From: Pleurocapsa minor HA4230-MV1
Lineage (GTDB): Bacteria > Cyanobacteriota > Cyanobacteriia > Cyanobacteriales > Xenococcaceae
Length of the DNA stretch: 64,000 nucleotides
Direction of reading: 5' to 3'
Assembly: GCA_019359095.1 (NCBI GenBank)
Contig: JAHHHZ010000036.1
Span: forward strand, 434,001-498,000
Shown here: positions 1 to 64,000 of the stretch, piece after piece
Position numbering within the stretch: the stretch's first letter is position 1
Layout: each line of letters starts with the position of its first letter
Position numbers and translations under genes: made by a program
The notes under the pieces: generated by a model
What the model was told of the DNA's origin: nothing
Databases searched by the model: none
What the model saw: only the letters and a program-made list of their open reading frames with translations

Positions 1-186
1 CCACAATACATCTCATGATTGATGCAAAATAATCTTGTAATTCGTTAAATCTGAAGAAAATATTGAAAAATAAATATTCTGCGTCTTAGTCTTATACGAT
101 TCATGTAGAGTAATTTAAGAGTTTATTTTACTTCTATACCGAGTCTGTTCGCCAGACAGTATGTTAGCCAATCAGCTTCTAAATTT

Positions 187-2007
187 GTGAACAATTCTGC
201 CATCAGACCTGCATTCAATAATGTACTCCCTTTATTGAATAGTGAGTTGTCAACCAGAACGATGATTGATGCTCAGCAAAAGTCCGCCGAAGACAAATTA
301 CGCCAAGATTTGCAAAACAGTGAAGCCAAATATCTAATGGCGACTGAAATAACCAGCGATGGCATTTGGGCCTGGGATTTAAGTAGCGATCGCGTTGAGT
401 ATTCCGCACGTTGGAAGTCGATGATCGGCTGTGGTGAGCAAGAGATTAATCATAGTCTGATCGAATGGCTGGTTCGAGTCCATCCCACAGATGTAGAAAA
501 GCTTAAAAGGCATTTAACAGAGTGCTGGCAAGGAAAAGTTGAGCGCTTTGAAGTGGAATATTCTTTGTTACACCGAGATGGAGAGTATCGTTTGATGCGG
601 TGTAAATGTATTGCTGTGGCTAATTTGGCTGGAGTAGTTTGCCAATTGATTGGCGCTCAAACGGATCTGACTCAAGATCGGCAAATTAAAGCTAGGCTGA
701 ATCATCAATTCGATCACGATCGATTAACTAAATTACCCAATCGCCAGCTATTTATTGAAAAGCTGCAAGAACTGTCGCGACTTAAGCAGCATCCAGAATA
801 CTCCTTTGGCATTTTGTGCTTGGACTTAGATCGATTCAAAAATATTAACCACAACTTTGGCGATGAAATTGGCGATCGCATTTTAGTCGAAATTGTTCGT
901 CAGCTAGAGTCCTGTCTTAGACCTCAAGATATCTTGGCTCGTTTGGGGGGAGACGAATTTGCCATCCTCTTAACTAGTTTTGTCAACGAGCAGCGTCCTG
1001 CTGCCATTGCTTCTCAGATTCAGCAGCAGCTGTCAACACCAATTAAAATCGCCGAGTATTCTATTTTAGTCAGTACCAGTATCGGCATTGCTACTCCCGA
1101 CACTAGCGACCTATCAGCAAATACCACCAATGGATTGCTGCAATCTTTACAGAATGCCGAACTTGCTATGTATCAGGCAAAAGCCAGGGGACAAGCCTGT
1201 AATCAAGTATTTGAGTCGAGGTTGCATCTGCAAAGCCTAGAAAAAACTAGGTCGGAGGATGATTTGCGCAAGGCACTCGAACAAGGGCAGTTTGTACTAT
1301 ACTATCAACCTTTAGTACAGTTAGTCGACCAGCAGCTAATCGGATTTGAAGCCTTAATTCGCTGGGAGCATCCTGTGCGGGGTTTAATCTCTCCAGGCGA
1401 TTTTATTCCTTTAGCCGAAGCTACGGGGTTAATTATACCAATTGGCTGGTGGGTATTGCGTTCGGCTTGTGAGCAAATGGTGCAGTGGCAAAAAAATTCA
1501 GCGGCTAAATCAATTTTTGTTAGTGTTAATATTACAGGCAAGCAGTTTTCTCAACCCTACGCAGGAGATATTATTGCCCAGATTTTAATGGAGACAGGCT
1601 TAAATCCAAAATGTCTGAAGCTGGAAATTACTGAAAGCGAGATCATCGAAAACATAGCTTTGGTATTGCCTACGGTAGAGAGGCTTAAAAGCTTGGGAGT
1701 TCAACTATCAATGGATGATTTTGGTACTGGCTATTCTTCTCTCAGCTATCTCCACTGTTTACCAGTTGACACCCTCAAGATCGATCGCTCATTTATTCAG
1801 GGTATGGAAAGCGATCGCCATCAGTTAGAATTAGTCAAAACCATTATTAAGCTCGCCGAAGTATTTGAGCTAGATTTAATCGCCGAAGGAATTGAGACCC
1901 AAACCCAGTGTGCCGAGTTGATTGAGCTTCAATGCAAGTATGGACAAGGTTATTTATTTTCCAAACCTGTTAATAGTGCGATCGCAGCTACTTTCTTCAA
2001 TTCTTAA
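187..2007 (+). CDS. PAS-GGDEF-EAL cyclic-di-GMP turnover protein
   Basis: This cytoplasmic protein should make and/or break down cyclic di-GMP. A PAS domain (about residues 45-165, with the typical WAWDL and WLVRVHP pieces) is followed by a GGDEF domain with an intact GGDEF signature at residues 254-258, and an EAL domain whose signature is at about 388-390. The EAL domain keeps DDFGTGYSSLSYL and the IAEGIET motif, so both catalytic halves look intact. No membrane segment is seen, so the input is probably a soluble signal read by the PAS domain. The start is a GTG; no better ATG lies near it. A separate receiver gene follows 152 bp downstream on the same strand. Domain assignment is firm; which activity dominates cannot be told from sequence. 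Confidence 0.93.
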   Translation: MNNSAIRPAFNNVLPLLNSELSTRTMIDAQQKSAEDKLRQDLQNSEAKYLMATEITSDGIWAWDLSSDRVEYSARWKSMIGCGEQEINHSLIEWLVRVHPTDVEKLKRHLTECWQGKVERFEVEYSLLHRDGEYRLMRCKCIAVANLAGVVCQLIGAQTDLTQDRQIKARLNHQFDHDRLTKLPNRQLFIEKLQELSRLKQHPEYSFGILCLDLDRFKNINHNFGDEIGDRILVEIVRQLESCLRPQDILARLGGDEFAILLTSFVNEQRPAAIASQIQQQLSTPIKIAEYSILVSTSIGIATPDTSDLSANTTNGLLQSLQNAELAMYQAKARGQACNQVFESRLHLQSLEKTRSEDDLRKALEQGQFVLYYQPLVQLVDQQLIGFEALIRWEHPVRGLISPGDFIPLAEATGLIIPIGWWVLRSACEQMVQWQKNSAAKSIFVSVNITGKQFSQPYAGDIIAQILMETGLNPKCLKLEITESEIIENIALVLPTVERLKSLGVQLSMDDFGTGYSSLSYLHCLPVDTLKIDRSFIQGMESDRHQLELVKTIIKLAEVFELDLIAEGIETQTQCAELIELQCKYGQGYLFSKPVNSAIAATFFNS

Positions 2008-2159
2008 ATTATAGATTATTCAATATTGATAGTTGCAATGATGCTGGACTTTAATTGAAGCATTGATAAATAAAACTGTATACTTAATCAATAAATTTTC
2101 AATAAAGCGATTGAAGCGCAATGCTGCGAGCTAGCTTTAGCCCTAAACCATAATTTTAG

Positions 2160-2912
2160 ATGATTAACGTTCTTATTGTAGACGATCAGAATTTAACTCA
2201 TAGATTAATAGAAACTTATTTAGAACCAGATTCCGAAATCAATATAGTTGGTTTTGCCCATGATGGTCAGGAGGCAATCGAACAAATTCCTCGTTTACAG
2301 CCAGATGTAATCTTGATGGATGTGGAAATGCCTAAAATGGATGGCTTAACCGCCACTAAAATTATTACTCAGCAGTTCCCCCAGTCCAAAGTATTAATTC
2401 TTACTGTTCATGATAACGAGGAACATTTATGCACAGCGCTTACAAATGGTGCGAAGGGATATTTATTAAAAAATACCACAGCACAAGAGCTTAAAAATGC
2501 AATTTACTACGTTAATCAAGGGTATTTTCAGTTAAGTGTCGGACTGATTGAAAAATATCTGCACAAAATCATTACTAGCAAATCAGAAGTTGAAGAAGTT
2601 TCTGAGATTAAGCGTAAGGTAAATCATCTGTATAAATCTCTAGACAAAATAGAAAATAGATTAAAACAGATAAAACAAAACTCTAGCGAAGATTTGAGAG
2701 AGCATTTAGAAGTTAAGATTCAAGACATAATACAAGCAGAAATGAGAATGGTTCACGATCACGACTCAAATCTTCAGTTTAAAGTTGACCGAATGAAACA
2801 TAGTCAGGAACGATTAGAAAAAAGCGTTGGTTACCTGTTTAAAATTCAAATTGCCTGTATAGTAGTTACTTTACTGTTTATTTGTTATCTTATTTTCTCC
2901 AGTCTCAGCTAG
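2160..2912 (+). CDS. Response regulator receiver with coiled coil and C-terminal membrane helix
   Basis: The first 120 residues are a receiver domain of the NarL type: acidic pair DD at 8-9, phospho-acceptor Asp54 in ILMDVEMP, and the conserved lysine at 104 in YLLKN. The helix-turn-helix that normally follows in this family is absent. Instead there is a long charged, coiled-coil-like stretch (about 140-225) and a hydrophobic helix at the extreme C terminus (about 228-248, rich in I, V, L and F). The protein therefore looks like a tail-anchored receiver rather than a transcription factor. It follows the GGDEF-EAL gene and may share its signalling pathway, which is inference from position only. 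Confidence 0.85.
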   Translation: MINVLIVDDQNLTHRLIETYLEPDSEINIVGFAHDGQEAIEQIPRLQPDVILMDVEMPKMDGLTATKIITQQFPQSKVLILTVHDNEEHLCTALTNGAKGYLLKNTTAQELKNAIYYVNQGYFQLSVGLIEKYLHKIITSKSEVEEVSEIKRKVNHLYKSLDKIENRLKQIKQNSSEDLREHLEVKIQDIIQAEMRMVHDHDSNLQFKVDRMKHSQERLEKSVGYLFKIQIACIVVTLLFICYLIFSSLS

Positions 2913-2925
2913 AGGATGAATTAAA

Positions 2926-3150
2926 TTAACTAACGTTTTTGCTAGGATTAACTAACAAATTTTTATTGAGCGCATTGCGATAAGATAGTCGGGATTTAAT
3001 ATTATCCGTATAAGAAAGCTCCTTCTGTAAATATTTCCAGATCGACTCACAAGCTTCATAACTGCCAACTGTAGCCAGTAGGCGATCGCCTTGATAAATC
3101 CCCCACCTTTGGTTCTCTGCTTGCTTTATTTCGTATTTGAGGTCAGACAT
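2926..3150 (-). CDS. Small conserved-looking hypothetical protein (74 aa)
   Basis: Not recognised with certainty. The N-terminal 45 residues read like a compact beta-beta-alpha unit (RWGIYQGDRLLATVGSYEAC), a layout resembling small DUF2188-like proteins; the last 25 residues are polar and look disordered. It has an ATG start, carries a HIP1 site inside the frame, and has no obvious Shine-Dalgarno. A 68-residue open frame on the opposite strand overlaps its 5' part but has poor composition, so this strand is preferred. It converges on the receiver gene, whose stop is 14 bp away. Confidence 0.5.
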   Translation of the reverse strand: MSDLKYEIKQAENQRWGIYQGDRLLATVGSYEACESIWKYLQKELSYTDNIKSRLSYRNALNKNLLVNPSKNVS

Positions 3151-3349
3151 TACAAAAGTTTGCTTATCTTATTATTTATTTATATACTTACATTAAAAAA
3201 CTGTACTTTTTTAAATAAATCTATCTTAAGTTTAATCTTAGATTTAAAGCTACGTGATGCCGTGAGCAAAACAACAATCTTAAGGATTTCTCAATAATTA
3301 AAGCTTAAGGTAAACTGAGCGGAATTTAGATCGAGTATCAATTATATAT

Positions 3350-4114
3350 ATGCAACGGAGAAGTTTATGCAAGTTTTTGTTAGTGGAGGCGATCGCTTTA
3401 AAATGTTTTAACACTGATAAAGCACAGGCGAGTACCTGGAGTTATCAAGGAGAAACAGGCACAGATTTCTGGGGAGAACTCGATCCCAAGTTTCAGACTT
3501 GTCGTTCGGGTCAAGCTCAATCACCGATTAATATAGAGGGGTCTGGATTTACTTTGAATGTTGGTAGTCTAGACTTAAATTATCAAGATACTCCACTGAC
3601 AATCGTTAACAACGGTCGTACTATTAGAGTTGATTATCAATCTGGAAGCAGCTTGACTCTAGATGGTCAAGTATATGAACTATTGCAGTTTCACTTTCAT
3701 CAACCTAGTGAGCATTTAATTTCAGGCAAGGCTGCCGAAATGGAAGCGCATTTTGTACATCAAAACCAAGCTACAGGAGATTTAGTAGTTTTGGCAGTAT
3801 TAATGTCAGAAGGAGAGATGAGTCAAGCGCTAGAATCCATTTGGCAGCAAATACCTCGATCTGATGCTCAAACATCTCAGGTGTCTGACTTAACGATTAA
3901 TGCGTTGCAGTTACTACCCGAAAACAGTCAGCAATACTATCGCTATCAAGGTTCTCTGACTACGCCTCCCTGTTCAGAAATTGTTACCTGGCTAGTTTTG
4001 AAACAACCTGTATCAGTCTCTAAAGCGCAATTAACCAGATTTTTTCAAGCGATCGGCAACAACGCTAGACCAGTACAGGCTTTAAATCAAAGATCTTTAC
4101 TCCAGTTTAATTAG
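3350..4114 (+). CDS. Alpha-type carbonic anhydrase, exported
   Basis: It catalyses reversible hydration of CO2 to bicarbonate, probably in the periplasm. The family is recognised from WSY at 30-32, QSPINI at 57-62, and the zinc histidines His115, His117 (in QFHFHQPSEH) and His134 (in MEAHFVH). TTPPCSE near 203-209 is also typical, and Cys51 and Cys207 could form the usual disulphide. The N terminus (residues 1-28) starts with arginines and ends in KAQA-S, consistent with a signal peptide, although the hydrophobic core is short. Length (254) is normal for the family. Alpha-class enzymes are less common than beta-class ones in cyanobacteria; a periplasmic enzyme would aid inorganic carbon supply. 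Confidence 0.93.
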   Translation: MQRRSLCKFLLVEAIALKCFNTDKAQASTWSYQGETGTDFWGELDPKFQTCRSGQAQSPINIEGSGFTLNVGSLDLNYQDTPLTIVNNGRTIRVDYQSGSSLTLDGQVYELLQFHFHQPSEHLISGKAAEMEAHFVHQNQATGDLVVLAVLMSEGEMSQALESIWQQIPRSDAQTSQVSDLTINALQLLPENSQQYYRYQGSLTTPPCSEIVTWLVLKQPVSVSKAQLTRFFQAIGNNARPVQALNQRSLLQFN

Positions 4115-4220
4115 TAAAAATTTGCATTCTTCAACTGACTGCTCCGTTAAAATTGTTGATACTTCTTTGCTAAAGCTAATGTGACACAAGATAAAAGTCT
4201 CCTAAAAAATTCCCTAAAGG

Positions 4221-4310
4221 GCGACACGGAGTTAGTACCCTTGCGGTATACACCTTCGGACGATGCGAAGCGAGTGCTTTAGTATAAGCTCCTGCGTCGC
4301 CCGTCGCACA
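4221..4310. repeat. GC-rich dispersed palindromic repeat, copy 1
   Basis: A locally GC-rich patch in an AT-rich spacer. Its first part (GCGACACGGAGTTAGT...) closely matches the reverse complement of a segment inside the NTF2-like gene at 60246-60303 (GCGACACGAAGTTAGT, then CCTTTAGGATAC against CCCTTGCGGTATAC). Related pieces (CGCTTCGCAT, CCTTTAGG) occur in the insertion at 46106-46265. It contains no open frame and can form several short hairpins. Confidence 0.6.
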
Positions 4311-4342
4311 GATAACTTAAGGCTTACAGCTTATAGCTTTTT

Positions 4343-4383
4343 GATAACTTTGTGGTAAGCAGTTTAATTCCACTGAAACTCTT
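4343..4383 (+). repeat. 42-bp dispersed element beside heptamer array, copy A
   Basis: The sequence ATAACTTTGTGGTAAGCAG followed by TTTAATTCCACTGAAAC is present in inverted orientation at 57394-57438, with only a few mismatches. In both places it directly abuts a run of CCCATTA/TAATGGG heptamers, so the two parts form one composite repeat. Confidence 0.6.
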
Positions 4384-4486
4384 TACCCATTACCCATTAC
4401 CCATTACCCATTACCCATTACCCATTACCCATTACCCATTACCCATTACCCATTACCCATTACCCATTACCCATTACCCATTACCC
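4384..4486 (+). repeat. Heptanucleotide tandem array (TACCCAT), about 14.7 copies
   Basis: Fourteen perfect consecutive 7-bp units plus a partial unit end only 5 bp before the proA start codon. Short heptanucleotide tandem repeats of this kind (STRR) are known from cyanobacteria. Here the array occupies the place where the proA ribosome-binding site should be; no purine-rich Shine-Dalgarno is visible. Copy number could vary by slippage. Confidence 0.95.
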
Positions 4487-4491
4487 TTAGT

Positions 4492-5796
4492 ATGATTGCT
4501 TCCCAAACAGAATCACTTTCTTTAACCACAATTGCGCAACAAACCCGTGCAGCAGCACTTAAACTAGCTGTCTTATCAACCGAAGACCGCAACTCTGCTT
4601 TAGAAGCAGTAGCAAAAGCTCTGGAAATAGCTACTCCTGATATAATTGCTGCCAATGAAGCGGATCTTAAGGCAGCCGAGTCCGAGCATATTGCCCCCGC
4701 ACTATATTCTAGATTAAAGCTAGGGGAGTCTAAATTACAAGCTGCGATCGCAGGAGTTAGAGATGTCTCAAAACTAGCAGATCCCATCGGCGTTACTCAG
4801 ATTCACCGTGAGTTAGATGAAGGTTTGATTTTAAAGCGGGTAACTTGTCCTTTAGGGGTTTTAGGCATTATTTTTGAAGCGCGTCCTGAAGCCTTAATTC
4901 AGATTACTAGTTTGGCAATTAAATCTGGTAACGGGGTAATTCTTAAAGGTGGGAAGGAAGCAATTAACTCTTGTCAGGTTTTAACCAAGGTTATTACTCA
5001 AGCATTAGCAGCGACCAAAGTTGACCCTGCTGCGGTGCAGTTATTGACCACTAGAGCAGAAATTAAGCAGTTATTAGAACTTGACCAGTATGTAGACCTA
5101 ATCATTCCTAGAGGCTCTAACTCTTTTGTTCGCTATGTACAGGATAATACTCGTATTCCTGTTTTGGGTCATGCGGACGGCATCTGTCATCTGTATCTAG
5201 ACAAAGCAGCGGATTTAGCCAAGTCAATTAAAATTGCCGTTGATGCAAAAACACATTATCCCGCAGCCTGTAATGCGATCGAAACTTTATTAGTACATCA
5301 AAATATCGCCCAGGAGTTTTTACCCCAAATTGCTCAGGCGTTAAATGCCGAGGGAGTAGAATTACGCGGGGATGAGGCAACTAGAAAGATTATTGAGGCT
5401 AAACCGGCTCAAGAACATGATTGGCAAACAGAATACAGTGATTTAATTCTGGCAATAAAAATAGTCGATTCTCTAGAGACAGCGATCGCCCATATTAATC
5501 AATATGGCTCAAGACATACCGAGGCGATTGTCACAGAAGATAGCCATGCAGCAGAGATGTTTGGCGATCGCGTAGATGCTGCGGGAGTGTATCATAATTG
5601 TTCAACTCGCTTTGCTGATGGTTTTCGCTATGGTTTTGGTGCAGAAGTTGGTATCAGTACACAACAGATGCCTCCCCGTGGCCCAGTTGGCTTGGAAGGT
5701 TTAGTTACTTATAAATATAAGCTGACTGGCGATGGTCATATTGCGGCTAGCTATACAGGCAAGGATGCTAAAGCTTATACTCACCGTGATTATTGA
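4492..5796 (+). CDS. proA: Gamma-glutamyl phosphate reductase
   Basis: It reduces gamma-glutamyl phosphate to glutamate-5-semialdehyde with NADPH, the second step of proline synthesis, in the cytoplasm. The aldehyde-dehydrogenase-like fold is recognised by [18 protein letters not shown], the [15 protein letters not shown] stretch, the RGSNSF segment, the active-site cysteine in [11 protein letters not shown], and the C-terminal [14 protein letters not shown]. Length (434) is normal. The heptamer array ends 5 bp before the ATG, leaving no room for an ordinary ribosome-binding site. folB follows after 16 bp, so the two genes are probably cotranscribed. Confidence 0.96.
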
Positions 5797-5812
5797 TTAT
5801 TGATTATTGATT

Positions 5813-6172
5813 ATGGATTCAATTCAAGTTAGTGGTATTCGTGCTTATGGCTATGTCGGGTATTTACCTGAAGAGAAGGTCTTAGGACAATGGTTTGAAG
5901 TCGATTTAACTCTGTGGGTAGACTTGAGTGCTGCGGGAATAAGTGACGATATTACGGATACTTTAGACTATCGAGAAGCGATCGCCATTGTCAAAGAACA
6001 GATTACTACCGCTAAGTTCGATCTAGTCGAAAAGTTAGTTAGTGCGATCGCTGACAAAATTTTAAGCCTGGAAAAAGTAAGTCAAGTTCAAGTTAAGCTA
6101 TCAAAACCAGCAGCGCCGATTCCTGATTTTAATGGTCGTATTACTTTAGATATTATTCGCAGCATAGCTTAA
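5813..6172 (+). CDS. folB: Dihydroneopterin aldolase
   Basis: It converts 7,8-dihydroneopterin to 6-hydroxymethyl-7,8-dihydropterin and glycolaldehyde in folate synthesis. Family marks are IRAYGYVGYLPEEKVLGQWFEV near the N terminus, TLDYREA in the middle and VKLSKPAAPIPDF near the end, with the usual length of about 119 residues. The ATG at 5813 is chosen over a TTG two codons upstream because known members begin close to MDSIQV. The gene starts 16 bp after the proA stop; that spacer is made of TTATTGA repeats. Confidence 0.94.
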   Translation: MDSIQVSGIRAYGYVGYLPEEKVLGQWFEVDLTLWVDLSAAGISDDITDTLDYREAIAIVKEQITTAKFDLVEKLVSAIADKILSLEKVSQVQVKLSKPAAPIPDFNGRITLDIIRSIA

Positions 6173-6196
6173 ATATACAGAATCTTGCTAATTTGA

Positions 6197-6340
6197 CAAG
6201 TAGTAAGAACACCGAAGTCCCGTGATCCCCGCTTGAATTTTAAGCATTTCCGAGCATGGGGAATGAGAGCCAATTGGGCAAAATTAAGATTAGAAGGCAA
6301 TTCCACAAGTAGATTAGCCGTAGTCGAATTATTCGGTTAG
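6197..6340 (+). pseudogene. Coding-like remnant without start codon (47 codons)
   Basis: The frame ending at the TAG at 6338-6340 reads as a convincing protein C terminus (contains FKHFRAWGMRANWAKL and, at the end, RLAVVELFG). It is bounded upstream by a TGA and has no plausible start with a ribosome-binding site. It looks like the tail of a degraded gene, but I do not recognise the family. Confidence 0.35.
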
Positions 6341-6388
6341 CTAACAGCTTAAAAACAACTTTTAATTATTAATTAAGGATCTTGGTCG

Positions 6389-6562
6389 ATGAATAGAAGA
6401 ATACAGCTCATTACTCTATTGACTTGGCAGTATATTAACCAGCAGCTAGGTCATCAACATTCTGTTTGGAATATTAGACATTTTTGGTATTTATATCAAA
6501 TTACTCTATTTAAAAGATGTTGGGAGCAGGAATGTTCTCAAAAGAGTCATCCGCAGTGTTAA
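6389..6562 (+). CDS. Possible small protein (57 aa), unrecognised
   Basis: An ATG at 6389 is preceded by AAGGA at 6375-6379, a good ribosome-binding position. The frame encodes 57 residues rich in Trp, Gln, His and Ile (for example LLTWQYINQQLGHQHSVW), ending after QKSHPQC. It is basic with an amphipathic look. I recognise no family. It lies in a 700-bp spacer between folB and a FAS1 gene that also contains a coding remnant (6197-6340) and a 37-bp direct repeat, so it could itself be a remnant. Confidence 0.35.
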   Translation: MNRRIQLITLLTWQYINQQLGHQHSVWNIRHFWYLYQITLFKRCWEQECSQKSHPQC

Positions 6563-6697
6563 ATAATCATTAATTAACCTGATGGAATCATAAAAGGGGC
6601 AGGTAGTAAGCTGAAAGTAACGACAAATTCAGCAATCCTGCCCTATGTTTTGTTTATACCAATTTCTCTATGAAAATGCATTAAATTAGATTTGACT

Positions 6698-6771
6698 CCT
6701 TTGCCCTAAACTAAGCGGGATAAACGTCTTTGCGTCTTTGCCCCAAACTAAGCGGGATAAACGTCTTTGCG
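6698..6771. repeat. 37-bp direct repeat, two copies
   Basis: Two adjacent 37-bp units (6698-6734 and 6735-6771) differ at only two positions; each contains AAACTAAGCGGGATAAACG and ends CTTTGCG. No open frame spans them. Apart from this and the two coding-like segments, I see nothing else in the 6173-6871 spacer. Confidence 0.9.
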
Positions 6772-6871
6772 CGAGAATTACAATCAAAATATTAAGTGCA
6801 ACTTTAAAGATAAATGGTATTAGATGCTTTGTTTTACAAGGGTATAAAAATACGTCCGAAATTGAAATAAT

Positions 6872-7273
6872 TTATCCCATTAAAATAACATTATCGATTA
6901 CGTGAATTACGCCGTTATCCGCTTCAATATCTGCTGCAATTACGGTGGCATTCTTAACTTCAAAATTATCAGTAAAATCGAGGGAAATAGGCGCACCTTC
7001 AACAGAAATAACTGACTCAAGTTTGGCTAAATCAGCTTTCATTAATTTACCAGAAACAACATGATAAGTTAAAATTCTTGCTAGTTGAGGCGGATTTTGC
7101 ACTAAAGTTTGAACTGTACCAGGGGGAAGTTTAGCAAAGGCATCATCAGTGGGAGCAAAAACAGTGAAAGGGCCTGGAGTTTTCAAAGTTTCAACTAAGT
7201 TAGCTGCTGTTACGGCAGCAACTAATGTACTAAATCCTTCTGTGTTTACTGCAATATCAACAATATCGGGCAT
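6872..7273 (-). CDS. Fasciclin (FAS1) domain protein
   Basis: A single FAS1 domain fills the protein. The H1 motif is visible as [15 protein letters not shown] (about 37-51), the central YHVV at about 71-74, and the H2 region as [13 protein letters not shown] at the C terminus. FAS1 domains act in adhesion or protein-protein contacts and in bacteria are usually exported. Here no signal peptide is present, which is common for short single-domain cyanobacterial members. Length (133) matches that group. It stands alone on the minus strand; its partner or substrate is unknown. Confidence 0.93.
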
Positions 7274-7445
7274 ATTTATAAATGTTGTATGTCTATTGAT
7301 TTTATCTTCGTTTATTTAGTCAATTGTATAGTATATTCACTTCAAAAAAATCAAAAATACCAGCTAAATATTAGTTTAATTATTGCTAATAATTTTAAAT
7401 TAATACTATTTTAAATTATCTTCTAAGTCTGGCAATTTTATCTAA

Positions 7446-7775
7446 TTACTGATGAAATTTGGGATACAACATCGCCTTAACAGGAGATTTCCCGATCAGA
7501 TGTTGCTTAATTACGGTGTCAACTTCATCGGGGTGAACTTGCCAGTACCAAACTCGATCTGGTTCTATAACAACCATTGAACCATTTCCACACTGTCCTA
7601 GACAAGGAACAGAGATCAGTTCAACCCCTGGAGGTAAGTTTTGGGCAAAATTCTGCCATACAGTCTGCGCCTGGTATTTACGGCAGCTACGCCCGCGACA
7701 AACTACTACTTTTTTCCCAGATGTTGGAGATGATGGATTATGAGCGATCGCTGATAAATCTGTTTCTGATGTCAT
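7446..7775 (-). CDS. Thioredoxin-fold (2Fe-2S) ferredoxin-like protein
   Basis: A small soluble protein of the thioredoxin-like [2Fe-2S] ferredoxin family, presumably an electron carrier. Counting from the ATG at 7775, four cysteines stand in the family pattern: Cys26 and Cys31 in VCRGRSC, Cys58 and Cys62 in PCLGQCGNG. A short basic tail follows. A TTG five codons upstream keeps the frame open, but the ATG fits better and gives 109 residues. It lies alone between the FAS1 gene and the divergently oriented chelatase-like gene; its redox partner is not evident. Confidence 0.88.
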   Translation of the reverse strand: MTSETDLSAIAHNPSSPTSGKKVVVCRGRSCRKYQAQTVWQNFAQNLPPGVELISVPCLGQCGNGSMVVIEPDRVWYWQVHPDEVDTVIKQHLIGKSPVKAMLYPKFHQ

Positions 7776-7977
7776 CACTACACAATTCAAGTAAATTAAA
7801 GTTTAATTTATGCTGCTAAATCTTAACTTTTTCAATGCCCTAGGGGGGCATCGAGGTTAAATGTGCTAGCTTAATTAGTAATAGGACTTGGACTTTAGTT
7901 TATCTCGGCAAAAGACGGCATATATCTCTTCTAAATCCGATTCACAAATTAATTCAATTTATCAAAGGAAGTAGCAA

Positions 7978-9126
7978 GTGGTTACAATCCCTCATCAATC
8001 AGCCTCTACAGTTCATGAGCATCATCATCATCATGAATCCGATCATAATCAAAACAATCGAGTAGCCGTATTATTAATGGGCTATGGCGAAGTAGAAAGT
8101 TATGCAGACTTTGCTAACTACAACGAACAGGCGCTCAATCTTTTGACGGCTAAATTTGCCCCCGTACCTACCTGGATTTATCCAGCGATCGCCAAATTAT
8201 TAGCAATTTTTGACCTTCACGAATGGAGTCATCAGCACAATAATTTTATTTCCCCCCACAACGCCATCTTTGAAGAGCAAAGAGTAGGTATTGAAAAAGA
8301 ACTTAAAGAAACCTGGGGTGAAAAGATAGCAGTCTTTAAAGCATTTAACTTCTGTGCGCCTCATTTACCCGAGCAGGTATTGGCTGAAATTAAAGAGCAA
8401 GGTTTTGAGAAGATTTTAATTTATCCTTTGCTAGTAGTTGATTCTATTTTCACTAGCGGTATTGCTGTCGAGCAGGTGAATAAAGCCTTGGCACAGCAAG
8501 CAGATGGAGATACTCATTGGTTAAAAAGTTCCCGTTACATTCCTTCCTTCTTCAACAAGCCAGAATATATTAATTTGATGGCGCAGATGGTGGAAGAAAA
8601 GATTGAAGCAGAGTTAGCTCAAGGGCATTTAGCTTCACAAATTGGGATCGTCTTAATGAATCATGGCTGTCCCCATAAAGCCAAAGGATTTACTTCAGGC
8701 ATTGATGAAAGTCAAGCTATGTATGAATTGGTTAGAGAAAAACTAATTGATAAATATCCGCTTATTTCTGTCGGCTGGCTCAACCACGACACGCCTCTAA
8801 TTGAGTGGACACAGCCCAACGCTAAGCTAGCTGCTCAAAATCTGATTGGGTTAGGAGCAACTTCGATTGTGATGATGCCCATTGGTTTTGCGACTGAAAA
8901 CCACGAAACTCTACTAGATGTAGATCATATTATCCATAGTCTTCAGCACAAGCATTCTGACGTTACTTTTATTCAGATGCCCTGCGTCAATAGCCATCCT
9001 GAATTTATGCACATGGCAGCGGAGTGGGCAAATCCTCAGATTGAAGCTTTATTAGGGGAATCTGGTAATACGGTAAATCCTCAGCTAGCTAAAACCCAAG
9101 CTACTCATCACCATCATCATCACTAA
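7978..9126 (+). CDS. Chelatase-like protein with histidine-rich ends
   Basis: The body resembles the ferrochelatase/CbiX chelatase superfamily: an N-terminal LLMGYGEVES, a central FNFCAPHLPEQV, and a second half with MNHGCPHKAKGFTSG and an IGFATENHETLLDVDH stretch carrying candidate metal-binding histidines. The ends are unusual. Residues 14-23 are a histidine-rich run (HEHHHHHESDH) and the protein terminates in six consecutive histidines (377-382). The start is a GTG with GGAAG a few bases upstream. It may insert or deliver a divalent metal, perhaps iron, into a tetrapyrrole; the exact substrate is uncertain. A menH-like gene follows on the same strand. Confidence 0.75.
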   Translation: MVTIPHQSASTVHEHHHHHESDHNQNNRVAVLLMGYGEVESYADFANYNEQALNLLTAKFAPVPTWIYPAIAKLLAIFDLHEWSHQHNNFISPHNAIFEEQRVGIEKELKETWGEKIAVFKAFNFCAPHLPEQVLAEIKEQGFEKILIYPLLVVDSIFTSGIAVEQVNKALAQQADGDTHWLKSSRYIPSFFNKPEYINLMAQMVEEKIEAELAQGHLASQIGIVLMNHGCPHKAKGFTSGIDESQAMYELVREKLIDKYPLISVGWLNHDTPLIEWTQPNAKLAAQNLIGLGATSIVMMPIGFATENHETLLDVDHIIHSLQHKHSDVTFIQMPCVNSHPEFMHMAAEWANPQIEALLGESGNTVNPQLAKTQATHHHHHH

Positions 9127-9143
9127 ACGTTCTGTGTGAATTA

Positions 9144-9171
9144 AGCTTTTAGCTTTTAGCTTTTAGCTTTT
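9144..9171. repeat. Heptamer tandem repeat (AGCTTTT), four copies
   Basis: Four perfect 7-bp units follow the segment ACGTTCTGTGTGAATTA (9127-9143). That segment resembles the terminal repeat of the element at 10056-10258, so this may be a one-ended or decayed copy of it. Confidence 0.8.
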
Positions 9172-9185
9172 AATTAAATAAAATA

Positions 9186-10004
9186 ATTAATAACTATCAA
9201 TTTCACTATGTCCTCAAAGGCGATCGCCATCAGCCGACGCTTTTATTTCTGCACGGTTTTATGGGAGACTGTCATGATTTTGATCGGGTTATTAATAACT
9301 TGTCAGGGTTTTGCTGTCTAGCTGTAGATTTACCTGGTCATGGTCAGACTATAGTAGAAGAGGATAGCGATTATCAGATGCCGAATGTTGCTCAAGCACT
9401 AATTAACTTATTAGTCGAGTTAAACATCAAGCAATGTATTCTAGTGGGTTATTCGATGGGAGGCAGAATTGCTCTTTATCTAGCTATTTATTTTCCTCAG
9501 TATTTTCCAGGAGTAATCTTAGAATCTGCTTCCCCAGGATTATCTAGTCAGTTAGAGCGCGATCGCCGTAGAGCAAAAGATTCAAAGCTGGCAGAGCAAC
9601 TAGAGTCATCAGATTTTGATTTTGCTAATTTTCTCCAACAATGGTACAGCAACCCGTTATTTGCATCCTTGAGAAAGCATCCTCATTATCCCCAGGCGAT
9701 CGCCAGAAGATTGTGTAACGATCCTAATCAGCTAGCCAAGTCCTTACGCTCGATCGGTTTAGGGACACAGCCTACACTATGGAAAAGTCTTCCAGAGATA
9801 CAGATTCCCCTGCTACTGATTGTGGGAGAGTTAGATCCCAAATTTATCAAGATTAACCAAGTAATGGCTAATTGTTGTCCGCAGGCTAGTTTGTACAGGA
9901 TCGATAATACTGGACACAATGTTCATTTTGAAGCTCCTTTGCAGTTCAGTAAACTGCTTAAATATTTTGCTACCAATTTGTCATTAACAGTAGACTTTAA
10001 TTAA
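9186..10004 (+). CDS. menH: MenH-like alpha/beta hydrolase (SHCHC synthase), non-canonical start
   Basis: It probably removes pyruvate from SEPHCHC to give SHCHC in phylloquinone synthesis. The fold is shown by LLFLHGFMGD, the nucleophile elbow VGYSMGG (serine near residue 90), an acid residue in LIVGELDP and the catalytic histidine in NTGHNVHFEAP. The first in-frame ATG (9261) lies inside the HGFMGD oxyanion motif and would delete a needed strand. Family-like sequence (NNYQFHYVL...) extends back to about 9186, where the codons are ATA-ATT-AAT with no ATG, GTG or TTG before the upstream stop at 9171. Either ATT is used as start or the start codon has been lost. Confidence 0.7.
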   Translation: MNNYQFHYVLKGDRHQPTLLFLHGFMGDCHDFDRVINNLSGFCCLAVDLPGHGQTIVEEDSDYQMPNVAQALINLLVELNIKQCILVGYSMGGRIALYLAIYFPQYFPGVILESASPGLSSQLERDRRRAKDSKLAEQLESSDFDFANFLQQWYSNPLFASLRKHPHYPQAIARRLCNDPNQLAKSLRSIGLGTQPTLWKSLPEIQIPLLLIVGELDPKFIKINQVMANCCPQASLYRIDNTGHNVHFEAPLQFSKLLKYFATNLSLTVDFN

Positions 10005-10055
10005 TAGATTAACTATCAGCAAACAAACCAAGTTGCTGATACTCGATATTAAAAA

Positions 10056-10258
10056 ACGTCTAGTGTGAATTAAAAATTAGAGTGATTTAGCTATAAGCTA
10101 TAAGCTCTCTAGTTGTATCTAAACCAAGCAATAGAAATGGGAGTTTTTTGACTTTGGTTGTAGCTCAAATCAGTTAATTTACGATATCTGTTCTTTTCTT
10201 CCAAAGGCTAAAAGCTAAAAGCTAGTTAATTTGAACGAAGCTGATTCACACTAAACGT
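10056..10258. mobile_element. MITE-like element with 16-bp terminal inverted repeats
   Basis: The left end (10056-10071, ACGTCTAGTGTGAATT) is the inverted match of the right end (10243-10258, GATTCACACTAAACGT) at 14 of 16 positions. Just inside, AGCTATAAGCTATAAGCT on the left faces AGGCTAAAAGCTAAAAGC on the right, which can also partly pair. There is no transposase or other open frame in the 203 bp. The rest of the 10005-10517 spacer shows no gene. Confidence 0.45.
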
Positions 10259-10517
10259 ATCTAATCAAATGACTCAATCTTGATTAAATAGCTAATTATG
10301 AGCGTTTTGTGTTTATTTTGCGCTAATTTTGCTTGCATTGTACAGAAGATTTTTTGACTCAAATAAGTTAAGATTCTCAGTAGTAACACATAAATATAAC
10401 AGTAACAAATATATCTCTATTCTTGAGCAGTGCCGATCCCTTGATAACTAGTTCAAGTGTTTTGCTCACTAAGGTAGAAAAAACATTTAACAAGATCAAT
10501 AATATTAATAATCTATA

Positions 10518-11960
10518 ATGAGTATTCAACCATCACTATCGTTGACGGAAATATCGGCTAATGGTTCGGCAGCCAAAACAATTTTGACCGAATTGTTTAG
10601 TAATTTGCGCGATGTTAAGACAGAAGAAGATATTCTACAAGCTGGAGTTAGCATTGTTCGTCAAGCTCTCAAATGCGATCGCGCTGTTGTCTATAGTATG
10701 CAAGCAGAATCCTACTGTAAAATCGTCGCCGAAGCAGTAACTCCTGGCTATACGCAAATTTTGGGTAGGACAATTAAAGATCCTTGCTTTGAGGCGGGCT
10801 ATATTGAAAAGTATAGTAAAGGTCGAGTGCGGGCAATTACTGATATTCATAAATCGGGAATCAATCCTTGTCATATTGAAAACCTGGAAAAAATTGAGGT
10901 TAAATCGAATTTGGTGGTGCCAATTGTCCGTCAGGATAACTCCTTATATGGATTATTGGTCATGCATCAATGTTCGAGAAGTAGAGAGTGGCAACAGTCG
11001 GAGGTAGAGTTTGTTCTTCATGTGTCTGGTTGGCTGATTGAAGAACTTGCTAAACATGAGTATTATTCGGCTTTAGAATTGCAGGTAAAAAATGCTAAGG
11101 AAGCTCGACAGCTAGTTACCACCGCAACACAACAAATTCATCGAGCCGTAAATAGTCAGGAAGCTTTACAGTTTGGGGTATTGCAAGCCAAGGAAATAAT
11201 TAATTGCGATCGCGTTGTAATCTATGGATTGCAAGAGGGAAATATGGGTAAAATTGTCGCCGAAGCTACTGCTCCTGCTTTAGCACCGATTTTAGGCAAT
11301 GTAATTAAAGATCCCTGTTTTGAATACCGTTACTCAGAGCAATACGAGAGTGGGCGAGTTCGGGCAACACCTAACGTTTTTGAAGCTGGCCTGAGCGAAT
11401 GCTACATTGATAGTCTTGCTAAAATAGGCGTCAGATCTAATTTGGTTGCAGGGATCAATTGGGACAACGGTAAGATTTTTGGTTTATTAGTAGCTCATCA
11501 ATGCTTCGATTTTAAAGATTGGCAGCCAGACGAAATTGAAAACTTTAAAGAGATCGCTTTCCATACTGGATTGTCTCTGTCAAAAGCGATCGTCAAAGAG
11601 CGCACTTATACAATTGAAACAGGGCTACATCAGCTAAGTCACGTCAAGGATACAGTTAATTTGGCGAAATCCAAGATCGAGCAGATTAAGCAGCCAATGC
11701 AGGATACTGGCAAAATTTTAGTTGAAATCAACAATCTTAATAAGCTGCTAGAACGAGAAATCGATCAGATTAATCAAAATGGCTTAGCGCAGACGAAAAA
11801 AGATACTAAGTTAATTCAGATTATTGCCCGCAAATTAATTTCAATCACCTCGAAAATTAAAAACTCTCTAACTACAGTTAATACTAGTAGTAATGAAGCA
11901 AAACTATTTCTAGATGAGGCGAGCGCTTATATTGATGGGAATCAATCTGAATTTGATTGA
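10518..11960 (+). CDS. Tandem GAF-domain protein, candidate cyanobacteriochrome without known output
   Basis: Two phytochrome-type GAF domains (about 38-175 and 205-345) are followed by a helical coiled-coil tail (about 360-475). GAF1 has DPCF (88-91) and CH (118-119); GAF2 has DPCF (265-268) and CY (295-296). DXCF plus a second cysteine followed by H is the hallmark of DXCF-type cyanobacteriochromes, which bind phycocyanobilin, so GAF1 in particular could be chromophorylated. Non-binding GAF domains of chemoreceptor-like proteins can keep the same residues, so this is not proven. No kinase, GGDEF or full methyl-accepting domain is present; the tail only resembles a shortened chemoreceptor-like coiled coil. 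Confidence 0.85.
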   Translation: MSIQPSLSLTEISANGSAAKTILTELFSNLRDVKTEEDILQAGVSIVRQALKCDRAVVYSMQAESYCKIVAEAVTPGYTQILGRTIKDPCFEAGYIEKYSKGRVRAITDIHKSGINPCHIENLEKIEVKSNLVVPIVRQDNSLYGLLVMHQCSRSREWQQSEVEFVLHVSGWLIEELAKHEYYSALELQVKNAKEARQLVTTATQQIHRAVNSQEALQFGVLQAKEIINCDRVVIYGLQEGNMGKIVAEATAPALAPILGNVIKDPCFEYRYSEQYESGRVRATPNVFEAGLSECYIDSLAKIGVRSNLVAGINWDNGKIFGLLVAHQCFDFKDWQPDEIENFKEIAFHTGLSLSKAIVKERTYTIETGLHQLSHVKDTVNLAKSKIEQIKQPMQDTGKILVEINNLNKLLEREIDQINQNGLAQTKKDTKLIQIIARKLISITSKIKNSLTTVNTSSNEAKLFLDEASAYIDGNQSEFD

Positions 11961-11985
11961 TTTTTAGTGATTTAAAACTAGAGAA

Positions 11986-13383
11986 TTATTTGGTGTTGTC
12001 TATAATCGCGATCGCTTTAAATTTAAAGCGATTAAAGATCTGGAGCAAACGGATTAAAAACAAGATGGCGGCGATCGCTAAGCCCAGAGACTGTCCAATC
12101 CATAAACCCTTTCCTCCCATACCGTAGTTAAAGCCCAAAATATAGCCTGTAGTTAAGCCAATCCCCCAAAAAGCAGGAATACTCAGTAGCACGGGAATCT
12201 GTGTGTCCTGGAGTCCCTGGAGTGCGCCATAAATAATTTTTTGCATCCCGTCGAGGATTAGTGCCACCACACCGATAGTCAGCATCGGCACAGCCATTGT
12301 AATTACGGCTAAATTAGCAGGATCTCTGAGGTCAAGATAGAGTCCGATAACTAATTGGGGAAAAATACAGATGGCGATCGCGATTATTAGATTAAATATC
12401 AATCCTAAGATAATACTGAGAGCAGTAGCTCGTTGAATACCAACCAGGTCATTTTTGCCTAAAGCTTGACCGACTCTGATGGTTGTAGCGTAAGAGATGC
12501 CCAAAGGAATCATAAAGATAATTACGATAGTTTGCAGTACTATTTGATGAGCAGCCAAAGTCTCTGTACCCAATGCACCCATAAGATAAGTAACCACGGC
12601 AAATAATCCTGACTCCAAGGCAATAAAAATGCCAATCGGTGTGCCAAGACGAATCAGCTTGAGGAAGATAACTGACTGAAATTGACCCAACTGAGCAAAA
12701 AGACGGTAGGTTTTAAGTCGTGGATGTCGGAGCAGATAGACTACCAGAGCCAAAAACATGAGCCAAAGGGTAATTACGCTGGCGATCGCTAAACCTGCAA
12801 TTTCTAAGCGGGGAAAACCAAACTTACCAAAAGCAAGTACATAGTTGCCCACAATATTACAGATCGTCCCCCCCATTACAATTAGCATCAAGGGACGAGC
12901 ATGAGATAAACCAGAGGCAACTCCTCGCAAGAGCATAAATCCCAAAATAGGAAAGCACCCCCAAGCCATGATGTCCAGATAAGTATCAGCCAGGGCAATG
13001 GTGACAGGATCTTGCCCCATGGCTAGTAATAGACGGTCTAGATTGGCAATAATTATGGCGAGGGGCATGGTTAAAATTATTACGAGATAAAATCCTTGGC
13101 TAGTAATGGTCGCAACTCGATGCTTTTTCTGCGCACCATCAGCCTCAGCAATTAGAGGCGTTACAGCCATGATTACTGCACCAACTACACTAGTTAAAGT
13201 CATAAAGGTAATGCTGGCAAGCCCTCCCGCAGCAAGGGTTGTCGCTCCTAAACGACCCATCATTAAAGTATCGACAAAACCGATGAGAGACTGAGCCACT
13301 TGGGCGCTAGCCAGAGGAATTACTAACTGGAGTAGTTTTTTGCTCTCCTGATAAATTGGACTGGTTTTTAAAGTCAAAAACAA
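11986..13383 (-). CDS. MATE family multidrug/metabolite efflux transporter
   Basis: A 12-helix inner-membrane antiporter of the NorM/MATE family that exports organic cations or metabolites using a Na+ or H+ gradient. Family marks are VDTLMMGRLGATTLAA near residues 35-52, a second-half counterpart around GLFAVVTYLMGALGTETLAAHQI, and the inter-lobe duplication expected of MATE proteins. Length (465) is normal. The chosen start is TTG: no ATG exists upstream before a stop, and the next ATG lies inside the first helix region. It is convergent with the GAF gene (25 bp between stops) and stands alone. Confidence 0.93.
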   Translation of the reverse strand: MFLTLKTSPIYQESKKLLQLVIPLASAQVAQSLIGFVDTLMMGRLGATTLAAGGLASITFMTLTSVVGAVIMAVTPLIAEADGAQKKHRVATITSQGFYLVIILTMPLAIIIANLDRLLLAMGQDPVTIALADTYLDIMAWGCFPILGFMLLRGVASGLSHARPLMLIVMGGTICNIVGNYVLAFGKFGFPRLEIAGLAIASVITLWLMFLALVVYLLRHPRLKTYRLFAQLGQFQSVIFLKLIRLGTPIGIFIALESGLFAVVTYLMGALGTETLAAHQIVLQTIVIIFMIPLGISYATTIRVGQALGKNDLVGIQRATALSIILGLIFNLIIAIAICIFPQLVIGLYLDLRDPANLAVITMAVPMLTIGVVALILDGMQKIIYGALQGLQDTQIPVLLSIPAFWGIGLTTGYILGFNYGMGGKGLWIGQSLGLAIAAILFLIRLLQIFNRFKFKAIAIIDNTK

Positions 13384-13527
13384 AACTACGTTATTTAAAA
13401 ATTCCCTGATATTTAAACTTATCTATAGACATAATCTATCGTGTTTATCGTATTCATTGTATTTTCTGAAACCACCTAAAAAAACTATAATAATCAGGCA
13501 AGATTTAACGATGCTGGAGAAACTCTT

Positions 13528-14523
13528 ATGGCGCGGATGTATTACGACGAGGATGCTAACCTAGATCTCTTAAAAGATAAAACGGTAGCAATTATCGGTT
13601 ATGGTTCTCAAGGACATGCTCACGCACTCAACTTAAAAGATAGCGGTGTTAATGTCATTGTAGGTTTATATCCTGGCAGTAAATCGAAAGCTACGGCAGA
13701 AGCAGACGGATTGAAAGTTCATCCTGTAGAAGATGCAGCTAAAGCAGCAGATCTAATTATGATTCTGCTACCAGATGAAGTCCAAAAACAAGTTTATACC
13801 GAACAGATTGCCCCACACCTTAGTGATGGTAAAATCTTAGCCTTTGCTCACGGGTTTAATATTCACTTCGGACAAATTGTCCCTCCTCAAGGTGTAGACG
13901 TAATGATGGTTGCGCCTAAAGGGCCAGGACATCTAGTTAGACGTACCTATACTCAAGGACAGGGTGTACCTTGCTTATTTGCAGTCTATCAAGACGCTAC
14001 AGGTCAGGCACGCGATCGCGCTATGGCTTATGCTAAAGGTGTCGGTGGTACTAGAGCAGGAATTTTAGAAACTTCCTTTAGAGAAGAAACTGAAACTGAT
14101 TTATTTGGTGAACAAGCGGTACTTTGTGGCGGTCTCAGCGCCTTAATCAAGACAGGTTTTGAAACTTTGGTCGAAGCTGGTTATCAGCCTGAATTAGCTT
14201 ATTTTGAATGTCTACATGAAGTTAAGCTGATCGTCGATTTAATCGTGGAAGGCGGGTTGGCTAAAATGCGTGATAGTATTTCCACTACAGCAGAATACGG
14301 CGACTATACTCGCGGCCCTAGAATCGTCAATGAACAAACCCGCGCTGAAATGCGTAAAATTCTGCGAGAAATTCAACAAGGAGATTTCGCCCGCGACTTT
14401 ATTTTAGAAAATCAAGCAGGTAAACCAGGATTTACGGCAACTCGTCGCTTAGAAGCAGAACATCCAATTGAAGAAGTGGGTAAAGATGTTCGCGCTCACT
14501 TTAGCTGGTTGAAAAATAATTAA
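13528..14523 (+). CDS. ilvC: Ketol-acid reductoisomerase (NADP+)
   Basis: It converts acetolactate or acetohydroxybutyrate to the dihydroxy acids of valine, leucine and isoleucine synthesis, in the cytoplasm. The Rossmann motif [10 protein letters not shown] is at about 25-34, followed by the phosphate-binding loop around LYPGSKSK. The catalytic magnesium ligands are in [14 protein letters not shown] and [14 protein letters not shown]. Length (331) marks a class I (short) enzyme. A clear Rho-independent terminator follows at 14566-14589, so the gene ends its own transcript. Confidence 0.98.
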
Positions 14524-14565
14524 GCTGAATTTTAGTTTGGTTTAGACTGATTAGTTATTAACATT

Positions 14566-14589
14566 AGGAGAGTTAGCTCTCCTTTTTTT
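14566..14589 (+). terminator. Rho-independent terminator of ilvC
   Basis: A 7-bp perfect stem (AGGAGAG / CTCTCCT) with a TTAG loop runs directly into a T tract, 42 bp after the ilvC stop codon. It is the clearest intrinsic terminator in the window. Confidence 0.93.
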
Positions 14590-14612
14590 GTATCATCCAC
14601 AGATAAAAAGTT

Positions 14613-15275
14613 ATGAGCAAAGAAAGTTTCGGACTAGATAATCGGCTATATGAATACTTACTTTCAGTATCCCTAAGAGAAGATGAGGTACTAGCTCAAT
14701 TACGTCAGGAAACTAGCCAACACAGCGCTAGTATTATGCAAATAGCCCCCGATCAGGGACAGTTTATGGCGTTGCTAGTCAAACTGTTAGGAGCTAAGAA
14801 AACTCTAGATATTGGCGTGTTTACAGGCTATAGCTCTTTAGTGGTGGCGCTGGCGTTACCTGAATCGGGAACAGTAATAGCTTGCGATCGCGATCCTCAA
14901 TGTACCGAGATTGCTCGTCGCTATTGGGAATTAGCAGGAGTAGCCCACAAGATCGATCTGCGTTTAGCACCCGCATTAGAGACCTTAGATCGGTTAATTG
15001 CCAATGGTGAAGCCGGTAGTTTTGACTTTGCCTTTATTGACGCTGATAAATCTAACTACTCTAACTATTATGAACGGGCTTTAACTCTGTTGCGTCCTGG
15101 AGGAATAGTGGCGATCGATAATGTCCTTTGGTTTGGTAGCGTTGTCGATCCTAAAGATACAGATAAAAGAACGGTTGCCATTCGGGAATTCAATCAAAAA
15201 CTCCATCAAGACAACCGAGTAGAAATTAGTATGCTGGCGATGGCCGATGGTCTAACCTTGGCACTTAAACAGTAA
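14613..15275 (+). CDS. Class I SAM-dependent O-methyltransferase (caffeoyl-CoA OMT type)
   Basis: A cytoplasmic methyltransferase of the catechol/caffeoyl-CoA O-methyltransferase family. The SAM site is visible in KTLDIGVFTGYSSLVVALALP (about 69-89), the acidic ribose contact in IACDRDP, and the metal-site acids in FDFAFIDADKSNY and IDNVLWFG. Length (220) is typical for the cation-dependent group. The substrate cannot be told; cyanobacterial relatives act on hydroxylated aromatics. The ATG lies just beyond the ilvC terminator, so the gene needs its own promoter. Confidence 0.93.
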   Translation: MSKESFGLDNRLYEYLLSVSLREDEVLAQLRQETSQHSASIMQIAPDQGQFMALLVKLLGAKKTLDIGVFTGYSSLVVALALPESGTVIACDRDPQCTEIARRYWELAGVAHKIDLRLAPALETLDRLIANGEAGSFDFAFIDADKSNYSNYYERALTLLRPGGIVAIDNVLWFGSVVDPKDTDKRTVAIREFNQKLHQDNRVEISMLAMADGLTLALKQ

Positions 15276-15311
15276 TTTTTTAATAATTGTTCAATATCAG
15301 CTCAGTAAACT

Positions 15312-15905
15312 TTATGGCAATGGCGGACTAGGAGGATTAGGCGGATTAGACGGATTAGAAAAGGGATCGATGGTGTCGGGTAAGCCAGGTAGAGCGCTAG
15401 TGCCAGGTAGAGCAGGATTAACTCCTGGAGTCGGCGCAACTTGTACTGGTTGAGAGCCTTCGGGTAGAGTGGCTAGCGCCACGCGATCGCCCCCCACATC
15501 CCGCAGAATATCTAAAACTTCAACGACTTCTCTGTAGGTCGAGTTTTTGGCAGCATACAAAGTCATCAAGCCATCAGGATTAGCCTGTCGGAATTTTTTA
15601 ATTTCCCACGACAAATCAGCGCGACTAACCAAAGTCTTATCAACGTATAGCTGACCAAGATCATCAATCGTCACAATTAAAATATTTTGCAACTGTGGCG
15701 TACCAGTTTTTGCTTGAGGCAAATCCAGACTAATTGCTTGTTGACGCGAAAAATTGACCGCAGCTAAGATAAAAAAGATCAAAATACAGAAAATAACGTC
15801 AATTAAGGGCAATATCTCAATATTTGCCCCACTTTGCTGGCTATCATCCTGCCAGAGATTCATCGATTTAATTGGTTTCGGCTGGTACTTTCGTTTACGA
15901 GTCAT
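15312..15905 (-). CDS. exbD: ExbD/TolR biopolymer transport protein
   Basis: Partner of the ExbB-like channel; together they use the proton gradient to energise an outer-membrane process. One membrane helix near residues 30-52 begins with the family motif LPLIDVIFCILIFF, whose aspartate is the proton-carrying residue. A periplasmic domain follows. The last 35 residues are an unusual Pro/Leu/Asn-rich tail (for example PSNPPNPPSPPLP) that is not part of the normal domain. It follows exbB by 22 bp on the same strand, so the two form an operon. No tonB or receptor gene is nearby. Confidence 0.93.
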   Translation of the reverse strand: MTRKRKYQPKPIKSMNLWQDDSQQSGANIEILPLIDVIFCILIFFILAAVNFSRQQAISLDLPQAKTGTPQLQNILIVTIDDLGQLYVDKTLVSRADLSWEIKKFRQANPDGLMTLYAAKNSTYREVVEVLDILRDVGGDRVALATLPEGSQPVQVAPTPGVNPALPGTSALPGLPDTIDPFSNPSNPPNPPSPPLP

Positions 15906-15927
15906 GTAAGTGATTACTGATTAGTGA

Positions 15928-16641
15928 TTACTGATTGGGGGATCGAAGATTAGGGGGTCTAATATCGACAAAGGAATATTCGTCTTTGCTAATAACGCCA
16001 GGGGTTTCGTCTTCTTGTAATTGTGACCAGCGATCGCGATACATAACTTCCAGACGGCTACCAGTGCGACGTAAGATTCTAATCTGATTTGCCCAAAAAG
16101 CCTGAAACATACGATAAAAGCTGAGGCTAACAATGGCGACTAGTAAACCTGCTGCCGTAGAGATCAATGATTCCCCAATCCCCATGGTTACTCCAGAAGC
16201 ATCTGCTGTACCTAAGTCACTGATTTTAATCGAACTTAAGGCTTGAATTAGTCCCCAAACTGTTCCAAATAAGCCTAACAAAGGAGAAAGAGCAATAATT
16301 GCCTCTAATACTTTGTCTCCCTTGCGCATCCGCGCTACTTGTTCTTCAGCAGCCGATTCTAGAGCGAGGTGAAACATATCAGGGTCAGGGTTAGATAGTA
16401 AAAAGGGAGAATAAACAAAACTTCCCAAGGGATGACTAATATGTTCCTGAGCAATTTTACCTACCAAATTCCAGTTGCGTTCGGCAGCTTCCATGATCTG
16501 ATTAAAAATTTTCTTTTCTTGGAAAACTACTCTTGACCAAAACCAGAGCCGTTCGAGGATAGTTGCAATAGATAGTACTGAAAGAAACAGCAGGGGATAC
16601 ATAGAAATACCGCCCTTATCAATAATTTCTAAAAAATTCAT
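15928..16641 (-). CDS. exbB: MotA/TolQ/ExbB proton channel protein
   Basis: Inner-membrane channel subunit that works with the ExbD-like protein encoded next. Three helices are evident: one near the N terminus (about 12-30, MYPLLFLSVLSIATILE) and two later ones in the conserved region LSPLLGLFGTVWGLIQAL and ESLISTAAGLLVAIVSL, which line the proton path. Length (237) is normal. It is the first gene of the exbB-exbD pair and has a 250-bp gene-free upstream spacer. Confidence 0.95.
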   Translation of the reverse strand: MNFLEIIDKGGISMYPLLFLSVLSIATILERLWFWSRVVFQEKKIFNQIMEAAERNWNLVGKIAQEHISHPLGSFVYSPFLLSNPDPDMFHLALESAAEEQVARMRKGDKVLEAIIALSPLLGLFGTVWGLIQALSSIKISDLGTADASGVTMGIGESLISTAAGLLVAIVSLSFYRMFQAFWANQIRILRRTGSRLEVMYRDRWSQLQEDETPGVISKDEYSFVDIRPPNLRSPNQ

Positions 16642-16897
16642 CTTACGCCAATTACCTCTTGATATAATTTTTAATTAAAATTACTTGAACAGTTTAAACA
16701 TTTTAGGTTATTCCAGTTTAAGTCCATAAATATAAATAACACAGGCTACACTAAAATCTTGGTTATCTAAAATTTTTCTAACATGGGTTTCGATTGATGT
16801 CTATAGTCAAGGAATTTGGTAATTTATCGTCAGCAACTTGATGTATTCTTTTGCATCTTAGACTACTATAATCTGCACTGTTAATAATTAATTGCCA

Positions 16898-18178
16898 ATG
16901 AACCGTAATACTCTTTGGGGAACTTTTGCTCTAGTTTTACTGCTTAGTTTAGCGGCATTAGCATCTCAGGAAGAAGCCAGCTCAGTCAGTTCTCTCAATC
17001 AGCTATCTAGTGGATCTAAGTTAATTGCTAGCCAACCAGGAACTAAACTAAATCAGCTAGTAAACGCCAATAATCGCTTTGGCTTTGATTTATTTGCTCA
17101 ACTCCAGCTACAGCCAAAATCTCAGTCTCAAAACATATTTATCTCACCTCAGAGTATAGCGATCGCTCTAGGGATGACGCGCAACGGTACGGCGGGAAAA
17201 ACTCAGGCAGAAATCAGCCAAACTCTAGGATTAGAACAATTTGACCCAGCAACAGTTGATTCTAACTATGAGCAGTTAATTGAAACTTTAAACACTGCCG
17301 ATAACTCTGGAAAATTGGCGATCGCTAATTCTCTCTGGGTCAATCAAAATATTAGTTTAAAAGATAGTTTTATTAAAACTACCCAAGATTTTTATCAGGG
17401 AAAAGTCAGCAACCTAGACTTTACCGACACCTCCGCCAAGAATACAATTAATCAGTGGGTAGCCAGCAACACCGCTAACCAAATTCCTGCGATCGTTGAT
17501 TCGCTCTCGCCTGAAGCTGCTTTGTATCTAATCAACGCCATCTATTTTAAAGCAAGCTGGACAGATAAGTTCGATCCTAATGCCACTACAGAGCAACCTT
17601 TCTATCTTGAATCTAAGACAACAAAACCTGTAGCGATGATGAGTCAGACAGGAGACTATCGCTACTATGAAAACCAACAGTTTCAAGCGATTCGGCTACC
17701 TTACGGCAAAGGTAAACTGGCAATGTATATTTTTCTCCCTCAAGCCAATAGCAGTCTAGAGCAATTCAATCAGCAGTTAAATCTAGCTAATTGGCAAACA
17801 TGGTTGAATCAAATGCGATCGCAACCAGGCAATGTTTCTCTACCCAAATTTAAGCTGGAATATACTAAAGAGTTAAAAGATGTCCTGTCCTCTCTGGGGA
17901 TGCAGCAGGTATTTAATTCTAGTCAAGCAGACTTTTCTGCCATGACAGATAGTGCTGTGGCTCTCGCTCAGGTTAAACACAAAGCGGTAATTGAGGTCGA
18001 CGAAGAGGGAACAGAAGCTGCGGGAGCTACCTCTAGTGGTATTCGTATAACATCAGCAACACCTCAAAATAAGCCTTTTACAATGAACATTAATCGCCCC
18101 TTTTTCTTCACCATTCATGACGATCGTGCAGGAATAATCCTTTTTATGGGTAATGTTGTTGAGCCTGAAGAAAATTAG
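16898..18178 (+). CDS. Serpin (serine protease inhibitor), exported
   Basis: A full-length serpin with an N-terminal hydrophobic signal (about 6-24), so it is likely periplasmic, secreted or membrane-attached. Recognised by NIFISPQSIAIALGM, the NAIYFKASW core, the hinge EEGTEAAGATS and the C-terminal FFFTIHD and GIILFMGNVVEP. The hinge has small residues where loop insertion occurs, which marks an inhibitory serpin; by alignment the scissile bond lies within IRITSA. The ATG at 16898 is preferred over a TTG two codons earlier. Its target protease is unknown, and no protease gene lies beside it. It is convergent with hisH. Confidence 0.93.
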   Translation: MNRNTLWGTFALVLLLSLAALASQEEASSVSSLNQLSSGSKLIASQPGTKLNQLVNANNRFGFDLFAQLQLQPKSQSQNIFISPQSIAIALGMTRNGTAGKTQAEISQTLGLEQFDPATVDSNYEQLIETLNTADNSGKLAIANSLWVNQNISLKDSFIKTTQDFYQGKVSNLDFTDTSAKNTINQWVASNTANQIPAIVDSLSPEAALYLINAIYFKASWTDKFDPNATTEQPFYLESKTTKPVAMMSQTGDYRYYENQQFQAIRLPYGKGKLAMYIFLPQANSSLEQFNQQLNLANWQTWLNQMRSQPGNVSLPKFKLEYTKELKDVLSSLGMQQVFNSSQADFSAMTDSAVALAQVKHKAVIEVDEEGTEAAGATSSGIRITSATPQNKPFTMNINRPFFFTIHDDRAGIILFMGNVVEPEEN

Positions 18179-18193
18179 CTTTAAAAATATCCC

Positions 18194-18826
18194 TTAACTT
18201 TTTTGGTTTTGTACCAGGGTGACAAAGTTCGAGAGAATCTTTAGTCCATTCTCCGAAGACTTTTCTGGATGAAACTGGACTGCCATCAAATTATCATGAG
18301 CGATCGCAGCTGTTACGGTTTGTGAACCATGAGTTACCATTGCCGAATTAAATTGAGGCTCTTGGGGAGCAGCATAAAACGAGTTAACAAAATAAACATA
18401 AGGCTCAGGGGGCAAATCTTGCCATAGTGGATGATTGGGTTGATTAAACTCCAGTTGATTCCAACCGATCTGTGGCACAGTGATTCCTGGCTCACTTTTA
18501 AAACGATGTACCATACCAGGAATAATACCTAATCCCTTTTCAATACCTTCAGCCGAGCCTTCAAATAAAAGCTGTAGTCCCACACAAATACCTAAAAATG
18601 GTTTACCTGTGGCAATAGCTTGCTTAATTATCTCTTCTAGATTACGCTCTCTAATGTGTCTCATGGCAGGATCGAAGGCTCCTACACCTGGCAAAACTAC
18701 GGCATCAGCAGCAAAAATATCTTCAGCAGCATTGGTTATTTTAGGCACTGCACCCGCTTTCTCCAAACCTTTACAGGCAGAGTGTAGATTTCCCATATCG
18801 TAGTCAATCACAGCTACATTAACCAT
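18194..18826 (-). CDS. hisH: Imidazole glycerol phosphate synthase, glutaminase subunit
   Basis: This subunit hydrolyses glutamine and passes ammonia to HisF for imidazole ring closure in histidine synthesis. The class I amidotransferase triad is visible: the nucleophile in LGICVGLQLLF, and His and Glu in VQFHPEKS near the C terminus. The N terminus (VAVIDYDMGNLHSA) and VLPGVGAFDPAM are typical, and the length (210) is normal. hisF is not in the window; dispersed his genes are usual in cyanobacteria. Its stop lies 15 bp from that of the convergent serpin. Confidence 0.97.
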   Translation of the reverse strand: MVNVAVIDYDMGNLHSACKGLEKAGAVPKITNAAEDIFAADAVVLPGVGAFDPAMRHIRERNLEEIIKQAIATGKPFLGICVGLQLLFEGSAEGIEKGLGIIPGMVHRFKSEPGITVPQIGWNQLEFNQPNHPLWQDLPPEPYVYFVNSFYAAPQEPQFNSAMVTHGSQTVTAAIAHDNLMAVQFHPEKSSENGLKILSNFVTLVQNQKS

Positions 18827-18950
18827 ATTTTACCGTTACCACTGAATACTCTCTTACCGTATTCTAAACAACTTTGGTTACGGCTTATTATTCTTTACCA
18901 GGAAGGCAAGGATAGGAGAAAAAATTTCACCTACAATCATTAGCGTAAAA

Positions 18951-19024
18951 TCGGGATGACAGGATTTGAACCTGCGACATCCTGCTCCCAAAGCAGGCGC
19001 GCTACCAAGCTGCGCTACATCCCG
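18951..19024 (-). tRNA. tRNA-Pro (anticodon TGG)
   Basis: Read on the minus strand, the 7-bp acceptor stem CGGGATG pairs with CATCCCG, the D arm is GCGC...GCGC, and the anticodon arm CCTGC-TTTGGGA-GCAGG places TGG in the loop. The T arm is GCAGG-TTCAAAT-CCTGT. The discriminator is A and CCA is not encoded, as is common in cyanobacteria. Confidence 0.96.
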
Positions 19025-19250
19025 TTTATGACTTTTTTAATTTAGTCCTGAATCAATATAACACAAATACTTGTGAATAGTTAATTACGGAGCAATTAGG
19101 GATTTAGAAGTTTTGCTGAAAATAAAATGTCTTAACAAGTAATGATGAATGCTAAGGGTTTTGAGTTTGATGAAAATTCAGTCAGAAGTCTAGGGGTGAG
19201 TTTGTTTATCCAAATCACCCGCTATCTACCGTAGAACATAAACAGCTTTG

Positions 19251-20726
19251 CTATATTCCAGGTATCTCTAATTGTTTATCTTCTTTCTTGCTACTTCGTT
19301 TCTTCTCAGTCTCAGATTTTTTAGGTTTAGCTTTATCTCTTTGTCTTTCTGCCTTAATCCTTTCTAATAATACTGATGCTGGTTCATCATTAGGGTCTTG
19401 GGGTACAAGTTCGCCTCGGAATGCTTTAGCTAATATGGATTGATTGAGGGTTTTTAAGTCGGCTTCTGCTTGTTGGTATTGTTGTTCGATACTGTCTGCT
19501 AGTTTGAAGAGAGATTCGATACGGCGGACTATTTCTTTTTGTTCTTCAAGTGGTGCAAGAGGAATATGTAATTTTTTTGTCTCGTCGCTATTAATATTAT
19601 TAACTCCACTTGTTGAGCGTAAAGGAATCTCTATTTGTAATCTAATCTCATAACTAGAAAACCATAGATTTAGATATTTTGGATAAACTAAGGTTCTGTT
19701 TGGTCTTAATCTAATTAAATATCCAGCATAAGCGAAACCTCGTTCTGCTTCATCAATGATGGCTGTTCTACCAACTAATGACACACTCCCGTTCGACCTA
19801 ATCATTAAAACATCTCCTGGGGTGAGTCTTAATTTATCTAATTCTTTGTCTGACAGTTCTGCATATTTCAAATCTGAATGGTCAATAGTTCCATCAACAA
19901 CATTAGGAATGCGTAATACAGGAATACCATCTATTTTATAACTACACTTTTTGGATGTTCCATATTTTAGATTTTCAACAACATCACCAATTAAAGCTTG
20001 ATACCAACTAATAGGTAGATTGCTTGATACTAAATCAGAATTAGATTCTACAATCTTTGAAGCAGGTTCTACATCGGGGTTTTGTTCTCGCCAGTCTTTA
20101 GTTAAATCACCACGAAAAGCAGCAGCCAGAACAGATTGACGAAATTGATTTAGTAGAGGTTTAATTGCTTTGAGTTCCTCTTTTACTGCGGTGCTTCTTG
20201 TTTGTAGGGCTTCTATTTTGGTGACTATGCGTTTTTGTTCGTTGAGGGGTGGTAAAGGAATACTTGTTGATAAAATGAAATCTTTGGTAACACGTCGATG
20301 ACCTACTACACCTGTCATGTTCATCGAAGCATTTTGTATATAGCTATTCTGGCGTAGAAAAGGATGTAAATATTGAGGTGAAATTGCACCATAACTACGC
20401 AAAGTATAAAATTCTGTAGAACCACAAGCTAGACCATTACAAAGATTTTCAGCAATAGCAGATTTCCCATTTTCCATACAAGGAGTTATCTTGGCAAAAA
20501 TGACATCTCCGTTAGCAAAGTGTGTATATCCTTTTCTAATTTCTCCTAATTTTCTACATTCAACATCTGGTGAAATAGTGCCAGTTTTTTCATCAACTTC
20601 CGCCATTGGTACAAAAGAGACTTCTAATTCATCTAATAAATTGTTATTGTGTTTGGGATTTAATATACAAAGTTCACTTAAAGACTTAATTGACCATCCT
20701 GTAGGTAATTTATTAATATCAATCAA
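19251..20726 (-). CDS. hsdS: Type I restriction-modification specificity subunit, orphan
   Basis: HsdS sets the DNA target of a type I methylase/nuclease. Two target-recognition halves are seen (about 8-165 and 230-405), each followed by a conserved helical spacer: LPPLNEQKRIVTKIEAL and LAPLEEQKEIVRRIESL, then the FRQSVLAAAFRGDL and LNQSILAKAFRGEL repeats. The C terminus is a lysine-rich tail. The start appears to be TTG. No hsdM or hsdR lies in the window, and the next gene upstream is unrelated, so it is an orphan unless partners are elsewhere on the chromosome. Confidence 0.93.
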   Translation of the reverse strand: MIDINKLPTGWSIKSLSELCILNPKHNNNLLDELEVSFVPMAEVDEKTGTISPDVECRKLGEIRKGYTHFANGDVIFAKITPCMENGKSAIAENLCNGLACGSTEFYTLRSYGAISPQYLHPFLRQNSYIQNASMNMTGVVGHRRVTKDFILSTSIPLPPLNEQKRIVTKIEALQTRSTAVKEELKAIKPLLNQFRQSVLAAAFRGDLTKDWREQNPDVEPASKIVESNSDLVSSNLPISWYQALIGDVVENLKYGTSKKCSYKIDGIPVLRIPNVVDGTIDHSDLKYAELSDKELDKLRLTPGDVLMIRSNGSVSLVGRTAIIDEAERGFAYAGYLIRLRPNRTLVYPKYLNLWFSSYEIRLQIEIPLRSTSGVNNINSDETKKLHIPLAPLEEQKEIVRRIESLFKLADSIEQQYQQAEADLKTLNQSILAKAFRGELVPQDPNDEPASVLLERIKAERQRDKAKPKKSETEKKRSSKKEDKQLEIPGI

Positions 20727-20882
20727 TTTAATTTATCCTCGCCCTTTAACAACAAATATCTATTAATTAAAACCTGCACGTATCTTTCATTAATTACGTA
20801 GCGTCATAATTATAGCGGGGGAATTAGGTTTCCCGTTTGATTTGTTCGATTAGGTAGGCACATACCCACACCGCCAGACCGC

Positions 20883-21042
20883 CAGAGAATGAATTCTCTG
20901 TCTAATAGATAAAATCCGTTGAAACGGATTAGGGGTTCAGGGTGGGGAATTAAAGTAAGATGATAAAATTTGGGTGCGATCGCAGTTTGATTTTAGTCAT
21001 CTTGAGATGACTTTGGGTATTAGGCAGCGATTGAAATCGCTG
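20883..21042. repeat. Cluster of four perfect short hairpins
   Basis: Four near-perfect palindromes lie in 160 bp: CAGAGAATGAATTCTCTG (20883-20900), AATCCGTTGAAACGGATT (20913-20930), GTCATCTTGAGATGAC (20996-21011) and CAGCGATTGAAATCGCTG (21025-21042). Stem sequences differ completely, but the apex always carries TGA or TTGA. There is no gene in the 20727-21169 spacer, and I see nothing else there. Confidence 0.85.
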
Positions 21043-21169
21043 ACGGTTTAATAAACTGACAATTTTCAAACAAATATCGCTCAATCGAAACTCGTGCATA
21101 ATCAATATTAATTAATCTAACTCCTCCTCTTTTCTATTAATTGTTGTTTTGTATCCATAATCTAAAATC

Positions 21170-21778
21170 CTAAAAACCTATATCTTGAAGATTCAAAACA
21201 AAGCCAGATAAAACATTTTCTCCATCTAAACTAACAGGATGGTCTAACTCTTCTACATTAGTATTAGGACGATAAATATAAACCTTTTGCTTTATGGGAT
21301 CGATTAACCAGCCTAATGAAGCACCATTATCAATATATTCTTGCATCTTATCCTGCAAAATTTGTAAACTATCGGTTTCCGAACGCAACTCCACTACAAA
21401 GTCTGGACAAATAGGCGCGAATTTTTTCCGTAAATTATTGTCAATTTGTTGCCAACGTTTTTTATCAATCCATGCAGCATCGGGAGAACGTACCGCACCA
21501 TTAGGTAAAGTAAAACCACCACTAGAACCAAACCCAACCCCAGTAGCATTCTGCTTAGTCCACAACCATAATTGACCAACTAAATTAAAATTTCTTTCCT
21601 CTCCTTCTGCACCAGTAGGGGACATGAAAATTAATTCTCCGTGGGAATTGCGTTCAATATTGACATCTTGATTAAGTTGACAAAAATCAAAAAACTGTTC
21701 GTCTGTCATCTTCATCGATTGATGCAAACGAATTTTCAAAGGAACAACTTCTCTATTAACTGATAACTGAGAATTCAT
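21170..21778 (-). CDS. Uma2 family (DUF820) putative endonuclease
   Basis: A member of the Uma2/DUF820 family, with a PD-(D/E)xK nuclease-like fold, very abundant in cyanobacteria. Characteristic stretches are FFDFCQLNQDVNIERNSHGEL, MSPTGAEGEERN, then RSPDAAWIDKKRW, CPDFVVELRSETDS and GASLGWLIDPIKQKVYIYR. The Asp of SPDAAW and the Glu of VVELRS would be catalytic. Biological role is not established; many copies per genome suggest a mobile or defence-linked function. Length (202) is normal. Confidence 0.92.
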   Translation of the reverse strand: MNSQLSVNREVVPLKIRLHQSMKMTDEQFFDFCQLNQDVNIERNSHGELIFMSPTGAEGEERNFNLVGQLWLWTKQNATGVGFGSSGGFTLPNGAVRSPDAAWIDKKRWQQIDNNLRKKFAPICPDFVVELRSETDSLQILQDKMQEYIDNGASLGWLIDPIKQKVYIYRPNTNVEELDHPVSLDGENVLSGFVLNLQDIGF

Positions 21779-21923
21779 AAGTATTTTCTAAAATTGTAAA
21801 CATTTAGTTCAGGTACATTTGTGGATTCAAAACTTTCAATTAATAAACCAATAATTTCCATCAATGATGCTAAAGGATATATTTATTTTCTCTCACTTTA
21901 TCAATAAAAATCTGATGATAGTT

Positions 21924-23075
21924 TTAATCAACTAACTTGAAAATTTCTGCTGCAACCCGATCGCATACTCCCACTGTTCCCAAAAGCGATCGCATTTTTT
22001 GATAGCCTGCGGTAATTTCTGGTTGAGTATCTGAGTTGGGTAAAAGTTTAATGGCTTCGCGAGTAATATTTTCGGCGGTGACCTCTTCTTGCTGTAATTC
22101 GGGGACGATCATGCGGTTGACAACTAAGTTTGCTGGGGACATCAAAGGCACTTTAAAGCCCATTTGGCGACCGATCCAGGCGGTCAGGGGATGAATGCGA
22201 TAGATTACCACCTGGGGAATATTTAACAGGGCGATTTCTAAGTTAACCGTACCTGATTTGGCGATCGCCAGATCGGCAGCAGCGATCGCATCTAGGGTTT
22301 TGCCATCGAGAATTTGTACAGGTAGGTTGTATTCTGCCACGGCTGCGGTAATAGCTGAGCGATAGTTAGCTAAGGATACAGGAAGTAAAAATTTAACTTC
22401 TGGCATCTGCTGCAATATTTGTTGTGCTGCTGCACACATCACGGGAAGTAAATACTTGATTTCTTGCTGGCGCGAAGCGGGTAGTAGAGTCACAATCGTA
22501 TCTGACAATTCTAATCCCAGATTTAAACGAGCCTGTTTTTTATCTGGTGCATGTTCCAGCCGATCTAGCAGGGGATGACCTACTAGGACAGCATCAATTT
22601 TTTTTTGTTTAAAGTATTCATATTCGGCAGGAAAGATTGCCAACAGTTTATCTACCACCTGGGCAATTTTAGCAGCGTTATTTAACATCGGGACTGCCCA
22701 ATCTTGAGGTGCAATATAATAGACCACGGGGATATGAGGTAAATGCTGTTTAACGTAGCTAGCCAAAGCTAAATTAGATGCTGGATAGTCAATTAAGACC
22801 AAGACATCAGGAGAGTTTTGCTGGATATAGTTTTTGGTCAATTTTTGAATCTTAATCGTCGGTAAGATAAAAGGGATAGCTTCAATAAATCCCATTGAAC
22901 CAATGGCTGCTGTATTAGCTAAGATCTTCGCTCCCGCTTCTTTCATGCGATCGCCACCTAGTCCTGCAATTTCTAAGTCAATCTGACGTTTAGCAGCAGC
23001 TTGATACAAGGATTTAATCAGCATCGAACCCTGTAAGTCTCCAGAAACTTCTCCTGTACTAATAAATATTTTCAT
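21924..23075 (-). CDS. lpxB: Lipid-A-disaccharide synthase
   Basis: This GT-B glycosyltransferase joins UDP-2,3-diacylglucosamine to lipid X in lipid A synthesis at the inner membrane. Family marks are the N-terminal ISTGEVSGDLQGS, LVLIDYPASNLALA, YYIAPQDWAV, LLPASRQQEIKYLLPV and the C-terminal AKSGTVNLEIALL with VVIYRIHPLTAW. Length (383) is normal. It stands alone here, without the lpxA/C/D genes that are usually clustered in cyanobacteria. Confidence 0.97.
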   Translation of the reverse strand: MKIFISTGEVSGDLQGSMLIKSLYQAAAKRQIDLEIAGLGGDRMKEAGAKILANTAAIGSMGFIEAIPFILPTIKIQKLTKNYIQQNSPDVLVLIDYPASNLALASYVKQHLPHIPVVYYIAPQDWAVPMLNNAAKIAQVVDKLLAIFPAEYEYFKQKKIDAVLVGHPLLDRLEHAPDKKQARLNLGLELSDTIVTLLPASRQQEIKYLLPVMCAAAQQILQQMPEVKFLLPVSLANYRSAITAAVAEYNLPVQILDGKTLDAIAAADLAIAKSGTVNLEIALLNIPQVVIYRIHPLTAWIGRQMGFKVPLMSPANLVVNRMIVPELQQEEVTAENITREAIKLLPNSDTQPEITAGYQKMRSLLGTVGVCDRVAAEIFKLVD

Positions 23076-23257
23076 TTAGTAATTGCTAGCGCTCATCGGT
23101 ACAACTGTAGTTCAAATTAAGGAAAAAGCTACAGGTTTTCCAGCGAGAAAAGAGATAAACTAATTTTCTTTAATCTGGCGCTATTTTAGCTCTGTATCAT
23201 GACAAAATATGGTAATTCGGTCAAAAAAGCGATTGTTGAGTCCTTTAGAGTGAAAAA

Positions 23258-26200
23258 ATGGCAAAATTTTGGCGCAAGGATACTCAAGCTGCAATAGCTT
23301 GGGTGAGCAACGACCACAGCAGATTTAATGGTTGCGGATTTCTTGGCAGCTTAATGGGCTGGTGTTTGGTGAGTTATCCCCTTGCAGCTCAAGTTACTCC
23401 TGATAGTAGTCTTGGCACTGAAACTAATACTGACAATAACGTGACGGAGATTACTGGAGGGACTTCCTCAGATAGTAATTTATTTCATAGTTTTCAAGAG
23501 TTTTCTGTTGAAACTGGCAACACAGCTTATTTTAATAATGGTGCTGAGATCGTTAATATTATTGGTCGCGTTACAGGCAGTAGCGGCTCGAATATCGACG
23601 GTTTAATTCGAGCAAATGGCGATGCTAATCTGATCTTGATCAACCCCAACGGTATTACTTTGGGCAGTAACGCCAGGTTAGATATCGGCGGATCATTTTT
23701 GGGTAGTACCGCCAACAGCGTAGTGTTTGAAGATGGTACTGTGTTGAATACAGATCCCAATAGCCAACCTTTATTGACTATTAGCGCCCCCGTGGGTTTA
23801 CAGTTGGGACAAAATTCGGCAGCAATTGAAGTATCAGGAGCAGATCTCAATACGGGGTTAGAAATATCACCAGGCAATACTTTCGCTTTAGTAGGTAACG
23901 GCATTACTTTTGATGGTGGAGTGGTCACAGCCGAATCTGGCAGAATTGACCTGGGTAGCGTCGGTGCAGGACAGGTTAGTATTAGTGAAATTGCTGCGGG
24001 ATGGCAGTTAGGATATGAAGAAGTAACGCAGTTTGGGGAACTTCAGCTATTGGGGAGATCTGCTCTACTTAACCCTAATATAGCTGCTAACTCCACGGGA
24101 GGAATTCAAGTGCAGGGAAGTAATATTATTCTAGAGCGATCGCAAATTACTGCTCAAACCCTAGCAGATGCCCCAGGGGGAAATATTGTAGTTAATGCCT
24201 CAGAATCTCTAGCTCTATCGGGAAAAGCAGCGGTGGGTGAAAATAGCTCACAGATCTCGAATAATGTTAGAGCAGGGGCAACTGGTCAAGGTGGCGCAAT
24301 TGACATTACCACAGGCAAATTAGATATTAATCCGCGATCGTTTATCGATAGTAGTATCTTTGGTGCTGGAAGTGCTGGCGATATTAAGATTGCTGCTACA
24401 CAAATCAATATCAATGGCGCTGGATTTTTAGAATTTCAACAAAGATATCGCATTGATGCTCTTGAGGGAAATTTACGACCAGACAGTCGGATTACAGGGA
24501 TTTTTGCGGGGACTTCTACTACTGGTACAGCAGCGAACATCGCGATTGAAACTGATGCTTTAAATTTAACCGACGGGGCAATTATTTTTACTCCTGTCTA
24601 TATCGCTGGAAATGGAGGGAATATTAATGTAACTGCCAATGAGATTAACCTAAAGGCATCGGCAATCCAGAACGGTGGGGGGGTAGACAGTTTAGCGACG
24701 GCTTCTTTGGGCAATATTAATCTAACTAGCGATCGCTTAAAAGTCAGTGATGGGGCAACGGTAATCAATCTTACTTTTGGTGATGTTTCAGGAGGAAGTA
24801 TAAATGTAGTTGCTGATTCTATTGATTTAAGCAATAGCCCTCCTGAGAGTATTATCGGCACGGGATTGTTTACCAATACCACTTTAGGTTCAGGGGAGGG
24901 GGGCGATCTTAATGTGAGTGCTAACACCATAACTTTAAAAGATGCCGTCATTGCTAGTAATTCAGGGGCAATCCTACCAGATGGCACAGTAATTCCCTTT
25001 GGTGGTTTGGGGGGAGATATTCAGATTGAAGCCAGAGAAAGCATTGACGTATCAGGAGTTGTCTTTAATACCGATAATCCACAACTATCTGTGAGTGCGG
25101 TTGCGGGGATTGGCACTACCACTTTTAGTGACTCTGACGGCGGCAATTTAACCATTGATACTGGTAGACTCTTAGTCCGCGATGGAGCCAACTTTGCTTC
25201 ATCAACTTTCAATGCAGGGGAGGGGGGACAGTTAACGATTAATGCTGCTGAATCGGTTGAGCTAATTGGAATTACAACCGAAACAGGGATAACTCTTGGG
25301 GGTTTATTTGCCTCCTCTGGCAGTATTATACCTGAGCTAGAAGTTACTGGTGCTTCAGGCAATATAAGCATCACCACTCCTAATTTAACCGTCCGAGATG
25401 GCGCAGTTATTGACGTACAGAGTGATAACCTGGGGGATGCGGGCAGTATTAATCTAGTTACTGATTCAGTTTTGTTGGCTAAGGGCGGGGCTTTATCTGC
25501 CACCACGCAAGATGGAGCAGGGGGAAATATTCAGATCGATACCAAGGTGCTGCAATTAAACCGTGGATTAATCAACGCTTCGGTATTAGGTCAGGGAACA
25601 GGAGGCAATATTGAAATTAACGCTCAAGATTCGGTACAAATTACGGGAACTAGCTATGAACAACTCCAATCAACTCTATTCGATTCCAATTTATTTAGTC
25701 CAGAATTTTTTGCTAATCTGAGCATCGACCAAATTAATGAAGGTATCTTAGCCGCTGCTGCAAATAGTGGTGATGCAGGAACAATTGAGATTCAAACCGC
25801 CAATCTAGAACTGAAACAAGGAGGTTTGATTGCTACTGCCACGGCAGGAAGTGGATCGGCAGGCTCTATTTTGCTTAACGCCTCAGAATCATTAGTAGTC
25901 AATAGTTCATTTATTTCTAACAATACTTTTTTTAGCGGTGCAGGTGGTGATATTGCAATTGATACTAGTCGATTAGAAATTTTGCAAGGAGGACAGATCA
26001 CAGCTTCTACTCTTGGTCTAGGAAATGGTGGCAGTGTCGCGATCGATGCTAGTGAATCAGTAACCGTTGCGGGACGGGCAGAAAATACCGATCTGGTACC
26101 AAATCGCTCAGAAACTTTAATCAGTAATATTTCAGTCGGGGCGCAACCTTTAACCACAATTACAGGCAACGGTGGTAATTTAACCATCAATACCCCCCAG

Positions 26201-26965
26201 CTCAAGATTGACGATCGCGCGGCCATTTCGATTGGCTCTACAGGTAGTGGTAATGCGGGTAGTCTGGAGGTTAATGCCGATTCAATTATGCTTGATAACC
26301 AAGGGGTAATTTCGGCAGACACTCAATCTGGTCGAGGTGGCAATATTATTTTAAATGCTGACAATCTTATTTGGCGAGGAGGAAGTTTTACCACTGCTAC
26401 ATCCAGGGGAACGGGTAATGGGGGGAATATTACATTCAACAGTAACAATCTACTGGCTTTAGAAGGTAGTCGCGTCACCGCTAATGCCTTTATGGGTATG
26501 GGAGGCAATATTCAAGTTAATACCCAAGGATTGTTTATCTGTCAAACCTGTCAGGTAACTGCTAGTTCTGAATTAGGTTTAGACGGGTTGGTAGACATCG
26601 AAACTTTAGAACCGACTACTAGCCTAAGTTCCTTAGAGATACCTCAACAACCAACCCAACCTCAAGAAGAAGTCGCGGTGGCTTGCCCCTCAGAATCAAG
26701 AAATAATAGTCAGCTCACAATTACTGGTCGCGGTGGATTACCAAATCGACCTCAAGAGCTATTAAATGCGCGATCGCTGATTGAGTTTGCGCCTGTTGCT
26801 GCGAGTAAAACACCAATCAAACCAGTTAAACAAGCTATTTTACCCCCTCCTGCCCGTGGCTGGTATCGTCTTCCTAGCGGTCAGGTAATGCTGACGGCAC
26901 AGAATATGGACAACTTGGCTTCACCCCAAAATTCGCCCATTAATACCGTAAATTGTCATAATTAA
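23258..26965 (+). CDS. TpsA-like filamentous haemagglutinin family exoprotein
   Basis: A large exported beta-helix protein of the two-partner secretion type. An N-terminal basic stretch and hydrophobic segment end at PLAA-Q (about residue 44), giving a signal peptide. The TPS domain follows, with LFHSFQEFSVETGNTAYF, the IIGRVTGS element and NANLILINPNG-like NLILINPNGITLG. From about 300 to 1110 come many irregular repeats (GGNIxI, DGAxI, SADS-like turns) typical of a right-handed beta helix. A C-terminal cysteine pair CQTCQ occurs near 1092-1096. It should reach the surface through a TpsB pore; no tpsB is in the window. A role in adhesion is family knowledge, not shown here. Confidence 0.9.
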   Translation: MAKFWRKDTQAAIAWVSNDHSRFNGCGFLGSLMGWCLVSYPLAAQVTPDSSLGTETNTDNNVTEITGGTSSDSNLFHSFQEFSVETGNTAYFNNGAEIVNIIGRVTGSSGSNIDGLIRANGDANLILINPNGITLGSNARLDIGGSFLGSTANSVVFEDGTVLNTDPNSQPLLTISAPVGLQLGQNSAAIEVSGADLNTGLEISPGNTFALVGNGITFDGGVVTAESGRIDLGSVGAGQVSISEIAAGWQLGYEEVTQFGELQLLGRSALLNPNIAANSTGGIQVQGSNIILERSQITAQTLADAPGGNIVVNASESLALSGKAAVGENSSQISNNVRAGATGQGGAIDITTGKLDINPRSFIDSSIFGAGSAGDIKIAATQININGAGFLEFQQRYRIDALEGNLRPDSRITGIFAGTSTTGTAANIAIETDALNLTDGAIIFTPVYIAGNGGNINVTANEINLKASAIQNGGGVDSLATASLGNINLTSDRLKVSDGATVINLTFGDVSGGSINVVADSIDLSNSPPESIIGTGLFTNTTLGSGEGGDLNVSANTITLKDAVIASNSGAILPDGTVIPFGGLGGDIQIEARESIDVSGVVFNTDNPQLSVSAVAGIGTTTFSDSDGGNLTIDTGRLLVRDGANFASSTFNAGEGGQLTINAAESVELIGITTETGITLGGLFASSGSIIPELEVTGASGNISITTPNLTVRDGAVIDVQSDNLGDAGSINLVTDSVLLAKGGALSATTQDGAGGNIQIDTKVLQLNRGLINASVLGQGTGGNIEINAQDSVQITGTSYEQLQSTLFDSNLFSPEFFANLSIDQINEGILAAAANSGDAGTIEIQTANLELKQGGLIATATAGSGSAGSILLNASESLVVNSSFISNNTFFSGAGGDIAIDTSRLEILQGGQITASTLGLGNGGSVAIDASESVTVAGRAENTDLVPNRSETLISNISVGAQPLTTITGNGGNLTINTPQLKIDDRAAISIGSTGSGNAGSLEVNADSIMLDNQGVISADTQSGRGGNIILNADNLIWRGGSFTTATSRGTGNGGNITFNSNNLLALEGSRVTANAFMGMGGNIQVNTQGLFICQTCQVTASSELGLDGLVDIETLEPTTSLSSLEIPQQPTQPQEEVAVACPSESRNNSQLTITGRGGLPNRPQELLNARSLIEFAPVAASKTPIKPVKQAILPPPARGWYRLPSGQVMLTAQNMDNLASPQNSPINTVNCHN

Positions 26966-27004
26966 TTAGTTTCTCAAACCAAAATTACTGTAACCACGAT
27001 TAAT

Positions 27005-27526
27005 ATGAGTATCTTTAATCAAATCCTCAGCGCGATCGATAACCCCCAGCAAGAAGCAAGCAATAACCAACTTGGTTCAATCCTCGATACGGTGCAGCAG
27101 TTAAGCGGAAATTATCAAACTAACCCTAGTGCGGTAGAGTCGGCAATGTCAATTGTGGGGGGCTATACTAAGTCGGCACTGCAACAGCAACGTAATCAGG
27201 GTGGTACGGCACAGGTTAATCAGATGTTAAATCAGTTTGGCGGTACTCAGGCTAGTCCTCAAGTTTTATCGGCTTTATTTGGTAGTTCTCAGCTACAAAA
27301 CATGATTGCACAAATTAGCCAGCGTACTGGTTTAAATTCTCAGACAATTCAGTCAATGCTGCCCATTCTCGTGCCTTTGGTGCTAAATCTCTTAAAGACA
27401 GGAAACAATAAAAGTAATGTCCAGGGAGGTAATCCTGTGGTAAATAGCTTTCTCGATTCTGATGGCGATGGCGATGTTGATATCAGCGATATGATGACTA
27501 TGGCTTCGCGTCATCTTGGCAGATAG
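27005..27526 (+). CDS. DUF937 family protein with C-terminal calcium-loop motif
   Basis: The N-terminal 135 residues are Gln/Asn-rich and helical, matching DUF937 proteins (MSIFNQILSAIDNPQQ, then a LLPILVPLVLNLL-like helix near 119-131). The C terminus carries DSDGDGDVDISD at 151-162, an EF-hand/dockerin-type calcium loop that is not a standard part of the family. There is no signal peptide. It starts 39 bp after the TpsA-like gene on the same strand, so the two may be cotranscribed. Function unknown. Confidence 0.85.
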   Translation: MSIFNQILSAIDNPQQEASNNQLGSILDTVQQLSGNYQTNPSAVESAMSIVGGYTKSALQQQRNQGGTAQVNQMLNQFGGTQASPQVLSALFGSSQLQNMIAQISQRTGLNSQTIQSMLPILVPLVLNLLKTGNNKSNVQGGNPVVNSFLDSDGDGDVDISDMMTMASRHLGR

Positions 27527-27539
27527 ATCGAGGGGAAAA

Positions 27540-27584
27540 TAGGAAATAGGAAATAGGAAATAGGAAGTAGGAAATAGGAAGTAG
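27540..27584. repeat. Heptamer tandem repeat (AGGAAAT / AGGAAGT)
   Basis: About six 7-bp units, four reading AGGAAAT and two AGGAAGT, lie just after the DUF937 stop codon in the spacer before a convergent regulator gene. Confidence 0.85.
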
Positions 27585-27668
27585 TATTTCAAAGCTGTCC
27601 TATTGTTTTTACCAGCTATATAAGACTTTGATTGGCTTATAGCTTACAGCTTATGGCTTATAGCTAGT

Positions 27669-29531
27669 TTATTTCTTAAGATTGAGGCAATTAAGAATTC
27701 GGTGAGCCAGTTGTTGAGCAAGAACTGGTTTATTGACCAAATCATTGGCACCGTTAGCAAATACCTCAGTGGAGATAGCAGCGTCTTGATGAATGCTCAG
27801 AAATAAAACTGGTAATTTACACCAGTAGGGATAAGTTCGTAGAACTTTGCATATTTCAATACCGCTCAAGTGGGGCATTTCTATGTCTAACACTAATAGA
27901 TCGGGAGCAACAGCTTGCAGTACATCCCAAAATTGTCGCGGATCGTCTAGGGTAGTCAGTTTAAATCCCCAAGGCTTGAGTAAAGTTGGTAATGTCTGTA
28001 AGAGTTCTACGTCGTCATCAACAATCATCACCTTTTTCCCCAAAGACAAGTGTTGTACTGCTTTATGATAAACGGCCATAATTTGGCTAGGATTAACTGG
28101 CTGGGTAAGATAAAATTTGCCTCCATGTCGTGCTACGAGCAAGCGATCGCCAAAATGATCGCGATCGCCAATGACAATAACTGGTATGGATGGTGTTAGT
28201 AGCTTAAATTCGGCAATTAAGGCTAAATACTCTTGCACATTTTCAGTAAAAGATATTTCTAGTAGCACAGCCTGTGGAAGTTGCTCACCTTTTGCTTGTT
28301 TTTCATCGAGCCAATTTTGCACTAATTCAGGAGTAGCGATTACTTTTGTGCGAATTCCTTGATTTTTTGCTTCAGGGATTAATTGTGCAGCAAAATCGCT
28401 ATTACTCGTAATTATTAATAATAAAGGCGAATTTTCGGCTAATTTATCGGATATTTGCCGAACTATATCTTGTTTAGTAGTTAATTCTGCTCGTAGAGAT
28501 GCAAATTTATCAGATAACACCAGTAATTTATTTGAGTCGTGATTAAAATCATTTTGCAATAGTTGTTCTATTTCTTTAGCTAATTCAGCAGCTCGATCTA
28601 AGCCAAACTGTCCTAAGTTCCCCGCCAAACTATGAGCCACAATAATGCCAGAAAGGCGATCGCTAATTTCTAAATTGCCAGCACTTAACGAGTTAATAGT
28701 TTGACCTAAAGTTGTTAGTTGTTGTTCTCTTCTAGACTGATGTTTTTCCCAGATAGAGGTTAAAGCACTTAAATGTAGCGATTGTTTGGTTAATTCTTGG
28801 TCTGGGTTAATTTCTGGGCTAGTCTGAGTTGGTAAATTACTAACGTCTCGATCTTGAGCAATAGGTTTGAGGCAATAACCTTGTCCTCTGACAGTGGTAA
28901 TTAAATCATCAGGGAAACAGGCATGTTTTAATTTTTGACGTAAGTGTCGCAAGTGAGATCTTACCGTTGCCTGAGCAGGATATTCAGTAGAAGACCATAA
29001 ATGATCGATGATCTTTTCCACTGAAAAAACTTCTTGACTATGACGTAGAAACAACTCTAGCAATCGATATTCTTTAGCTGTGAGCAATAATGATTGTCCC
29101 TGATAGGTAACTTTGCTAGTACAGGGATTTAGCTCTAGATTTCCCCACCGTAATACAGGCAAGAAATCACAGGTCAATCGACGTAGTAAAGCGCGAATAT
29201 GAGCAGTTAATTCTTCGACATCAAACGGCTTGCAAATATAATCATCTGCACCAGCATCAAGACCACGAATTTTATTTTGACTACCAGTACGAGATGTCAA
29301 TAAGATGATTGGCGTATCATAATCGTGAGCGCGAAAACGCTGACACAACTCAATTCCATCTAATTTGGGCAAAGACCAGTCGAGAATGATTAAATCATAG
29401 GTATAGGTAGAACCGTAAATCCATCCCTGTTCACCATCTGTTGCCACATCGATCGCATAGCTTTGTTGGGCTAAAGTTGTGCTTAATAGCTCGACCAAAA
29501 TTTGATCATCTTCAACTAATAAAATTCGCAT
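27669..29531 (-). CDS. Multidomain response regulator: REC - OmpR-type DNA-binding - Hpt - degenerate REC - REC
   Basis: Domains in order: a receiver (Asp51 in LIILDWSLP), a winged-helix OmpR/PhoB DNA-binding domain (about 125-220, ending with TTVRGQGYCL), an Hpt domain with the phospho-histidine at about 300 in AHSLAGNLGQFG, a receiver-like domain (about 365-490) in which the acceptor Asp is replaced (VLLEISF), and a complete C-terminal receiver (acceptor in LLVLDIEMPHLSG). It can therefore take part in a phosphorelay and bind DNA. It is the third gene after the kinase at 29945-32023 and the single receiver at 29572-29952, 40 bp downstream of the latter, so the three likely form one pathway. 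Confidence 0.93.
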   Translation of the reverse strand: MRILLVEDDQILVELLSTTLAQQSYAIDVATDGEQGWIYGSTYTYDLIILDWSLPKLDGIELCQRFRAHDYDTPIILLTSRTGSQNKIRGLDAGADDYICKPFDVEELTAHIRALLRRLTCDFLPVLRWGNLELNPCTSKVTYQGQSLLLTAKEYRLLELFLRHSQEVFSVEKIIDHLWSSTEYPAQATVRSHLRHLRQKLKHACFPDDLITTVRGQGYCLKPIAQDRDVSNLPTQTSPEINPDQELTKQSLHLSALTSIWEKHQSRREQQLTTLGQTINSLSAGNLEISDRLSGIIVAHSLAGNLGQFGLDRAAELAKEIEQLLQNDFNHDSNKLLVLSDKFASLRAELTTKQDIVRQISDKLAENSPLLLIITSNSDFAAQLIPEAKNQGIRTKVIATPELVQNWLDEKQAKGEQLPQAVLLEISFTENVQEYLALIAEFKLLTPSIPVIVIGDRDHFGDRLLVARHGGKFYLTQPVNPSQIMAVYHKAVQHLSLGKKVMIVDDDVELLQTLPTLLKPWGFKLTTLDDPRQFWDVLQAVAPDLLVLDIEMPHLSGIEICKVLRTYPYWCKLPVLFLSIHQDAAISTEVFANGANDLVNKPVLAQQLAHRILNCLNLKK

Positions 29532-29571
29532 ATATATCTGGTCAATTTTAATCAGAAAATTAATAATAAAA

Positions 29572-29952
29572 TTACAGCTGCCATCCCAGTATTTTGGCTA
29601 TTTGACTGGCAAGGGTCATAGAATTAAAAGGTTTAGTAATTACATCGACGACTCCTAAACTTTTAAACTGGTTTTTTTCAGCAGCTTGGGCTTTGGCGGT
29701 TAAAAAAATTACGGGAATATCACTGGTTTGGTGATTAGTTTTTAATTGAGATAAAGTATCGATACCATCCATACCTGGCATCATGACATCTAAGAGAATA
29801 GCGTCAGGCTGTTGGTTTTGCGCTAAATTAATTCCTTCTAAACCAGAAGAAGCGATCTCTACTTGCCAACCAGCTTCGATGCCGATTCCCACCTGGACTA
29901 CTTCTTGAATAGTTTCTTCATCGTCGATCAGTAAGATGTTTTTTTTAGTCAT
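29572..29952 (-). CDS. Single-domain response regulator
   Basis: A stand-alone CheY-like receiver of 126 residues: acidic pair at 10-12 (IDDEE), acceptor Asp55 in ILLDVMMPGMDG, threonine in FLTAK and lysine in ITKPFN. It has no output domain and likely passes phosphate between the kinase and the Hpt-containing regulator. Its ATG overlaps the end of the kinase gene by 8 bp, which indicates translational coupling and a shared transcript. Confidence 0.94.
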   Translation of the reverse strand: MTKKNILLIDDEETIQEVVQVGIGIEAGWQVEIASSGLEGINLAQNQQPDAILLDVMMPGMDGIDTLSQLKTNHQTSDIPVIFLTAKAQAAEKNQFKSLGVVDVITKPFNSMTLASQIAKILGWQL

Positions 29953-32023
29953 GGCGATCGCTCTCCAATTGAATTAGTTCTGGTAAGGTGAAATAAAAAG
30001 TACTGCCGTTTTCTAAACAACTTTCAGCCCAAATTTGCCCACCATGTCCTTCCACTATCTGACGACAGATAGCCAAACCTAGACCAGTGCCTCCTTTTTT
30101 GCGAGAATCAGAAGAATCTACCTGTTGAAACCTCTCGAAGATTGTTTCTAGGCGATCTTGGGGAATACCCTGTCCTCGATCCTGAACGGCAAAAGTAATG
30201 TAGGAGATTGATTGAGGTTGGCGATCAAGATTTGGCTGAGGGTTTTTTGCTGCTGATAGCACTACGGTACTTTGAGCGGGAGAAAATTTAATCGCATTAC
30301 TGACCAAATTGGTCAAAGTTTGTACTATATAGTCTCGATCTGCCCAAACAACTAGATTACTGGGTTGGCAGGATAGCTGAATTCCTTGTGACTGAGCCAA
30401 AGTTTTCATCGCTTGGACTGCTTCTTCTATCAATTCTCTGGCTGGACAGGCTTGCTTGTTCATATTGATTTTGCCCGACTGAATTCGCTGGAGATCCAGA
30501 ACATTATTGACTAGGTGAACTAATCTCTCAGTCTGCTCGTCGGCAATTTTAAGCATTCGCTCGCCCTGAGTTGACAGGCTACCCAGCTTACCAGTTGACA
30601 AAATTTTGAGGGAACTATGAATCGAGGTTAACGGCGTACGCAGTTCGTGGCTGACAACGGAAAGAAATTCGTCTTTCATCCGTTCAATCGCTTTGCGATC
30701 GCTAATATCGCTAGTCAGAGCAAAAAATCCTTGAACTGTATTTTGTTCTTGCAGGTGAGGAATATAAGTAACACTTAAAGAGTGCAGACATCCATCTTGT
30801 AAAACTAGATCGCGTTCATAAGTTACTGTTTCTCCCTTAAGTACGCTGGCAACATGTTGGCTAACTTGTTGATAATCGTCTTCTCCATGAACTTGGGCAA
30901 GATGCTGATGACAAATCTCTTGGGGAGATAGCCCTAACCAAGTTTGATAAGCCTGATTGTTAAAGCGATAATGCTGTTGATTATCTACATAGGCAATGAG
31001 AACAGGTAAACCATTGGCAATTAAACGTAGCTGTTCTTCACTATGACGCAGCGCTGTTTCTGCTTTGGTACGAACATTGATTTCTTGCCTTAATTTAGCA
31101 GTACGTTCGGCAACCAAGTCCTCTAAGTTTTCCAGTAACTCTGCTTGGGATAAGGCAATGCCAATCTGATCGGCTAATTGCTGCATTAATTCTTGTTCAA
31201 ATTCTGTCCATTCTCTAGTTGCTTGACATTGATGGGCAATTAACAAACCCCATAGATGTTCGCCTGCGGTTGGAGACTTAAAATTTTGCAGAATCGGTAC
31301 CACCAGCTTACTTCTAATCTGCCATTCATCCATAAACTCAATCAGGCATTCTGCTAATCCCGCGTCGATCGCATGAACATTAGCGATCGCTCTAACTCTT
31401 CCTTTGGTATAAAGCTGCCGATAATCTGCGGGAAATACTTCTTCAGGAAACTCTACCCCTAAAATTGGCTTAAAGTCTGGCAATACTGCTTCTTTAATCG
31501 GCATTCCCGTACCGTTGGCAAAAACCTGATAAATTAAGACACGATCTGCCGCTAAAATTCTTTGCACTTCAGTCACAGTAGTTTGAAGAATTTCTGGTAA
31601 CTGAAGGGATTGACGAATTTTCAGGGTAACTTCCGCAAATAATTCTACTCGTTGATAATAAAGATCTAGTTCGGCTGTTGCCTGTAATTGAGAATCAGAA
31701 ACGTCTCTCAAAACCAGTAGATTGTAATCAGGTAATAAATCTAGAACTCGACTATATTCAACAGTCTTAACCTGCTTTTTTGCTTGCTTAAGCTGAATTT
31801 CGCCTCGCTCTGCAACCTGCGCCCAATTAATAGCAGATACCAAAAATTGGCTAATCGATCGATCGATCAACTTCTTTTTACTAACGCCGAAGAGCCTACA
31901 ACCAGCAGGATTTATTGCCACGATCCGATCTTGATGATCTAAAATGGCGATCGCCTCTAAGGAATGTTTATATACTGCTTCTAAGAATGACTTTTTGGTT
32001 GGAGATTTTTTTACTCCCGCCAT
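29945..32023 (-). CDS. PAS-GAF-PAS sensor histidine kinase
   Basis: A soluble sensor kinase. Order: PAS (about 12-110), a phytochrome-related GAF domain (about 125-290, with VLIYQVFANGTG and KGRVRAIANVH), a coiled coil, a second PAS (about 325-440), HisKA with the phospho-acceptor His459 in VVSHELRTPLTS, and HATPase_c with NLVSNAIKFS, DRGQGIP and GGTGLGLAI. The GAF keeps a cysteine in LAECLIEF at the position that holds bilin in related proteins, but lacks DXCF, so chromophore binding is only possible. It heads a three-gene unit with two regulators and lies downstream of pcyA on the same strand. Confidence 0.93.
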   Translation of the reverse strand: MAGVKKSPTKKSFLEAVYKHSLEAIAILDHQDRIVAINPAGCRLFGVSKKKLIDRSISQFLVSAINWAQVAERGEIQLKQAKKQVKTVEYSRVLDLLPDYNLLVLRDVSDSQLQATAELDLYYQRVELFAEVTLKIRQSLQLPEILQTTVTEVQRILAADRVLIYQVFANGTGMPIKEAVLPDFKPILGVEFPEEVFPADYRQLYTKGRVRAIANVHAIDAGLAECLIEFMDEWQIRSKLVVPILQNFKSPTAGEHLWGLLIAHQCQATREWTEFEQELMQQLADQIGIALSQAELLENLEDLVAERTAKLRQEINVRTKAETALRHSEEQLRLIANGLPVLIAYVDNQQHYRFNNQAYQTWLGLSPQEICHQHLAQVHGEDDYQQVSQHVASVLKGETVTYERDLVLQDGCLHSLSVTYIPHLQEQNTVQGFFALTSDISDRKAIERMKDEFLSVVSHELRTPLTSIHSSLKILSTGKLGSLSTQGERMLKIADEQTERLVHLVNNVLDLQRIQSGKINMNKQACPARELIEEAVQAMKTLAQSQGIQLSCQPSNLVVWADRDYIVQTLTNLVSNAIKFSPAQSTVVLSAAKNPQPNLDRQPQSISYITFAVQDRGQGIPQDRLETIFERFQQVDSSDSRKKGGTGLGLAICRQIVEGHGGQIWAESCLENGSTFYFTLPELIQLESDRHD

Positions 32024-32131
32024 AATTAAATTTGTAATTATTTTTATTAACTGAGCTTAACTTGAACTTAAGTTTGTTTAAGCAATGTGAAATTAAAATT
32101 AACTATAAACTTCACCAAAAAATCTGCTAAC

Positions 32132-32869
32132 TCAAGGGCAATCAAAGAGCATCTGGCTCATGTAGCGATCTGTCCAAGTTTCACCCAAAGATTTTTCTAA
32201 TACCCTGCGGGTTTTATCGTTTTGTTGCTGTTGATTACAGTAGTGGCGTTGTCTTGATAAAACTTGAGCCTGTTCTAGTTTGTCAGTAAGAGCAGATGTC
32301 GCCAGAGCAATTTTACAATGTACGGCTAAATATTGTTGCACCCTCTCCAGAAAAAGTCCTTCTTCTTCAGCATTATGGGGATGTACAAACAAACAGAACC
32401 CAGAGAAAATATTACCCCATGCGGGTAATGCGCGAGGCTGGGAAAAATCGATGGCAGGTAAATTTGCCAAAGCCCTAATATAATCAGAAGAAAGAACTCC
32501 TTGGCTATTTACGGGGGACAAATCCACAATTGCTGCGCCAATTCCCGCTTGAGTGCCGACTAAATCCACCCCAAATATAGGTAGATCGTAATTGAGACGG
32601 GGAAACATGACACAATGTAAAATATCAAGGCGATCGCCTACTTGAGCTAACTCTAAATGTAGCTTGCGAAATTGAGTGGTTTGATAGCAACGATTTTCGA
32701 TAATTAATTTCTCTTCTGCCAGATTGCCCTCGACATAACCCAAATCTTCAGGAATGTTATAGGGAGAGAGATTTAAGTCATGCTTCCACTTAGATTCGAT
32801 CCAGTTTGCCAACTGCTGAATTAAATAGTGCTGACGTTCTCTCAGAGAAAACTTAAATTGAGTAACCAT
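32132..32869 (-). CDS. pcyA: Phycocyanobilin:ferredoxin oxidoreductase
   Basis: It reduces biliverdin IXalpha to phycocyanobilin with ferredoxin, the chromophore of phycocyanin and of bilin photoreceptors. Recognised by LSPYNIPEDLGYVEG, IENRCYQTTQFRKLHLELAQ and LDILHCVMFP, with catalytic residues Glu73, His85 and Asp102 aligned to Glu76, His88 and Asp105 of the studied enzyme. Length (245) is normal. It lies 175 bp downstream of cpcD on the same strand and 108 bp before the GAF kinase gene, so chromophore synthesis sits beside the phycocyanin genes. Confidence 0.97.
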   Translation of the reverse strand: MVTQFKFSLRERQHYLIQQLANWIESKWKHDLNLSPYNIPEDLGYVEGNLAEEKLIIENRCYQTTQFRKLHLELAQVGDRLDILHCVMFPRLNYDLPIFGVDLVGTQAGIGAAIVDLSPVNSQGVLSSDYIRALANLPAIDFSQPRALPAWGNIFSGFCLFVHPHNAEEEGLFLERVQQYLAVHCKIALATSALTDKLEQAQVLSRQRHYCNQQQQNDKTRRVLEKSLGETWTDRYMSQMLFDCP

Positions 32870-32940
32870 TGGCTCTTGTTATATTTTAAAATTTAAGCAA
32901 AATTTAAACAAAATTCAAAGTTAATTTAAAACCATCAATC

Positions 32941-32968
32941 GTAGGAGCTTGATTAATTAAGCCCCTAC
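32941..32968. repeat. Imperfect palindrome between cpcD and pcyA
   Basis: GTAGGAGCTT and AAGCCCCTAC pair with one A-C mismatch around an 8-base AT loop. Similar GTAGGGGC...GCCCCTAC palindromes are dispersed in cyanobacterial genomes. There is no T tract on the minus side, so it is probably a repeat or processing hairpin rather than a full terminator of the cpc operon. Confidence 0.6.
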
Positions 32969-33003
32969 AACTTAATTCGTGGAGGAATTAAACTAGGCTT
33001 AAA

Positions 33004-33036
33004 GCTTAGAGCTTAGAGCTTAGAGCTTAAAGCTTT
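33004..33036. repeat. Heptamer tandem repeat (GCTTAGA)
   Basis: Three GCTTAGA units followed by GCTTAAA and GCTTTT lie between the stop of cpcD and pcyA. It is a short heptanucleotide array of the same style as others in the window, with a different unit. Confidence 0.85.
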
Positions 33037-33044
33037 TGTTAAAA

Positions 33045-33374
33045 TCAATTTTGATGATCTTTAGCAGCTTGTTTTTTCTTGTGTCTGGCAGCTTTAGTTT
33101 CTTCAGGTGCTTCAGAATTATCCTTATGCTCCTGTTGCTTCAAAGCTTCGAGAGATTGAATACTGACAATAGTTCCCCCCATTTTGCCAATCCGCTGCAT
33201 TTCTTCATTCATGCGATTATAGGGAACAGAAACAAAAGTACTGCCACTGTTACGAAATGAATAGCTATTGCTATCATTATCTTGGCTTTGCTTTAGTCCC
33301 GTAACTTCATACACAAAAATACGATTGTTTGATGATGAACTCGAACGACCGCTAATTACTGATTTTCCTAACAT
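33045..33374 (-). CDS. cpcD: Phycobilisome rod-capping linker CpcD with extended tail
   Basis: This small linker caps the outer end of phycocyanin rods. The CpcD fold covers about residues 15-80, with RIFVYEVTGL, the central FVSVPYNRMNEEMQRIGKMGG and IVSIQSLE. Usual CpcD is about 80 residues; here a 30-residue highly charged C-terminal tail (HKDNSEAPEETKAARHKKK and more) is added. A Shine-Dalgarno AAAGGAG precedes the ATG. It is the last gene of the cpc operon, 16 bp after the second cpcC. Confidence 0.94.
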   Translation of the reverse strand: MLGKSVISGRSSSSSNNRIFVYEVTGLKQSQDNDSNSYSFRNSGSTFVSVPYNRMNEEMQRIGKMGGTIVSIQSLEALKQQEHKDNSEAPEETKAARHKKKQAAKDHQN

Positions 33375-33390
33375 TGTCTTAAGCTCTCCT

Positions 33391-34251
33391 TTAAGCTAAG
33401 GTAACGCTGGCAACCTTTCCACCCATTTTGTTGATCTTTTTCAACGTGGGGGTAAGTTTATCGTAAGGCACTAAAATAGCTCGACTAACCCGACGCACTT
33501 TAGGGTATCTGGGTAAATTCATTGCCGATATTTCAACGCGATAAATACGATTATCTTGATTGGCAGTTCTAAATGCTTTATTGGGAGCATTTCCTTGACT
33601 AGATTCTTGATAAGCCCAGCCGACTCCTCCCCCTGAAGGTGCTACCACCGCAGAAACACTATTAAGAGCCAGATCTTTGGCCAAGCGAGATGCTGTGCCT
33701 GCTACCTGAGCGCGATCGCTATTAGCATAACCTCGGTATAGTTGGAACATACGGGTAAAACCAACTATTTTCTGCGATGGTTGAGTCGCAAAACCGATGT
33801 AATAGGGAACTATATTGTCACCAAAGCTGGCTTCATATTCAGCGGAGTCGATATAGTCGTCGATATCTGCCTCATAACCCTTATTTTGATAAAGATCGAG
33901 GTGATAAATCACTTCAGACTCGTCATAGGCTGCTCGACCTAATAAATGCTTGAGATTTAACTCAATCACCCTAGTTTGAAAATTGTCATAAAAGAACTTA
34001 GTCTTATATAACTCTGATTTAGCTACTGCTCGGACAAATTCCCGTACCGTCAATGAACCATTACACAGTAAAGATTCTGTAGCGGTTAAACGCTCAGACT
34101 GCATAATATAATCGTTACCCAAAACTTGCCGATAAACAGCCTTAATTACCGCCTGAGCATCGTCTTGAGTATAGTTAGGACGTAACTCTAAAGGTGCGCG
34201 ATCGCTAAAAGCAGAAACCCCTAAACGAGAGGCTGCTGTTGTAATTGCCAC
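33391..34251 (-). CDS. cpcC: Phycobilisome rod linker polypeptide (second copy)
   Basis: A rod linker that joins phycocyanin hexamers within phycobilisome rods. The PBS-linker domain spans about 15-180 ([14 protein letters not shown]-type start, [46 protein letters not shown]). A C-terminal CpcD-like domain (about 225-285) ends [15 protein letters not shown]. It is paralogous to the cpcC just upstream. The start is GTG, with TAGGAG nine bases before it. The weaker start, or different rod position, may set its dose relative to the first copy; that is inference. Confidence 0.96.
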
Positions 34252-34290
34252 TTACTATTCTCCTAATAATTATCTTAAATTAAGCTTAAA

Positions 34291-35103
34291 TTAAGCGTTG
34301 GTAAGGCTAAGAATACGACTACCCTGCTTATTCAGCTTTTGCATGGTTGCTGAAAGTCTTTCGTAAGGAACGATATACTCTTGCATACTACGACGTACTT
34401 GAGGCGTGCCGATTGTGCCTTTAGTTACTCGCAATCGATATAAGTCACCTCTTTCAGTGGTAGTTGTTCCAGACAAAGAGCCATTACCCCCAGGACTTTG
34501 AACGGGAGTTGCCATATTACGGGCTAAATCGTAGGTTAAACGAGGGCTACCAGTGTTGCCTTGGGCGCGATCGCTATTGGCATAACCTTGATAAAGCTGG
34601 AACATACGGGTAAAACCGACAGTTTTTTGCCCCGCTTGGGTGGAAAAACCTCGATAAAAAGGAACAATATGCTCGCCAAAGCTTTGCGTATATTCTTCAG
34701 AATCGATATAAGAATCAATATCTGCTTCAAAACCTTGATTTTGGTATAAATCTAGATGCTCAACAATTTCTGTTTCATCGTAAGGCGCACGACCAAGTAA
34801 ATGTTTAAAGTTCAACTCGATGGTACGGGGATGATAGTTGTTATAAAAGAATTTTGTCTTATAAAGTTCTGATTTTGCTACCGTTCTGACAAATTCACGA
34901 ACTGAGATCGAACCATCTCCCAACAGAGATTCGGCACTAGTCAGACGTTCTGATTTCATCAAATGGTCGTTGCCTAACACATGTCGATACACGGCGGCGA
35001 TCGCTACTTTAGCTTCTGACTTAGTCCAGTTAGGGCGCAGTTCGACGCGATTTGTCTCGTCAAAGGCAGAAATTCCCAAGCGAGATGCTGCTGTAATTGC
35101 CAT
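34291..35103 (-). CDS. cpcC: Phycobilisome rod linker polypeptide (first copy)
   Basis: Rod linker with the same layout as its downstream paralogue: PBS-linker domain (about 15-180, [46 protein letters not shown]) and a C-terminal CpcD-like domain (about 210-270, ending [14 protein letters not shown]). It has an ATG start preceded by TAGGAG. It follows cpcA by 120 bp. Two tandem cpcC genes are common where rods have three phycocyanin discs, so the two copies probably occupy different positions along the rod. Confidence 0.96.
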
Positions 35104-35223
35104 TGATTAACTCCTAAATTTTCTTATTATGTGGCTAAAAAAATTGCTTAGAATTGCAGTTGACCATTAAACAAACAAGAAGAGCTTCAATAGTCATCTG
35201 CGATTCCAAGCTACTAGAAAACT

Positions 35224-35712
35224 CTAGCTAAGAGCGTTAATTGCGTACTCAATATAAGAATTGGCTTCTACCGCAGGATCACCACTTAACCCATGATTAG
35301 ATCTAATATATTTGAGGGCTTCGACATACCAGCTAGGAGATAATTCAAACGTGGCGTTGATTTCAGCAACTCCAGCAATTAAATAATCATCCATAGGGCC
35401 AGTACCACCAGCGACTAAACAATAGGTAATCATGCGTAGATAATAACCAATGTCACGAGCGCACTTAGCTTTACCTTCAGGAGTAGAAGCATAATTTGGC
35501 CCTTGCATTTGGGTTGTGTAAGGAAATTTGCTGTAAACAGCTTCTGCTGCGCCTTTAACCAAGCTGTCTGCTTTATTAGTTAATCCTTGAGCAGCTTCCA
35601 AACTGGCACTAGCTTGGCGAAAACGACCAAAGGCAGTTTGAATTTCGCTACTGCTTAAAAAGCGACCTTGGGAATCAGCAGCCGATACTGCTTCAGTGAT
35701 AGGAGTTTTCAT
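35224..35712 (-). CDS. cpcA: C-phycocyanin alpha subunit
   Basis: Light-harvesting biliprotein of the phycobilisome rod. The phycocyanobilin-binding Cys84 lies in [22 protein letters not shown]-type context, followed by [10 protein letters not shown], which is the phycocyanin rather than the phycoerythrocyanin form. Length (162) is exact for the family. An AGAGG stretch precedes the ATG. It is the second gene of the cpc operon, 66 bp after cpcB. The lyase pair CpcE/CpcF needed for this site is not in the window. Confidence 0.98.
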
Positions 35713-35778
35713 GCGTAAAATACCTCTTGTTTTAAATTTTTACTATGTGTCTAAAAAATGGATTTGCGTTGAAGTTAA

Positions 35779-36297
35779 TTAGCCGACAGACGCTGCTGCG
35801 CGATCAAAATAGCTAGATACTTCAGACATCAAAGAACTACAATCTCCTTGAGTTACGCCATTTTTGTCGTTAGCGATCGCGATCGCCGCAGCTTTCATTT
35901 TGCTCACAGCTTCTGCTACAGAACCACCGGGAACTCCCAAAGCGACATAAGTTTCTCTTAAACCATTTAAGCAACGGTCTTCTAAAACACTGCCATCACC
36001 AGAAAAAGTGGCATAGGTGACATAGCGCAAGATAATTTCCATGTCTCTTAAACAAGCAGCCATGCGACGGTTGGTATAAGCGTTACCACCAGGGGCAATT
36101 AACTGAGGTTGTTCGGCAAACAAAACACGAGCAGCATTGGCGACAATAGCGGAAGAATTACCAGTGATGCGGTTCACTACATCCATGCGTTTGTTGCTCT
36201 CAGCCACCATATTTTTTAGTGCCTCGAACTGACCTTGATTGAGATAATCGCCTCTAGCATCGGCTTGGGAAATTACTCTGGTAAATGCGTCAAACAT
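35779..36297 (-). CDS. cpcB: C-phycocyanin beta subunit
   Basis: Pairs with the alpha subunit to form phycocyanin. Two bilin-binding cysteines are visible: Cys82 in [12 protein letters not shown] and Cys153 in [10 protein letters not shown]. The methylated asparagine expected at position 72 is in GGNAYTNRR. Starting at the ATG at 36297 gives the standard 172 residues; a TTG one codon upstream is rejected. AGGAG stands eight bases upstream of the ATG. It is the first gene of the operon cpcB-cpcA-cpcC-cpcC-cpcD. Confidence 0.98.
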
Positions 36298-36689
36298 CAA
36301 TATTTCTCCTGAATCTTAAGATTTGCACCAAATGGATGATTGGGAAAACTGATCCCTAACTTGCGCTCAAAAACTGCATTTATCTCGATCTAAATACCTA
36401 AATAGTTAAATCCAGGTTATAATACTTTGCCCTACCTAAATAGCGAGCAAGCTTTTAAAAGTTAGGAGATTCAGTGACATTTGGATACTGTTCATTCAAC
36501 CAAAGTCTTTGTGCAATTTTTGTGCAATGGCACTGAGATAAAATGAAGTTTTATTGGTTTTTGTAACAAACGATTCATTATTTTTCAGAAAAATCAATTA
36601 CCTCAATCATTCGCCATTAGTGAGATCGCATTTTATTCCAGTCCCAATGAAGGTTATGGAGACTTGCGATCGCTTACTGAATTATCTAT
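36298..36689 (-). promoter_or_regulatory. cpcB: Upstream leader region of the cpc operon
   Basis: About 390 bp between cpcB and the convergently placed end of the AmpG-like gene contain no credible gene; a 69-residue frame on the plus strand has poor composition. The only precise signal I can support is the cpcB ribosome-binding site CAGGAGAAATATTG. The length fits the long leader known for phycocyanin operons, but I cannot fix the promoter from sequence alone. Confidence 0.5.
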
Positions 36690-37931
36690 CTAAACAGATT
36701 CTCGCTTCCAAGGAGCAAACCAAGGTAGTAAAAGCAAACCAGGTAGGGCTGCAAACAAAGTAAACAAGAAAAATCCTGGCCAGCCTATTTCTTTGGCTAA
36801 AAATCCAGCAGGGGCAATCAAAATATCCCGACTAAAAGCCATCAAACTGGATAAAAGAGCAAATTGTGTGGCGGAAAAGCGTTGATTGCACAAACTCATC
36901 ATAAATGCGACAAAACCTGCTGTTGCTAATCCTGAACATAAGTTCTCGACATTAATTGCCACAACCATAAACTGATAATTGTGTCCTAACTGTGCCAAGA
37001 TAAAATACACAAAATTACTAAAAGCTTGCAAGAAACCAAAGATCCACAAAGAACGATTAATCCCGACACGACTGAGAATTAATCCGCCGAATAATGTACC
37101 CACAATCGTGGCGATTAATCCCATTCCTCCTTGTATTGCACCTATATCTGTTTGAGTAAAACCAATTTGAAGTAAAAACGGAGTCACCATATTATTTACT
37201 AAGGCATCTCCTAGTCGATAAAGAATAATAAAAATTAGAATCAAAAAGCTTTTGACTACCCCCAAACGTTGAAAAAAGTCTTGAAAGGGCTGAACAATAG
37301 CTGCTACTAAATTAGTCGGGGGCTGATCTTGTAAAATCGGTTCTGGTGACCAGATAGAAAATATAACATTTAAGGCCATTAATCCCGCCAGACATAAATA
37401 GACTCCTTGCCAAGAAATCCGATCGGCTAAAACCAGTGCCAATCCGCCTGTAATTAATAAAGCAATACGATAGCCTAAGACTCCTACCGCAGCACCTGCA
37501 CCCGTTTCCCAAGGTTCTAAAATATCAGTACGATAAGCATCAAAAGCAACATCTTGACTAGCACTCAAAAAAGCAATGATCAATGCATTGATAGCGAGTA
37601 ATTGGAGACTTTGTTTTGGTTGTTGAAAAGCCATTATAGCGATCGCAATTGTTAAGCCGATCTGGGCAATCACTAACCAACCTCGCCGACGACCAAAAAA
37701 CGGCGGAATGTAACGATCTAAAAAAGGCGCCCAGAGAAATTTGATCGAATAAGGCAGTGCAACTAAACTCAGTAAACCGATCGAAGCTAAATCCACCCCC
37801 TCTACCGTTAACCAAGCTTGTAAAGTTCTACTGGTTAAAAATAGAGGCATCCCCGATGAAAAACCCAACAAGAGCAAGGCTAACATTTTGCGACTTTGAA
37901 AAACTTGCAAAGGAGACTTGTTTGTTTTCAT
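36690..37931 (-). CDS. AmpG-like MFS permease
   Basis: A 12-helix major facilitator protein of the AmpG (muropeptide permease) family. Recognised by the N-terminal LLLLGFSSGMPLFLTSRTLQAWL, then LPYSIKFLWAPFLDRYIPPFFGRRRGW and FLSASQDVAFDAYRTDIL, all AmpG hallmarks. Length (413) is normal. It likely imports anhydro-muropeptides for cell-wall recycling, though cyanobacterial substrates have not been checked here. It stands alone on the minus strand, upstream of the cpc leader region, and shares no obvious operon. Confidence 0.92.
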   Translation of the reverse strand: MKTNKSPLQVFQSRKMLALLLLGFSSGMPLFLTSRTLQAWLTVEGVDLASIGLLSLVALPYSIKFLWAPFLDRYIPPFFGRRRGWLVIAQIGLTIAIAIMAFQQPKQSLQLLAINALIIAFLSASQDVAFDAYRTDILEPWETGAGAAVGVLGYRIALLITGGLALVLADRISWQGVYLCLAGLMALNVIFSIWSPEPILQDQPPTNLVAAIVQPFQDFFQRLGVVKSFLILIFIILYRLGDALVNNMVTPFLLQIGFTQTDIGAIQGGMGLIATIVGTLFGGLILSRVGINRSLWIFGFLQAFSNFVYFILAQLGHNYQFMVVAINVENLCSGLATAGFVAFMMSLCNQRFSATQFALLSSLMAFSRDILIAPAGFLAKEIGWPGFFLFTLFAALPGLLLLPWFAPWKRESV

Positions 37932-38055
37932 AGGTTCAAAGGAATGGCTATTACCAGAAAATTAGTTAAGTTAACAAGCTATTTATAACGCGATTTTTTA
38001 AAAGAGTAAGCTAACCCTCAACTAATGACATCACAGCCAAATCTTTAAAAAACTT

Positions 38056-38913
38056 TCAACTAAATACTGTTGCATAGTCGCGGGCAAAATCTTCAAAACT
38101 GCGCGGTGTTTTGCCGATCGCATCCTGCACTCCCGACGAGATCGCTGCTGCTTCATTGCGCTGATAATGAGCATAATCCTCTATTAGTCCCTCTGCTTGC
38201 CATACTGGTAAACCAACGCCGAGCAACATATCATGCATCTGTTCGGGTGAGATATTGACAAAGGCAATCTGACGACCTAAAGCGACGGATAAACATTCTG
38301 CCATCTCGGTATGCGTCAACGCTTGCGGCCCAGTGAGGTCATAAATCTTCCCCTCATGACCAGTTTCGGTCAAGGCAGCTACAGCTACATCCGCAATGTC
38401 ACGAATATCTACTATGCTTACTTTTGTGTTGTCTATCGCTGCGTAAAAAGCGTTTTGGGTCGCGATCGTTGAGCGAAAGTTTAACAACCCCTGCATAAAG
38501 AGGTTAGGACGCAGAAAGGTGTATGCCATCTTAGAGGCTTGAATTGCAGCTTCGACTGCTGCATGGTAGCGCAAAAAGCGTACAGGTGAGTTAGCATTGG
38601 CTGCAAACTGCGACAGTTTGACGATATGCTTAACCCCACTTTGTTCGGCCGTTTTAATAAACGCGAGTTGTTGTGCTTCAGCACGTTCTGATGAGTTGGT
38701 CAGCAAAAACCCCCGTTCTACACCTTCTAAGACACTCAGCATTGTTTCTGGGCGATCGAAGTCCCCTTCTACAATTTCGATGTTTGGCAGCGAGCTAATT
38801 GCACTTGCGCGATCGCGATCGCGAACCATGGCGCGGGCTTGTATATTTCCTGCTGACAGTCGCTTGAGAACTTCTAGACCGTTGTTTCCAGTTGCACCAG
38901 TTATTAAAATCAT
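38056..38913 (-). CDS. NmrA-like NAD(P)-binding atypical short-chain dehydrogenase
   Basis: An NmrA/HSCARG-type Rossmann protein. The cofactor loop ITGATGNNGLEVL is at the very N terminus (about 4-16), followed by VEGDFDRPE and SQFAANANSPVRFLRYHAAVE; the catalytic tyrosine of true SDRs is not in its usual setting. Length (285) fits. Members sense NADP or reduce small quinones. It stands alone with no obvious operon partner; the DctP gene starts upstream on the same strand but ends 46 bp away. Confidence 0.9.
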   Translation of the reverse strand: MILITGATGNNGLEVLKRLSAGNIQARAMVRDRDRASAISSLPNIEIVEGDFDRPETMLSVLEGVERGFLLTNSSERAEAQQLAFIKTAEQSGVKHIVKLSQFAANANSPVRFLRYHAAVEAAIQASKMAYTFLRPNLFMQGLLNFRSTIATQNAFYAAIDNTKVSIVDIRDIADVAVAALTETGHEGKIYDLTGPQALTHTEMAECLSVALGRQIAFVNISPEQMHDMLLGVGLPVWQAEGLIEDYAHYQRNEAAAISSGVQDAIGKTPRSFEDFARDYATVFS

Positions 38914-38958
38914 CTAGATATTACTCCTTATAGTGTCTTAACTTGTCTACTTATTTTA

Positions 38959-40098
38959 TTAATTCTTTATTTGTGAATAAACAAAATTGGTAAAACTATT
39001 TTCATTGAGTTTGTGCCAAGCAGAAATGCGATCGCGGAATTGTTGCCACTCTTGATACACTGCTTTAAAATCAGGATCTTTGGCAGCAAATTCGTCATAG
39101 AGAGCAAAAGAAGCTTTTTCTGCTGCTTGGAGAATTTCTTCACTATAAGGACGTAGTTGCACACCAATATTTAAGAGACGTTGCAAGGCTTGATTATTAC
39201 GAGCATCATAACGAGCCAACATTGTCGCGTTAGATTCATAAGCGGCAGTTTTAATTGCTTCTTGATATTGAGTCGGCAGTTTATTCCATTCATTTAAGTT
39301 AATTTGCAACTCAAAAGTCGAGCCTGGTTCCCACCAACCTGGATAATAGTAAAACTTGGCTATTTTATTCAGTCCTAATTTTTCATCATCATAAGGGCCA
39401 ACCCATTCACTAGCATCAATTGCACCAGTTTGCAGTGCTTGAAAAATTTCCCCACCACCGAGAGTTTGCACGGTTACACCTAATTTAGCCATTACCTGTC
39501 CACCCAAACCAGGAATGCGCATCTTTAAACCTTTAAGATCGTTGAGGGTAGAAACCTCTTTCCTAAACCAGCCTCCCATCTGCATTCCACTATTACCCGC
39601 AGGAAATTGGATTAAATTAAATTTTTTGGCATAAATCTCTTGTAGTTTGGCTAAACCCCCTCCTTCATATAACCAGGCATTTTGCTGTTGAGCAGTTAAA
39701 CCAAACGGAACAGTTGTACCAAAAGCTAAAACAGGACTTTTGCCAATGTAATAGTAAGATGCTGTATGTCCGCATTGAACTGCACCCTGAGACACCACAT
39801 CCAAAACTTCCAAAGGAGGCGCAACTTCACCCGCAGCACGGGGGCTAATTTTAAACTTACCTCCAGTTAAGGCTGCAACACGATCTGCCAAAACCTGCGC
39901 TCCCCCAAAGATAGTATCGAGAGAGGGAGGCCAACTAGTTGCCATTTGCCATTGAAGATCGGGTAAATTAGCTATATCTGATTTTTCTTTTTCTGTTGAG
40001 GCTGGGTTTTGTTGATTTTGACAGCCGCCAACAATTGCTACTCCCCCAGCAGCAATTACCCCAGAAGAGACAGATTTAACTACAGATCGACGTTTCAT
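38959..40098 (-). CDS. TRAP transporter substrate-binding protein (DctP family), lipoprotein
   Basis: Periplasmic solute-binding protein of a tripartite ATP-independent transporter. The ATG at 40098 is chosen over one 16 codons upstream because GAGGA precedes it and the twin-arginine start MKRRSVVKS is then at the N terminus. A lipobox VGGC follows at about 23-26, so the protein is probably a lipid-anchored Tat substrate. DctP features include [22 protein letters not shown] and the [12 protein letters not shown] region, typical of the mannitol/chloroaromatic subgroup. The membrane subunits are at 41443-43607 on the other strand. Confidence 0.92.
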
Positions 40099-40213
40099 AA
40101 CATATTCCTCACACTTACTTAAAACAGTTGACAGATATATTGGCACTCTCTGGGGAAGAAAAGACAGATTCTGAAAAGATTTTTATTAATTTGTGAACTA
40201 CTTTGTCTGTGAT

Positions 40214-40567
40214 ATGAATAGAATTAGTTTAGATAATCAGCAAGTAACTATCCAGATATTTGGTTGGGATAAGCTTTGGTCTTTCAAAAGAAAAGTGATT
40301 TTTGACCAGAATAATATTATCCAAGTATTTAAATACGATAAAAGCATTTCACCTCCTTGGCTGAAAAGTCTTGGTACAGCAATTCCTGGGATAATTATTG
40401 CTGGAACTTATCAAAATTTTAAAAATCGCCAAGAATTTTGGTCTACCCGTTTTAACGGCAATACTATCGCCATCGATTTACAACGAGAAAAATATAATCG
40501 TGTAGTTTGTGATTTACCCCAGGATCAATCTGTCGATGAATGGATAGCGAAGTTGACTATTAATTAG
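40214..40567 (+). CDS. Hypothetical protein, bacterial PH-like fold possible
   Basis: Not recognised. The 117 residues from the ATG at 40214 (a GTG lies seven codons upstream) alternate beta-strand-like stretches: VTIQIFGWDKLWSF, KVIFDQNNIIQVFKY, then an IPGIIIAGTY segment and FWSTRFNGNTIAIDL. This layout resembles small bacterial PH-like or DUF proteins of unknown role. It starts in the divergent spacer behind the dctP gene and has no clear signal peptide. Confidence 0.65.
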   Translation: MNRISLDNQQVTIQIFGWDKLWSFKRKVIFDQNNIIQVFKYDKSISPPWLKSLGTAIPGIIIAGTYQNFKNRQEFWSTRFNGNTIAIDLQREKYNRVVCDLPQDQSVDEWIAKLTIN

Positions 40568-40573
40568 AGTAAA

Positions 40574-40741
40574 TTAACGATCAGACTTCTCTATAGCAGC
40601 TTGGCGCTTTGACTCGAACCGAAATCGCCATTTTTCATCAATTTCTGTAGCTAATTCGTATAAAGAAATAGTTTGGTGTTCAAAATCTTTAGCTAGTTTT
40701 AGAAGTTTTAACCAAGTTTTTTCATCTGGTAATTGTTTCAC
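40574..40741 (-). CDS. Small paralogous protein A (55 aa)
   Basis: A GTG at 40741 opens a 55-residue frame beginning MKQLPDEKTWLKLL and containing ATEIDEKWRFRFESKR. It is clearly homologous to the protein encoded immediately upstream (40791-40964): KQLPDEKT, LLKL, TEIDEKWR and the basic end are shared. It is helical and charged, of no family I recognise. Third gene of a minus-strand unit with 40791-40964 and 40961-41308. Confidence 0.65.
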   Translation of the reverse strand: MKQLPDEKTWLKLLKLAKDFEHQTISLYELATEIDEKWRFRFESKRQAAIEKSDR

Positions 40742-40790
40742 TATTGATGTCTCAATTCCAACTCGCTATAGACTAGCAAAATTTTTGCCA

Positions 40791-40964
40791 TTAATCTCGC
40801 AGATCTGATTTTTGGTTCATCACCTTGCGCCTTGAATCCAAACGAACTCTCCATTTTTCATCAATTTCTGTCGTTAGATCGCACAAAGCTTGAGCCTTCT
40901 TTTCTGCATCTCGCGCAAGTTCCAGAAGTTTTAGCAAAGTTTTCTCATCTGGTAGTTGTTTCAT
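40791..40964 (-). CDS. Small paralogous protein B (57 aa)
   Basis: An ATG at 40964 opens a 57-residue frame starting MKQLPDEKTLLKLLELARD and including LTTEIDEKWRVRLDSRRK. It is a tandem paralogue of the protein at 40574-40741; both are charged, helical and unrecognised. Its ATG overlaps the TGA of the gene upstream (ATGA at 40961-40964), a classic sign of translational coupling and strong support that it is translated. Confidence 0.7.
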   Translation of the reverse strand: MKQLPDEKTLLKLLELARDAEKKAQALCDLTTEIDEKWRVRLDSRRKVMNQKSDLRD

Positions 40965-41308
40965 TGTAATTCTTGTAGGTGAGCGATAATTCTTCTAACA
41001 CTTATTTTAACTTCTAAAATTTTACCCAACTCCGTTCCTAAATCTTCACCAGCTTCCAAAATTTCAGAGCTAGTTACATCATTACTGGAAATACGATTAA
41101 CAGTAATATTTATTCGTCGTTTAGAGATTTCTACAAAGAGAAGAAAGTTATTAAGAGAAGCAAAAAACTGAATCAGTATGAAATTATCTGGAAAGTTAGA
41201 CAAAATAGGTCGAACTAAATTTAAACCTTCTGTAGCTTCTCTCTCAATTTCCTTTAACTCCCGATCTAAACGATCGACAAGAGACTGAATTTCTGATGGA
41301 ATAGGCAT
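40961..41308 (-). CDS. Hypothetical helical protein (115 aa), coupled to small paralogues
   Basis: Not recognised. It is predominantly helical with a coiled-coil-like N terminus (IQSLVDRLDRELKEIEREA), a more hydrophobic middle (FILIQFFASLNNFLLFVEIS) and an acidic then basic end (LEAGEDLGTELGK). It has an ATG start. Its stop overlaps the start of the small paralogue B by ATGA, so it heads a three-gene unit (115, 57 and 55 residues). The unit sits between the separated TRAP genes. The size pattern resembles small regulatory or toxin-antitoxin-like modules, but no motif supports that. Confidence 0.7.
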   Translation of the reverse strand: MPIPSEIQSLVDRLDRELKEIEREATEGLNLVRPILSNFPDNFILIQFFASLNNFLLFVEISKRRINITVNRISSNDVTSSEILEAGEDLGTELGKILEVKISVRRIIAHLQELQ

Positions 41309-41442
41309 TGATACTCAAATCTAGCAATATACAAAGTGCGATCGCAGCAATAATAATAACCGATCGCCAATCGAGGAAATGCTATATCTACAATTGAACT
41401 CGCCAATTCTTGGGTAAAATTAGTTACTTATTTAAAAATTTA

Positions 41443-42057
41443 ATGATGAGAAATTCCCAAATGCGATCGCTACTCAAGATTGCCAATGCGATCGATAATC
41501 TTACAGAAAAGCTTGGCTGGTTGCTTAACTGGTTGGTTTTATTAACTGTCGGCGTGGGTTTTTATAACGTTATAGCTCGTTATTTAGGACGTTTTATCGG
41601 GGTGCAGTTATCATCGAATGCCTTAATTGAGCTTCAGTGGTATTTATTTTCGATCCTTTTTTTAGCAGGATTTGCTTATATTCTCAAGCACGGGGATAAT
41701 GTACGGGTTGATTTTTTATACTCTAATTTCAGTTTGAAACAGCGATCGCTGATTGACTTTTTAGGTACAGTTTTATTTTTAATTCCTTTTTGTGCGATCG
41801 GTATCTGGGTTACATTTAATCCAGTTTTGCAATCTTGGGGATATTTACCCGATGGCAGTTGGGGGAGTTGGGAAATTTCCCCCGATGCTAATGGCTTGCC
41901 CCGCGCTCCAATTAAAACTATGATTCCTGTTGGTTTAGGGTTATTGCTCCTGCAAAGTATCTCTCAAGCGATTAAGTATTTAGCTGTTTGGTTGGGATAT
42001 GAGCAAGTATCCGACCGAATAAATTTAGAAACTTCCGAGCATACTAATATTGAATAA
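41443..42057 (+). CDS. TRAP transporter small permease (DctQ family)
   Basis: The four-helix membrane subunit of a TRAP transporter. Helices are visible at about 30-50 (WLLNWLVLLTVGVGFYNV), 65-90, 105-127 and 160-182. Family marks include LIELQWYLFSILFLAGFAYILK and the HGDNVRVDFLY stretch. ATG at 41443 is chosen; an upstream TTG would add 11 residues, and an ATG seven codons later is also possible. It belongs with the large permease downstream, 203 bp away across a spacer holding a heptamer repeat, and with the DctP at 38959-40098. Confidence 0.9.
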   Translation: MMRNSQMRSLLKIANAIDNLTEKLGWLLNWLVLLTVGVGFYNVIARYLGRFIGVQLSSNALIELQWYLFSILFLAGFAYILKHGDNVRVDFLYSNFSLKQRSLIDFLGTVLFLIPFCAIGIWVTFNPVLQSWGYLPDGSWGSWEISPDANGLPRAPIKTMIPVGLGLLLLQSISQAIKYLAVWLGYEQVSDRINLETSEHTNIE

Positions 42058-42112
42058 GCTGTCAGGTATTTACAGCAGTTTTCGATTGAGTAGACACATT
42101 AATTTATTGAAG

Positions 42113-42140
42113 TAATGGGTAATGGGTAATGGGTAATAGG
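42113..42140. repeat. Heptamer tandem repeat (TAATGGG), four copies
   Basis: Three perfect TAATGGG units and one TAATAGG lie between the TRAP small and large permease genes. The unit is the reverse complement of the CCCATTA array at 4384-4486. Confidence 0.9.
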
Positions 42141-42260
42141 TTCTATCCAACTGAAATTCGCTGTAATTTGTTGATTGAGATTGACGGGGAGATAGGGAAA
42201 TAGTTTATTGTTTCAGATCATAATACACAATTTAAATGCGTACAAGCTTAGGAGAAAAGG

Positions 42261-43607
42261 ATGGGCTTTGAGTGGCTAGCAATTGCAATGTTTTTGGGCT
42301 TCTTCATCATTTTGATGAGTGGTTATCCTGTTGCCTTTTCTTTTGCTGGTACGGCGATCGTTTTTGGCTTGATTGGGATGGCAGTAGGCGCATTTGATAT
42401 TCATCGACTATTGCTGTTGCCCAATGTTTGGTTTGGCACGATGTCTAACTTTACGCTACTGGCTATTCCCTATTTTGTCTTTCTCGGTGCAATTTTAGAA
42501 AAATCAGGCTTGGCTGAAGAATTATTAGAAACTATTGGGATTGTTTTAGGCAGATTGCGGGGTGGACTTGCCTTAGCAGTAGTTTTAGTCGGAACTGTTC
42601 TAGCTGCAACCACAGGAGTAGTAGCAGCGACGGTGATTGTCATGGGAATGTTATCTTTGCCCATTATGCTACGGTATGGCTACGACAAAGAACTAGCTTC
42701 AGGAGTAATTGTCGCATCGGGAACTTTGGCTCAATTAATTCCCCCTAGTATAGTTTTAGTGATCCTCAGCGATCAAATTGGGGTTTCTGTAGGGGATTTA
42801 TTTTTAGGCGCATTAATCCCAGGTTTGATGCTTTCAGGGGCTTATATGCTCTATATAATCGCTTTGGCGATCGTTAAACCCGAACTAGTGCCAGCCTTAC
42901 CTGCCGATTTGCCGATTCCTAAAGGTATTGATTTAGTGGCACAAGTAGTCAAAGCGGTTGTACCAGCATTATTGTTAATTTTTGCAGTTTTAGGCAGTAT
43001 TTTCTTTGGTCTAGCTACCCCTACAGAAGCAGGAGCGGTAGGAGCGGTAGGAGCTTGTCTCTTGGCAGCACTAAACAAACGTCTGACTCCGCAACTTTTA
43101 ACCAATGCAGCACACTCTACAGCCATTATTACTGCTTTGGTCTTAATGATTTTATTTTGTTCTTCTTTTTTTAGTTTGGTATTTGATGCCCTGGGAGGCA
43201 AAACTTTGATTACTAGTCTCCTAACTAGTGTACCTGGAGGCTATCTAGGATTTCTAATTGTCAGTAATTTAGCAATTTTTGCTTTAGGAGTATTCCTCGA
43301 ATTTATTGAAATTTGTTTTATTGCGATGCCGTTATTCGTTCCTGCTGCACAGGCTTTAGGAATCGATATGGTTTGGTTTGGCGTGGTAATGGCAATTAAT
43401 TTGCAAACTGCTTTTATTTCTCCCCCCGTCGGATTTTCTTTGTTTTATCTCCAAAGTGTTGCGCCTAAAGAAATCAGTACCATTGAAATTCATAAAGGTG
43501 CAATTCCTTTTATGGTTTTACAATTTATCGTTTTAATTATTGTGATTGCTTTTCCCCAAACAGTACGCTGGTTAGTCGATCTTTCGGCAGTTACAGGAGC
43601 AACATAA
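42261..43607 (+). CDS. TRAP transporter large permease (DctM family)
   Basis: The translocating subunit of the TRAP system with about 12 helices. Family signatures include the N-terminal [33 protein letters not shown], the [16 protein letters not shown] stretch and, near the C terminus, [18 protein letters not shown]. Length (448) is normal. The ATG follows an AGGAGAAAAGG ribosome-binding site. With the DctQ subunit upstream and the DctP lipoprotein on the other strand, it forms one sodium-driven importer, probably for an organic acid. Confidence 0.95.
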
Positions 43608-43690
43608 AGAGAAATAGTACTACCTACTCTATAGTTGGTAACATAAACAATAAATATAAACTAACTGTTTTATCCCTATCCTGACCCAGT

Positions 43691-46009
43691 ATGACTACTG
43701 ACTTTCTCGGCCATCTTAATCCTTCCCAACGCCTTGCTGTAGAGCATTATTGTGGCCCAATGTTGGTAGTTGCAGGGGCAGGTTCGGGCAAAACCAGAGC
43801 ATTGACTTATCGTATTGCTAACTTGATTCGTAATCGTCAGGCAGATCCAGAGCATATTTTGGCGGTTACCTTTACCAATAAAGCTGCACGGGAGATGCGG
43901 GAAAGAATTGAATATATTTTCGCCACGGAGTTAGCCTTAGAACAGCATGGTCAACGGCTGGAGTTTTTAAGTGAGTACGAGCAAAAAACATTAAAGTCTA
44001 GAGTATACAAAAGGACGACTAAAAAGCTGTGGATTGGTACTTTTCATAGTCTGTTTGCTAAGTTATTGCGCTTTGATATTAATAAGTATCAGGATGAGCG
44101 GGGGCGTACTTGGAAGCGGAATTTTTCTATATTTGATGAGTCGGATGTTCAGAGTTTATTTAAAAATATTGTTACCAAGGAATTAAATTTAGATAGTAAG
44201 AAATTCGATCCGCGCAAGATTCGTTACGCCGTGAGTAACGCCAAAAACCAGGGTTTGACTCCCAATGATTTAGCCAAACAAGATCCTGGTTATCGTGGTC
44301 GCGTGATCTCAGAAATTTATAATGAGTATCAATCTAGGTTAGCTGCCAACAATGCCTTAGATTTTGATGACTTGATTTGGGTTCCTGTCAAACTATTTCA
44401 GCAGAACGAATCTATCCTAGGCTATTGGCATATGCAGTTTCAGCATATTTTAGTAGATGAGTATCAGGATACTAACCGCATTCAATACGATCTAATTCGC
44501 TTGCTGGCAACTAATGGTGAGACTAATAAAAAAGAGTGGAATTGGAATAGGCGATCGCTTTTTGTGGTGGGAGATGCGGATCAATCGATCTATTCTTTCC
44601 GTCTGGCTGACTTTACCATCCTGTTAGATTTTCAGCAGGATTTTGGGGATGGTTTGCCCGATGAAGATACCCGCACCATGATTAAGCTAGAAGAAAACTA
44701 TCGTTCCCGTGAGAATATTCTGCAAGCAGCCAACCATTTAATTGCTCACAACAGCCAGCGTATTGATAAGGTTCTCAAACCAACCAGAGGAGTAGGAGAA
44801 CAAATATTTCTCTATAAAGCCGATGAGGAACAGCAAGAGGCGCGCTTTGTCGTGCAGCAGATGAAGCAGATTAAGGAAAACAACCCCGAAATAGATTGGG
44901 GTGACTTTGCGATTTTATATCGCACCAACGCTCAGTCTCGTCCTTTTGAAGATTTACTACTACACAATAATATTCCCTACAATATCGTCGGCGGTTTAAA
45001 GTTTTACGATCGCAAAGAAGTCAAAGATGCGATCGCTTATTTACGCATTATTGTTAATCCTGAAGATACCGTAAGTCTGCTGCGAATTATTAATACTCCC
45101 CGTCGGGGTATTGGTAAGACTACTATGGACAGGCTGATGGATGCTTCTCAACAGATGGGTATTCCCCTCTGGGAAATAGTTAATGATGAAACCTCCGTAA
45201 ACACGATGGGGGGACGCGCTGCTAAAGCTCTAAATCAGTTTGCACACATGATTCAAGAGGCTAAAGATCAGCTAGACAATTTGACGGCGACAGAAGTATT
45301 GAGCTACATCATGGAACAGTCGGGTTACGTCAAAGAATTACAGCAGCAGGGAACAGATGAAGCCGATAATCGGATTGCCAACATCTACGAGTTATATAAT
45401 GCGGTGCAGCAGTTTCAGGAAGATAACGAGGAAAATAGTTTAGAAGCATTTCTCGCCAGCGCCTCTCTTTCCTCAGATTTAGATGATTTAAACGAAAAAC
45501 AGCAAAAAGTCTCGATGATGACGCTTCACGCTGCCAAAGGTTTAGAGTTTCCTGTAGTTTACTTGGTTGGTATGGAACAGGGTTTATTACCCCACAACAG
45601 AACTTTAAACGATCCGTTGGAAATCGAAGAAGAACGTCGTTTATGTTACGTTGGCATCACCCGCGCTCAAGAACAGCTATTTTTAACCTACACCAGAGAG
45701 CGTCGTCTGTGGGGCAATAGAGAACCTGCGGTATCTTCTCAGTTTTTACAAGAGCTTCCAGAAGAGTTAATTGATAGCAACATCAACGTAGCCAGCTCCC
45801 ATCGTACTCGCATTCGTGCAGAAAGAACCTCTCAAGCGATAGATATCGACTGGAGCGTAGGCGATCGCGTTTTACATCATGAATTTGGTGCAGGAGAAAT
45901 TACCCATGTTCTAGGCAGTGGTAAGAAAGCCACCTTAGCCGTCAAATTTCTGAGTATGAATGTGACGAAGATTATTCCTAAAATTGCGCCGATGGAAAAA
46001 GTGGAATAG
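43691..46009 (+). CDS. pcrA: ATP-dependent DNA helicase PcrA/UvrD
   Basis: A superfamily 1A 3'-to-5' helicase for nucleotide-excision and replication repair. Motifs in order: Q motif LNPSQRLAV, Walker A AGAGSGKTRAL (about 30-40), FTNKAAREMRERI, GTFHSLF, DEYQDTN, VGDADQSIYSFR, the later motifs NYRS, SMMTLHAAKGLEFPVVYL and YVGITRAQEQL. The C terminus has a Tudor-like VGDRVLHHEFGAGEI region. Length (772) is normal. A degraded histidine kinase begins immediately after its stop. Confidence 0.97.
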   Translation: MTTDFLGHLNPSQRLAVEHYCGPMLVVAGAGSGKTRALTYRIANLIRNRQADPEHILAVTFTNKAAREMRERIEYIFATELALEQHGQRLEFLSEYEQKTLKSRVYKRTTKKLWIGTFHSLFAKLLRFDINKYQDERGRTWKRNFSIFDESDVQSLFKNIVTKELNLDSKKFDPRKIRYAVSNAKNQGLTPNDLAKQDPGYRGRVISEIYNEYQSRLAANNALDFDDLIWVPVKLFQQNESILGYWHMQFQHILVDEYQDTNRIQYDLIRLLATNGETNKKEWNWNRRSLFVVGDADQSIYSFRLADFTILLDFQQDFGDGLPDEDTRTMIKLEENYRSRENILQAANHLIAHNSQRIDKVLKPTRGVGEQIFLYKADEEQQEARFVVQQMKQIKENNPEIDWGDFAILYRTNAQSRPFEDLLLHNNIPYNIVGGLKFYDRKEVKDAIAYLRIIVNPEDTVSLLRIINTPRRGIGKTTMDRLMDASQQMGIPLWEIVNDETSVNTMGGRAAKALNQFAHMIQEAKDQLDNLTATEVLSYIMEQSGYVKELQQQGTDEADNRIANIYELYNAVQQFQEDNEENSLEAFLASASLSSDLDDLNEKQQKVSMMTLHAAKGLEFPVVYLVGMEQGLLPHNRTLNDPLEIEEERRLCYVGITRAQEQLFLTYTRERRLWGNREPAVSSQFLQELPEELIDSNINVASSHRTRIRAERTSQAIDIDWSVGDRVLHHEFGAGEITHVLGSGKKATLAVKFLSMNVTKIIPKIAPMEKVE

Positions 46010-46859
46010 GACTTTTATGAGGTTGAACTGGAAGCTTTCGCCTACACTCTATCTCATGATTTACGCAATCCAGTTAGATCAAGTATGGATAATGACTTTA
46101 AATAGAGTGATTCTCCAAGTCCCCAAGTCCCCGACGCGAAGGACGGACGCGCCAGCTAATCCTTTAGGACGAGCTTGCGAGCTAATGGTAAACCATACCG
46201 CTTCGCATATCCTTTAGGGCTAGTCCTAAATTAAAACATTTAACTGTTTATCCGAACCTAATATTAGTGGATTGCGTGGTTTCAGTGAAATCCTACAAGT
46301 CAAATATTCCCAGAAGCTAGACCACGAGGGGCAAGACTTTATTGCTCAAATTCAAAAGGCAGTTCAACGCATTAACGCTCAAATAGAAGGAATGCTTGAA
46401 CTACATCGTGCCAAGCATGTAGAAATTAAATTGCAGACTGTCGATCTTAGTATCATCGCCAGTGAACCAGAGCGCTCTGTGGAAGTTGCGATCGCAGAAT
46501 CTATAACTGCTTATGGAGATCCTGTATTGTTGCAAGTTGTTTTAGAAAACTTACTCTCTAACGCTTGGAAATATTCGGCTAAGATCATTCATTCGCGGAT
46601 TGAATTTGGTTATCTCAAAAATTCTGCTGTCTTTTATGTTCAGGACAATGGTGCAGGATTTGATATGAAACAAGCAGATGATTTATTCCTCCCCTTCAAG
46701 CCTTTGCATTCCAACAAAGAGTTTGTGGGTACTGGGATTGCTCTGGCTTCAGTCGCTCGAATAATTGCTAGACACTCAGGAAAGATTTGGGCAAAATCTT
46801 CCCCTAATCAAGGTGCAACCTTCTCCTTCACTCTGTCCACTGTTAGCTGCGTAATCTAA
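46010..46859 (+). pseudogene. Disrupted histidine kinase (HisKA/HATPase remnant)
   Basis: Immediately after pcrA, a frame without a start codon encodes the H box of a phytochrome-type kinase (EAFAYTLSHDLRNP, 46031-46075), ending at a TAG at 46103-46105. The rest of the dimerisation helix resumes at about 46269 (GLRGFSEILQ) and runs through HATPase_c to 46859. A 160-bp repeat separates the two parts. The second part also lacks about ten residues after TVDLSIIA, and its G box reads GTGIALAS. All N-terminal sensor domains are gone. The segment is a decaying gene fragment. Confidence 0.85.
46106..46265. repeat. Dispersed GC-rich repeat inserted in the kinase remnant, copy 2
   Basis: The interval splits the kinase H-box region from its continuation. 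It contains GACGCGAAGGACGGACGCG, two CCTTTAGG motifs, GAGCTTGCGAGCT and CGCTTCGCAT, which recur in the repeats at 4221-4310 and 60246-60303. It has no open frame of note and its edges are approximate. Confidence 0.65.
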
Positions 46860-46867
46860 AGGTATTT

Positions 46868-47224
46868 TTACAGGTATTTCCCTTCAGTATCAGGGCTTTC
46901 CATCCGTGGTAAACCCATGCTATAGTTACGCACTCTTGCACCCAGGTTATAGCTAAGTTCACCATTAAGCAATAAAGAGCGAATAAAATGCTCTAAATCT
47001 GAACCAATACGACGCAGATTATATTCACTCAAATCTTCGCCATTATTTTGTTCTACCAATGCATCAAACTGACGATAAACCTTCTGTAAAGTGTCTTCAT
47101 TCCAGCTAAACTCATTGTCTGGGTCAATATCTAGAGTTAAGACTCGATCGCTTGGGATTAACTCATTGCCCTTGACTTCGGCACTATAGAGACGGACATG
47201 ACGGGTAGTTGATTTTACAAGCAT
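46868..47224 (-). CDS. ndhM: NAD(P)H-quinone oxidoreductase subunit M
   Basis: Peripheral subunit of the cyanobacterial NDH-1 complex on the thylakoid membrane, needed for respiration and cyclic electron flow. Recognised by the N-terminal STTRHVRLYSAEV, the DPDNEFSWNEDTLQKVYR stretch and the end SLLLNGELSYNLGARV followed by NYSMGLPR. Length (118) is normal. It stands alone with a short octamer array (47260-47294) just upstream, in the expected promoter area. Confidence 0.96.
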   Translation of the reverse strand: MLVKSTTRHVRLYSAEVKGNELIPSDRVLTLDIDPDNEFSWNEDTLQKVYRQFDALVEQNNGEDLSEYNLRRIGSDLEHFIRSLLLNGELSYNLGARVRNYSMGLPRMESPDTEGKYL

Positions 47225-47259
47225 AGTAACAGTACCTAAGGAATAATTTTGTGAATGCA

Positions 47260-47294
47260 GGGAGTTAGGGAGTTAGGGAGTTGGGGAGTTAGGG
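47260..47294. repeat. Octamer tandem repeat (GGGAGTTA)
   Basis: About four units of GGGAGTTA, one with a G for A change, lie 35-70 bp upstream of the ndhM start codon, followed by a pair of ATATCCCC units at about 47317-47334. Confidence 0.85.
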
Positions 47295-47400
47295 AAAGTA
47301 AAGTTGACTTGTGATCCCCATATCCCCATATCCCTAATCAACAAGAGTGCGTAACGTCAGTTACTAATTACTTTATGAATTCCCACCTTATTATCGTAAA

Positions 47401-47910
47401 TTACTTATAAGCTTTAATGCACTCTTCAACTAGAGGGGTAACTGCATCAACGTCTTTCCAGCCTTGGATTTCGGTAACTTTCTTTTCCAAGTTTTTGTAA
47501 GTTCTGAAAAATTCGGCAATCTCTTCTAAGCGATGAGGCGCAATATCTTTTAAAGACTTAACTTCATTGTAACGAGGATCTTCGGCTGGAACACAGAGAA
47601 TTTTTTCATCGCGATCGCCACCATCAATCATCAACAGCATCCCAATCGGTCGAGCAGCAATTACACAGCCAGGAAAAGTTGGCTCATCCATCATTACCAT
47701 ACCATCTAAAGGGTCGCCATCATCAGCTAAAGTATTGGGGACAAAACCATAGTCGTAAGGATATTTAACTGAGGCAAATAAAACGCGATCTAAGGCAAAA
47801 GCGTTCATGTCTTTGTCAAATTCATACTTGTTTTTACTCCCACCAGGAATTTCAATTAGAACATTAATGATGCCAGGTTTAGGCTGAGCAGGAATAAGAG
47901 ATAAATCCAT
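47401..47910 (-). CDS. ppa: Inorganic pyrophosphatase
   Basis: A family I soluble pyrophosphatase, which hydrolyses PPi to drive biosynthesis. The signature DDGDPLDGM (about 62-70) holds the metal-binding aspartates, with [17 protein letters not shown] and [11 protein letters not shown] before it and [13 protein letters not shown] after it. Length from the ATG at 47910 is 169, normal. That ATG is chosen because GGAG stands just upstream of it; a TTG four codons further up is rejected. No operon partner is evident. Confidence 0.96.
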
Positions 47911-48156
47911 AAAATTCTCCAAATACTAATTGATTTATTTACAACAATGATTAAGCTGAGTTACTTAGAACCCAATCAAACCGCCATGAAAATTTTACCT
48001 GATTAACTAACCAAATCTAAATAAATCTAAATCCAATTTTGGGCGTGACTATTTCTAATTGCTTCTAATTTGAGTAATATTTCTTTTTGGCGATCGCCTT
48101 CTACTTTAGTTAATCTTGTACAGTAAATTAAAGAAGATGAGCTACTTCAAACAAAT

Positions 48157-48645
48157 ATGGTTAACCTTGGTTCACTTCCTTTGACAACTGCTACTAATCC
48201 TGACGATAGTTTCGCTATTACGATTGCACCCTTATCTTTGACAGAAGTATACGAATTGGCAGATGATGCAGCTAACGGCGCTGTGGTGGTTATGAGTGGG
48301 ACGGTGCGTAACCAAACCGAAGGCAAGGCTGTCGAATATCTTGAATATCAAGCTTATCAACCAATGGCGATCGCTGTCTTTCAGGCGATCGCTGCTCACA
48401 TCCGTAACCAATGGCAGGATACTAACCGAATTGTGATTCATCATCGGGTAGGTAAACTCAAAATTGGTGAGATTAGCGTGATTGTGGCGGTAGGTTGTCC
48501 TCATCGTGGGGAAGCTTTTGCTGCCTGTCGTTATGCGATCGACACTCTAAAACATAATGCACCCATCTGGAAAAAAGAGTTTTTCCGCGAAGATGACGGC
48601 ACATCTCACAGCACTTGGGTATCTATTGGCGCTTGCGAAGAGTAA
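48157..48645 (+). CDS. moaE: Molybdopterin synthase catalytic subunit
   Basis: It inserts sulphur, carried by MoaD, into precursor Z to make molybdopterin. Family marks are GAVVVMSGTVRNQTEG, VEYLEYQAYQPMA, IVIHHRVGKLKIGE, the CPHRGEAFAACRYAID stretch and the active-site lysine region NAPIWKKEFF. Length (162) is normal. moaD is not adjacent, as is usual in cyanobacteria. The gene stands alone, convergent with the SRAP gene. Confidence 0.96.
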   Translation: MVNLGSLPLTTATNPDDSFAITIAPLSLTEVYELADDAANGAVVVMSGTVRNQTEGKAVEYLEYQAYQPMAIAVFQAIAAHIRNQWQDTNRIVIHHRVGKLKIGEISVIVAVGCPHRGEAFAACRYAIDTLKHNAPIWKKEFFREDDGTSHSTWVSIGACEE

Positions 48646-48725
48646 TTATAATCGCTTTGAAGCTAAATCTGGGAAAATATTTCTGCTTTGATTCATTTAC
48701 TGACTGGGTTTTAAGACTCCTAATA

Positions 48726-49373
48726 TCATAATGGTTTGATACAGTCAGGACGATCATTTTTTGGACTATTGACCGTTTTACTGACTTGGTGCATTTGCAG
48801 TTCGATTTCTGGCAAGGATTCAATTAATTCTTTTCTTCCATCAAGCTCTCCCAACCAAAGATCGTAATACTCCGATGGTATAATCACTGGCATTCTATGA
48901 TGAACTTCAGCAATCACGCTTTTAGCCTCAGAAGTTAGAATCGTACAGGATAAAAGCTGTTCTTCTGTCTCAAGATTGCTCCAAGTTTCCCAGATGCCAG
49001 CGATCGCGAACAAAGGTTTATCTTGATAGAAGTAGTAAGGCTGTTTGCCCTTCGACCACTCATAAAATCCAGACACGGGAATCAAACAGGGACGCTTTTT
49101 AAAACCATCTCTAAAACTGGGTTTTTCTTCAACTGTTTCCACACGAGCATTAATTAGATTACTCTTCCAAGTATCCAGACTCTTGACCCAACTGGGAACT
49201 AAACCCCATTTCACTAGATCGAGAAAGCGTTGATTTTTTTCATTTTGCTTGATTATTAAAATCGATTGTGACGGAGCAATATTATATCGAGAGGAAATAG
49301 ATTGATTCACTTCCACTTTAAATTGTTGAGCTAAATCAAATGCTGTTGTATCGAGAGTAAATCGTCCACACAT
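48726..49373 (-). CDS. SOS response-associated peptidase (SRAP/YedK/HMCES)
   Basis: A SRAP domain protein that crosslinks to abasic sites in single-stranded DNA through Cys2, which is exposed after removal of the initiator Met (MCGRFTL). Supporting motifs are YNIAPSQ, the basic KWGLVPSW, ARVETV...FRDGFKKRPCLIPVSGFYEW and HHRMPVIIP. Length (215) is normal. It protects replication forks from abasic lesions. Its stop is convergent with moaE. Confidence 0.95.
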   Translation of the reverse strand: MCGRFTLDTTAFDLAQQFKVEVNQSISSRYNIAPSQSILIIKQNEKNQRFLDLVKWGLVPSWVKSLDTWKSNLINARVETVEEKPSFRDGFKKRPCLIPVSGFYEWSKGKQPYYFYQDKPLFAIAGIWETWSNLETEEQLLSCTILTSEAKSVIAEVHHRMPVIIPSEYYDLWLGELDGRKELIESLPEIELQMHQVSKTVNSPKNDRPDCIKPL

Positions 49374-49619
49374 AGCTAATCAAATGTAAATAACGACAGT
49401 AACTCCATCTAGTATAAAAATACTGTTAGCTTAATGAATCTAACGATTGGCTGGAGTTTCACTACTCAAGCTGGTAGACCTCGTAAGAATCAGAAGACAA
49501 CCAGCCGTTATTACTAAATTTAAACTCGTTTAAGTCTTAATCAGGAGCGCGATCGCTATAAAGTAAAATTTACGAATCGTTACAATATCCCAAATCGGCA
49601 GCAAATACAACTAATTTAA

Positions 49620-52600
49620 TTACTTAATCTTGGCACAAGTTTGATTGGCAACCTTGGCTTCTTCTGTGGCAGATGTTGTAAGCAGAGAATGCTCGCGCAA
49701 ACGATCGCAAGCTAGTTGTAACCAAGTTGAAAAATTACCCCCCTGCCATAACCGTATTGTAGTATCCCAACTGCCACTGACAATTTTTTGCCCATCAGGA
49801 CTAATGGCAACAGAACTGATTGGAGTTTCATGTCTTTGTAATGGTTGACCGATCGCTTTGCCTTGTTTGTCCCATAATCGTAGCGTGCGATCGCGACTAC
49901 CACTCACTATGTATTCTCCATCAGGACTAAAAGCAACTGAGGTAACAGCACTGCCATGTCCGATAAAAGGCTGACCGATCGCTTTACCTTGTATATCCCA
50001 CAATCGTAGCGTGCGATCGCGACTGCCACTAACTATGTATTCTCCATCAGGACTAAAAGCAACTGAGTTGACTATATCTGGATGTCCGTCCCAGGATTGA
50101 CCGATTTGGTTGCCTTCTAGATCCCACAGCCGAATCGTCTTGTCGTTACCACCACTGATAATTTGTTGCCCGTCGGGACTAAAAGCAACGGAGAAAACAG
50201 CCGTCTCATGCCCGATAAAAGGTAGAGCGATCGCCTTGCCTTGTTTATCCCACAATCGTAGAGTGCGATCGCGACTGCCACTAACTATGTATTCTCCATC
50301 AGGACTAAAAGCAACGGAGGTGACAGCGCTACTATGTCCTTTAAAAGAATCACCGATTTGGTTGCCCTTTAGATCCCACAACCGAATCGTCTTGTCGTTA
50401 CCACCACTGATGATCTGTTGTCCATCGGGACTAAAAGCAACGGAAGTGACAACTTTATCATGCCCGATAAAAGGCTGACCGATTTGATTGCCCTTTAAAT
50501 CCCACAACCGAATCGTCTTGTCATTACCACCACTGATGATCTGTTGTCCGTCGGGACTGATGGCTACAGCTAAGACTTTATCCTGATGTCCTACTAAAGT
50601 GCGATCGCCTAGGAAATCGGCTTTCTTCCACAATCGAACTGTACTATCTTCGCTACTACTAACAATAGTTGCCCCATCAGGACTAAAGGCAACAGAATAA
50701 AGATAATATTCGTGTCCGATTAGCGGTTGACCGATTTGATTGCCTTTTAGATCCCACAACCGAATCGTTTTATCATCGCTGCCACTTAAAATATATTTTC
50801 CATCAGGGCTAAAAATAACTGAACGGACAAAATCTTCGTGTCCAATAAAGGATTTGCCGATCGCATTACCCTTTTGATCCCACAATCGGATCGTATTATC
50901 GGCACTACCACTGGCGATCGTTTTGCCGTCTGGACTAAAAGCGACTGAGAAAACGTGGTCTTGATGACCCACAAAGGGCTGAGCGATAAGATTACCCTGT
51001 TTGTCCCACAGCCTAATTGTGTTGTCGTCGCTGCCACTGGCTATATACTGTCCGTCTGGACTGAAGGTAACAAACCAAATTTTCCCTTGATGACCATCAA
51101 AGGGTTGACCAATTTGGTTGCCTTTTAGATCCCATAACTTCACTCTGTGATCATCGCCGCCACTGGCTATATACTGTCCATCAGGACTGAAGGCGACTGA
51201 CAGCACTCTACCCTGATGACTTTTGAAGCGCTGAACGATATTACCCTGTTTATCCCACAGCCTAATTGTGCTAATTGTGTTATCACCACCGCCACTAGCT
51301 ATATATTGCCCGTCTGGACTGAAGGCGACTGAATGAACAAGACTTTGATGACCCTTAAAGGGTTGACCAATAGGATTACCCTGTTTGTCCCACAAGCGCA
51401 CTGTCCCGTCATCAGCAGCACTAGCAATAATTTGACCATCAGGACTAAAAGCAGCTGACCAAACTGGACCTTGATGCCCTCTCAAGACATTGCGTTCTAT
51501 CGGTACGTTGATCGCATCCCGTAAACTAGAGCGTACTTGGGGTAAAATCTGGGCGAAGCGATCGCCAAATCTGTCTCTACTCTCGCCATTAAGGGCTATG
51601 GCCTTAACTACCCCCTCTACAGGGTTGACACTCAGCAGATTGCTCGCTTCCTGTGCCTGTTCGCTCAGCTGTAAGATGCTTCTCTGCCGTTCGGCTTGTT
51701 GCCACTGCATACCTGCCAAAAGTGTGAGTCCAGCAAAAACGACAGATATGCTAGAAATTGCTATGAGTAGCTTCTTTCTGCGTGCTTCCTCTACATGGAG
51801 AAGGCGATCGCCTTCTGCTAGACTGGCATCGATAAATTCACTTTCCTCTGGTCTTAAGCCACCAATGTTTTTAAAAGTATCTTTTTGTCTAAAATCTACC
51901 ACCTGAGCTAATCGAGAGCCTTTCAAGAGTTCATCCTGAGCTTTAAGCTCATCTTTTGAGCGAATTTTTTGCCACCGTCTTGTCTCACCAGCTAACCAAT
52001 TTTTGAGAATAATTGCTTCTTTTTCTTCTTCAAGCCAGCATTTTAGCTCATTCCAAGATGAGAGTAAGATTTCATGGGCAATTTCTACAGTTGCCGATTG
52101 TTTTAGGGGCTTGCTTTCAATCACTGGCAGTCCTTTTATGCTTGAATATTCGCCACTACTAACATTACTAACCAGCAACTTTTCTTCAATAAATTTATTG
52201 AGGATCTTTTCTACTGATTCACCGACAAATTCATCTCGATAAGCCCGTCTGCTAACTGCTTTCCTGACAGAATTGTTGTCAACAATATTTACCAGCTTCA
52301 AAAATATTTGCTTGGTAGCTGTCTGTTGGTCTTGGTTCAAATTGCTGTATATTTCGCCGATCCGCTTTTGCAGCGCCCCTCTTATCCCCTCCAACGCTGC
52401 ATAATTTTTCTTGTTTAAGGTACGGTCTTCGATATTAGGACGACCATCAGCACCGAAAGATTGACATTCACTTTCCCAAAGCAAATTTAGGGTGTACTGC
52501 AATAGGGGAAGATAACCTTTTTGTCCTTCAACTTCCTGGATAATTTGTTCAACTAACCCTTTTTCAAACATAACCCCATGCTTAGCTGCTGGTTGCTCGA

Positions 52601-53456
52601 TCGCCTGTCGTAGTTCATCTGGGTACATCTCAGTCACCAGATGAATATTATTTTGATTGGCAATATTACCTAGATCGGGATAGAAACTCAACTGTTCCAG
52701 AAAGTCAGACCGCATTGCCAGTATAATCTTGATCGAATTATTACCCGACTTGGCAACTTGAACCAGACCTGAAATAAAGTTTTGGCGTTTGTCTAGATTG
52801 TCACAAATAGTGAACAACTCCTCGAATTGATCGACAAAAATGAGCCATCGTTCCCCATCCTGCCTTAAGGTACTAATCACTCTAGCTAGGCTATCTGTCT
52901 TTGCTTCCAGGGCAATCTCAGCTTCTGCTTTATTAAAGCTATAGTCCTTTTCTTCGCTGAGTAGACACCGATATAGAGAATCAAAGGGATCTTGATTGGG
53001 CGTAAAGATGAAGTCATAAAATGTTTGAGACTCCAGAGATTTCTTCAACTCAGGAATTAACCCAGCACGCACGACAGAGGACTTGCCACTTCCAGAAGCC
53101 CCTAACACTAAACTCAAGTTGCTGCGATTCACCGCCTCGAATAATCTGGCAATTAACTTATCTCTGCCAAAAAAGCGCTCTCTGTCTTTAAAGTTAAACC
53201 TTTTGAGTCCCTGATAAGGTGAATTTTTATTCAGTTCTCGCTGGGTGACCACCTCAACCGAAGACTGGATGATCTGCGTCTCGATGATGTTCTGAACTGG
53301 CGCAAAGGTCAAGTCACGCCCAACGTTAGCATTTTTAACCAAGTTATCTTGTGCTTGAGATAACCTTGTTAAAGCTAACTTATCACCGCACTTCACACAG
53401 AACTTTGTGTTGGGAAGATTTTGATGCAGACAATTAGGATTAGGGCATTGGCTCAC
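49620..53456 (-). CDS. Zinc ribbon - STAND NTPase - membrane helix - 14 WD40 repeat protein
   Basis: A 1278-residue multidomain protein. A four-cysteine zinc ribbon (Cys4, Cys9, Cys20, Cys23) is followed by a motif NVGRDLTFAPVQ (44-55), the STAND opener SPYQGLKRFNFKDRERFFGRD, Walker A GASGSGKSS (119-127) and Walker B LIFVDQFEELF. A membrane helix lies at about 562-582. From about 655 come fourteen WD40 repeats, enough for two seven-bladed propellers, several nearly identical. STAND-WD40 proteins act as ligand-triggered switches in signalling or conflict. The start is GTG with AGGTGAGG upstream. It follows the small partner at 53540-53908 by 83 bp. Confidence 0.93.
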   Translation of the reverse strand: MSQCPNPNCLHQNLPNTKFCVKCGDKLALTRLSQAQDNLVKNANVGRDLTFAPVQNIIETQIIQSSVEVVTQRELNKNSPYQGLKRFNFKDRERFFGRDKLIARLFEAVNRSNLSLVLGASGSGKSSVVRAGLIPELKKSLESQTFYDFIFTPNQDPFDSLYRCLLSEEKDYSFNKAEAEIALEAKTDSLARVISTLRQDGERWLIFVDQFEELFTICDNLDKRQNFISGLVQVAKSGNNSIKIILAMRSDFLEQLSFYPDLGNIANQNNIHLVTEMYPDELRQAIEQPAAKHGVMFEKGLVEQIIQEVEGQKGYLPLLQYTLNLLWESECQSFGADGRPNIEDRTLNKKNYAALEGIRGALQKRIGEIYSNLNQDQQTATKQIFLKLVNIVDNNSVRKAVSRRAYRDEFVGESVEKILNKFIEEKLLVSNVSSGEYSSIKGLPVIESKPLKQSATVEIAHEILLSSWNELKCWLEEEKEAIILKNWLAGETRRWQKIRSKDELKAQDELLKGSRLAQVVDFRQKDTFKNIGGLRPEESEFIDASLAEGDRLLHVEEARRKKLLIAISSISVVFAGLTLLAGMQWQQAERQRSILQLSEQAQEASNLLSVNPVEGVVKAIALNGESRDRFGDRFAQILPQVRSSLRDAINVPIERNVLRGHQGPVWSAAFSPDGQIIASAADDGTVRLWDKQGNPIGQPFKGHQSLVHSVAFSPDGQYIASGGGDNTISTIRLWDKQGNIVQRFKSHQGRVLSVAFSPDGQYIASGGDDHRVKLWDLKGNQIGQPFDGHQGKIWFVTFSPDGQYIASGSDDNTIRLWDKQGNLIAQPFVGHQDHVFSVAFSPDGKTIASGSADNTIRLWDQKGNAIGKSFIGHEDFVRSVIFSPDGKYILSGSDDKTIRLWDLKGNQIGQPLIGHEYYLYSVAFSPDGATIVSSSEDSTVRLWKKADFLGDRTLVGHQDKVLAVAISPDGQQIISGGNDKTIRLWDLKGNQIGQPFIGHDKVVTSVAFSPDGQQIISGGNDKTIRLWDLKGNQIGDSFKGHSSAVTSVAFSPDGEYIVSGSRDRTLRLWDKQGKAIALPFIGHETAVFSVAFSPDGQQIISGGNDKTIRLWDLEGNQIGQSWDGHPDIVNSVAFSPDGEYIVSGSRDRTLRLWDIQGKAIGQPFIGHGSAVTSVAFSPDGEYIVSGSRDRTLRLWDKQGKAIGQPLQRHETPISSVAISPDGQKIVSGSWDTTIRLWQGGNFSTWLQLACDRLREHSLLTTSATEEAKVANQTCAKIK

Positions 53457-53539
53457 AACTCGACCTCACCTAGATTGAGTAATCCTCGTCCTATTTTTGC
53501 CAAAAGTTGAGACCAAAATAACTTCATGATTCTATTTCC

Positions 53540-53908
53540 TTAACTCTTGCTTCCGTCTTGAACTGGTTTAAATTCAAAATTTCCACCAACATTTACACCG
53601 CTCACCTGGTTGGTTTGAGTTTGATTGATCATCGCCTGTCCACCAGGCTGTTCTTTGATCTGGTCGAGTAAATCTTGAACTAACTTGCGAATCTCAGGGT
53701 CATCATTGACCTTAGAGATTTCCACTTCTTCTTGTAATGTGGCTTTGCGCGCTTCCGAGTCTGGCTTCTTTTCTAATTTATCGACGGCATCAACCAGATC
53801 GCTTTTGTCGCCAAACTTTTTCTTCATAGCGTCTTTAAGCGCAACATAACAGTCTTTGCACGCATCGTTAGCCAGAGCAACCACAATTGCAGTTGTAATA
53901 GGGTCCAT
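53540..53908 (-). CDS. Helical STAND-partner protein (122 aa) with NVGGN...PVQ motif
   Basis: The first 90 residues are helical, beginning MDPITTAIVVALANDACKD and continuing with KFGDKSDLVDAVDKLEKKPDS, a type I have seen as a separate small gene beside cyanobacterial STAND proteins. After QPGGQ the chain turns into NQTQTNQVSGVNVGGNF and ends in FKPVQDG. NVGGNFEFKPVQ (106-117) matches NVGRDLTFAPVQ of the STAND protein at 7 of 12 positions. A good GAGGA ribosome-binding site precedes the ATG. It is the first gene of this two-gene unit. No catalytic residues are evident; it is likely a bridging adaptor, which is inference. Confidence 0.85.
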   Translation of the reverse strand: MDPITTAIVVALANDACKDCYVALKDAMKKKFGDKSDLVDAVDKLEKKPDSEARKATLQEEVEISKVNDDPEIRKLVQDLLDQIKEQPGGQAMINQTQTNQVSGVNVGGNFEFKPVQDGSKS

Positions 53909-53981
53909 TGTTAATTCCTCAATAATTAGTAATGTGTGTAATTTTTAAACGTTATTTAAAAGGCATTTTTGCCAGAGCAAT

Positions 53982-54875
53982 TTAGCCGATAAATTCAAAA
54001 TTTTTCAGGCCTACGGCATCTGTTTTCAACCAGAAAACGCCACCAGCTTGGGGATACTGAGCTAATACAGCTTCATCCATATCTTTTCTAGCTGTTGTTA
54101 TGTAAAGCTCATTCAGGTTTAGACCGCCAAATGTGCAAGACGTAACATTAGGAGCAGGGATAGGAATACTTTGCAGCAATTCCCCAGTGTGAGGATTCCA
54201 GCGAGTGACTTTAAATCCCGCCCACAATGCTACCCAAATCATGCCTTCTCGATCGATCGCCATGCCATCGGGATATCCCCTTAAGGTATCTGGGATGGTA
54301 ACTACAACTCTGCGGTTACTAATGTTTCCCGTCTTGAGATCGTAATCGAAAGCAAAAACGTTTTTAGTCGGAGAATCGATCAGATACATCGTCGAATAAT
54401 CTGGACTCCATCCCATCCCATTAGAAACGGTAAGATCGCCCCATAATCGTCGAACTGTTAGATTGCGATCTAAGGAATATAACGATCCAGCTTCCTGAGC
54501 GGCTTCTTCCTCTTGATCTCTATGCATTGTTCCTGCCCAAAAACGCCCAACTGGATCGCATTTACCATCGTTAAATCTATTCGATGGCAGATCACTCTCA
54601 GGAGACGCGAGATATGTAAGTTTTTCTGTTTCTAGCTCCAAAGCAGCCAAGCCGTTTTCTAAACCTAAAACAACACCACCTGATTTTCTCGGAACAACGC
54701 AACCAACTAATTTTCCTAGTTCGATTGTCCGATTGGTTTTAGTTTCAGGCTGATAAACGTGCAATTGTTTTTTTTCTACATCAACCCAATATAGTAATTG
54801 CTTTTCCTGATGCCAACAGGGGCATTCTCCCAGCAAAGCTTGTGATTCAATAATTAATTCTGGTTGAGCAGTCAT
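53982..54875 (-). CDS. SMP-30/gluconolactonase/LRE family protein
   Basis: A six-bladed propeller lactonase-like enzyme. Family marks are an N-terminal LGECPCWHQEKQLLYWVD, the metal-binding glutamate there, NRFNDGKCDPVGRFWAGTM, SNGMGWSPDYSTMYLIDS and GYPDGMAIDREGMIWVAL. It probably hydrolyses a sugar lactone such as gluconolactone. AAGGAG precedes the ATG. It starts 37 bp after the GH13 gene, so both may be cotranscribed. The substrate is not determined. Confidence 0.93.
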   Translation of the reverse strand: MTAQPELIIESQALLGECPCWHQEKQLLYWVDVEKKQLHVYQPETKTNRTIELGKLVGCVVPRKSGGVVLGLENGLAALELETEKLTYLASPESDLPSNRFNDGKCDPVGRFWAGTMHRDQEEEAAQEAGSLYSLDRNLTVRRLWGDLTVSNGMGWSPDYSTMYLIDSPTKNVFAFDYDLKTGNISNRRVVVTIPDTLRGYPDGMAIDREGMIWVALWAGFKVTRWNPHTGELLQSIPIPAPNVTSCTFGGLNLNELYITTARKDMDEAVLAQYPQAGGVFWLKTDAVGLKNFEFIG

Positions 54876-54912
54876 GACACTCCTTTCTCATTCTGGGCTA
54901 AGAGTTTTTTAG

Positions 54913-57324
54913 TTACAGTCGCTGTAAGACGACAAATCCATTCGCGGGAATGACAACATAAATTTGACCGTTACTAGCAGAGATAGATCCGCTTAAATTG
55001 CCGATACTATTGCCCCCATAAGGTTCGGCATCACTGTTAAAAATCTCGCGCCACGTACCATTGACCAGGCGAGAATTCTCGATCGCATATCCCGAGCTAA
55101 AAGGACTATTATTGAGACTTGCCACCACTAGCAACTCTTGAGAATTATCCCAGCGCCTAAAAGCGATGATTCGGTTGGCATTGTGAACATGGATGATGTC
55201 AATCTGGTGCGATCGCAATCCCGCATGTTCTAACCGCAGGCGAATGATATCCTGATAAAATCTAAACAGCCTCCGACCTTCTCCTTGACGCTCCCCTAAA
55301 AGATCTTCCCTGTTACTCAAGAAATCTATGTAGCGGTAAAATCTCTGGGCGCCAATCTCCTCACCCATCATAAACATAGGTGTACCCGCAGCAAGCATCG
55401 TCATGCCACAGGCAAAGCGACAACGTGCTTCAGCAATACGGCGAGTTTCTCCAGTCAGGGGGGCGGAATTGACCGCTGCTGAGATAGTTCGTCTAGAGTT
55501 TTGCGAGTTACCAGCCTCATCATGAGATTCATGATAGACTACCTTGCGATCTCCAGATGCTGCCAGTGCGCCAGCAAAGTAATCCATTGCCAAGGGTTCG
55601 TTGCCACCGTATCCCACCGTCGTAATTAATCTGGCGTACTGTGTTCCTGCTTGAGCATCCCCGACAAGATGGTGGTAAAAACTAGAATACCAAGTGGCAT
55701 CGAATCCTAAACCGCCATTATCCACAGGCTCGGTAACCCCATCCCAATCGGAATGATCTTCTGCCATCAGCATCACGTCGGGACGAATCAGCTTCATGGT
55801 TCGCGTCCATTCTCTGAGGAACTTCGCCCCAAAAACATTGACATTATCAGTTCTCCTGCCATCGGCATGAAGCACATTATATAAATGGATCGAAGCCGTG
55901 GCATCGACTCGAAATCCGTCTACGTGAAATTCTTCAATTAAAGTAGCAGCACTACTGATAAACATTTTGCGCACGATCTCCTCATAAAAGCGAGGAGCAT
56001 AGCCTGTAGAATAGTTATCTATATAACCGCCATCTGGCTGCGGATAGCTACTAGAATTACCCTCATACCAGTAATAAATATTTTGTTCGGGAACGTCCGA
56101 GTCGTAAGCCCATTCCGCACGCCCTGCGTCTGGAGAATAGTGATTGTAGACAACATCAAGAATCACCGCGATTCCTTGACGGTGGCAGGTTCTAACAAAA
56201 TGCTTAAGTTGGTCTCTACCGCCAGCGCTGTATTCCAGGGCGAAGTAGTGAGAAGTTTCATATCCCCAATTAACCTCATCTCTAAATTCAGATAGGGGCA
56301 GAAGTTCGATCGCATTTACACCCAAATCAATTAAATACGGTAATAAATCGATCGCATCTTCAAAGTTGCCTGGTCGATTTTGACCACTGCCGAGAGCGCC
56401 GACATGGAGTTCGTAGATCACCAAGTCTTCCACACGACGGGGTACGGGGCGATTAGGATCGAATTCGTTTTGCCAGAATTCAGCCTCTGAGATAAATACC
56501 TGTTGCGATGAGAATTCCTCCTCAAGCTCTCTAGTTATTGTTTCGGTATCGATGACTACCGAGCAGCTAACCGAGCCGTCAAGCTGCCGATAATCGCCAG
56601 AGTAAGGGGGGTGTTCTGGATTGGCAGGGTTAATTCTACCTTTCCCCATCTGACAGCGAGAATAGATATCGGTTTTATAGGCTACCTGTCCGTCTGCTTT
56701 AGTTACTCTGAACATATAGGGCAGGCGATCGAAGGCAGTAAAATTAGCTAGAGGTGCTGCGCCATTAGTTTGCCAAGTTCCATCCCCTAGGCGAGACAGT
56801 GATAGTCGCGGACGGCTAGTATCCTCTCCCACGCCAGTATCTGCAATGTAACCGCTCGATTGACCGAAGACAACTTCCACATTTCGGGCATTGGGTGCCC
56901 ACACGGCAAACTGAATCCCTGGTTGAGGTGTGCCATTATAAGATTTTTGCGCTCCCAACCGACGGCAATGAGTCAGGTAGTAGCTTTCTTGTTGGATTGC
57001 GCTATTTGGAGCCTGTAGGATAAGAGTGCGATCGCGTTCTGTAGAATTAAGATCATTCTCTTCGGTCATTATGCCCCAGAGATTATTTCCTGCTGGTGCA
57101 TCTAAGATCACACCCCAACGAAATTGTTGACCGATTTGTGAATCAGCTAAATTTACGGTCGCCGTAAAACAAGGACAACCATCTTCACCAGTTGTCTGTT
57201 GCATTGGTAAAGATGTCCACTGGTCAGAATAGCGTCCATTGCTATCCCAAGTTCCAGTCAAGCGAACGTTGTTAATAAACGATCTTCTTAAGCCTGTAAA
57301 ATAGGTAAATTGAACTGTAGCCAT
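54913..57324 (-). CDS. GH13 alpha-amylase/branching-enzyme-like protein
   Basis: A large glycoside hydrolase family 13 enzyme. A carbohydrate-binding-like N terminus (about 1-125) is followed by an early-set domain (about 135-240, FAVWAPNARNVEVVF) and the catalytic barrel. The four GH13 regions are present: DVVYNHY (about 391), GFRVDATAS with the nucleophile Asp (about 475), LMAEDHSD with the acid Glu (about 520) and YHESHDEAG (about 595). Its layout is closest to GlgB-like or maltooligosyl trehalohydrolase-like proteins, so the exact reaction is unclear. At 803 residues it is long. It precedes the SMP-30-like gene by 37 bp. Confidence 0.9.
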   Translation of the reverse strand: MATVQFTYFTGLRRSFINNVRLTGTWDSNGRYSDQWTSLPMQQTTGEDGCPCFTATVNLADSQIGQQFRWGVILDAPAGNNLWGIMTEENDLNSTERDRTLILQAPNSAIQQESYYLTHCRRLGAQKSYNGTPQPGIQFAVWAPNARNVEVVFGQSSGYIADTGVGEDTSRPRLSLSRLGDGTWQTNGAAPLANFTAFDRLPYMFRVTKADGQVAYKTDIYSRCQMGKGRINPANPEHPPYSGDYRQLDGSVSCSVVIDTETITRELEEEFSSQQVFISEAEFWQNEFDPNRPVPRRVEDLVIYELHVGALGSGQNRPGNFEDAIDLLPYLIDLGVNAIELLPLSEFRDEVNWGYETSHYFALEYSAGGRDQLKHFVRTCHRQGIAVILDVVYNHYSPDAGRAEWAYDSDVPEQNIYYWYEGNSSSYPQPDGGYIDNYSTGYAPRFYEEIVRKMFISSAATLIEEFHVDGFRVDATASIHLYNVLHADGRRTDNVNVFGAKFLREWTRTMKLIRPDVMLMAEDHSDWDGVTEPVDNGGLGFDATWYSSFYHHLVGDAQAGTQYARLITTVGYGGNEPLAMDYFAGALAASGDRKVVYHESHDEAGNSQNSRRTISAAVNSAPLTGETRRIAEARCRFACGMTMLAAGTPMFMMGEEIGAQRFYRYIDFLSNREDLLGERQGEGRRLFRFYQDIIRLRLEHAGLRSHQIDIIHVHNANRIIAFRRWDNSQELLVVASLNNSPFSSGYAIENSRLVNGTWREIFNSDAEPYGGNSIGNLSGSISASNGQIYVVIPANGFVVLQRL

Positions 57325-57365
57325 GATTTAAATTTAAAAGTTGAGCAAAGGTAATAAGTAATAAG

Positions 57366-57393
57366 TAATGGGTAATGGGTAATGGGTAATAGG
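57366..57393. repeat. Heptamer tandem repeat (TAATGGG), four copies
   Basis: Three TAATGGG units and one TAATAGG lie 42 bp upstream of the GH13 start codon, the same unit as at 42113-42140 and, inverted, at 4384-4486. Confidence 0.9.
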
Positions 57394-57438
57394 TGATAAA
57401 ATTTCAGCGGAATTAAACTGTTTACCACAAAGTTATTT
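57394..57438 (-). repeat. 42-bp dispersed element beside heptamer array, copy B
   Basis: On the minus strand it reads ATAACTTTGTGGTAAACAG followed by TTTAATTCCGCTGAAAT, matching the segment at 4343-4383 with few differences. Both copies directly adjoin a TAATGGG/CCCATTA array in the same relative orientation. Confidence 0.6.
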
Positions 57439-57513
57439 TTGAGAATTTGATCAATTGGATTGGTGCAATCGGTATTGGAGTTTGCTATATTCCCGAGAAG
57501 TAAAGCATCTGTA

Positions 57514-57540
57514 AGCTAAGAGCTAAAAGCTAAAAGCTAA
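57514..57540. repeat. Heptamer tandem repeat (AGCTAAA)
   Basis: Four units (AGCTAAG, two AGCTAAA and a partial unit) overlap the stop region of the VOC gene; its last codons lie at 57537-57540. Confidence 0.8.
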
Positions 57541-57956
57541 TTTTCATCGATGAATCCCTGAGAGATTTCCACAATTCTGCTGTCAGGGTCGGCAATCCAA
57601 ACCGTGCGCCAGCCTGGGATATAGTCATCAAAGTTAAGGGGGCCGAGGGTAATTTTGGCATCGTTCCCCATCTCAGCTAATTTGGCATCTACATCATCAA
57701 CTTTGAAAGCTAGATGACGCACTGAAGGAAACTGATAACCATCATTTATCGCGGGAGCAATGGGTAGTTTTTCGGTTGCTTGAAACAATTCAAAATAGAA
57801 AGCACTATCGCCCATTTTGATAAACACAATTTGACTGCCGTCTGGCAGTTTTGCCACCCTCGCCCGTTTAAACCCAAAGTGTTTGCTGTAGAATTCTTCA
57901 GTCGCTGTCTGGTCTTGGCAGGTTAGTGCTACTTGCGAAAAAATTTGTAAAGTCAT
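57537..57956 (-). CDS. VOC family (glyoxalase/dioxygenase fold) protein
   Basis: A single vicinal-oxygen-chelate domain of 139 residues: ALTCQDQTATEEFYSKHFGF at the start, SVRHLAFKVDDVDAKLAEMG with a metal-type histidine in the middle, and VWIADPDSRIVEISQG with a glutamate near the end. Such proteins are lyases, isomerases or resistance proteins; the substrate is not evident. It lies 77 bp after the GMC oxidoreductase gene on the same strand and is probably part of that cluster. Confidence 0.9.
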   Translation of the reverse strand: MTLQIFSQVALTCQDQTATEEFYSKHFGFKRARVAKLPDGSQIVFIKMGDSAFYFELFQATEKLPIAPAINDGYQFPSVRHLAFKVDDVDAKLAEMGNDAKITLGPLNFDDYIPGWRTVWIADPDSRIVEISQGFIDEN

Positions 57957-58033
57957 AATTCACCTGTTTAATAGCTTTTAGCCGTTAGCTATTAGCTCTT
58001 AGCTTAAGTTTTCGGTTAGTATTGTTAGTCTGA

Positions 58034-59566
58034 TCAATCTGATAAACTGTGCTGTTGTTTAATTAAGTCCGATACCTTTTCGGCGATCGCCAAGATACCT
58101 GTATGACAGTTACCCGAAGGCACGACAGGCATAACACTGGCATCGGCTACCCGTAATCCTTTTACGCCATAAACCCGCAGATGGGGATCGACAACTGCTA
58201 AGCGATCGCTGCCCATTTTGCAAGAACCCGCTTGATGGTGGTAGGTATCTGCTCTTTGCTTGACAAATGCCCGTAATTGATCGCGATCGCTAACGTCTGA
58301 ACCAGGTAGCAGCTCTTGCTTTACCCAACCAGAAAAAGCTTTAGTCGCAAAAATATCACGGGCAATTTCGACTCCTTGAACTAACCTTTCCAGGTCGGAT
58401 TCAACTCCCAGATAGTTAGGGTTAATTAAGGGTTTATCTAAGGGATTATTACTTGCCAAGCGTATCCAGCCGCGAGATAGGGGACGAACAACACCAGGTA
58501 AAATGCTGATGGCATTGGGATAGTTTTGACCAACAATTACATCAAAGGGAACGTGGACGAAAGCAATCTGCAAGTCTGGGCCAATCCAACCAGGTTCGGA
58601 TTTACAGAACAAGGCACTTTCGGAAAGATTTTGATTTGGTGGTGGTACGGGTTGAGCAGTTTCGGCAATGACACCAACCAAGACGTGATTGTGAAAGTTT
58701 TCACCGACACCAGGGAGATCTGCCACCACAGGAATATTAAATTCTTGTAAGTGACTCGGATTGCCAATTCCCGAAAGCAACAGTAGCTTAGGTGACTCGA
58801 TCGCACCGCTGCAAACAATAACTTCACAGTTAGCCTGGGCGGTTTTAAGTTCGCCATTTTGTCTATACTCCACCCCTGTACAGCGATCGCCAAAAAACAA
58901 CAACCGAGTCGCCTGAGAATTGGTACTAATAGTTAGATTTGGTCGCTTTAAAATTGGATTTAGGTAAGCAACGGCAGTACTTTGACGCTTGCCATCCTTA
59001 ATGTTGACATGATGCCAGCCTGTCCCTTCCATATTGGAACCGTTGAAGTCTGGCGTATAGGGATGCCCCAGTTCTAGGCAAGCTTGAATAAACGCTTCCG
59101 AAGTCGGATTCGGGTTGTGCAATTTGGCATTGGCAACATATAACGGCCCGCCTTTCCCTGCCCAAGGACTGGTATCATCTTCTTGATCTTCCAGTTTTTG
59201 GAAATAGGGCAAAAGATCTTGGTAAGACCAGCCAGGACAGCCATTATATGCCCAGTTGTCGTAATCCGCTTGATGCCCTCGGATGTGCATCATGATATAT
59301 AGATTGCTGCTGCCACCTGGAATTTTGCCTCGCGGTTCGTGCGTAATTCGCCCATCTAAACCAGGTTGAGGAACGCTGGTATAGTTCCAGTCCACTTCTG
59401 AACCCAATAAGCTTGGCCAGGCTGAGGGGTTAGAAACATTCGGCGGAATTTCAGGATTGCCAGCCTCTAAAGCCAGCACTTTCACTTCTGGATTTTCAGT
59501 GAGTCGGTTAGCCACAACTGCACCAGCCGAACCAACTCCCACAACGATAAAATCAAATTCATTCAT
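58034..59566 (-). CDS. GMC family FAD oxidoreductase (choline dehydrogenase-like)
   Basis: A flavoprotein that oxidises an alcohol. The FAD-binding motif IVVGVGSAGAVVANRL is at the N terminus, the GMC signatures GKIPGGSSNLYIM and VIVCSGAIESPKLLLLSGIG follow, and the active-site histidines are in YHHQAGSCKMG and VPSGNCHTG. Length (510) is typical. Two adjacent ATGs begin the gene; the first is used. It follows an NTF2-like gene by 40 bp and precedes the VOC gene. The alcohol substrate is unknown. Confidence 0.94.
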   Translation of the reverse strand: MNEFDFIVVGVGSAGAVVANRLTENPEVKVLALEAGNPEIPPNVSNPSAWPSLLGSEVDWNYTSVPQPGLDGRITHEPRGKIPGGSSNLYIMMHIRGHQADYDNWAYNGCPGWSYQDLLPYFQKLEDQEDDTSPWAGKGGPLYVANAKLHNPNPTSEAFIQACLELGHPYTPDFNGSNMEGTGWHHVNIKDGKRQSTAVAYLNPILKRPNLTISTNSQATRLLFFGDRCTGVEYRQNGELKTAQANCEVIVCSGAIESPKLLLLSGIGNPSHLQEFNIPVVADLPGVGENFHNHVLVGVIAETAQPVPPPNQNLSESALFCKSEPGWIGPDLQIAFVHVPFDVIVGQNYPNAISILPGVVRPLSRGWIRLASNNPLDKPLINPNYLGVESDLERLVQGVEIARDIFATKAFSGWVKQELLPGSDVSDRDQLRAFVKQRADTYHHQAGSCKMGSDRLAVVDPHLRVYGVKGLRVADASVMPVVPSGNCHTGILAIAEKVSDLIKQQHSLSD

Positions 59567-59606
59567 ATAGATACTCTCTACTTTTGATAGCTAAGAGCTA
59601 ATTGAA

Positions 59607-59987
59607 TTAACTCGCGTTCTGATTGACAAAGGGATCGAATGGTCTAGTGTCGTGGAAGTTTGCCATGTATGCAATCTTGCCGTTTTCAATGCGAAAATAG
59701 TTGGCAACATCTGCCTCTATTGGTACGCCACTAGCATTAGCCGCCGAAATGTGAGAAACAACGCAAGCTTCTTGACCATTAATGACAATTTTTTGGGGTT
59801 GATTTTGGAAGCGCGAATAGCCTGTTTCAAGTCCGCCAATTGCACCTCGTAAGATTTCAATTCCTTCTAGATGACCTGCTAATTGCTCATCCATGACCAT
59901 GTTGTCCGCGAATAGCGATACCCAGGTATTCCAATCCCCTGCATTAGCAGATTCGTAGTATTTGTTGATGATGTCTTGAGTGTTCAT
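59607..59987 (-). CDS. SnoaL/NTF2-like protein (126 aa)
   Basis: A cone-shaped NTF2/SnoaL fold protein: DIINKYYESANAGDWNTWVSLFADNMVMDEQ, then an IEILRGAI segment and NYFRIENGKIAYMANFHD near the end. Members are polyketide cyclases, limonene epoxide hydrolase-like enzymes or simple ligand binders; catalytic type cannot be set here. It is one of four such genes within 3 kb, standing 53 bp after the next one and 40 bp before the GMC oxidoreductase. Confidence 0.9.
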   Translation of the reverse strand: MNTQDIINKYYESANAGDWNTWVSLFADNMVMDEQLAGHLEGIEILRGAIGGLETGYSRFQNQPQKIVINGQEACVVSHISAANASGVPIEADVANYFRIENGKIAYMANFHDTRPFDPFVNQNAS

Positions 59988-60040
59988 AAATGCTCCTTAG
60001 TAGTTTGTGAATTTGTGGATTTTTAACAGTTATTTGAAAT

Positions 60041-60550
60041 TTAAAGGTTGGGGAATCCTGGTAGGGTAGTCAAAGAGTCGACGATGTAGGTGACGATCGC
60101 TGGTTGTTGAGTCTGGGGCGATCGCACTACCACCCATCTTTGAGCTGCATCAAAGGCTAATCTTTCACTTTTTGGGGCTGGTGCGTTCCAGCGACTAGCT
60201 TCCCAGCGTACGACTAGTTGCACATCAGCGAGATTACACCCATTCGAGTGCAAGCCCTTCGGGTATCCTAAAGGACTAACTTCGTGTCGCGCTTCGCGAT
60301 CGCCATCGATTGTAATATCTAATGTTTGTAAAGTGTGTACTTCATCAAAGAAGGTGTGAATTACACGGTCATACCAAGATCTGAATCCATCTAGACCGTG
60401 CAGGGTAGTTTCTGGTAACTGCATTTCCAGAGTTTCACCTGCTAATAAGGGTAAAACCTCGGCAATGGGTGCATGGACATCTAATTTTAGATACCAATCG
60501 TCTACCAATTGTTTAACTTCAGACTCAGTCAGAGTGGTTAGTGTGTTCAT
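60041..60550 (-). CDS. NTF2/SnoaL-like protein with in-frame repeat insertion (169 aa)
   Basis: An NTF2-like protein: VKQLVDDWYLKLDVHAPI at the start, LHGLDGFRSWYDRVIHTFFDEVHTLQTLDI and, near the end, AQRWVVVRSPQTQQPAI. Residues about 83-102 (DREARHEVSPLGYPKGLHS) are encoded by a dispersed genomic repeat (60246-60303) and are foreign to the family, which explains the extra length. The reading frame stays open. It begins 7 bp after the aldo/keto reductase stop, so it belongs to the same operon. Confidence 0.85.
   Translation of the reverse strand: MNTLTTLTESEVKQLVDDWYLKLDVHAPIAEVLPLLAGETLEMQLPETTLHGLDGFRSWYDRVIHTFFDEVHTLQTLDITIDGDREARHEVSPLGYPKGLHSNGCNLADVQLVVRWEASRWNAPAPKSERLAFDAAQRWVVVRSPQTQQPAIVTYIVDSLTTLPGFPNL
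60246..60303 (-). repeat. Dispersed GC-rich repeat inside an NTF2-like gene, copy 3
   Basis: Read on the minus strand, it gives GCGACACGAAGTTAGTCC followed by TTTAGGATACCCGAAGGGC, which matches 4221-4255 (GCGACACGGAGTTAGT...) and shares CCTTTAGG with 46106-46265. It starts at a HIP1 site and is translated in the host gene. Confidence 0.7.
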
Positions 60551-60557
60551 GTTTTTA

Positions 60558-61655
60558 TCAGCGAATTAAACTGGTTGTAATCTTAGTGCCACCACTAATT
60601 AGGTCTTTCACCATCTCGCTGTTGATAAAAGCGTGGGGAAATCCTAAATCGATTTGGCTGACACCATCCAAATAGTCCATATGTTCAGGAGAAAGAGTGA
60701 AATCTAAACAACTCAGGTTATCTTCAAGCTGTTTAATCGTTCTAGCTCCAATAATCGGCACAATATTACTGTTTTTTTGCAATAACCAATTCAAGGCAAC
60801 TTGAGCAGGGGAACTCCCGATCTCTTGAGCTATTTTTTGCACTGCATCAGCAATACGAATATTGCGATCGTCGAGCTTGTCGGTGACCCAATTTCCTCTA
60901 CCACCCTCCATGGCTACCTCGGAATTTTCCCCTGTCATCTGAGGAGACTTACTGTACTTACCAGTTAGTAGACCACCAGCTAGAGGAGACCAAGGTAGAA
61001 CGCTAATATTAAGTTCCTGCGCCATGGGAATTAAATCTCTTTCTGGAGTTCTTTCAATCAAGTTGTATTCAACCTGCATGGCGATAAAAGGATTCCAACC
61101 TTTAAGATCGGCGAGAGTATTCGCTTGAGCAACTTTCCAAGCAGGAGTATCAGAAATTCCTAAATAAAGTACTTTTCCAGCTCGTACTAAATCGTCTAAA
61201 GCACGCATGACCTCTTCAATCGGCGTTCTAAATTCCCAACAGTGCAGCCAATAAATATCGATGTAGTCGGTTTTCAGACGTTTAAGACTAGCTTCTACAG
61301 CCTGAATCAAGTTTTTGCGGTGATTTCCGCCAGCATTAGGATCTCCAGGATAAGTATTAAGACTGTATTTCGTCGCTAATACTAAATGCTGCCGATTTTG
61401 ACCAATAAATTCACCCAGAAAAGATTCACTAGTTCCATTAGTATAATTATTGGCTGTATCAATAAAATTCCCACCACGCTCCATATACAGATCGAAGATC
61501 TTGCGGCTCTCTTCTCGGTCGGCTCCAAAATTCCAATCAGTACCAAAGGTCATTGTGCCTAGGCAAAGTGGCGAGACTCGCAAGCCACTGCGACCAAGTA
61601 ATCGATAATTGTGAAGTTGAGTTAGTTTTGGTAGCTGCATATTTATAGTTGCCAT
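60558..61655 (-). CDS. Aldo/keto reductase
   Basis: A NADPH-dependent (beta/alpha)8 oxidoreductase. Catalytic tetrad positions are visible: Asp and Tyr in NFIDTANNYTNG, Lys in LVLATKYS, and His in IYWLHCWEF. The cofactor region near the C terminus (VPIIGARTIKQLEDNL) is typical. The length (365) is a little above average because of an insertion around residues 235-258. It sits 6 bp after one ester-cyclase-like gene and 7 bp before an NTF2-like gene, so it is the enzymatic centre of this packed cluster. Substrate unknown. Confidence 0.95.
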   Translation of the reverse strand: MATINMQLPKLTQLHNYRLLGRSGLRVSPLCLGTMTFGTDWNFGADREESRKIFDLYMERGGNFIDTANNYTNGTSESFLGEFIGQNRQHLVLATKYSLNTYPGDPNAGGNHRKNLIQAVEASLKRLKTDYIDIYWLHCWEFRTPIEEVMRALDDLVRAGKVLYLGISDTPAWKVAQANTLADLKGWNPFIAMQVEYNLIERTPERDLIPMAQELNISVLPWSPLAGGLLTGKYSKSPQMTGENSEVAMEGGRGNWVTDKLDDRNIRIADAVQKIAQEIGSSPAQVALNWLLQKNSNIVPIIGARTIKQLEDNLSCLDFTLSPEHMDYLDGVSQIDLGFPHAFINSEMVKDLISGGTKITTSLIR

Positions 61656-61661
61656 AAAAAA

Positions 61662-62099
61662 TTACCAAGCTGATTTAACTAATGGAGGAACTAAACCAAG
61701 TTGCTGTACTATGGTCAAACCATCTGAGTTGAACCAACGCTGCATTAATTTGCCGTTAGCAAGACGGAACATGGCGATTCCCTTCCAGGTCAGTTCGTTA
61801 CCAGTTGGATTAACCCCAAGCCATTCCCCTTGATGGGTGCAGCGCATGATCCCGCGCACTCCCACCATGTCGTCTTCGGCAATCATTTCCTGAATGCTGA
61901 CATGAAGATCGGGAAGAATCGAGCGAGTTGCGATAATTCCTTGCTTAATTACCTCGCGACCCTGGGGACTGCCGAAAAGTGCTTCACCGCGATCCTCAAA
62001 TTCCTCATCCATGATTTCGTCTAGCAATTCCACTTCACCGTTGTTCATGACTTCTTCATAGAAACGGCGGACAATAACTTTGTTCTCTGCTACTGACAT
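61662..62099 (-). CDS. Ester cyclase / SnoaL-like protein (145 aa)
   Basis: A SnoaL-type NTF2 fold protein: NKVIVRRFYEEVMNNGEVELLDEIMDEEF, then REVIKQGIIATRSILPDLHVSIQEMIAEDDMVGVRG and a TGNELTWKGIAMFRLANGK end. This pattern is that of proteins annotated as ester cyclases. It is highly similar in layout to the gene just upstream (62103-62528), 3 bp apart, suggesting a tandem duplication. It precedes the aldo/keto reductase by 6 bp. Confidence 0.93.
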   Translation of the reverse strand: MSVAENKVIVRRFYEEVMNNGEVELLDEIMDEEFEDRGEALFGSPQGREVIKQGIIATRSILPDLHVSIQEMIAEDDMVGVRGIMRCTHQGEWLGVNPTGNELTWKGIAMFRLANGKLMQRWFNSDGLTIVQQLGLVPPLVKSAW

Positions 62100-62102
62100 T
62101 AC

Positions 62103-62528
62103 CTATCCTCCTATCATTGGAACTAACTCAAGTTGTTGCATCATGCCTAGTTCATCTTTAATTCCCCAAAGTTCTACGATCTTGCCCTCGTTAAAACGGG
62201 CGATCGCCGAGGCTGTCCAGGTAATTTCTTTCCCTGTGGGAGCCGCACCGAGCCACTGTCCTTTGTGAGTCGCACTTGTTGTTACATAACTGACCACCTT
62301 ATCTTGCTCGGCAAATATTTGCTCAAGAGTAAATGTGACATCGGGAAAGGCAGTGCGAAACGCCGTAATCAGTTTTTTAATTGATTCGCGACCGCGTCCG
62401 AAGGGTAAAAGGTCGTCACCGTGGAGGATCAAATCGGCGATCATCAACTCATCGAGTGTGTCCATATTCCCTTGACTGAGTGCTTCAAAAAGACGGTGAA
62501 TAGCGTTCTTGTTCTCTTCTATTAACAT
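62103..62528 (-). CDS. Ester cyclase / SnoaL-like protein (141 aa)
   Basis: Paralogue of the next gene: ENKNAIHRLFEALSQGNMDTLDELMIADLILHG, the middle REsIKKLITAFRTAFPDVTFTLEQIFAEQDKVVSYV and the end APTGKEITWTASAIARFNEGKIVELW. It has the SnoaL/NTF2 fold of about 140 residues and an ATG start. It is the first gene of the run of closely spaced genes ending with the NTF2-like gene at 60041; spacing to the next gene is 3 bp. Confidence 0.93.
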   Translation of the reverse strand: MLIEENKNAIHRLFEALSQGNMDTLDELMIADLILHGDDLLPFGRGRESIKKLITAFRTAFPDVTFTLEQIFAEQDKVVSYVTTSATHKGQWLGAAPTGKEITWTASAIARFNEGKIVELWGIKDELGMMQQLELVPMIGG

Positions 62529-62613
62529 TGCCTATTTTCCTTATGTGTGCTGAACTTACTGGAATGAGCATCGTCTCAAGCAGTTGCTTAAGCGTCTGTC
62601 ATTTTTAAGCTGG

Positions 62614-63390
62614 CTAATCTGACCGTCGTTTAGTGATACCTGTAAAATAACTACCGTTACTTGGCACTAGGTCGGCGACGACAAAGGCATATTCCAAGGC
62701 ACGTTTAATGCCGTTGACCACCTCGGCCTCGGTGATCACGAAAACTACGCCGCCACCAGCAACCGTACCAGTGCCATTTCCATTCACGGTATAGATCCCT
62801 TGGTCAGAGCCAGTAACGAATGCCCGTTCGCGGAACGACCCGACCTGGACGTTGGAAATATTGGATTCGGAGAACCCACCGTTACCGTCATAGGTTAGGA
62901 TGCCAAACCCTGCTCCTGGAGTCTGACCACCTCGCCCAACCGCAGCTCCAACGTATGTACCACTAAGGCTGGCGTTGGTGAACTCACCATCCTTCGGTAA
63001 ACGTTTTGCGATCGCTGTGAATAGATTTCCTGTCACTGGCTCCAACTGCCGTAGGACAAAAGAGAATTCCTGAACAATTTCTGTGCCGTCGAGGTGGTTA
63101 GTTTTGGCGATCGCCAAGAGTATTTCTGGATCTGTGTCCTCGGCTGAGCGAGTATTGCCAGTGCCGTTCTCGTTGACGGTATAAGTTCCTTTAACAGGGA
63201 GTTCTCGAAACTTCCGTTCTCCGAACTGGTCGCCAGGCAAGTTCTGCCAAGTGAATCCCGTGACCTTTTCTTGACCATCGAAGGTCAGAAGACCAATCGA
63301 GGACAAAGGAGACTGACCTCCCCATCCCGTACCGCTGAAGGCGTAAGTTCCTTGTAGATTATAATTAGTGAACATTGGTTGAGATTCCAT
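62614..63390 (-). CDS. Two-repeat beta-barrel-like protein, unrecognised family
   Basis: Two copies of a roughly 125-residue unit make up the protein. Each has LQGTYAFSGTG or LSGTYVGAAVG, then GG-rich turns (GILTYDGNGGF), an ER pair (GERKF, RERAF), and GTYTVNENGTG or GIYTVNGNGTG, followed by a helix EYAFVV or EFSFVL and a short KR end. The pattern suggests a calycin or allene-oxide-cyclase-like barrel, but I cannot name the family. It has no signal peptide. The ATG at 63390 is used (a GTG stands one codon before). The gene is followed, 85 bp on, by the SnoaL cluster. Confidence 0.75.
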   Translation of the reverse strand: MESQPMFTNYNLQGTYAFSGTGWGGQSPLSSIGLLTFDGQEKVTGFTWQNLPGDQFGERKFRELPVKGTYTVNENGTGNTRSAEDTDPEILLAIAKTNHLDGTEIVQEFSFVLRQLEPVTGNLFTAIAKRLPKDGEFTNASLSGTYVGAAVGRGGQTPGAGFGILTYDGNGGFSESNISNVQVGSFRERAFVTGSDQGIYTVNGNGTGTVAGGGVVFVITEAEVVNGIKRALEYAFVVADLVPSNGSYFTGITKRRSD

Positions 63391-63414
63391 CACCAGCCTC
63401 TTTTGTAGAACATC

Positions 63415-64000
63415 TCACGCCAGTCTCTTGGTCACGAAGGTCGTCACCAGGTTTCCTGTTGGCGGCAGCAAATCATTAGTGACGAAGAAATACTCCAAGC
63501 AGACCTTAACGCCATCGACCACATGAGCTTTGGTGACCACCAGAACAGCCTGACCGTTTTGACCGATGATGGTTCCTGTTCCGTCCTCTTCTACGGTATA
63601 TCTACCTTCGGGGGTATCGAAGGTGACTGAGCGTCGCTCGGAAAACAGATTAGCTGGCAGATTTTGGATATCTACCGCAGTGAAGCCACCATTACCGTTA
63701 AAATTGACTGCACCAACGCCGATGGCTATGGCTGGAGTCTGGTTACCACGGGCAATACCAGGCCCGCCATAAGTGCCTTGAAAGCTGGCTAGCGAGAACT
63801 TTCCCCCGTCTGGATGTCTGGTTGCTGAATACATCATTAAACTCCCCGAAGCAGGGTCTACGGTATTCTGCATCAGAGAAAGTTCTTGGGCAATCTTGAC
63901 GCTGCCGACCAGTTCGGCTTTAGTAATCAAAAAGATAGTTTCTCTTTCACTGCTAGAACCGTCAGACATGGTTGAGATTATCCTGGTTGAGCCATACCCA
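63415..64000 (-). CDS. Two-repeat beta-barrel-like protein, partial at window edge
   Basis: Paralogue of the next gene: at least one and a half copies of the same unit are present (FQGTYGGPGIARGNQTP, NFNGNGGF, SERRSVTF, GRYTVEEDGTG, EYFFVTNDLLPPTGN). An ATG at 63969 exists, but it lies in the middle of a unit. The frame stays open upstream to the window end with no stop, so the true start is probably beyond 64000. Function unknown; it heads the cluster as seen here. Confidence 0.7.
   Translation of the reverse strand, partial: GYGSTRIISTMSDGSSSERETIFLITKAELVGSVKIAQELSLMQNTVDPASGSLMMYSATRHPDGGKFSLASFQGTYGGPGIARGNQTPAIAIGVGAVNFNGNGGFTAVDIQNLPANLFSERRSVTFDTPEGRYTVEEDGTGTIIGQNGQAVLVVTKAHVVDGVKVCLEYFFVTNDLLPPTGNLVTTFVTKRLA

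What the first reader, a model, noticed from the sequence alone, without database searches (positions are those of the whole stretch)
49620..53908. Two-gene STAND unit sharing a short motif: possible undescribed conflict or signalling system
The helical 122-residue protein ends in NVGGNFEFKPVQ (106-117). The neighbouring STAND-WD40 protein carries NVGRDLTFAPVQ (44-55) between its zinc ribbon and NTPase. Seven of twelve positions match, in two otherwise unrelated proteins that are transcribed together. A shared segment of this kind suggests co-assembly or shared docking on a third partner. STAND proteins with WD40 sensors are established as ligand-triggered switches; the motif-mediated pairing is inference.
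Basis: partly seen in the sequence, partly recalled or inferred. Interest (0 to 1): 0.75.

Follow-up and report, generated by a model that had tools for sequence, protein, structure and literature searches.

The report
Matched-motif receptor and cell-death-type effector
Two neighbouring cyanobacterial genes, a probably membrane-anchored sensor and a small helical effector, carry the same short tag, and comparison with relatives shows that this tag is what matches sensor to effector, much as in the bacterial amyloid-signalling pairs already described.

Summary
By itself the 7-of-12 match is weak: 66 of 500 shuffles reach it. The shared unit is about 22 residues long, 11 of 22 identical, which 1 of 500 shuffles reaches. 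Relatives settle it. A motif profile run over 388 genomes gives 27 hits at E<1e-5, 26 of them as 13 adjacent effector/STAND pairs. Among 67 non-redundant effector/downstream pairs 57 share a motif of some class; 20,000 permuted pairings never come close. At orthologous sites relatives carry different motif classes and both genes change together; in one case only about 400 nt holding both motifs differs while the receptor NTPase stays 97% identical. The effector's family includes members that carry the published BASS3 amyloid motif. The pair is best read as a BASS-type (bacterial amyloid signalling sequence) NLR/Bell unit: a known kind, not an undescribed system. Extra points: a predicted, position-conserved transmembrane helix that would put the WD40 sensor outside the cytoplasm, exchange of the motif pair as a cassette, and a second effector type with an internal motif. 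Amyloid templating and cell death are inferred, not shown.

The parts
53540..53908 (-). Effector gene, 122 aa, Bell-like / Pfam HetE-N (PF20701); six helices in the model, low-confidence tail
   Evidence: ORF; PF20701 E=7e-14, 52.4 bits vs cut-off 25; AF2 mean pLDDT 80.4, residues 102-122 below 50
53558..53623 (-). Effector-side motif, residues 96-117, QTQTNQVSGVNVGGNFEFKPVQ (class A)
53457..53539 (.). 83-bp gap between effector and receptor genes; no terminator-like site on the minus strand in a simple scan
49620..53456 (-). Receptor gene, 1278 aa: zinc-ribbon-like segment - motif - nSTAND1 - predicted TM helix - 14 WD40 repeats
53388..53447 (-). Zinc-ribbon-like CxxxxC...CxxC, residues 4-23; present in the window, L009 and L010 only, among 12 receptors aligned
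   Evidence: sequence; alignment
53292..53357 (-). Receptor-side motif, residues 34-55, QAQDNLVKNANVGRDLTFAPVQ (class A)
   Evidence: in a stretch (1-73) with pLDDT below 50
51957..53219 (-). nSTAND1 NTPase, residues 80-500 (GASGSGKSS at 119, DQFEE at 209)
   Evidence: PF20703 E=2.3e-107
51714..51770 (-). Predicted transmembrane helix, residues 563-581 (Kyte-Doolittle 19-residue mean 2.4), K/R-rich on the N side
   Evidence: relatives
49719..51488 (-). 14 WD40 repeats, spacing 42 residues but for one of 44 (mean pairwise identity 56%, best 88%)

Best explanation
The pair is a BASS-type signalling unit. The receptor is a STAND NTPase, predicted to be anchored in the membrane by one helix. Its WD40 repeats would lie outside the cytoplasm as the sensor, and its N-terminal motif inside, in a flexible arm. 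Ligand binding lets the STAND oligomerise and gathers the motifs (inferred from the STAND/NLR family). The clustered motifs nucleate a beta-rich, probably amyloid-like, fold that templates the like motif on the tail of the small helical effector (inferred from BASS3, HET-s and RHIM). The gathered effector domains then act, most likely on the membrane, causing death or arrest of the cell (inferred from the Bell/HeLo proposal). What is shown here, by computation, is that the motif is the matching element; assembly chemistry and outcome are inferred.
For: Motif A occurs in adjacent pairs: 27 hits with E<1e-5 in 388 genomes, 13 genomes with two adjacent hits and one orphan; the next hit is at E=0.008. 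57 of 67 non-redundant effector/downstream pairs share a motif (shuffle p<=0.01); summed score 3762 against 1957 +/- 94 for permuted pairs, maximum 2379 in 20,000. Effector motif follows receptor motif with both bodies controlled (partial r 0.72), while bodies do not follow each other with motifs controlled (r -0.04). Orthologous-site swaps are concordant: L073/L123 (B/A), L095/L069 (C/A) and one site in genus g21 with three classes. Effector homologues carry BASS3: L133 matches the published amyloid peptide ORT49035.1 at 14 of 20 positions; score 68 against at most 46 in 300 shuffled peptides. Effector tail and receptor arm have low model confidence, as expected of flexible segments (shallow alignments of 13 and 12 sequences).
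Against: No amyloid assay or predictor could be run on motif A. It contains a proline that is invariant in the 17 aligned copies, unusual in an amyloid core. The effector model has no PDB fold match (best E 4.6), so likeness to HeLo/MLKL is not confirmed, and its hydrophobicity is modest (19-residue maximum 1.17). 10 of 67 pairs do not share a motif. Within class A partners are no better matched than class-mates (p=0.13). The Dyrka profiles were not available, so assignment of motif A to a BASS family is untested.
Confidence: 0.8

Rival explanations
1. The motif pair works by homotypic co-assembly that is not amyloid: for example a short beta-arch or beta-sheet formed by the few copies on the STAND oligomer, without self-propagating templating. 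(This overlaps with the best explanation, which leaves the chemistry as probable only; the odds therefore do not sum to 1.)
For: The same comparative evidence fits any homotypic contact. The proline in F.PVQ is invariant in the 17 aligned copies of both sides.
Against: The same effector family carries BASS3, whose ORT49035.1 peptide showed aggregate spectra and Congo red staining (PMC8086366, passages).
Confidence: 0.2
2. Both motifs are docking peptides for a third protein.
For: Short flexible shared segments can be linear docking motifs; class A partners look interchangeable within the class (p=0.13).
Against: Several motif classes occur, each matched between the two neighbours, so each class would need its own third partner. 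I noticed no constant third gene in the loci read, but did not test this systematically. Effectors of a different architecture also match their receptors.
Confidence: 0.08
3. The similarity is chance or compositional bias.
For: The 12-mer alone is reached in 66 of 500 shuffles.
Confidence: 0.01

Closest known systems
BASS/Bell-NLR bacterial amyloid signalosomes (Dyrka et al. 2020, not held; seen only through passages of PMC7889193, PMC8086366, PMC9815663, PMC12261475)
   Same: Two adjacent genes; small helical effector with the motif at its C-terminus; NLR-type receptor with the motif at its N-terminus; several motif families; cyanobacteria among the hosts; effector homologues here carry BASS3.
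   Different: Motif A could not be matched to a named BASS family. The receptor has a predicted TM helix between NTPase and WD40, and in the window and two near relatives a zinc-ribbon-like segment before the motif. Whether published BASS receptors also have the helix was not checked.
Fungal HET-S/NWD2 and other fungal NLR amyloid signalosomes (recalled, and passages of PMC7889193)
   Same: Receptor N-terminal motif templates the effector C-terminal prion domain; repeat sensor at the receptor C-terminus.
   Different: No sequence relation of motif A to HET-s, sigma or PP was tested; receptor here predicted membrane-anchored.
Effector-associated domain (EAD) conflict systems (Kaur et al. 2020, 2021; passages of PMC7159879, PMC8195603)
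   Same: Homotypic modules on a core protein and on nearby effectors, exchangeable between systems.
   Different: EADs are small domains; here it is a motif of about 22 residues in a low-confidence, probably flexible stretch.

Membership tests
BASS/Bell-NLR unit | Adjacent effector and NLR-type genes share a motif at effector C-terminus and receptor N-terminus | tested here: met
BASS/Bell-NLR unit | Effector is a member of the Bell domain family | tested here: inconclusive
   Indirect support: PF20701 hit and homologues that carry BASS3 tails; the Bell profile itself was not available
BASS/Bell-NLR unit | Receptor has a STAND/NLR architecture with sensor repeats | tested here: met
   nSTAND1 plus 14 WD40 repeats
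BASS/Bell-NLR unit | Motif belongs to BASS1-10 | not testable with these tools
   Paper not held and profiles not available; the one BASS3 peptide I could read is not like motif A by eye
BASS/Bell-NLR unit | Motif forms amyloid and templates its partner | not testable with these tools
   needs peptides
HeLo/MLKL-type pore-forming effector | Helix bundle with a membrane-inserting N-terminal helix | tested here: inconclusive
   All-helical model, but no PDB fold match and KD maximum 1.17
Cytosolic NLR | No membrane anchor | tested here: not met
   By prediction only: segment 563-581; KD>=1.6 at Walker A +385..+480 in 40 of 46 receptors and in none of six other tiles

The most novel reading that the evidence does not exclude
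BASS loci act as allelic recognition loci. The two matching motif halves lie back to back in the DNA (effector gene first, receptor second), and are exchanged by recombination as one small cassette that resets partner specificity in a single step, while effector head and sensor are kept. The receptors are transmembrane, with an extracytoplasmic sensor and a cytoplasmic motif that seeds the effector: a Toll-like rather than NOD-like layout. A role such as kin or non-self recognition between filaments or colonies, as in fungal het loci, is not excluded.
Probability: 0.4. Interest if true: 0.78.

Novelty: new member of a known kind. Interest (0 to 1): 0.55.

Why it matters
The swaps are natural experiments. 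They indicate that a short motif, not the rest of either protein, decides which effector sits with which receptor. That makes partner specificity in bacterial amyloid signalling testable with pairs found in nature (same receptor NTPase with motif A or C; near-identical effector body with motif A or B). The predicted membrane anchor changes where the signal would come from: outside the cytoplasm.

Tried and rejected
Chance was tested and rejected. Finer pair-by-pair co-variation within class A was looked for and not found (p=0.13; class B p=0.0009, C p=0.23, D p=0.018, E p=0.40; the unassigned group p=0.0001 mixes several motifs). The effector has no match in the phage collection, and neither the effector alignment nor the motif-A profile gave a confirmed viral contig; the motif was not searched in the phage collection. 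PADLOC lists nothing for the effector; its two hits on the receptor are HEAT-ARM_XIII over the WD40 repeats and PD-T4-6 on residues 1-35. No PDB fold for the effector. That the receptor motif of L146/L149/L154 lies hidden in a frame overlapping the effector was checked and not supported: stops interrupt that frame. A KD>=1.6 test for the TM helix without position is unspecific (547 of 1100 shuffled stretches; 9 of 55 receptors have one inside the first 440 residues); the positional test was used instead.
Full report
OBSERVATION. The effector is 122 aa (53540-53908, minus) and the receptor 1278 aa (49620-53456, minus, GTG start), 83 bp apart. The 7-of-12 match is real, but on its own 66 of 500 shuffles of both proteins reach it. 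Over 22 residues the match is 11 of 22, reached by 1 of 500. In an alignment of 17 effector- and receptor-side copies (of 19 distinct ones listed), Q1, Q3, F18, P20 and Q22 are invariant and N5 and V12 nearly so: roughly QxQxN(x5)NV(x5)FxPVQ. One receptor found later, L135, lacks the proline.

ANATOMY. The effector matches Pfam HetE-N (PF20701, E=7e-14). Its model has six helices (mean pLDDT 80.4); residues 102-122, with the motif core, are below 50. Foldseek finds no significant PDB match (best E 4.6). The receptor is nSTAND1 (residues 80-500, E=2.3e-107) followed by WD40, with 14 SPDG-bearing repeats. Its residues 1-73, zinc-ribbon-like segment and motif included, are below pLDDT 50 in the model of residues 1-560. 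The zinc-ribbon-like segment occurs in 3 of the 12 receptors aligned (window, L009, L010), so it looks like a local addition.

TRANSMEMBRANE HELIX. The receptor has a strongly hydrophobic segment at 563-581. Among 55 receptors of at least 600 aa from motif-sharing pairs, 49 have a segment with a Kyte-Doolittle mean of 1.6 or more after residue 350, and 45 of the 49 have more K/R on its N side. Taking 46 receptors with a recognisable Walker A motif, 40 have such a segment at +385 to +480, against none in six other tiles of the same proteins (n 46, 46, 46, 46, 39, 30). At 1.8 it is 36 of 46, against 49 of 2300 shuffled tiles. Against this: the criterion without position is unspecific (547 of 1100 shuffled stretches), and 9 of 55 receptors have a segment of 1.6 or more inside the first 440 residues. 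By the positive-inside rule, motif and NTPase would be cytoplasmic and the WD40 repeats outside. This is a prediction; no topology program was on hand.

THE MOTIF OCCURS IN PAIRS. A profile of motif A was run over six-frame translations of 388 genomes of the order (in some genomes only 22 of the first-look candidates were scored). At E<1e-5 there are 27 hits in 14 genomes. Thirteen genomes have exactly two, side by side in an effector and a STAND. The fourteenth, G607, has one: an effector with a degenerate motif whose downstream gene is a DNA-ligase-like protein (Pfam DNA_ligase_A_M, E=3e-8). The next hit is at E=0.008. In the window's genus 3 of the 13 genomes searched have the motif-A pair, so it is an accessory trait.

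MOTIF CLASSES AND PERMUTATION TEST. A second effector query found relatives in 78 of 388 genomes, at 110 listed places. I fetched 100 of them; left out were the window's own place (used from the window), three pieces of places already covered, and six of the seven weakest. With 12 loci and the window this makes 113 rows. Of these, 74 have a Walker-A ORF downstream on the same strand and none upstream. Twenty rows had no downstream ORF of 150 aa within 760 nt, and 11 were set aside as likely duplicates; two of those, L012 and L015, may not be duplicates, and both share motif A. The 82 remaining gave 67 non-redundant pairs; the window itself falls in with its close relatives. In 57 of 67 the effector tail matches its own neighbour's N-terminus better than shuffles (p<=0.01). 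The summed score is 3762, against a mean of 1957 (sd 94) and a maximum of 2379 in 20,000 permuted pairings. The ten without a match are L080, L094, L098, L119, L127, L130, L147, L148, L149 and L154. By eye they include a broken receptor (L098), the G607 orphan (L127), a truncated effector (L130) and a damaged effector tail (L094); L080, L119, L147, L148, L149 and L154 stay unexplained.

MOTIF AGAINST BODY. Over the 57 matching pairs (chosen because they match, which favours this test), effector-motif similarity follows receptor-motif similarity with both bodies controlled (partial r=0.72; 0 of 999 permutations, maximum 0.09). Body-to-body correlation with motifs controlled is -0.04. Within class A, own partners are not better than class-mates (p=0.13), so specificity is seen between classes, not within class A. 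Classes were assigned by my own patterns: A 11, B 8, C 12, D 5, E 8, F 2, G 3, unassigned 8.

NATURAL SWAPS. Of 55 locus pairs with upstream synteny, 42 lack alignment over the effector tail. Many of these are combinations of loci at one site in genus g21, and others involve broken copies (such as L064, L076, L094, L130, L132), so 42 is not a count of events. The clear cases: (1) L095 (class C) and L069 (class A), same genus: DNA is 90-96% identical for some 800 nt up to about 100 nt inside the effector, 45-61% for about 400 nt holding the rest of the effector and both motifs, then 88-99% over the next 1.8 kb; 342 of 350 NTPase residues are identical. Motif scores are 67 and 54 for own pairs, 26 and 23 for crossed pairs. 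(2) L073 (B) and L123 (A), same genus: upstream DNA 86-92% identical, effector bodies 75/81 identical, then tail, receptor N-terminus (24%) and NTPase (34%) differ, and the sensor region aligns again (80% DNA). Own 67 and 44; crossed 30 and 21. (3) One site in genus g21, with flanks 94-98% identical, carries three classes: YAATS (L060-L063, and L068 with an interrupted effector frame), NVVGSNRGT (L091, L110) and AEKQVIQQG (L136). Own 77, 70 and 60; crossed 21-25. Genome G564 of this genus has a 5,842,795-bp contig, which I recall as the size of the Microcystis aeruginosa NIES-843 chromosome; no call confirms the name. A weaker case is L075/L131 (different families; upstream match 78%). In each of these cases both genes change class together.

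A SECOND EFFECTOR TYPE. Two weak motif-A hits in G656 led to an unrelated effector of 173 aa with the motif in its middle. Thirty-two of 388 genomes have a relative. I examined 36 loci (all places, some of them twice, and one more stretch); 28 pairs, 24 of them non-redundant, could be made, and 18 match their receptor at p<=0.01. The summed score is 1449 against 956 (sd 59), maximum 1223 in 20,000 permutations. Some members have a longer front; in L203 it is a CHAT domain (PF12770, E=4.4e-10). Pfam has no significant hit for the G656 protein (best E 0.08).

COMPARISON WITH WHAT IS KNOWN. PMC7889193 (passages) describes this layout: ten BASS motif families shared between NLR N-termini and C-termini of small helical Bell proteins in filamentous bacteria, cyanobacteria included, and less often CHAT or TIR effectors. 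The original paper (Dyrka 2020) is not held. PMC8086366 (passages) prints one BASS3 peptide. Effector tails in my set match it: L133 at 14 of 20 positions, score 68 against at most 46 in 300 shuffled peptides. Effector bodies of L133 and of the window's close relative L137 align with a local score of 101 (no E-value computed). So the window effector most likely belongs with Bell proteins. Whether motif A is one of BASS1-10 or one of the 'other BASS' is open. PMC8195603 (passages) mentions an uncharacterised effector domain shared with fungal HetE N-termini; that this is PF20701 is my inference. PMC10907252 (passages) predicts periplasmic sensors for some other STAND systems, so a membrane-anchored STAND is not unheard of. 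PMC12261475, PMC9815663, PMC7159879 and PMC7885112 were also seen as passages only. My literature searches listed no title on cassette exchange of BASS motifs; I read passages only and cannot claim there is none.

JUDGEMENT. Shown by computation: the motif is shared, class-specific, paired and co-exchanged. Inferred: amyloid templating, membrane attack, extracytoplasmic sensing, role in defence or recognition.

Noticed in passing
L095 4600-5050 vs L069; L073/L123; genus g21 site (L060-L063, L068, L091, L110, L136): Matched motif pairs differ as one DNA cassette at orthologous sites, flanks staying 86-98% identical.
   Followed up: yes
L190-L225: Unrelated effector family (173 aa in G656, or with a longer front such as CHAT in L203) with the shared motif in its middle, followed by STAND receptors; no significant Pfam model for the G656 member.
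   Followed up: partly
window 51714-51770 and relatives: Hydrophobic, probably TM, helix 394-454 residues after Walker A in 40 receptors measured.
   Followed up: partly
L226 (Tolypothrix sp. PCC 7601 conjugative plasmid, NZ_CP064884.1 50420-60725): Motif-A effector and a 103-aa receptor remnant with motif A next to an ISH3 transposase; an AAA ATPase gene lies 0.6 kb and a VWA gene 3.2 kb away on the other strand.
   Followed up: no
L227 (Acaryochloris marina MBIC10699 plasmid pREC3, NZ_AP026078.1): Effector and WD40 STAND in divergent orientation share another motif (GQ.A.GIIGQTVIGA): an exception to the effector-then-receptor order.
   Followed up: no
L146, L149, L154: Effectors ending in KK with a different tail, followed by a receptor reading frame with no start codon before IYNYY: receptor motif lost, or an unusual start.
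   Followed up: partly
window 49719-51488; L143, L137: WD40 repeat number differs within the genus, but the count depends on the pattern: SPDG 14, 10, 9; looser pattern 14, 15, 10 for window, L143, L137.
   Followed up: partly
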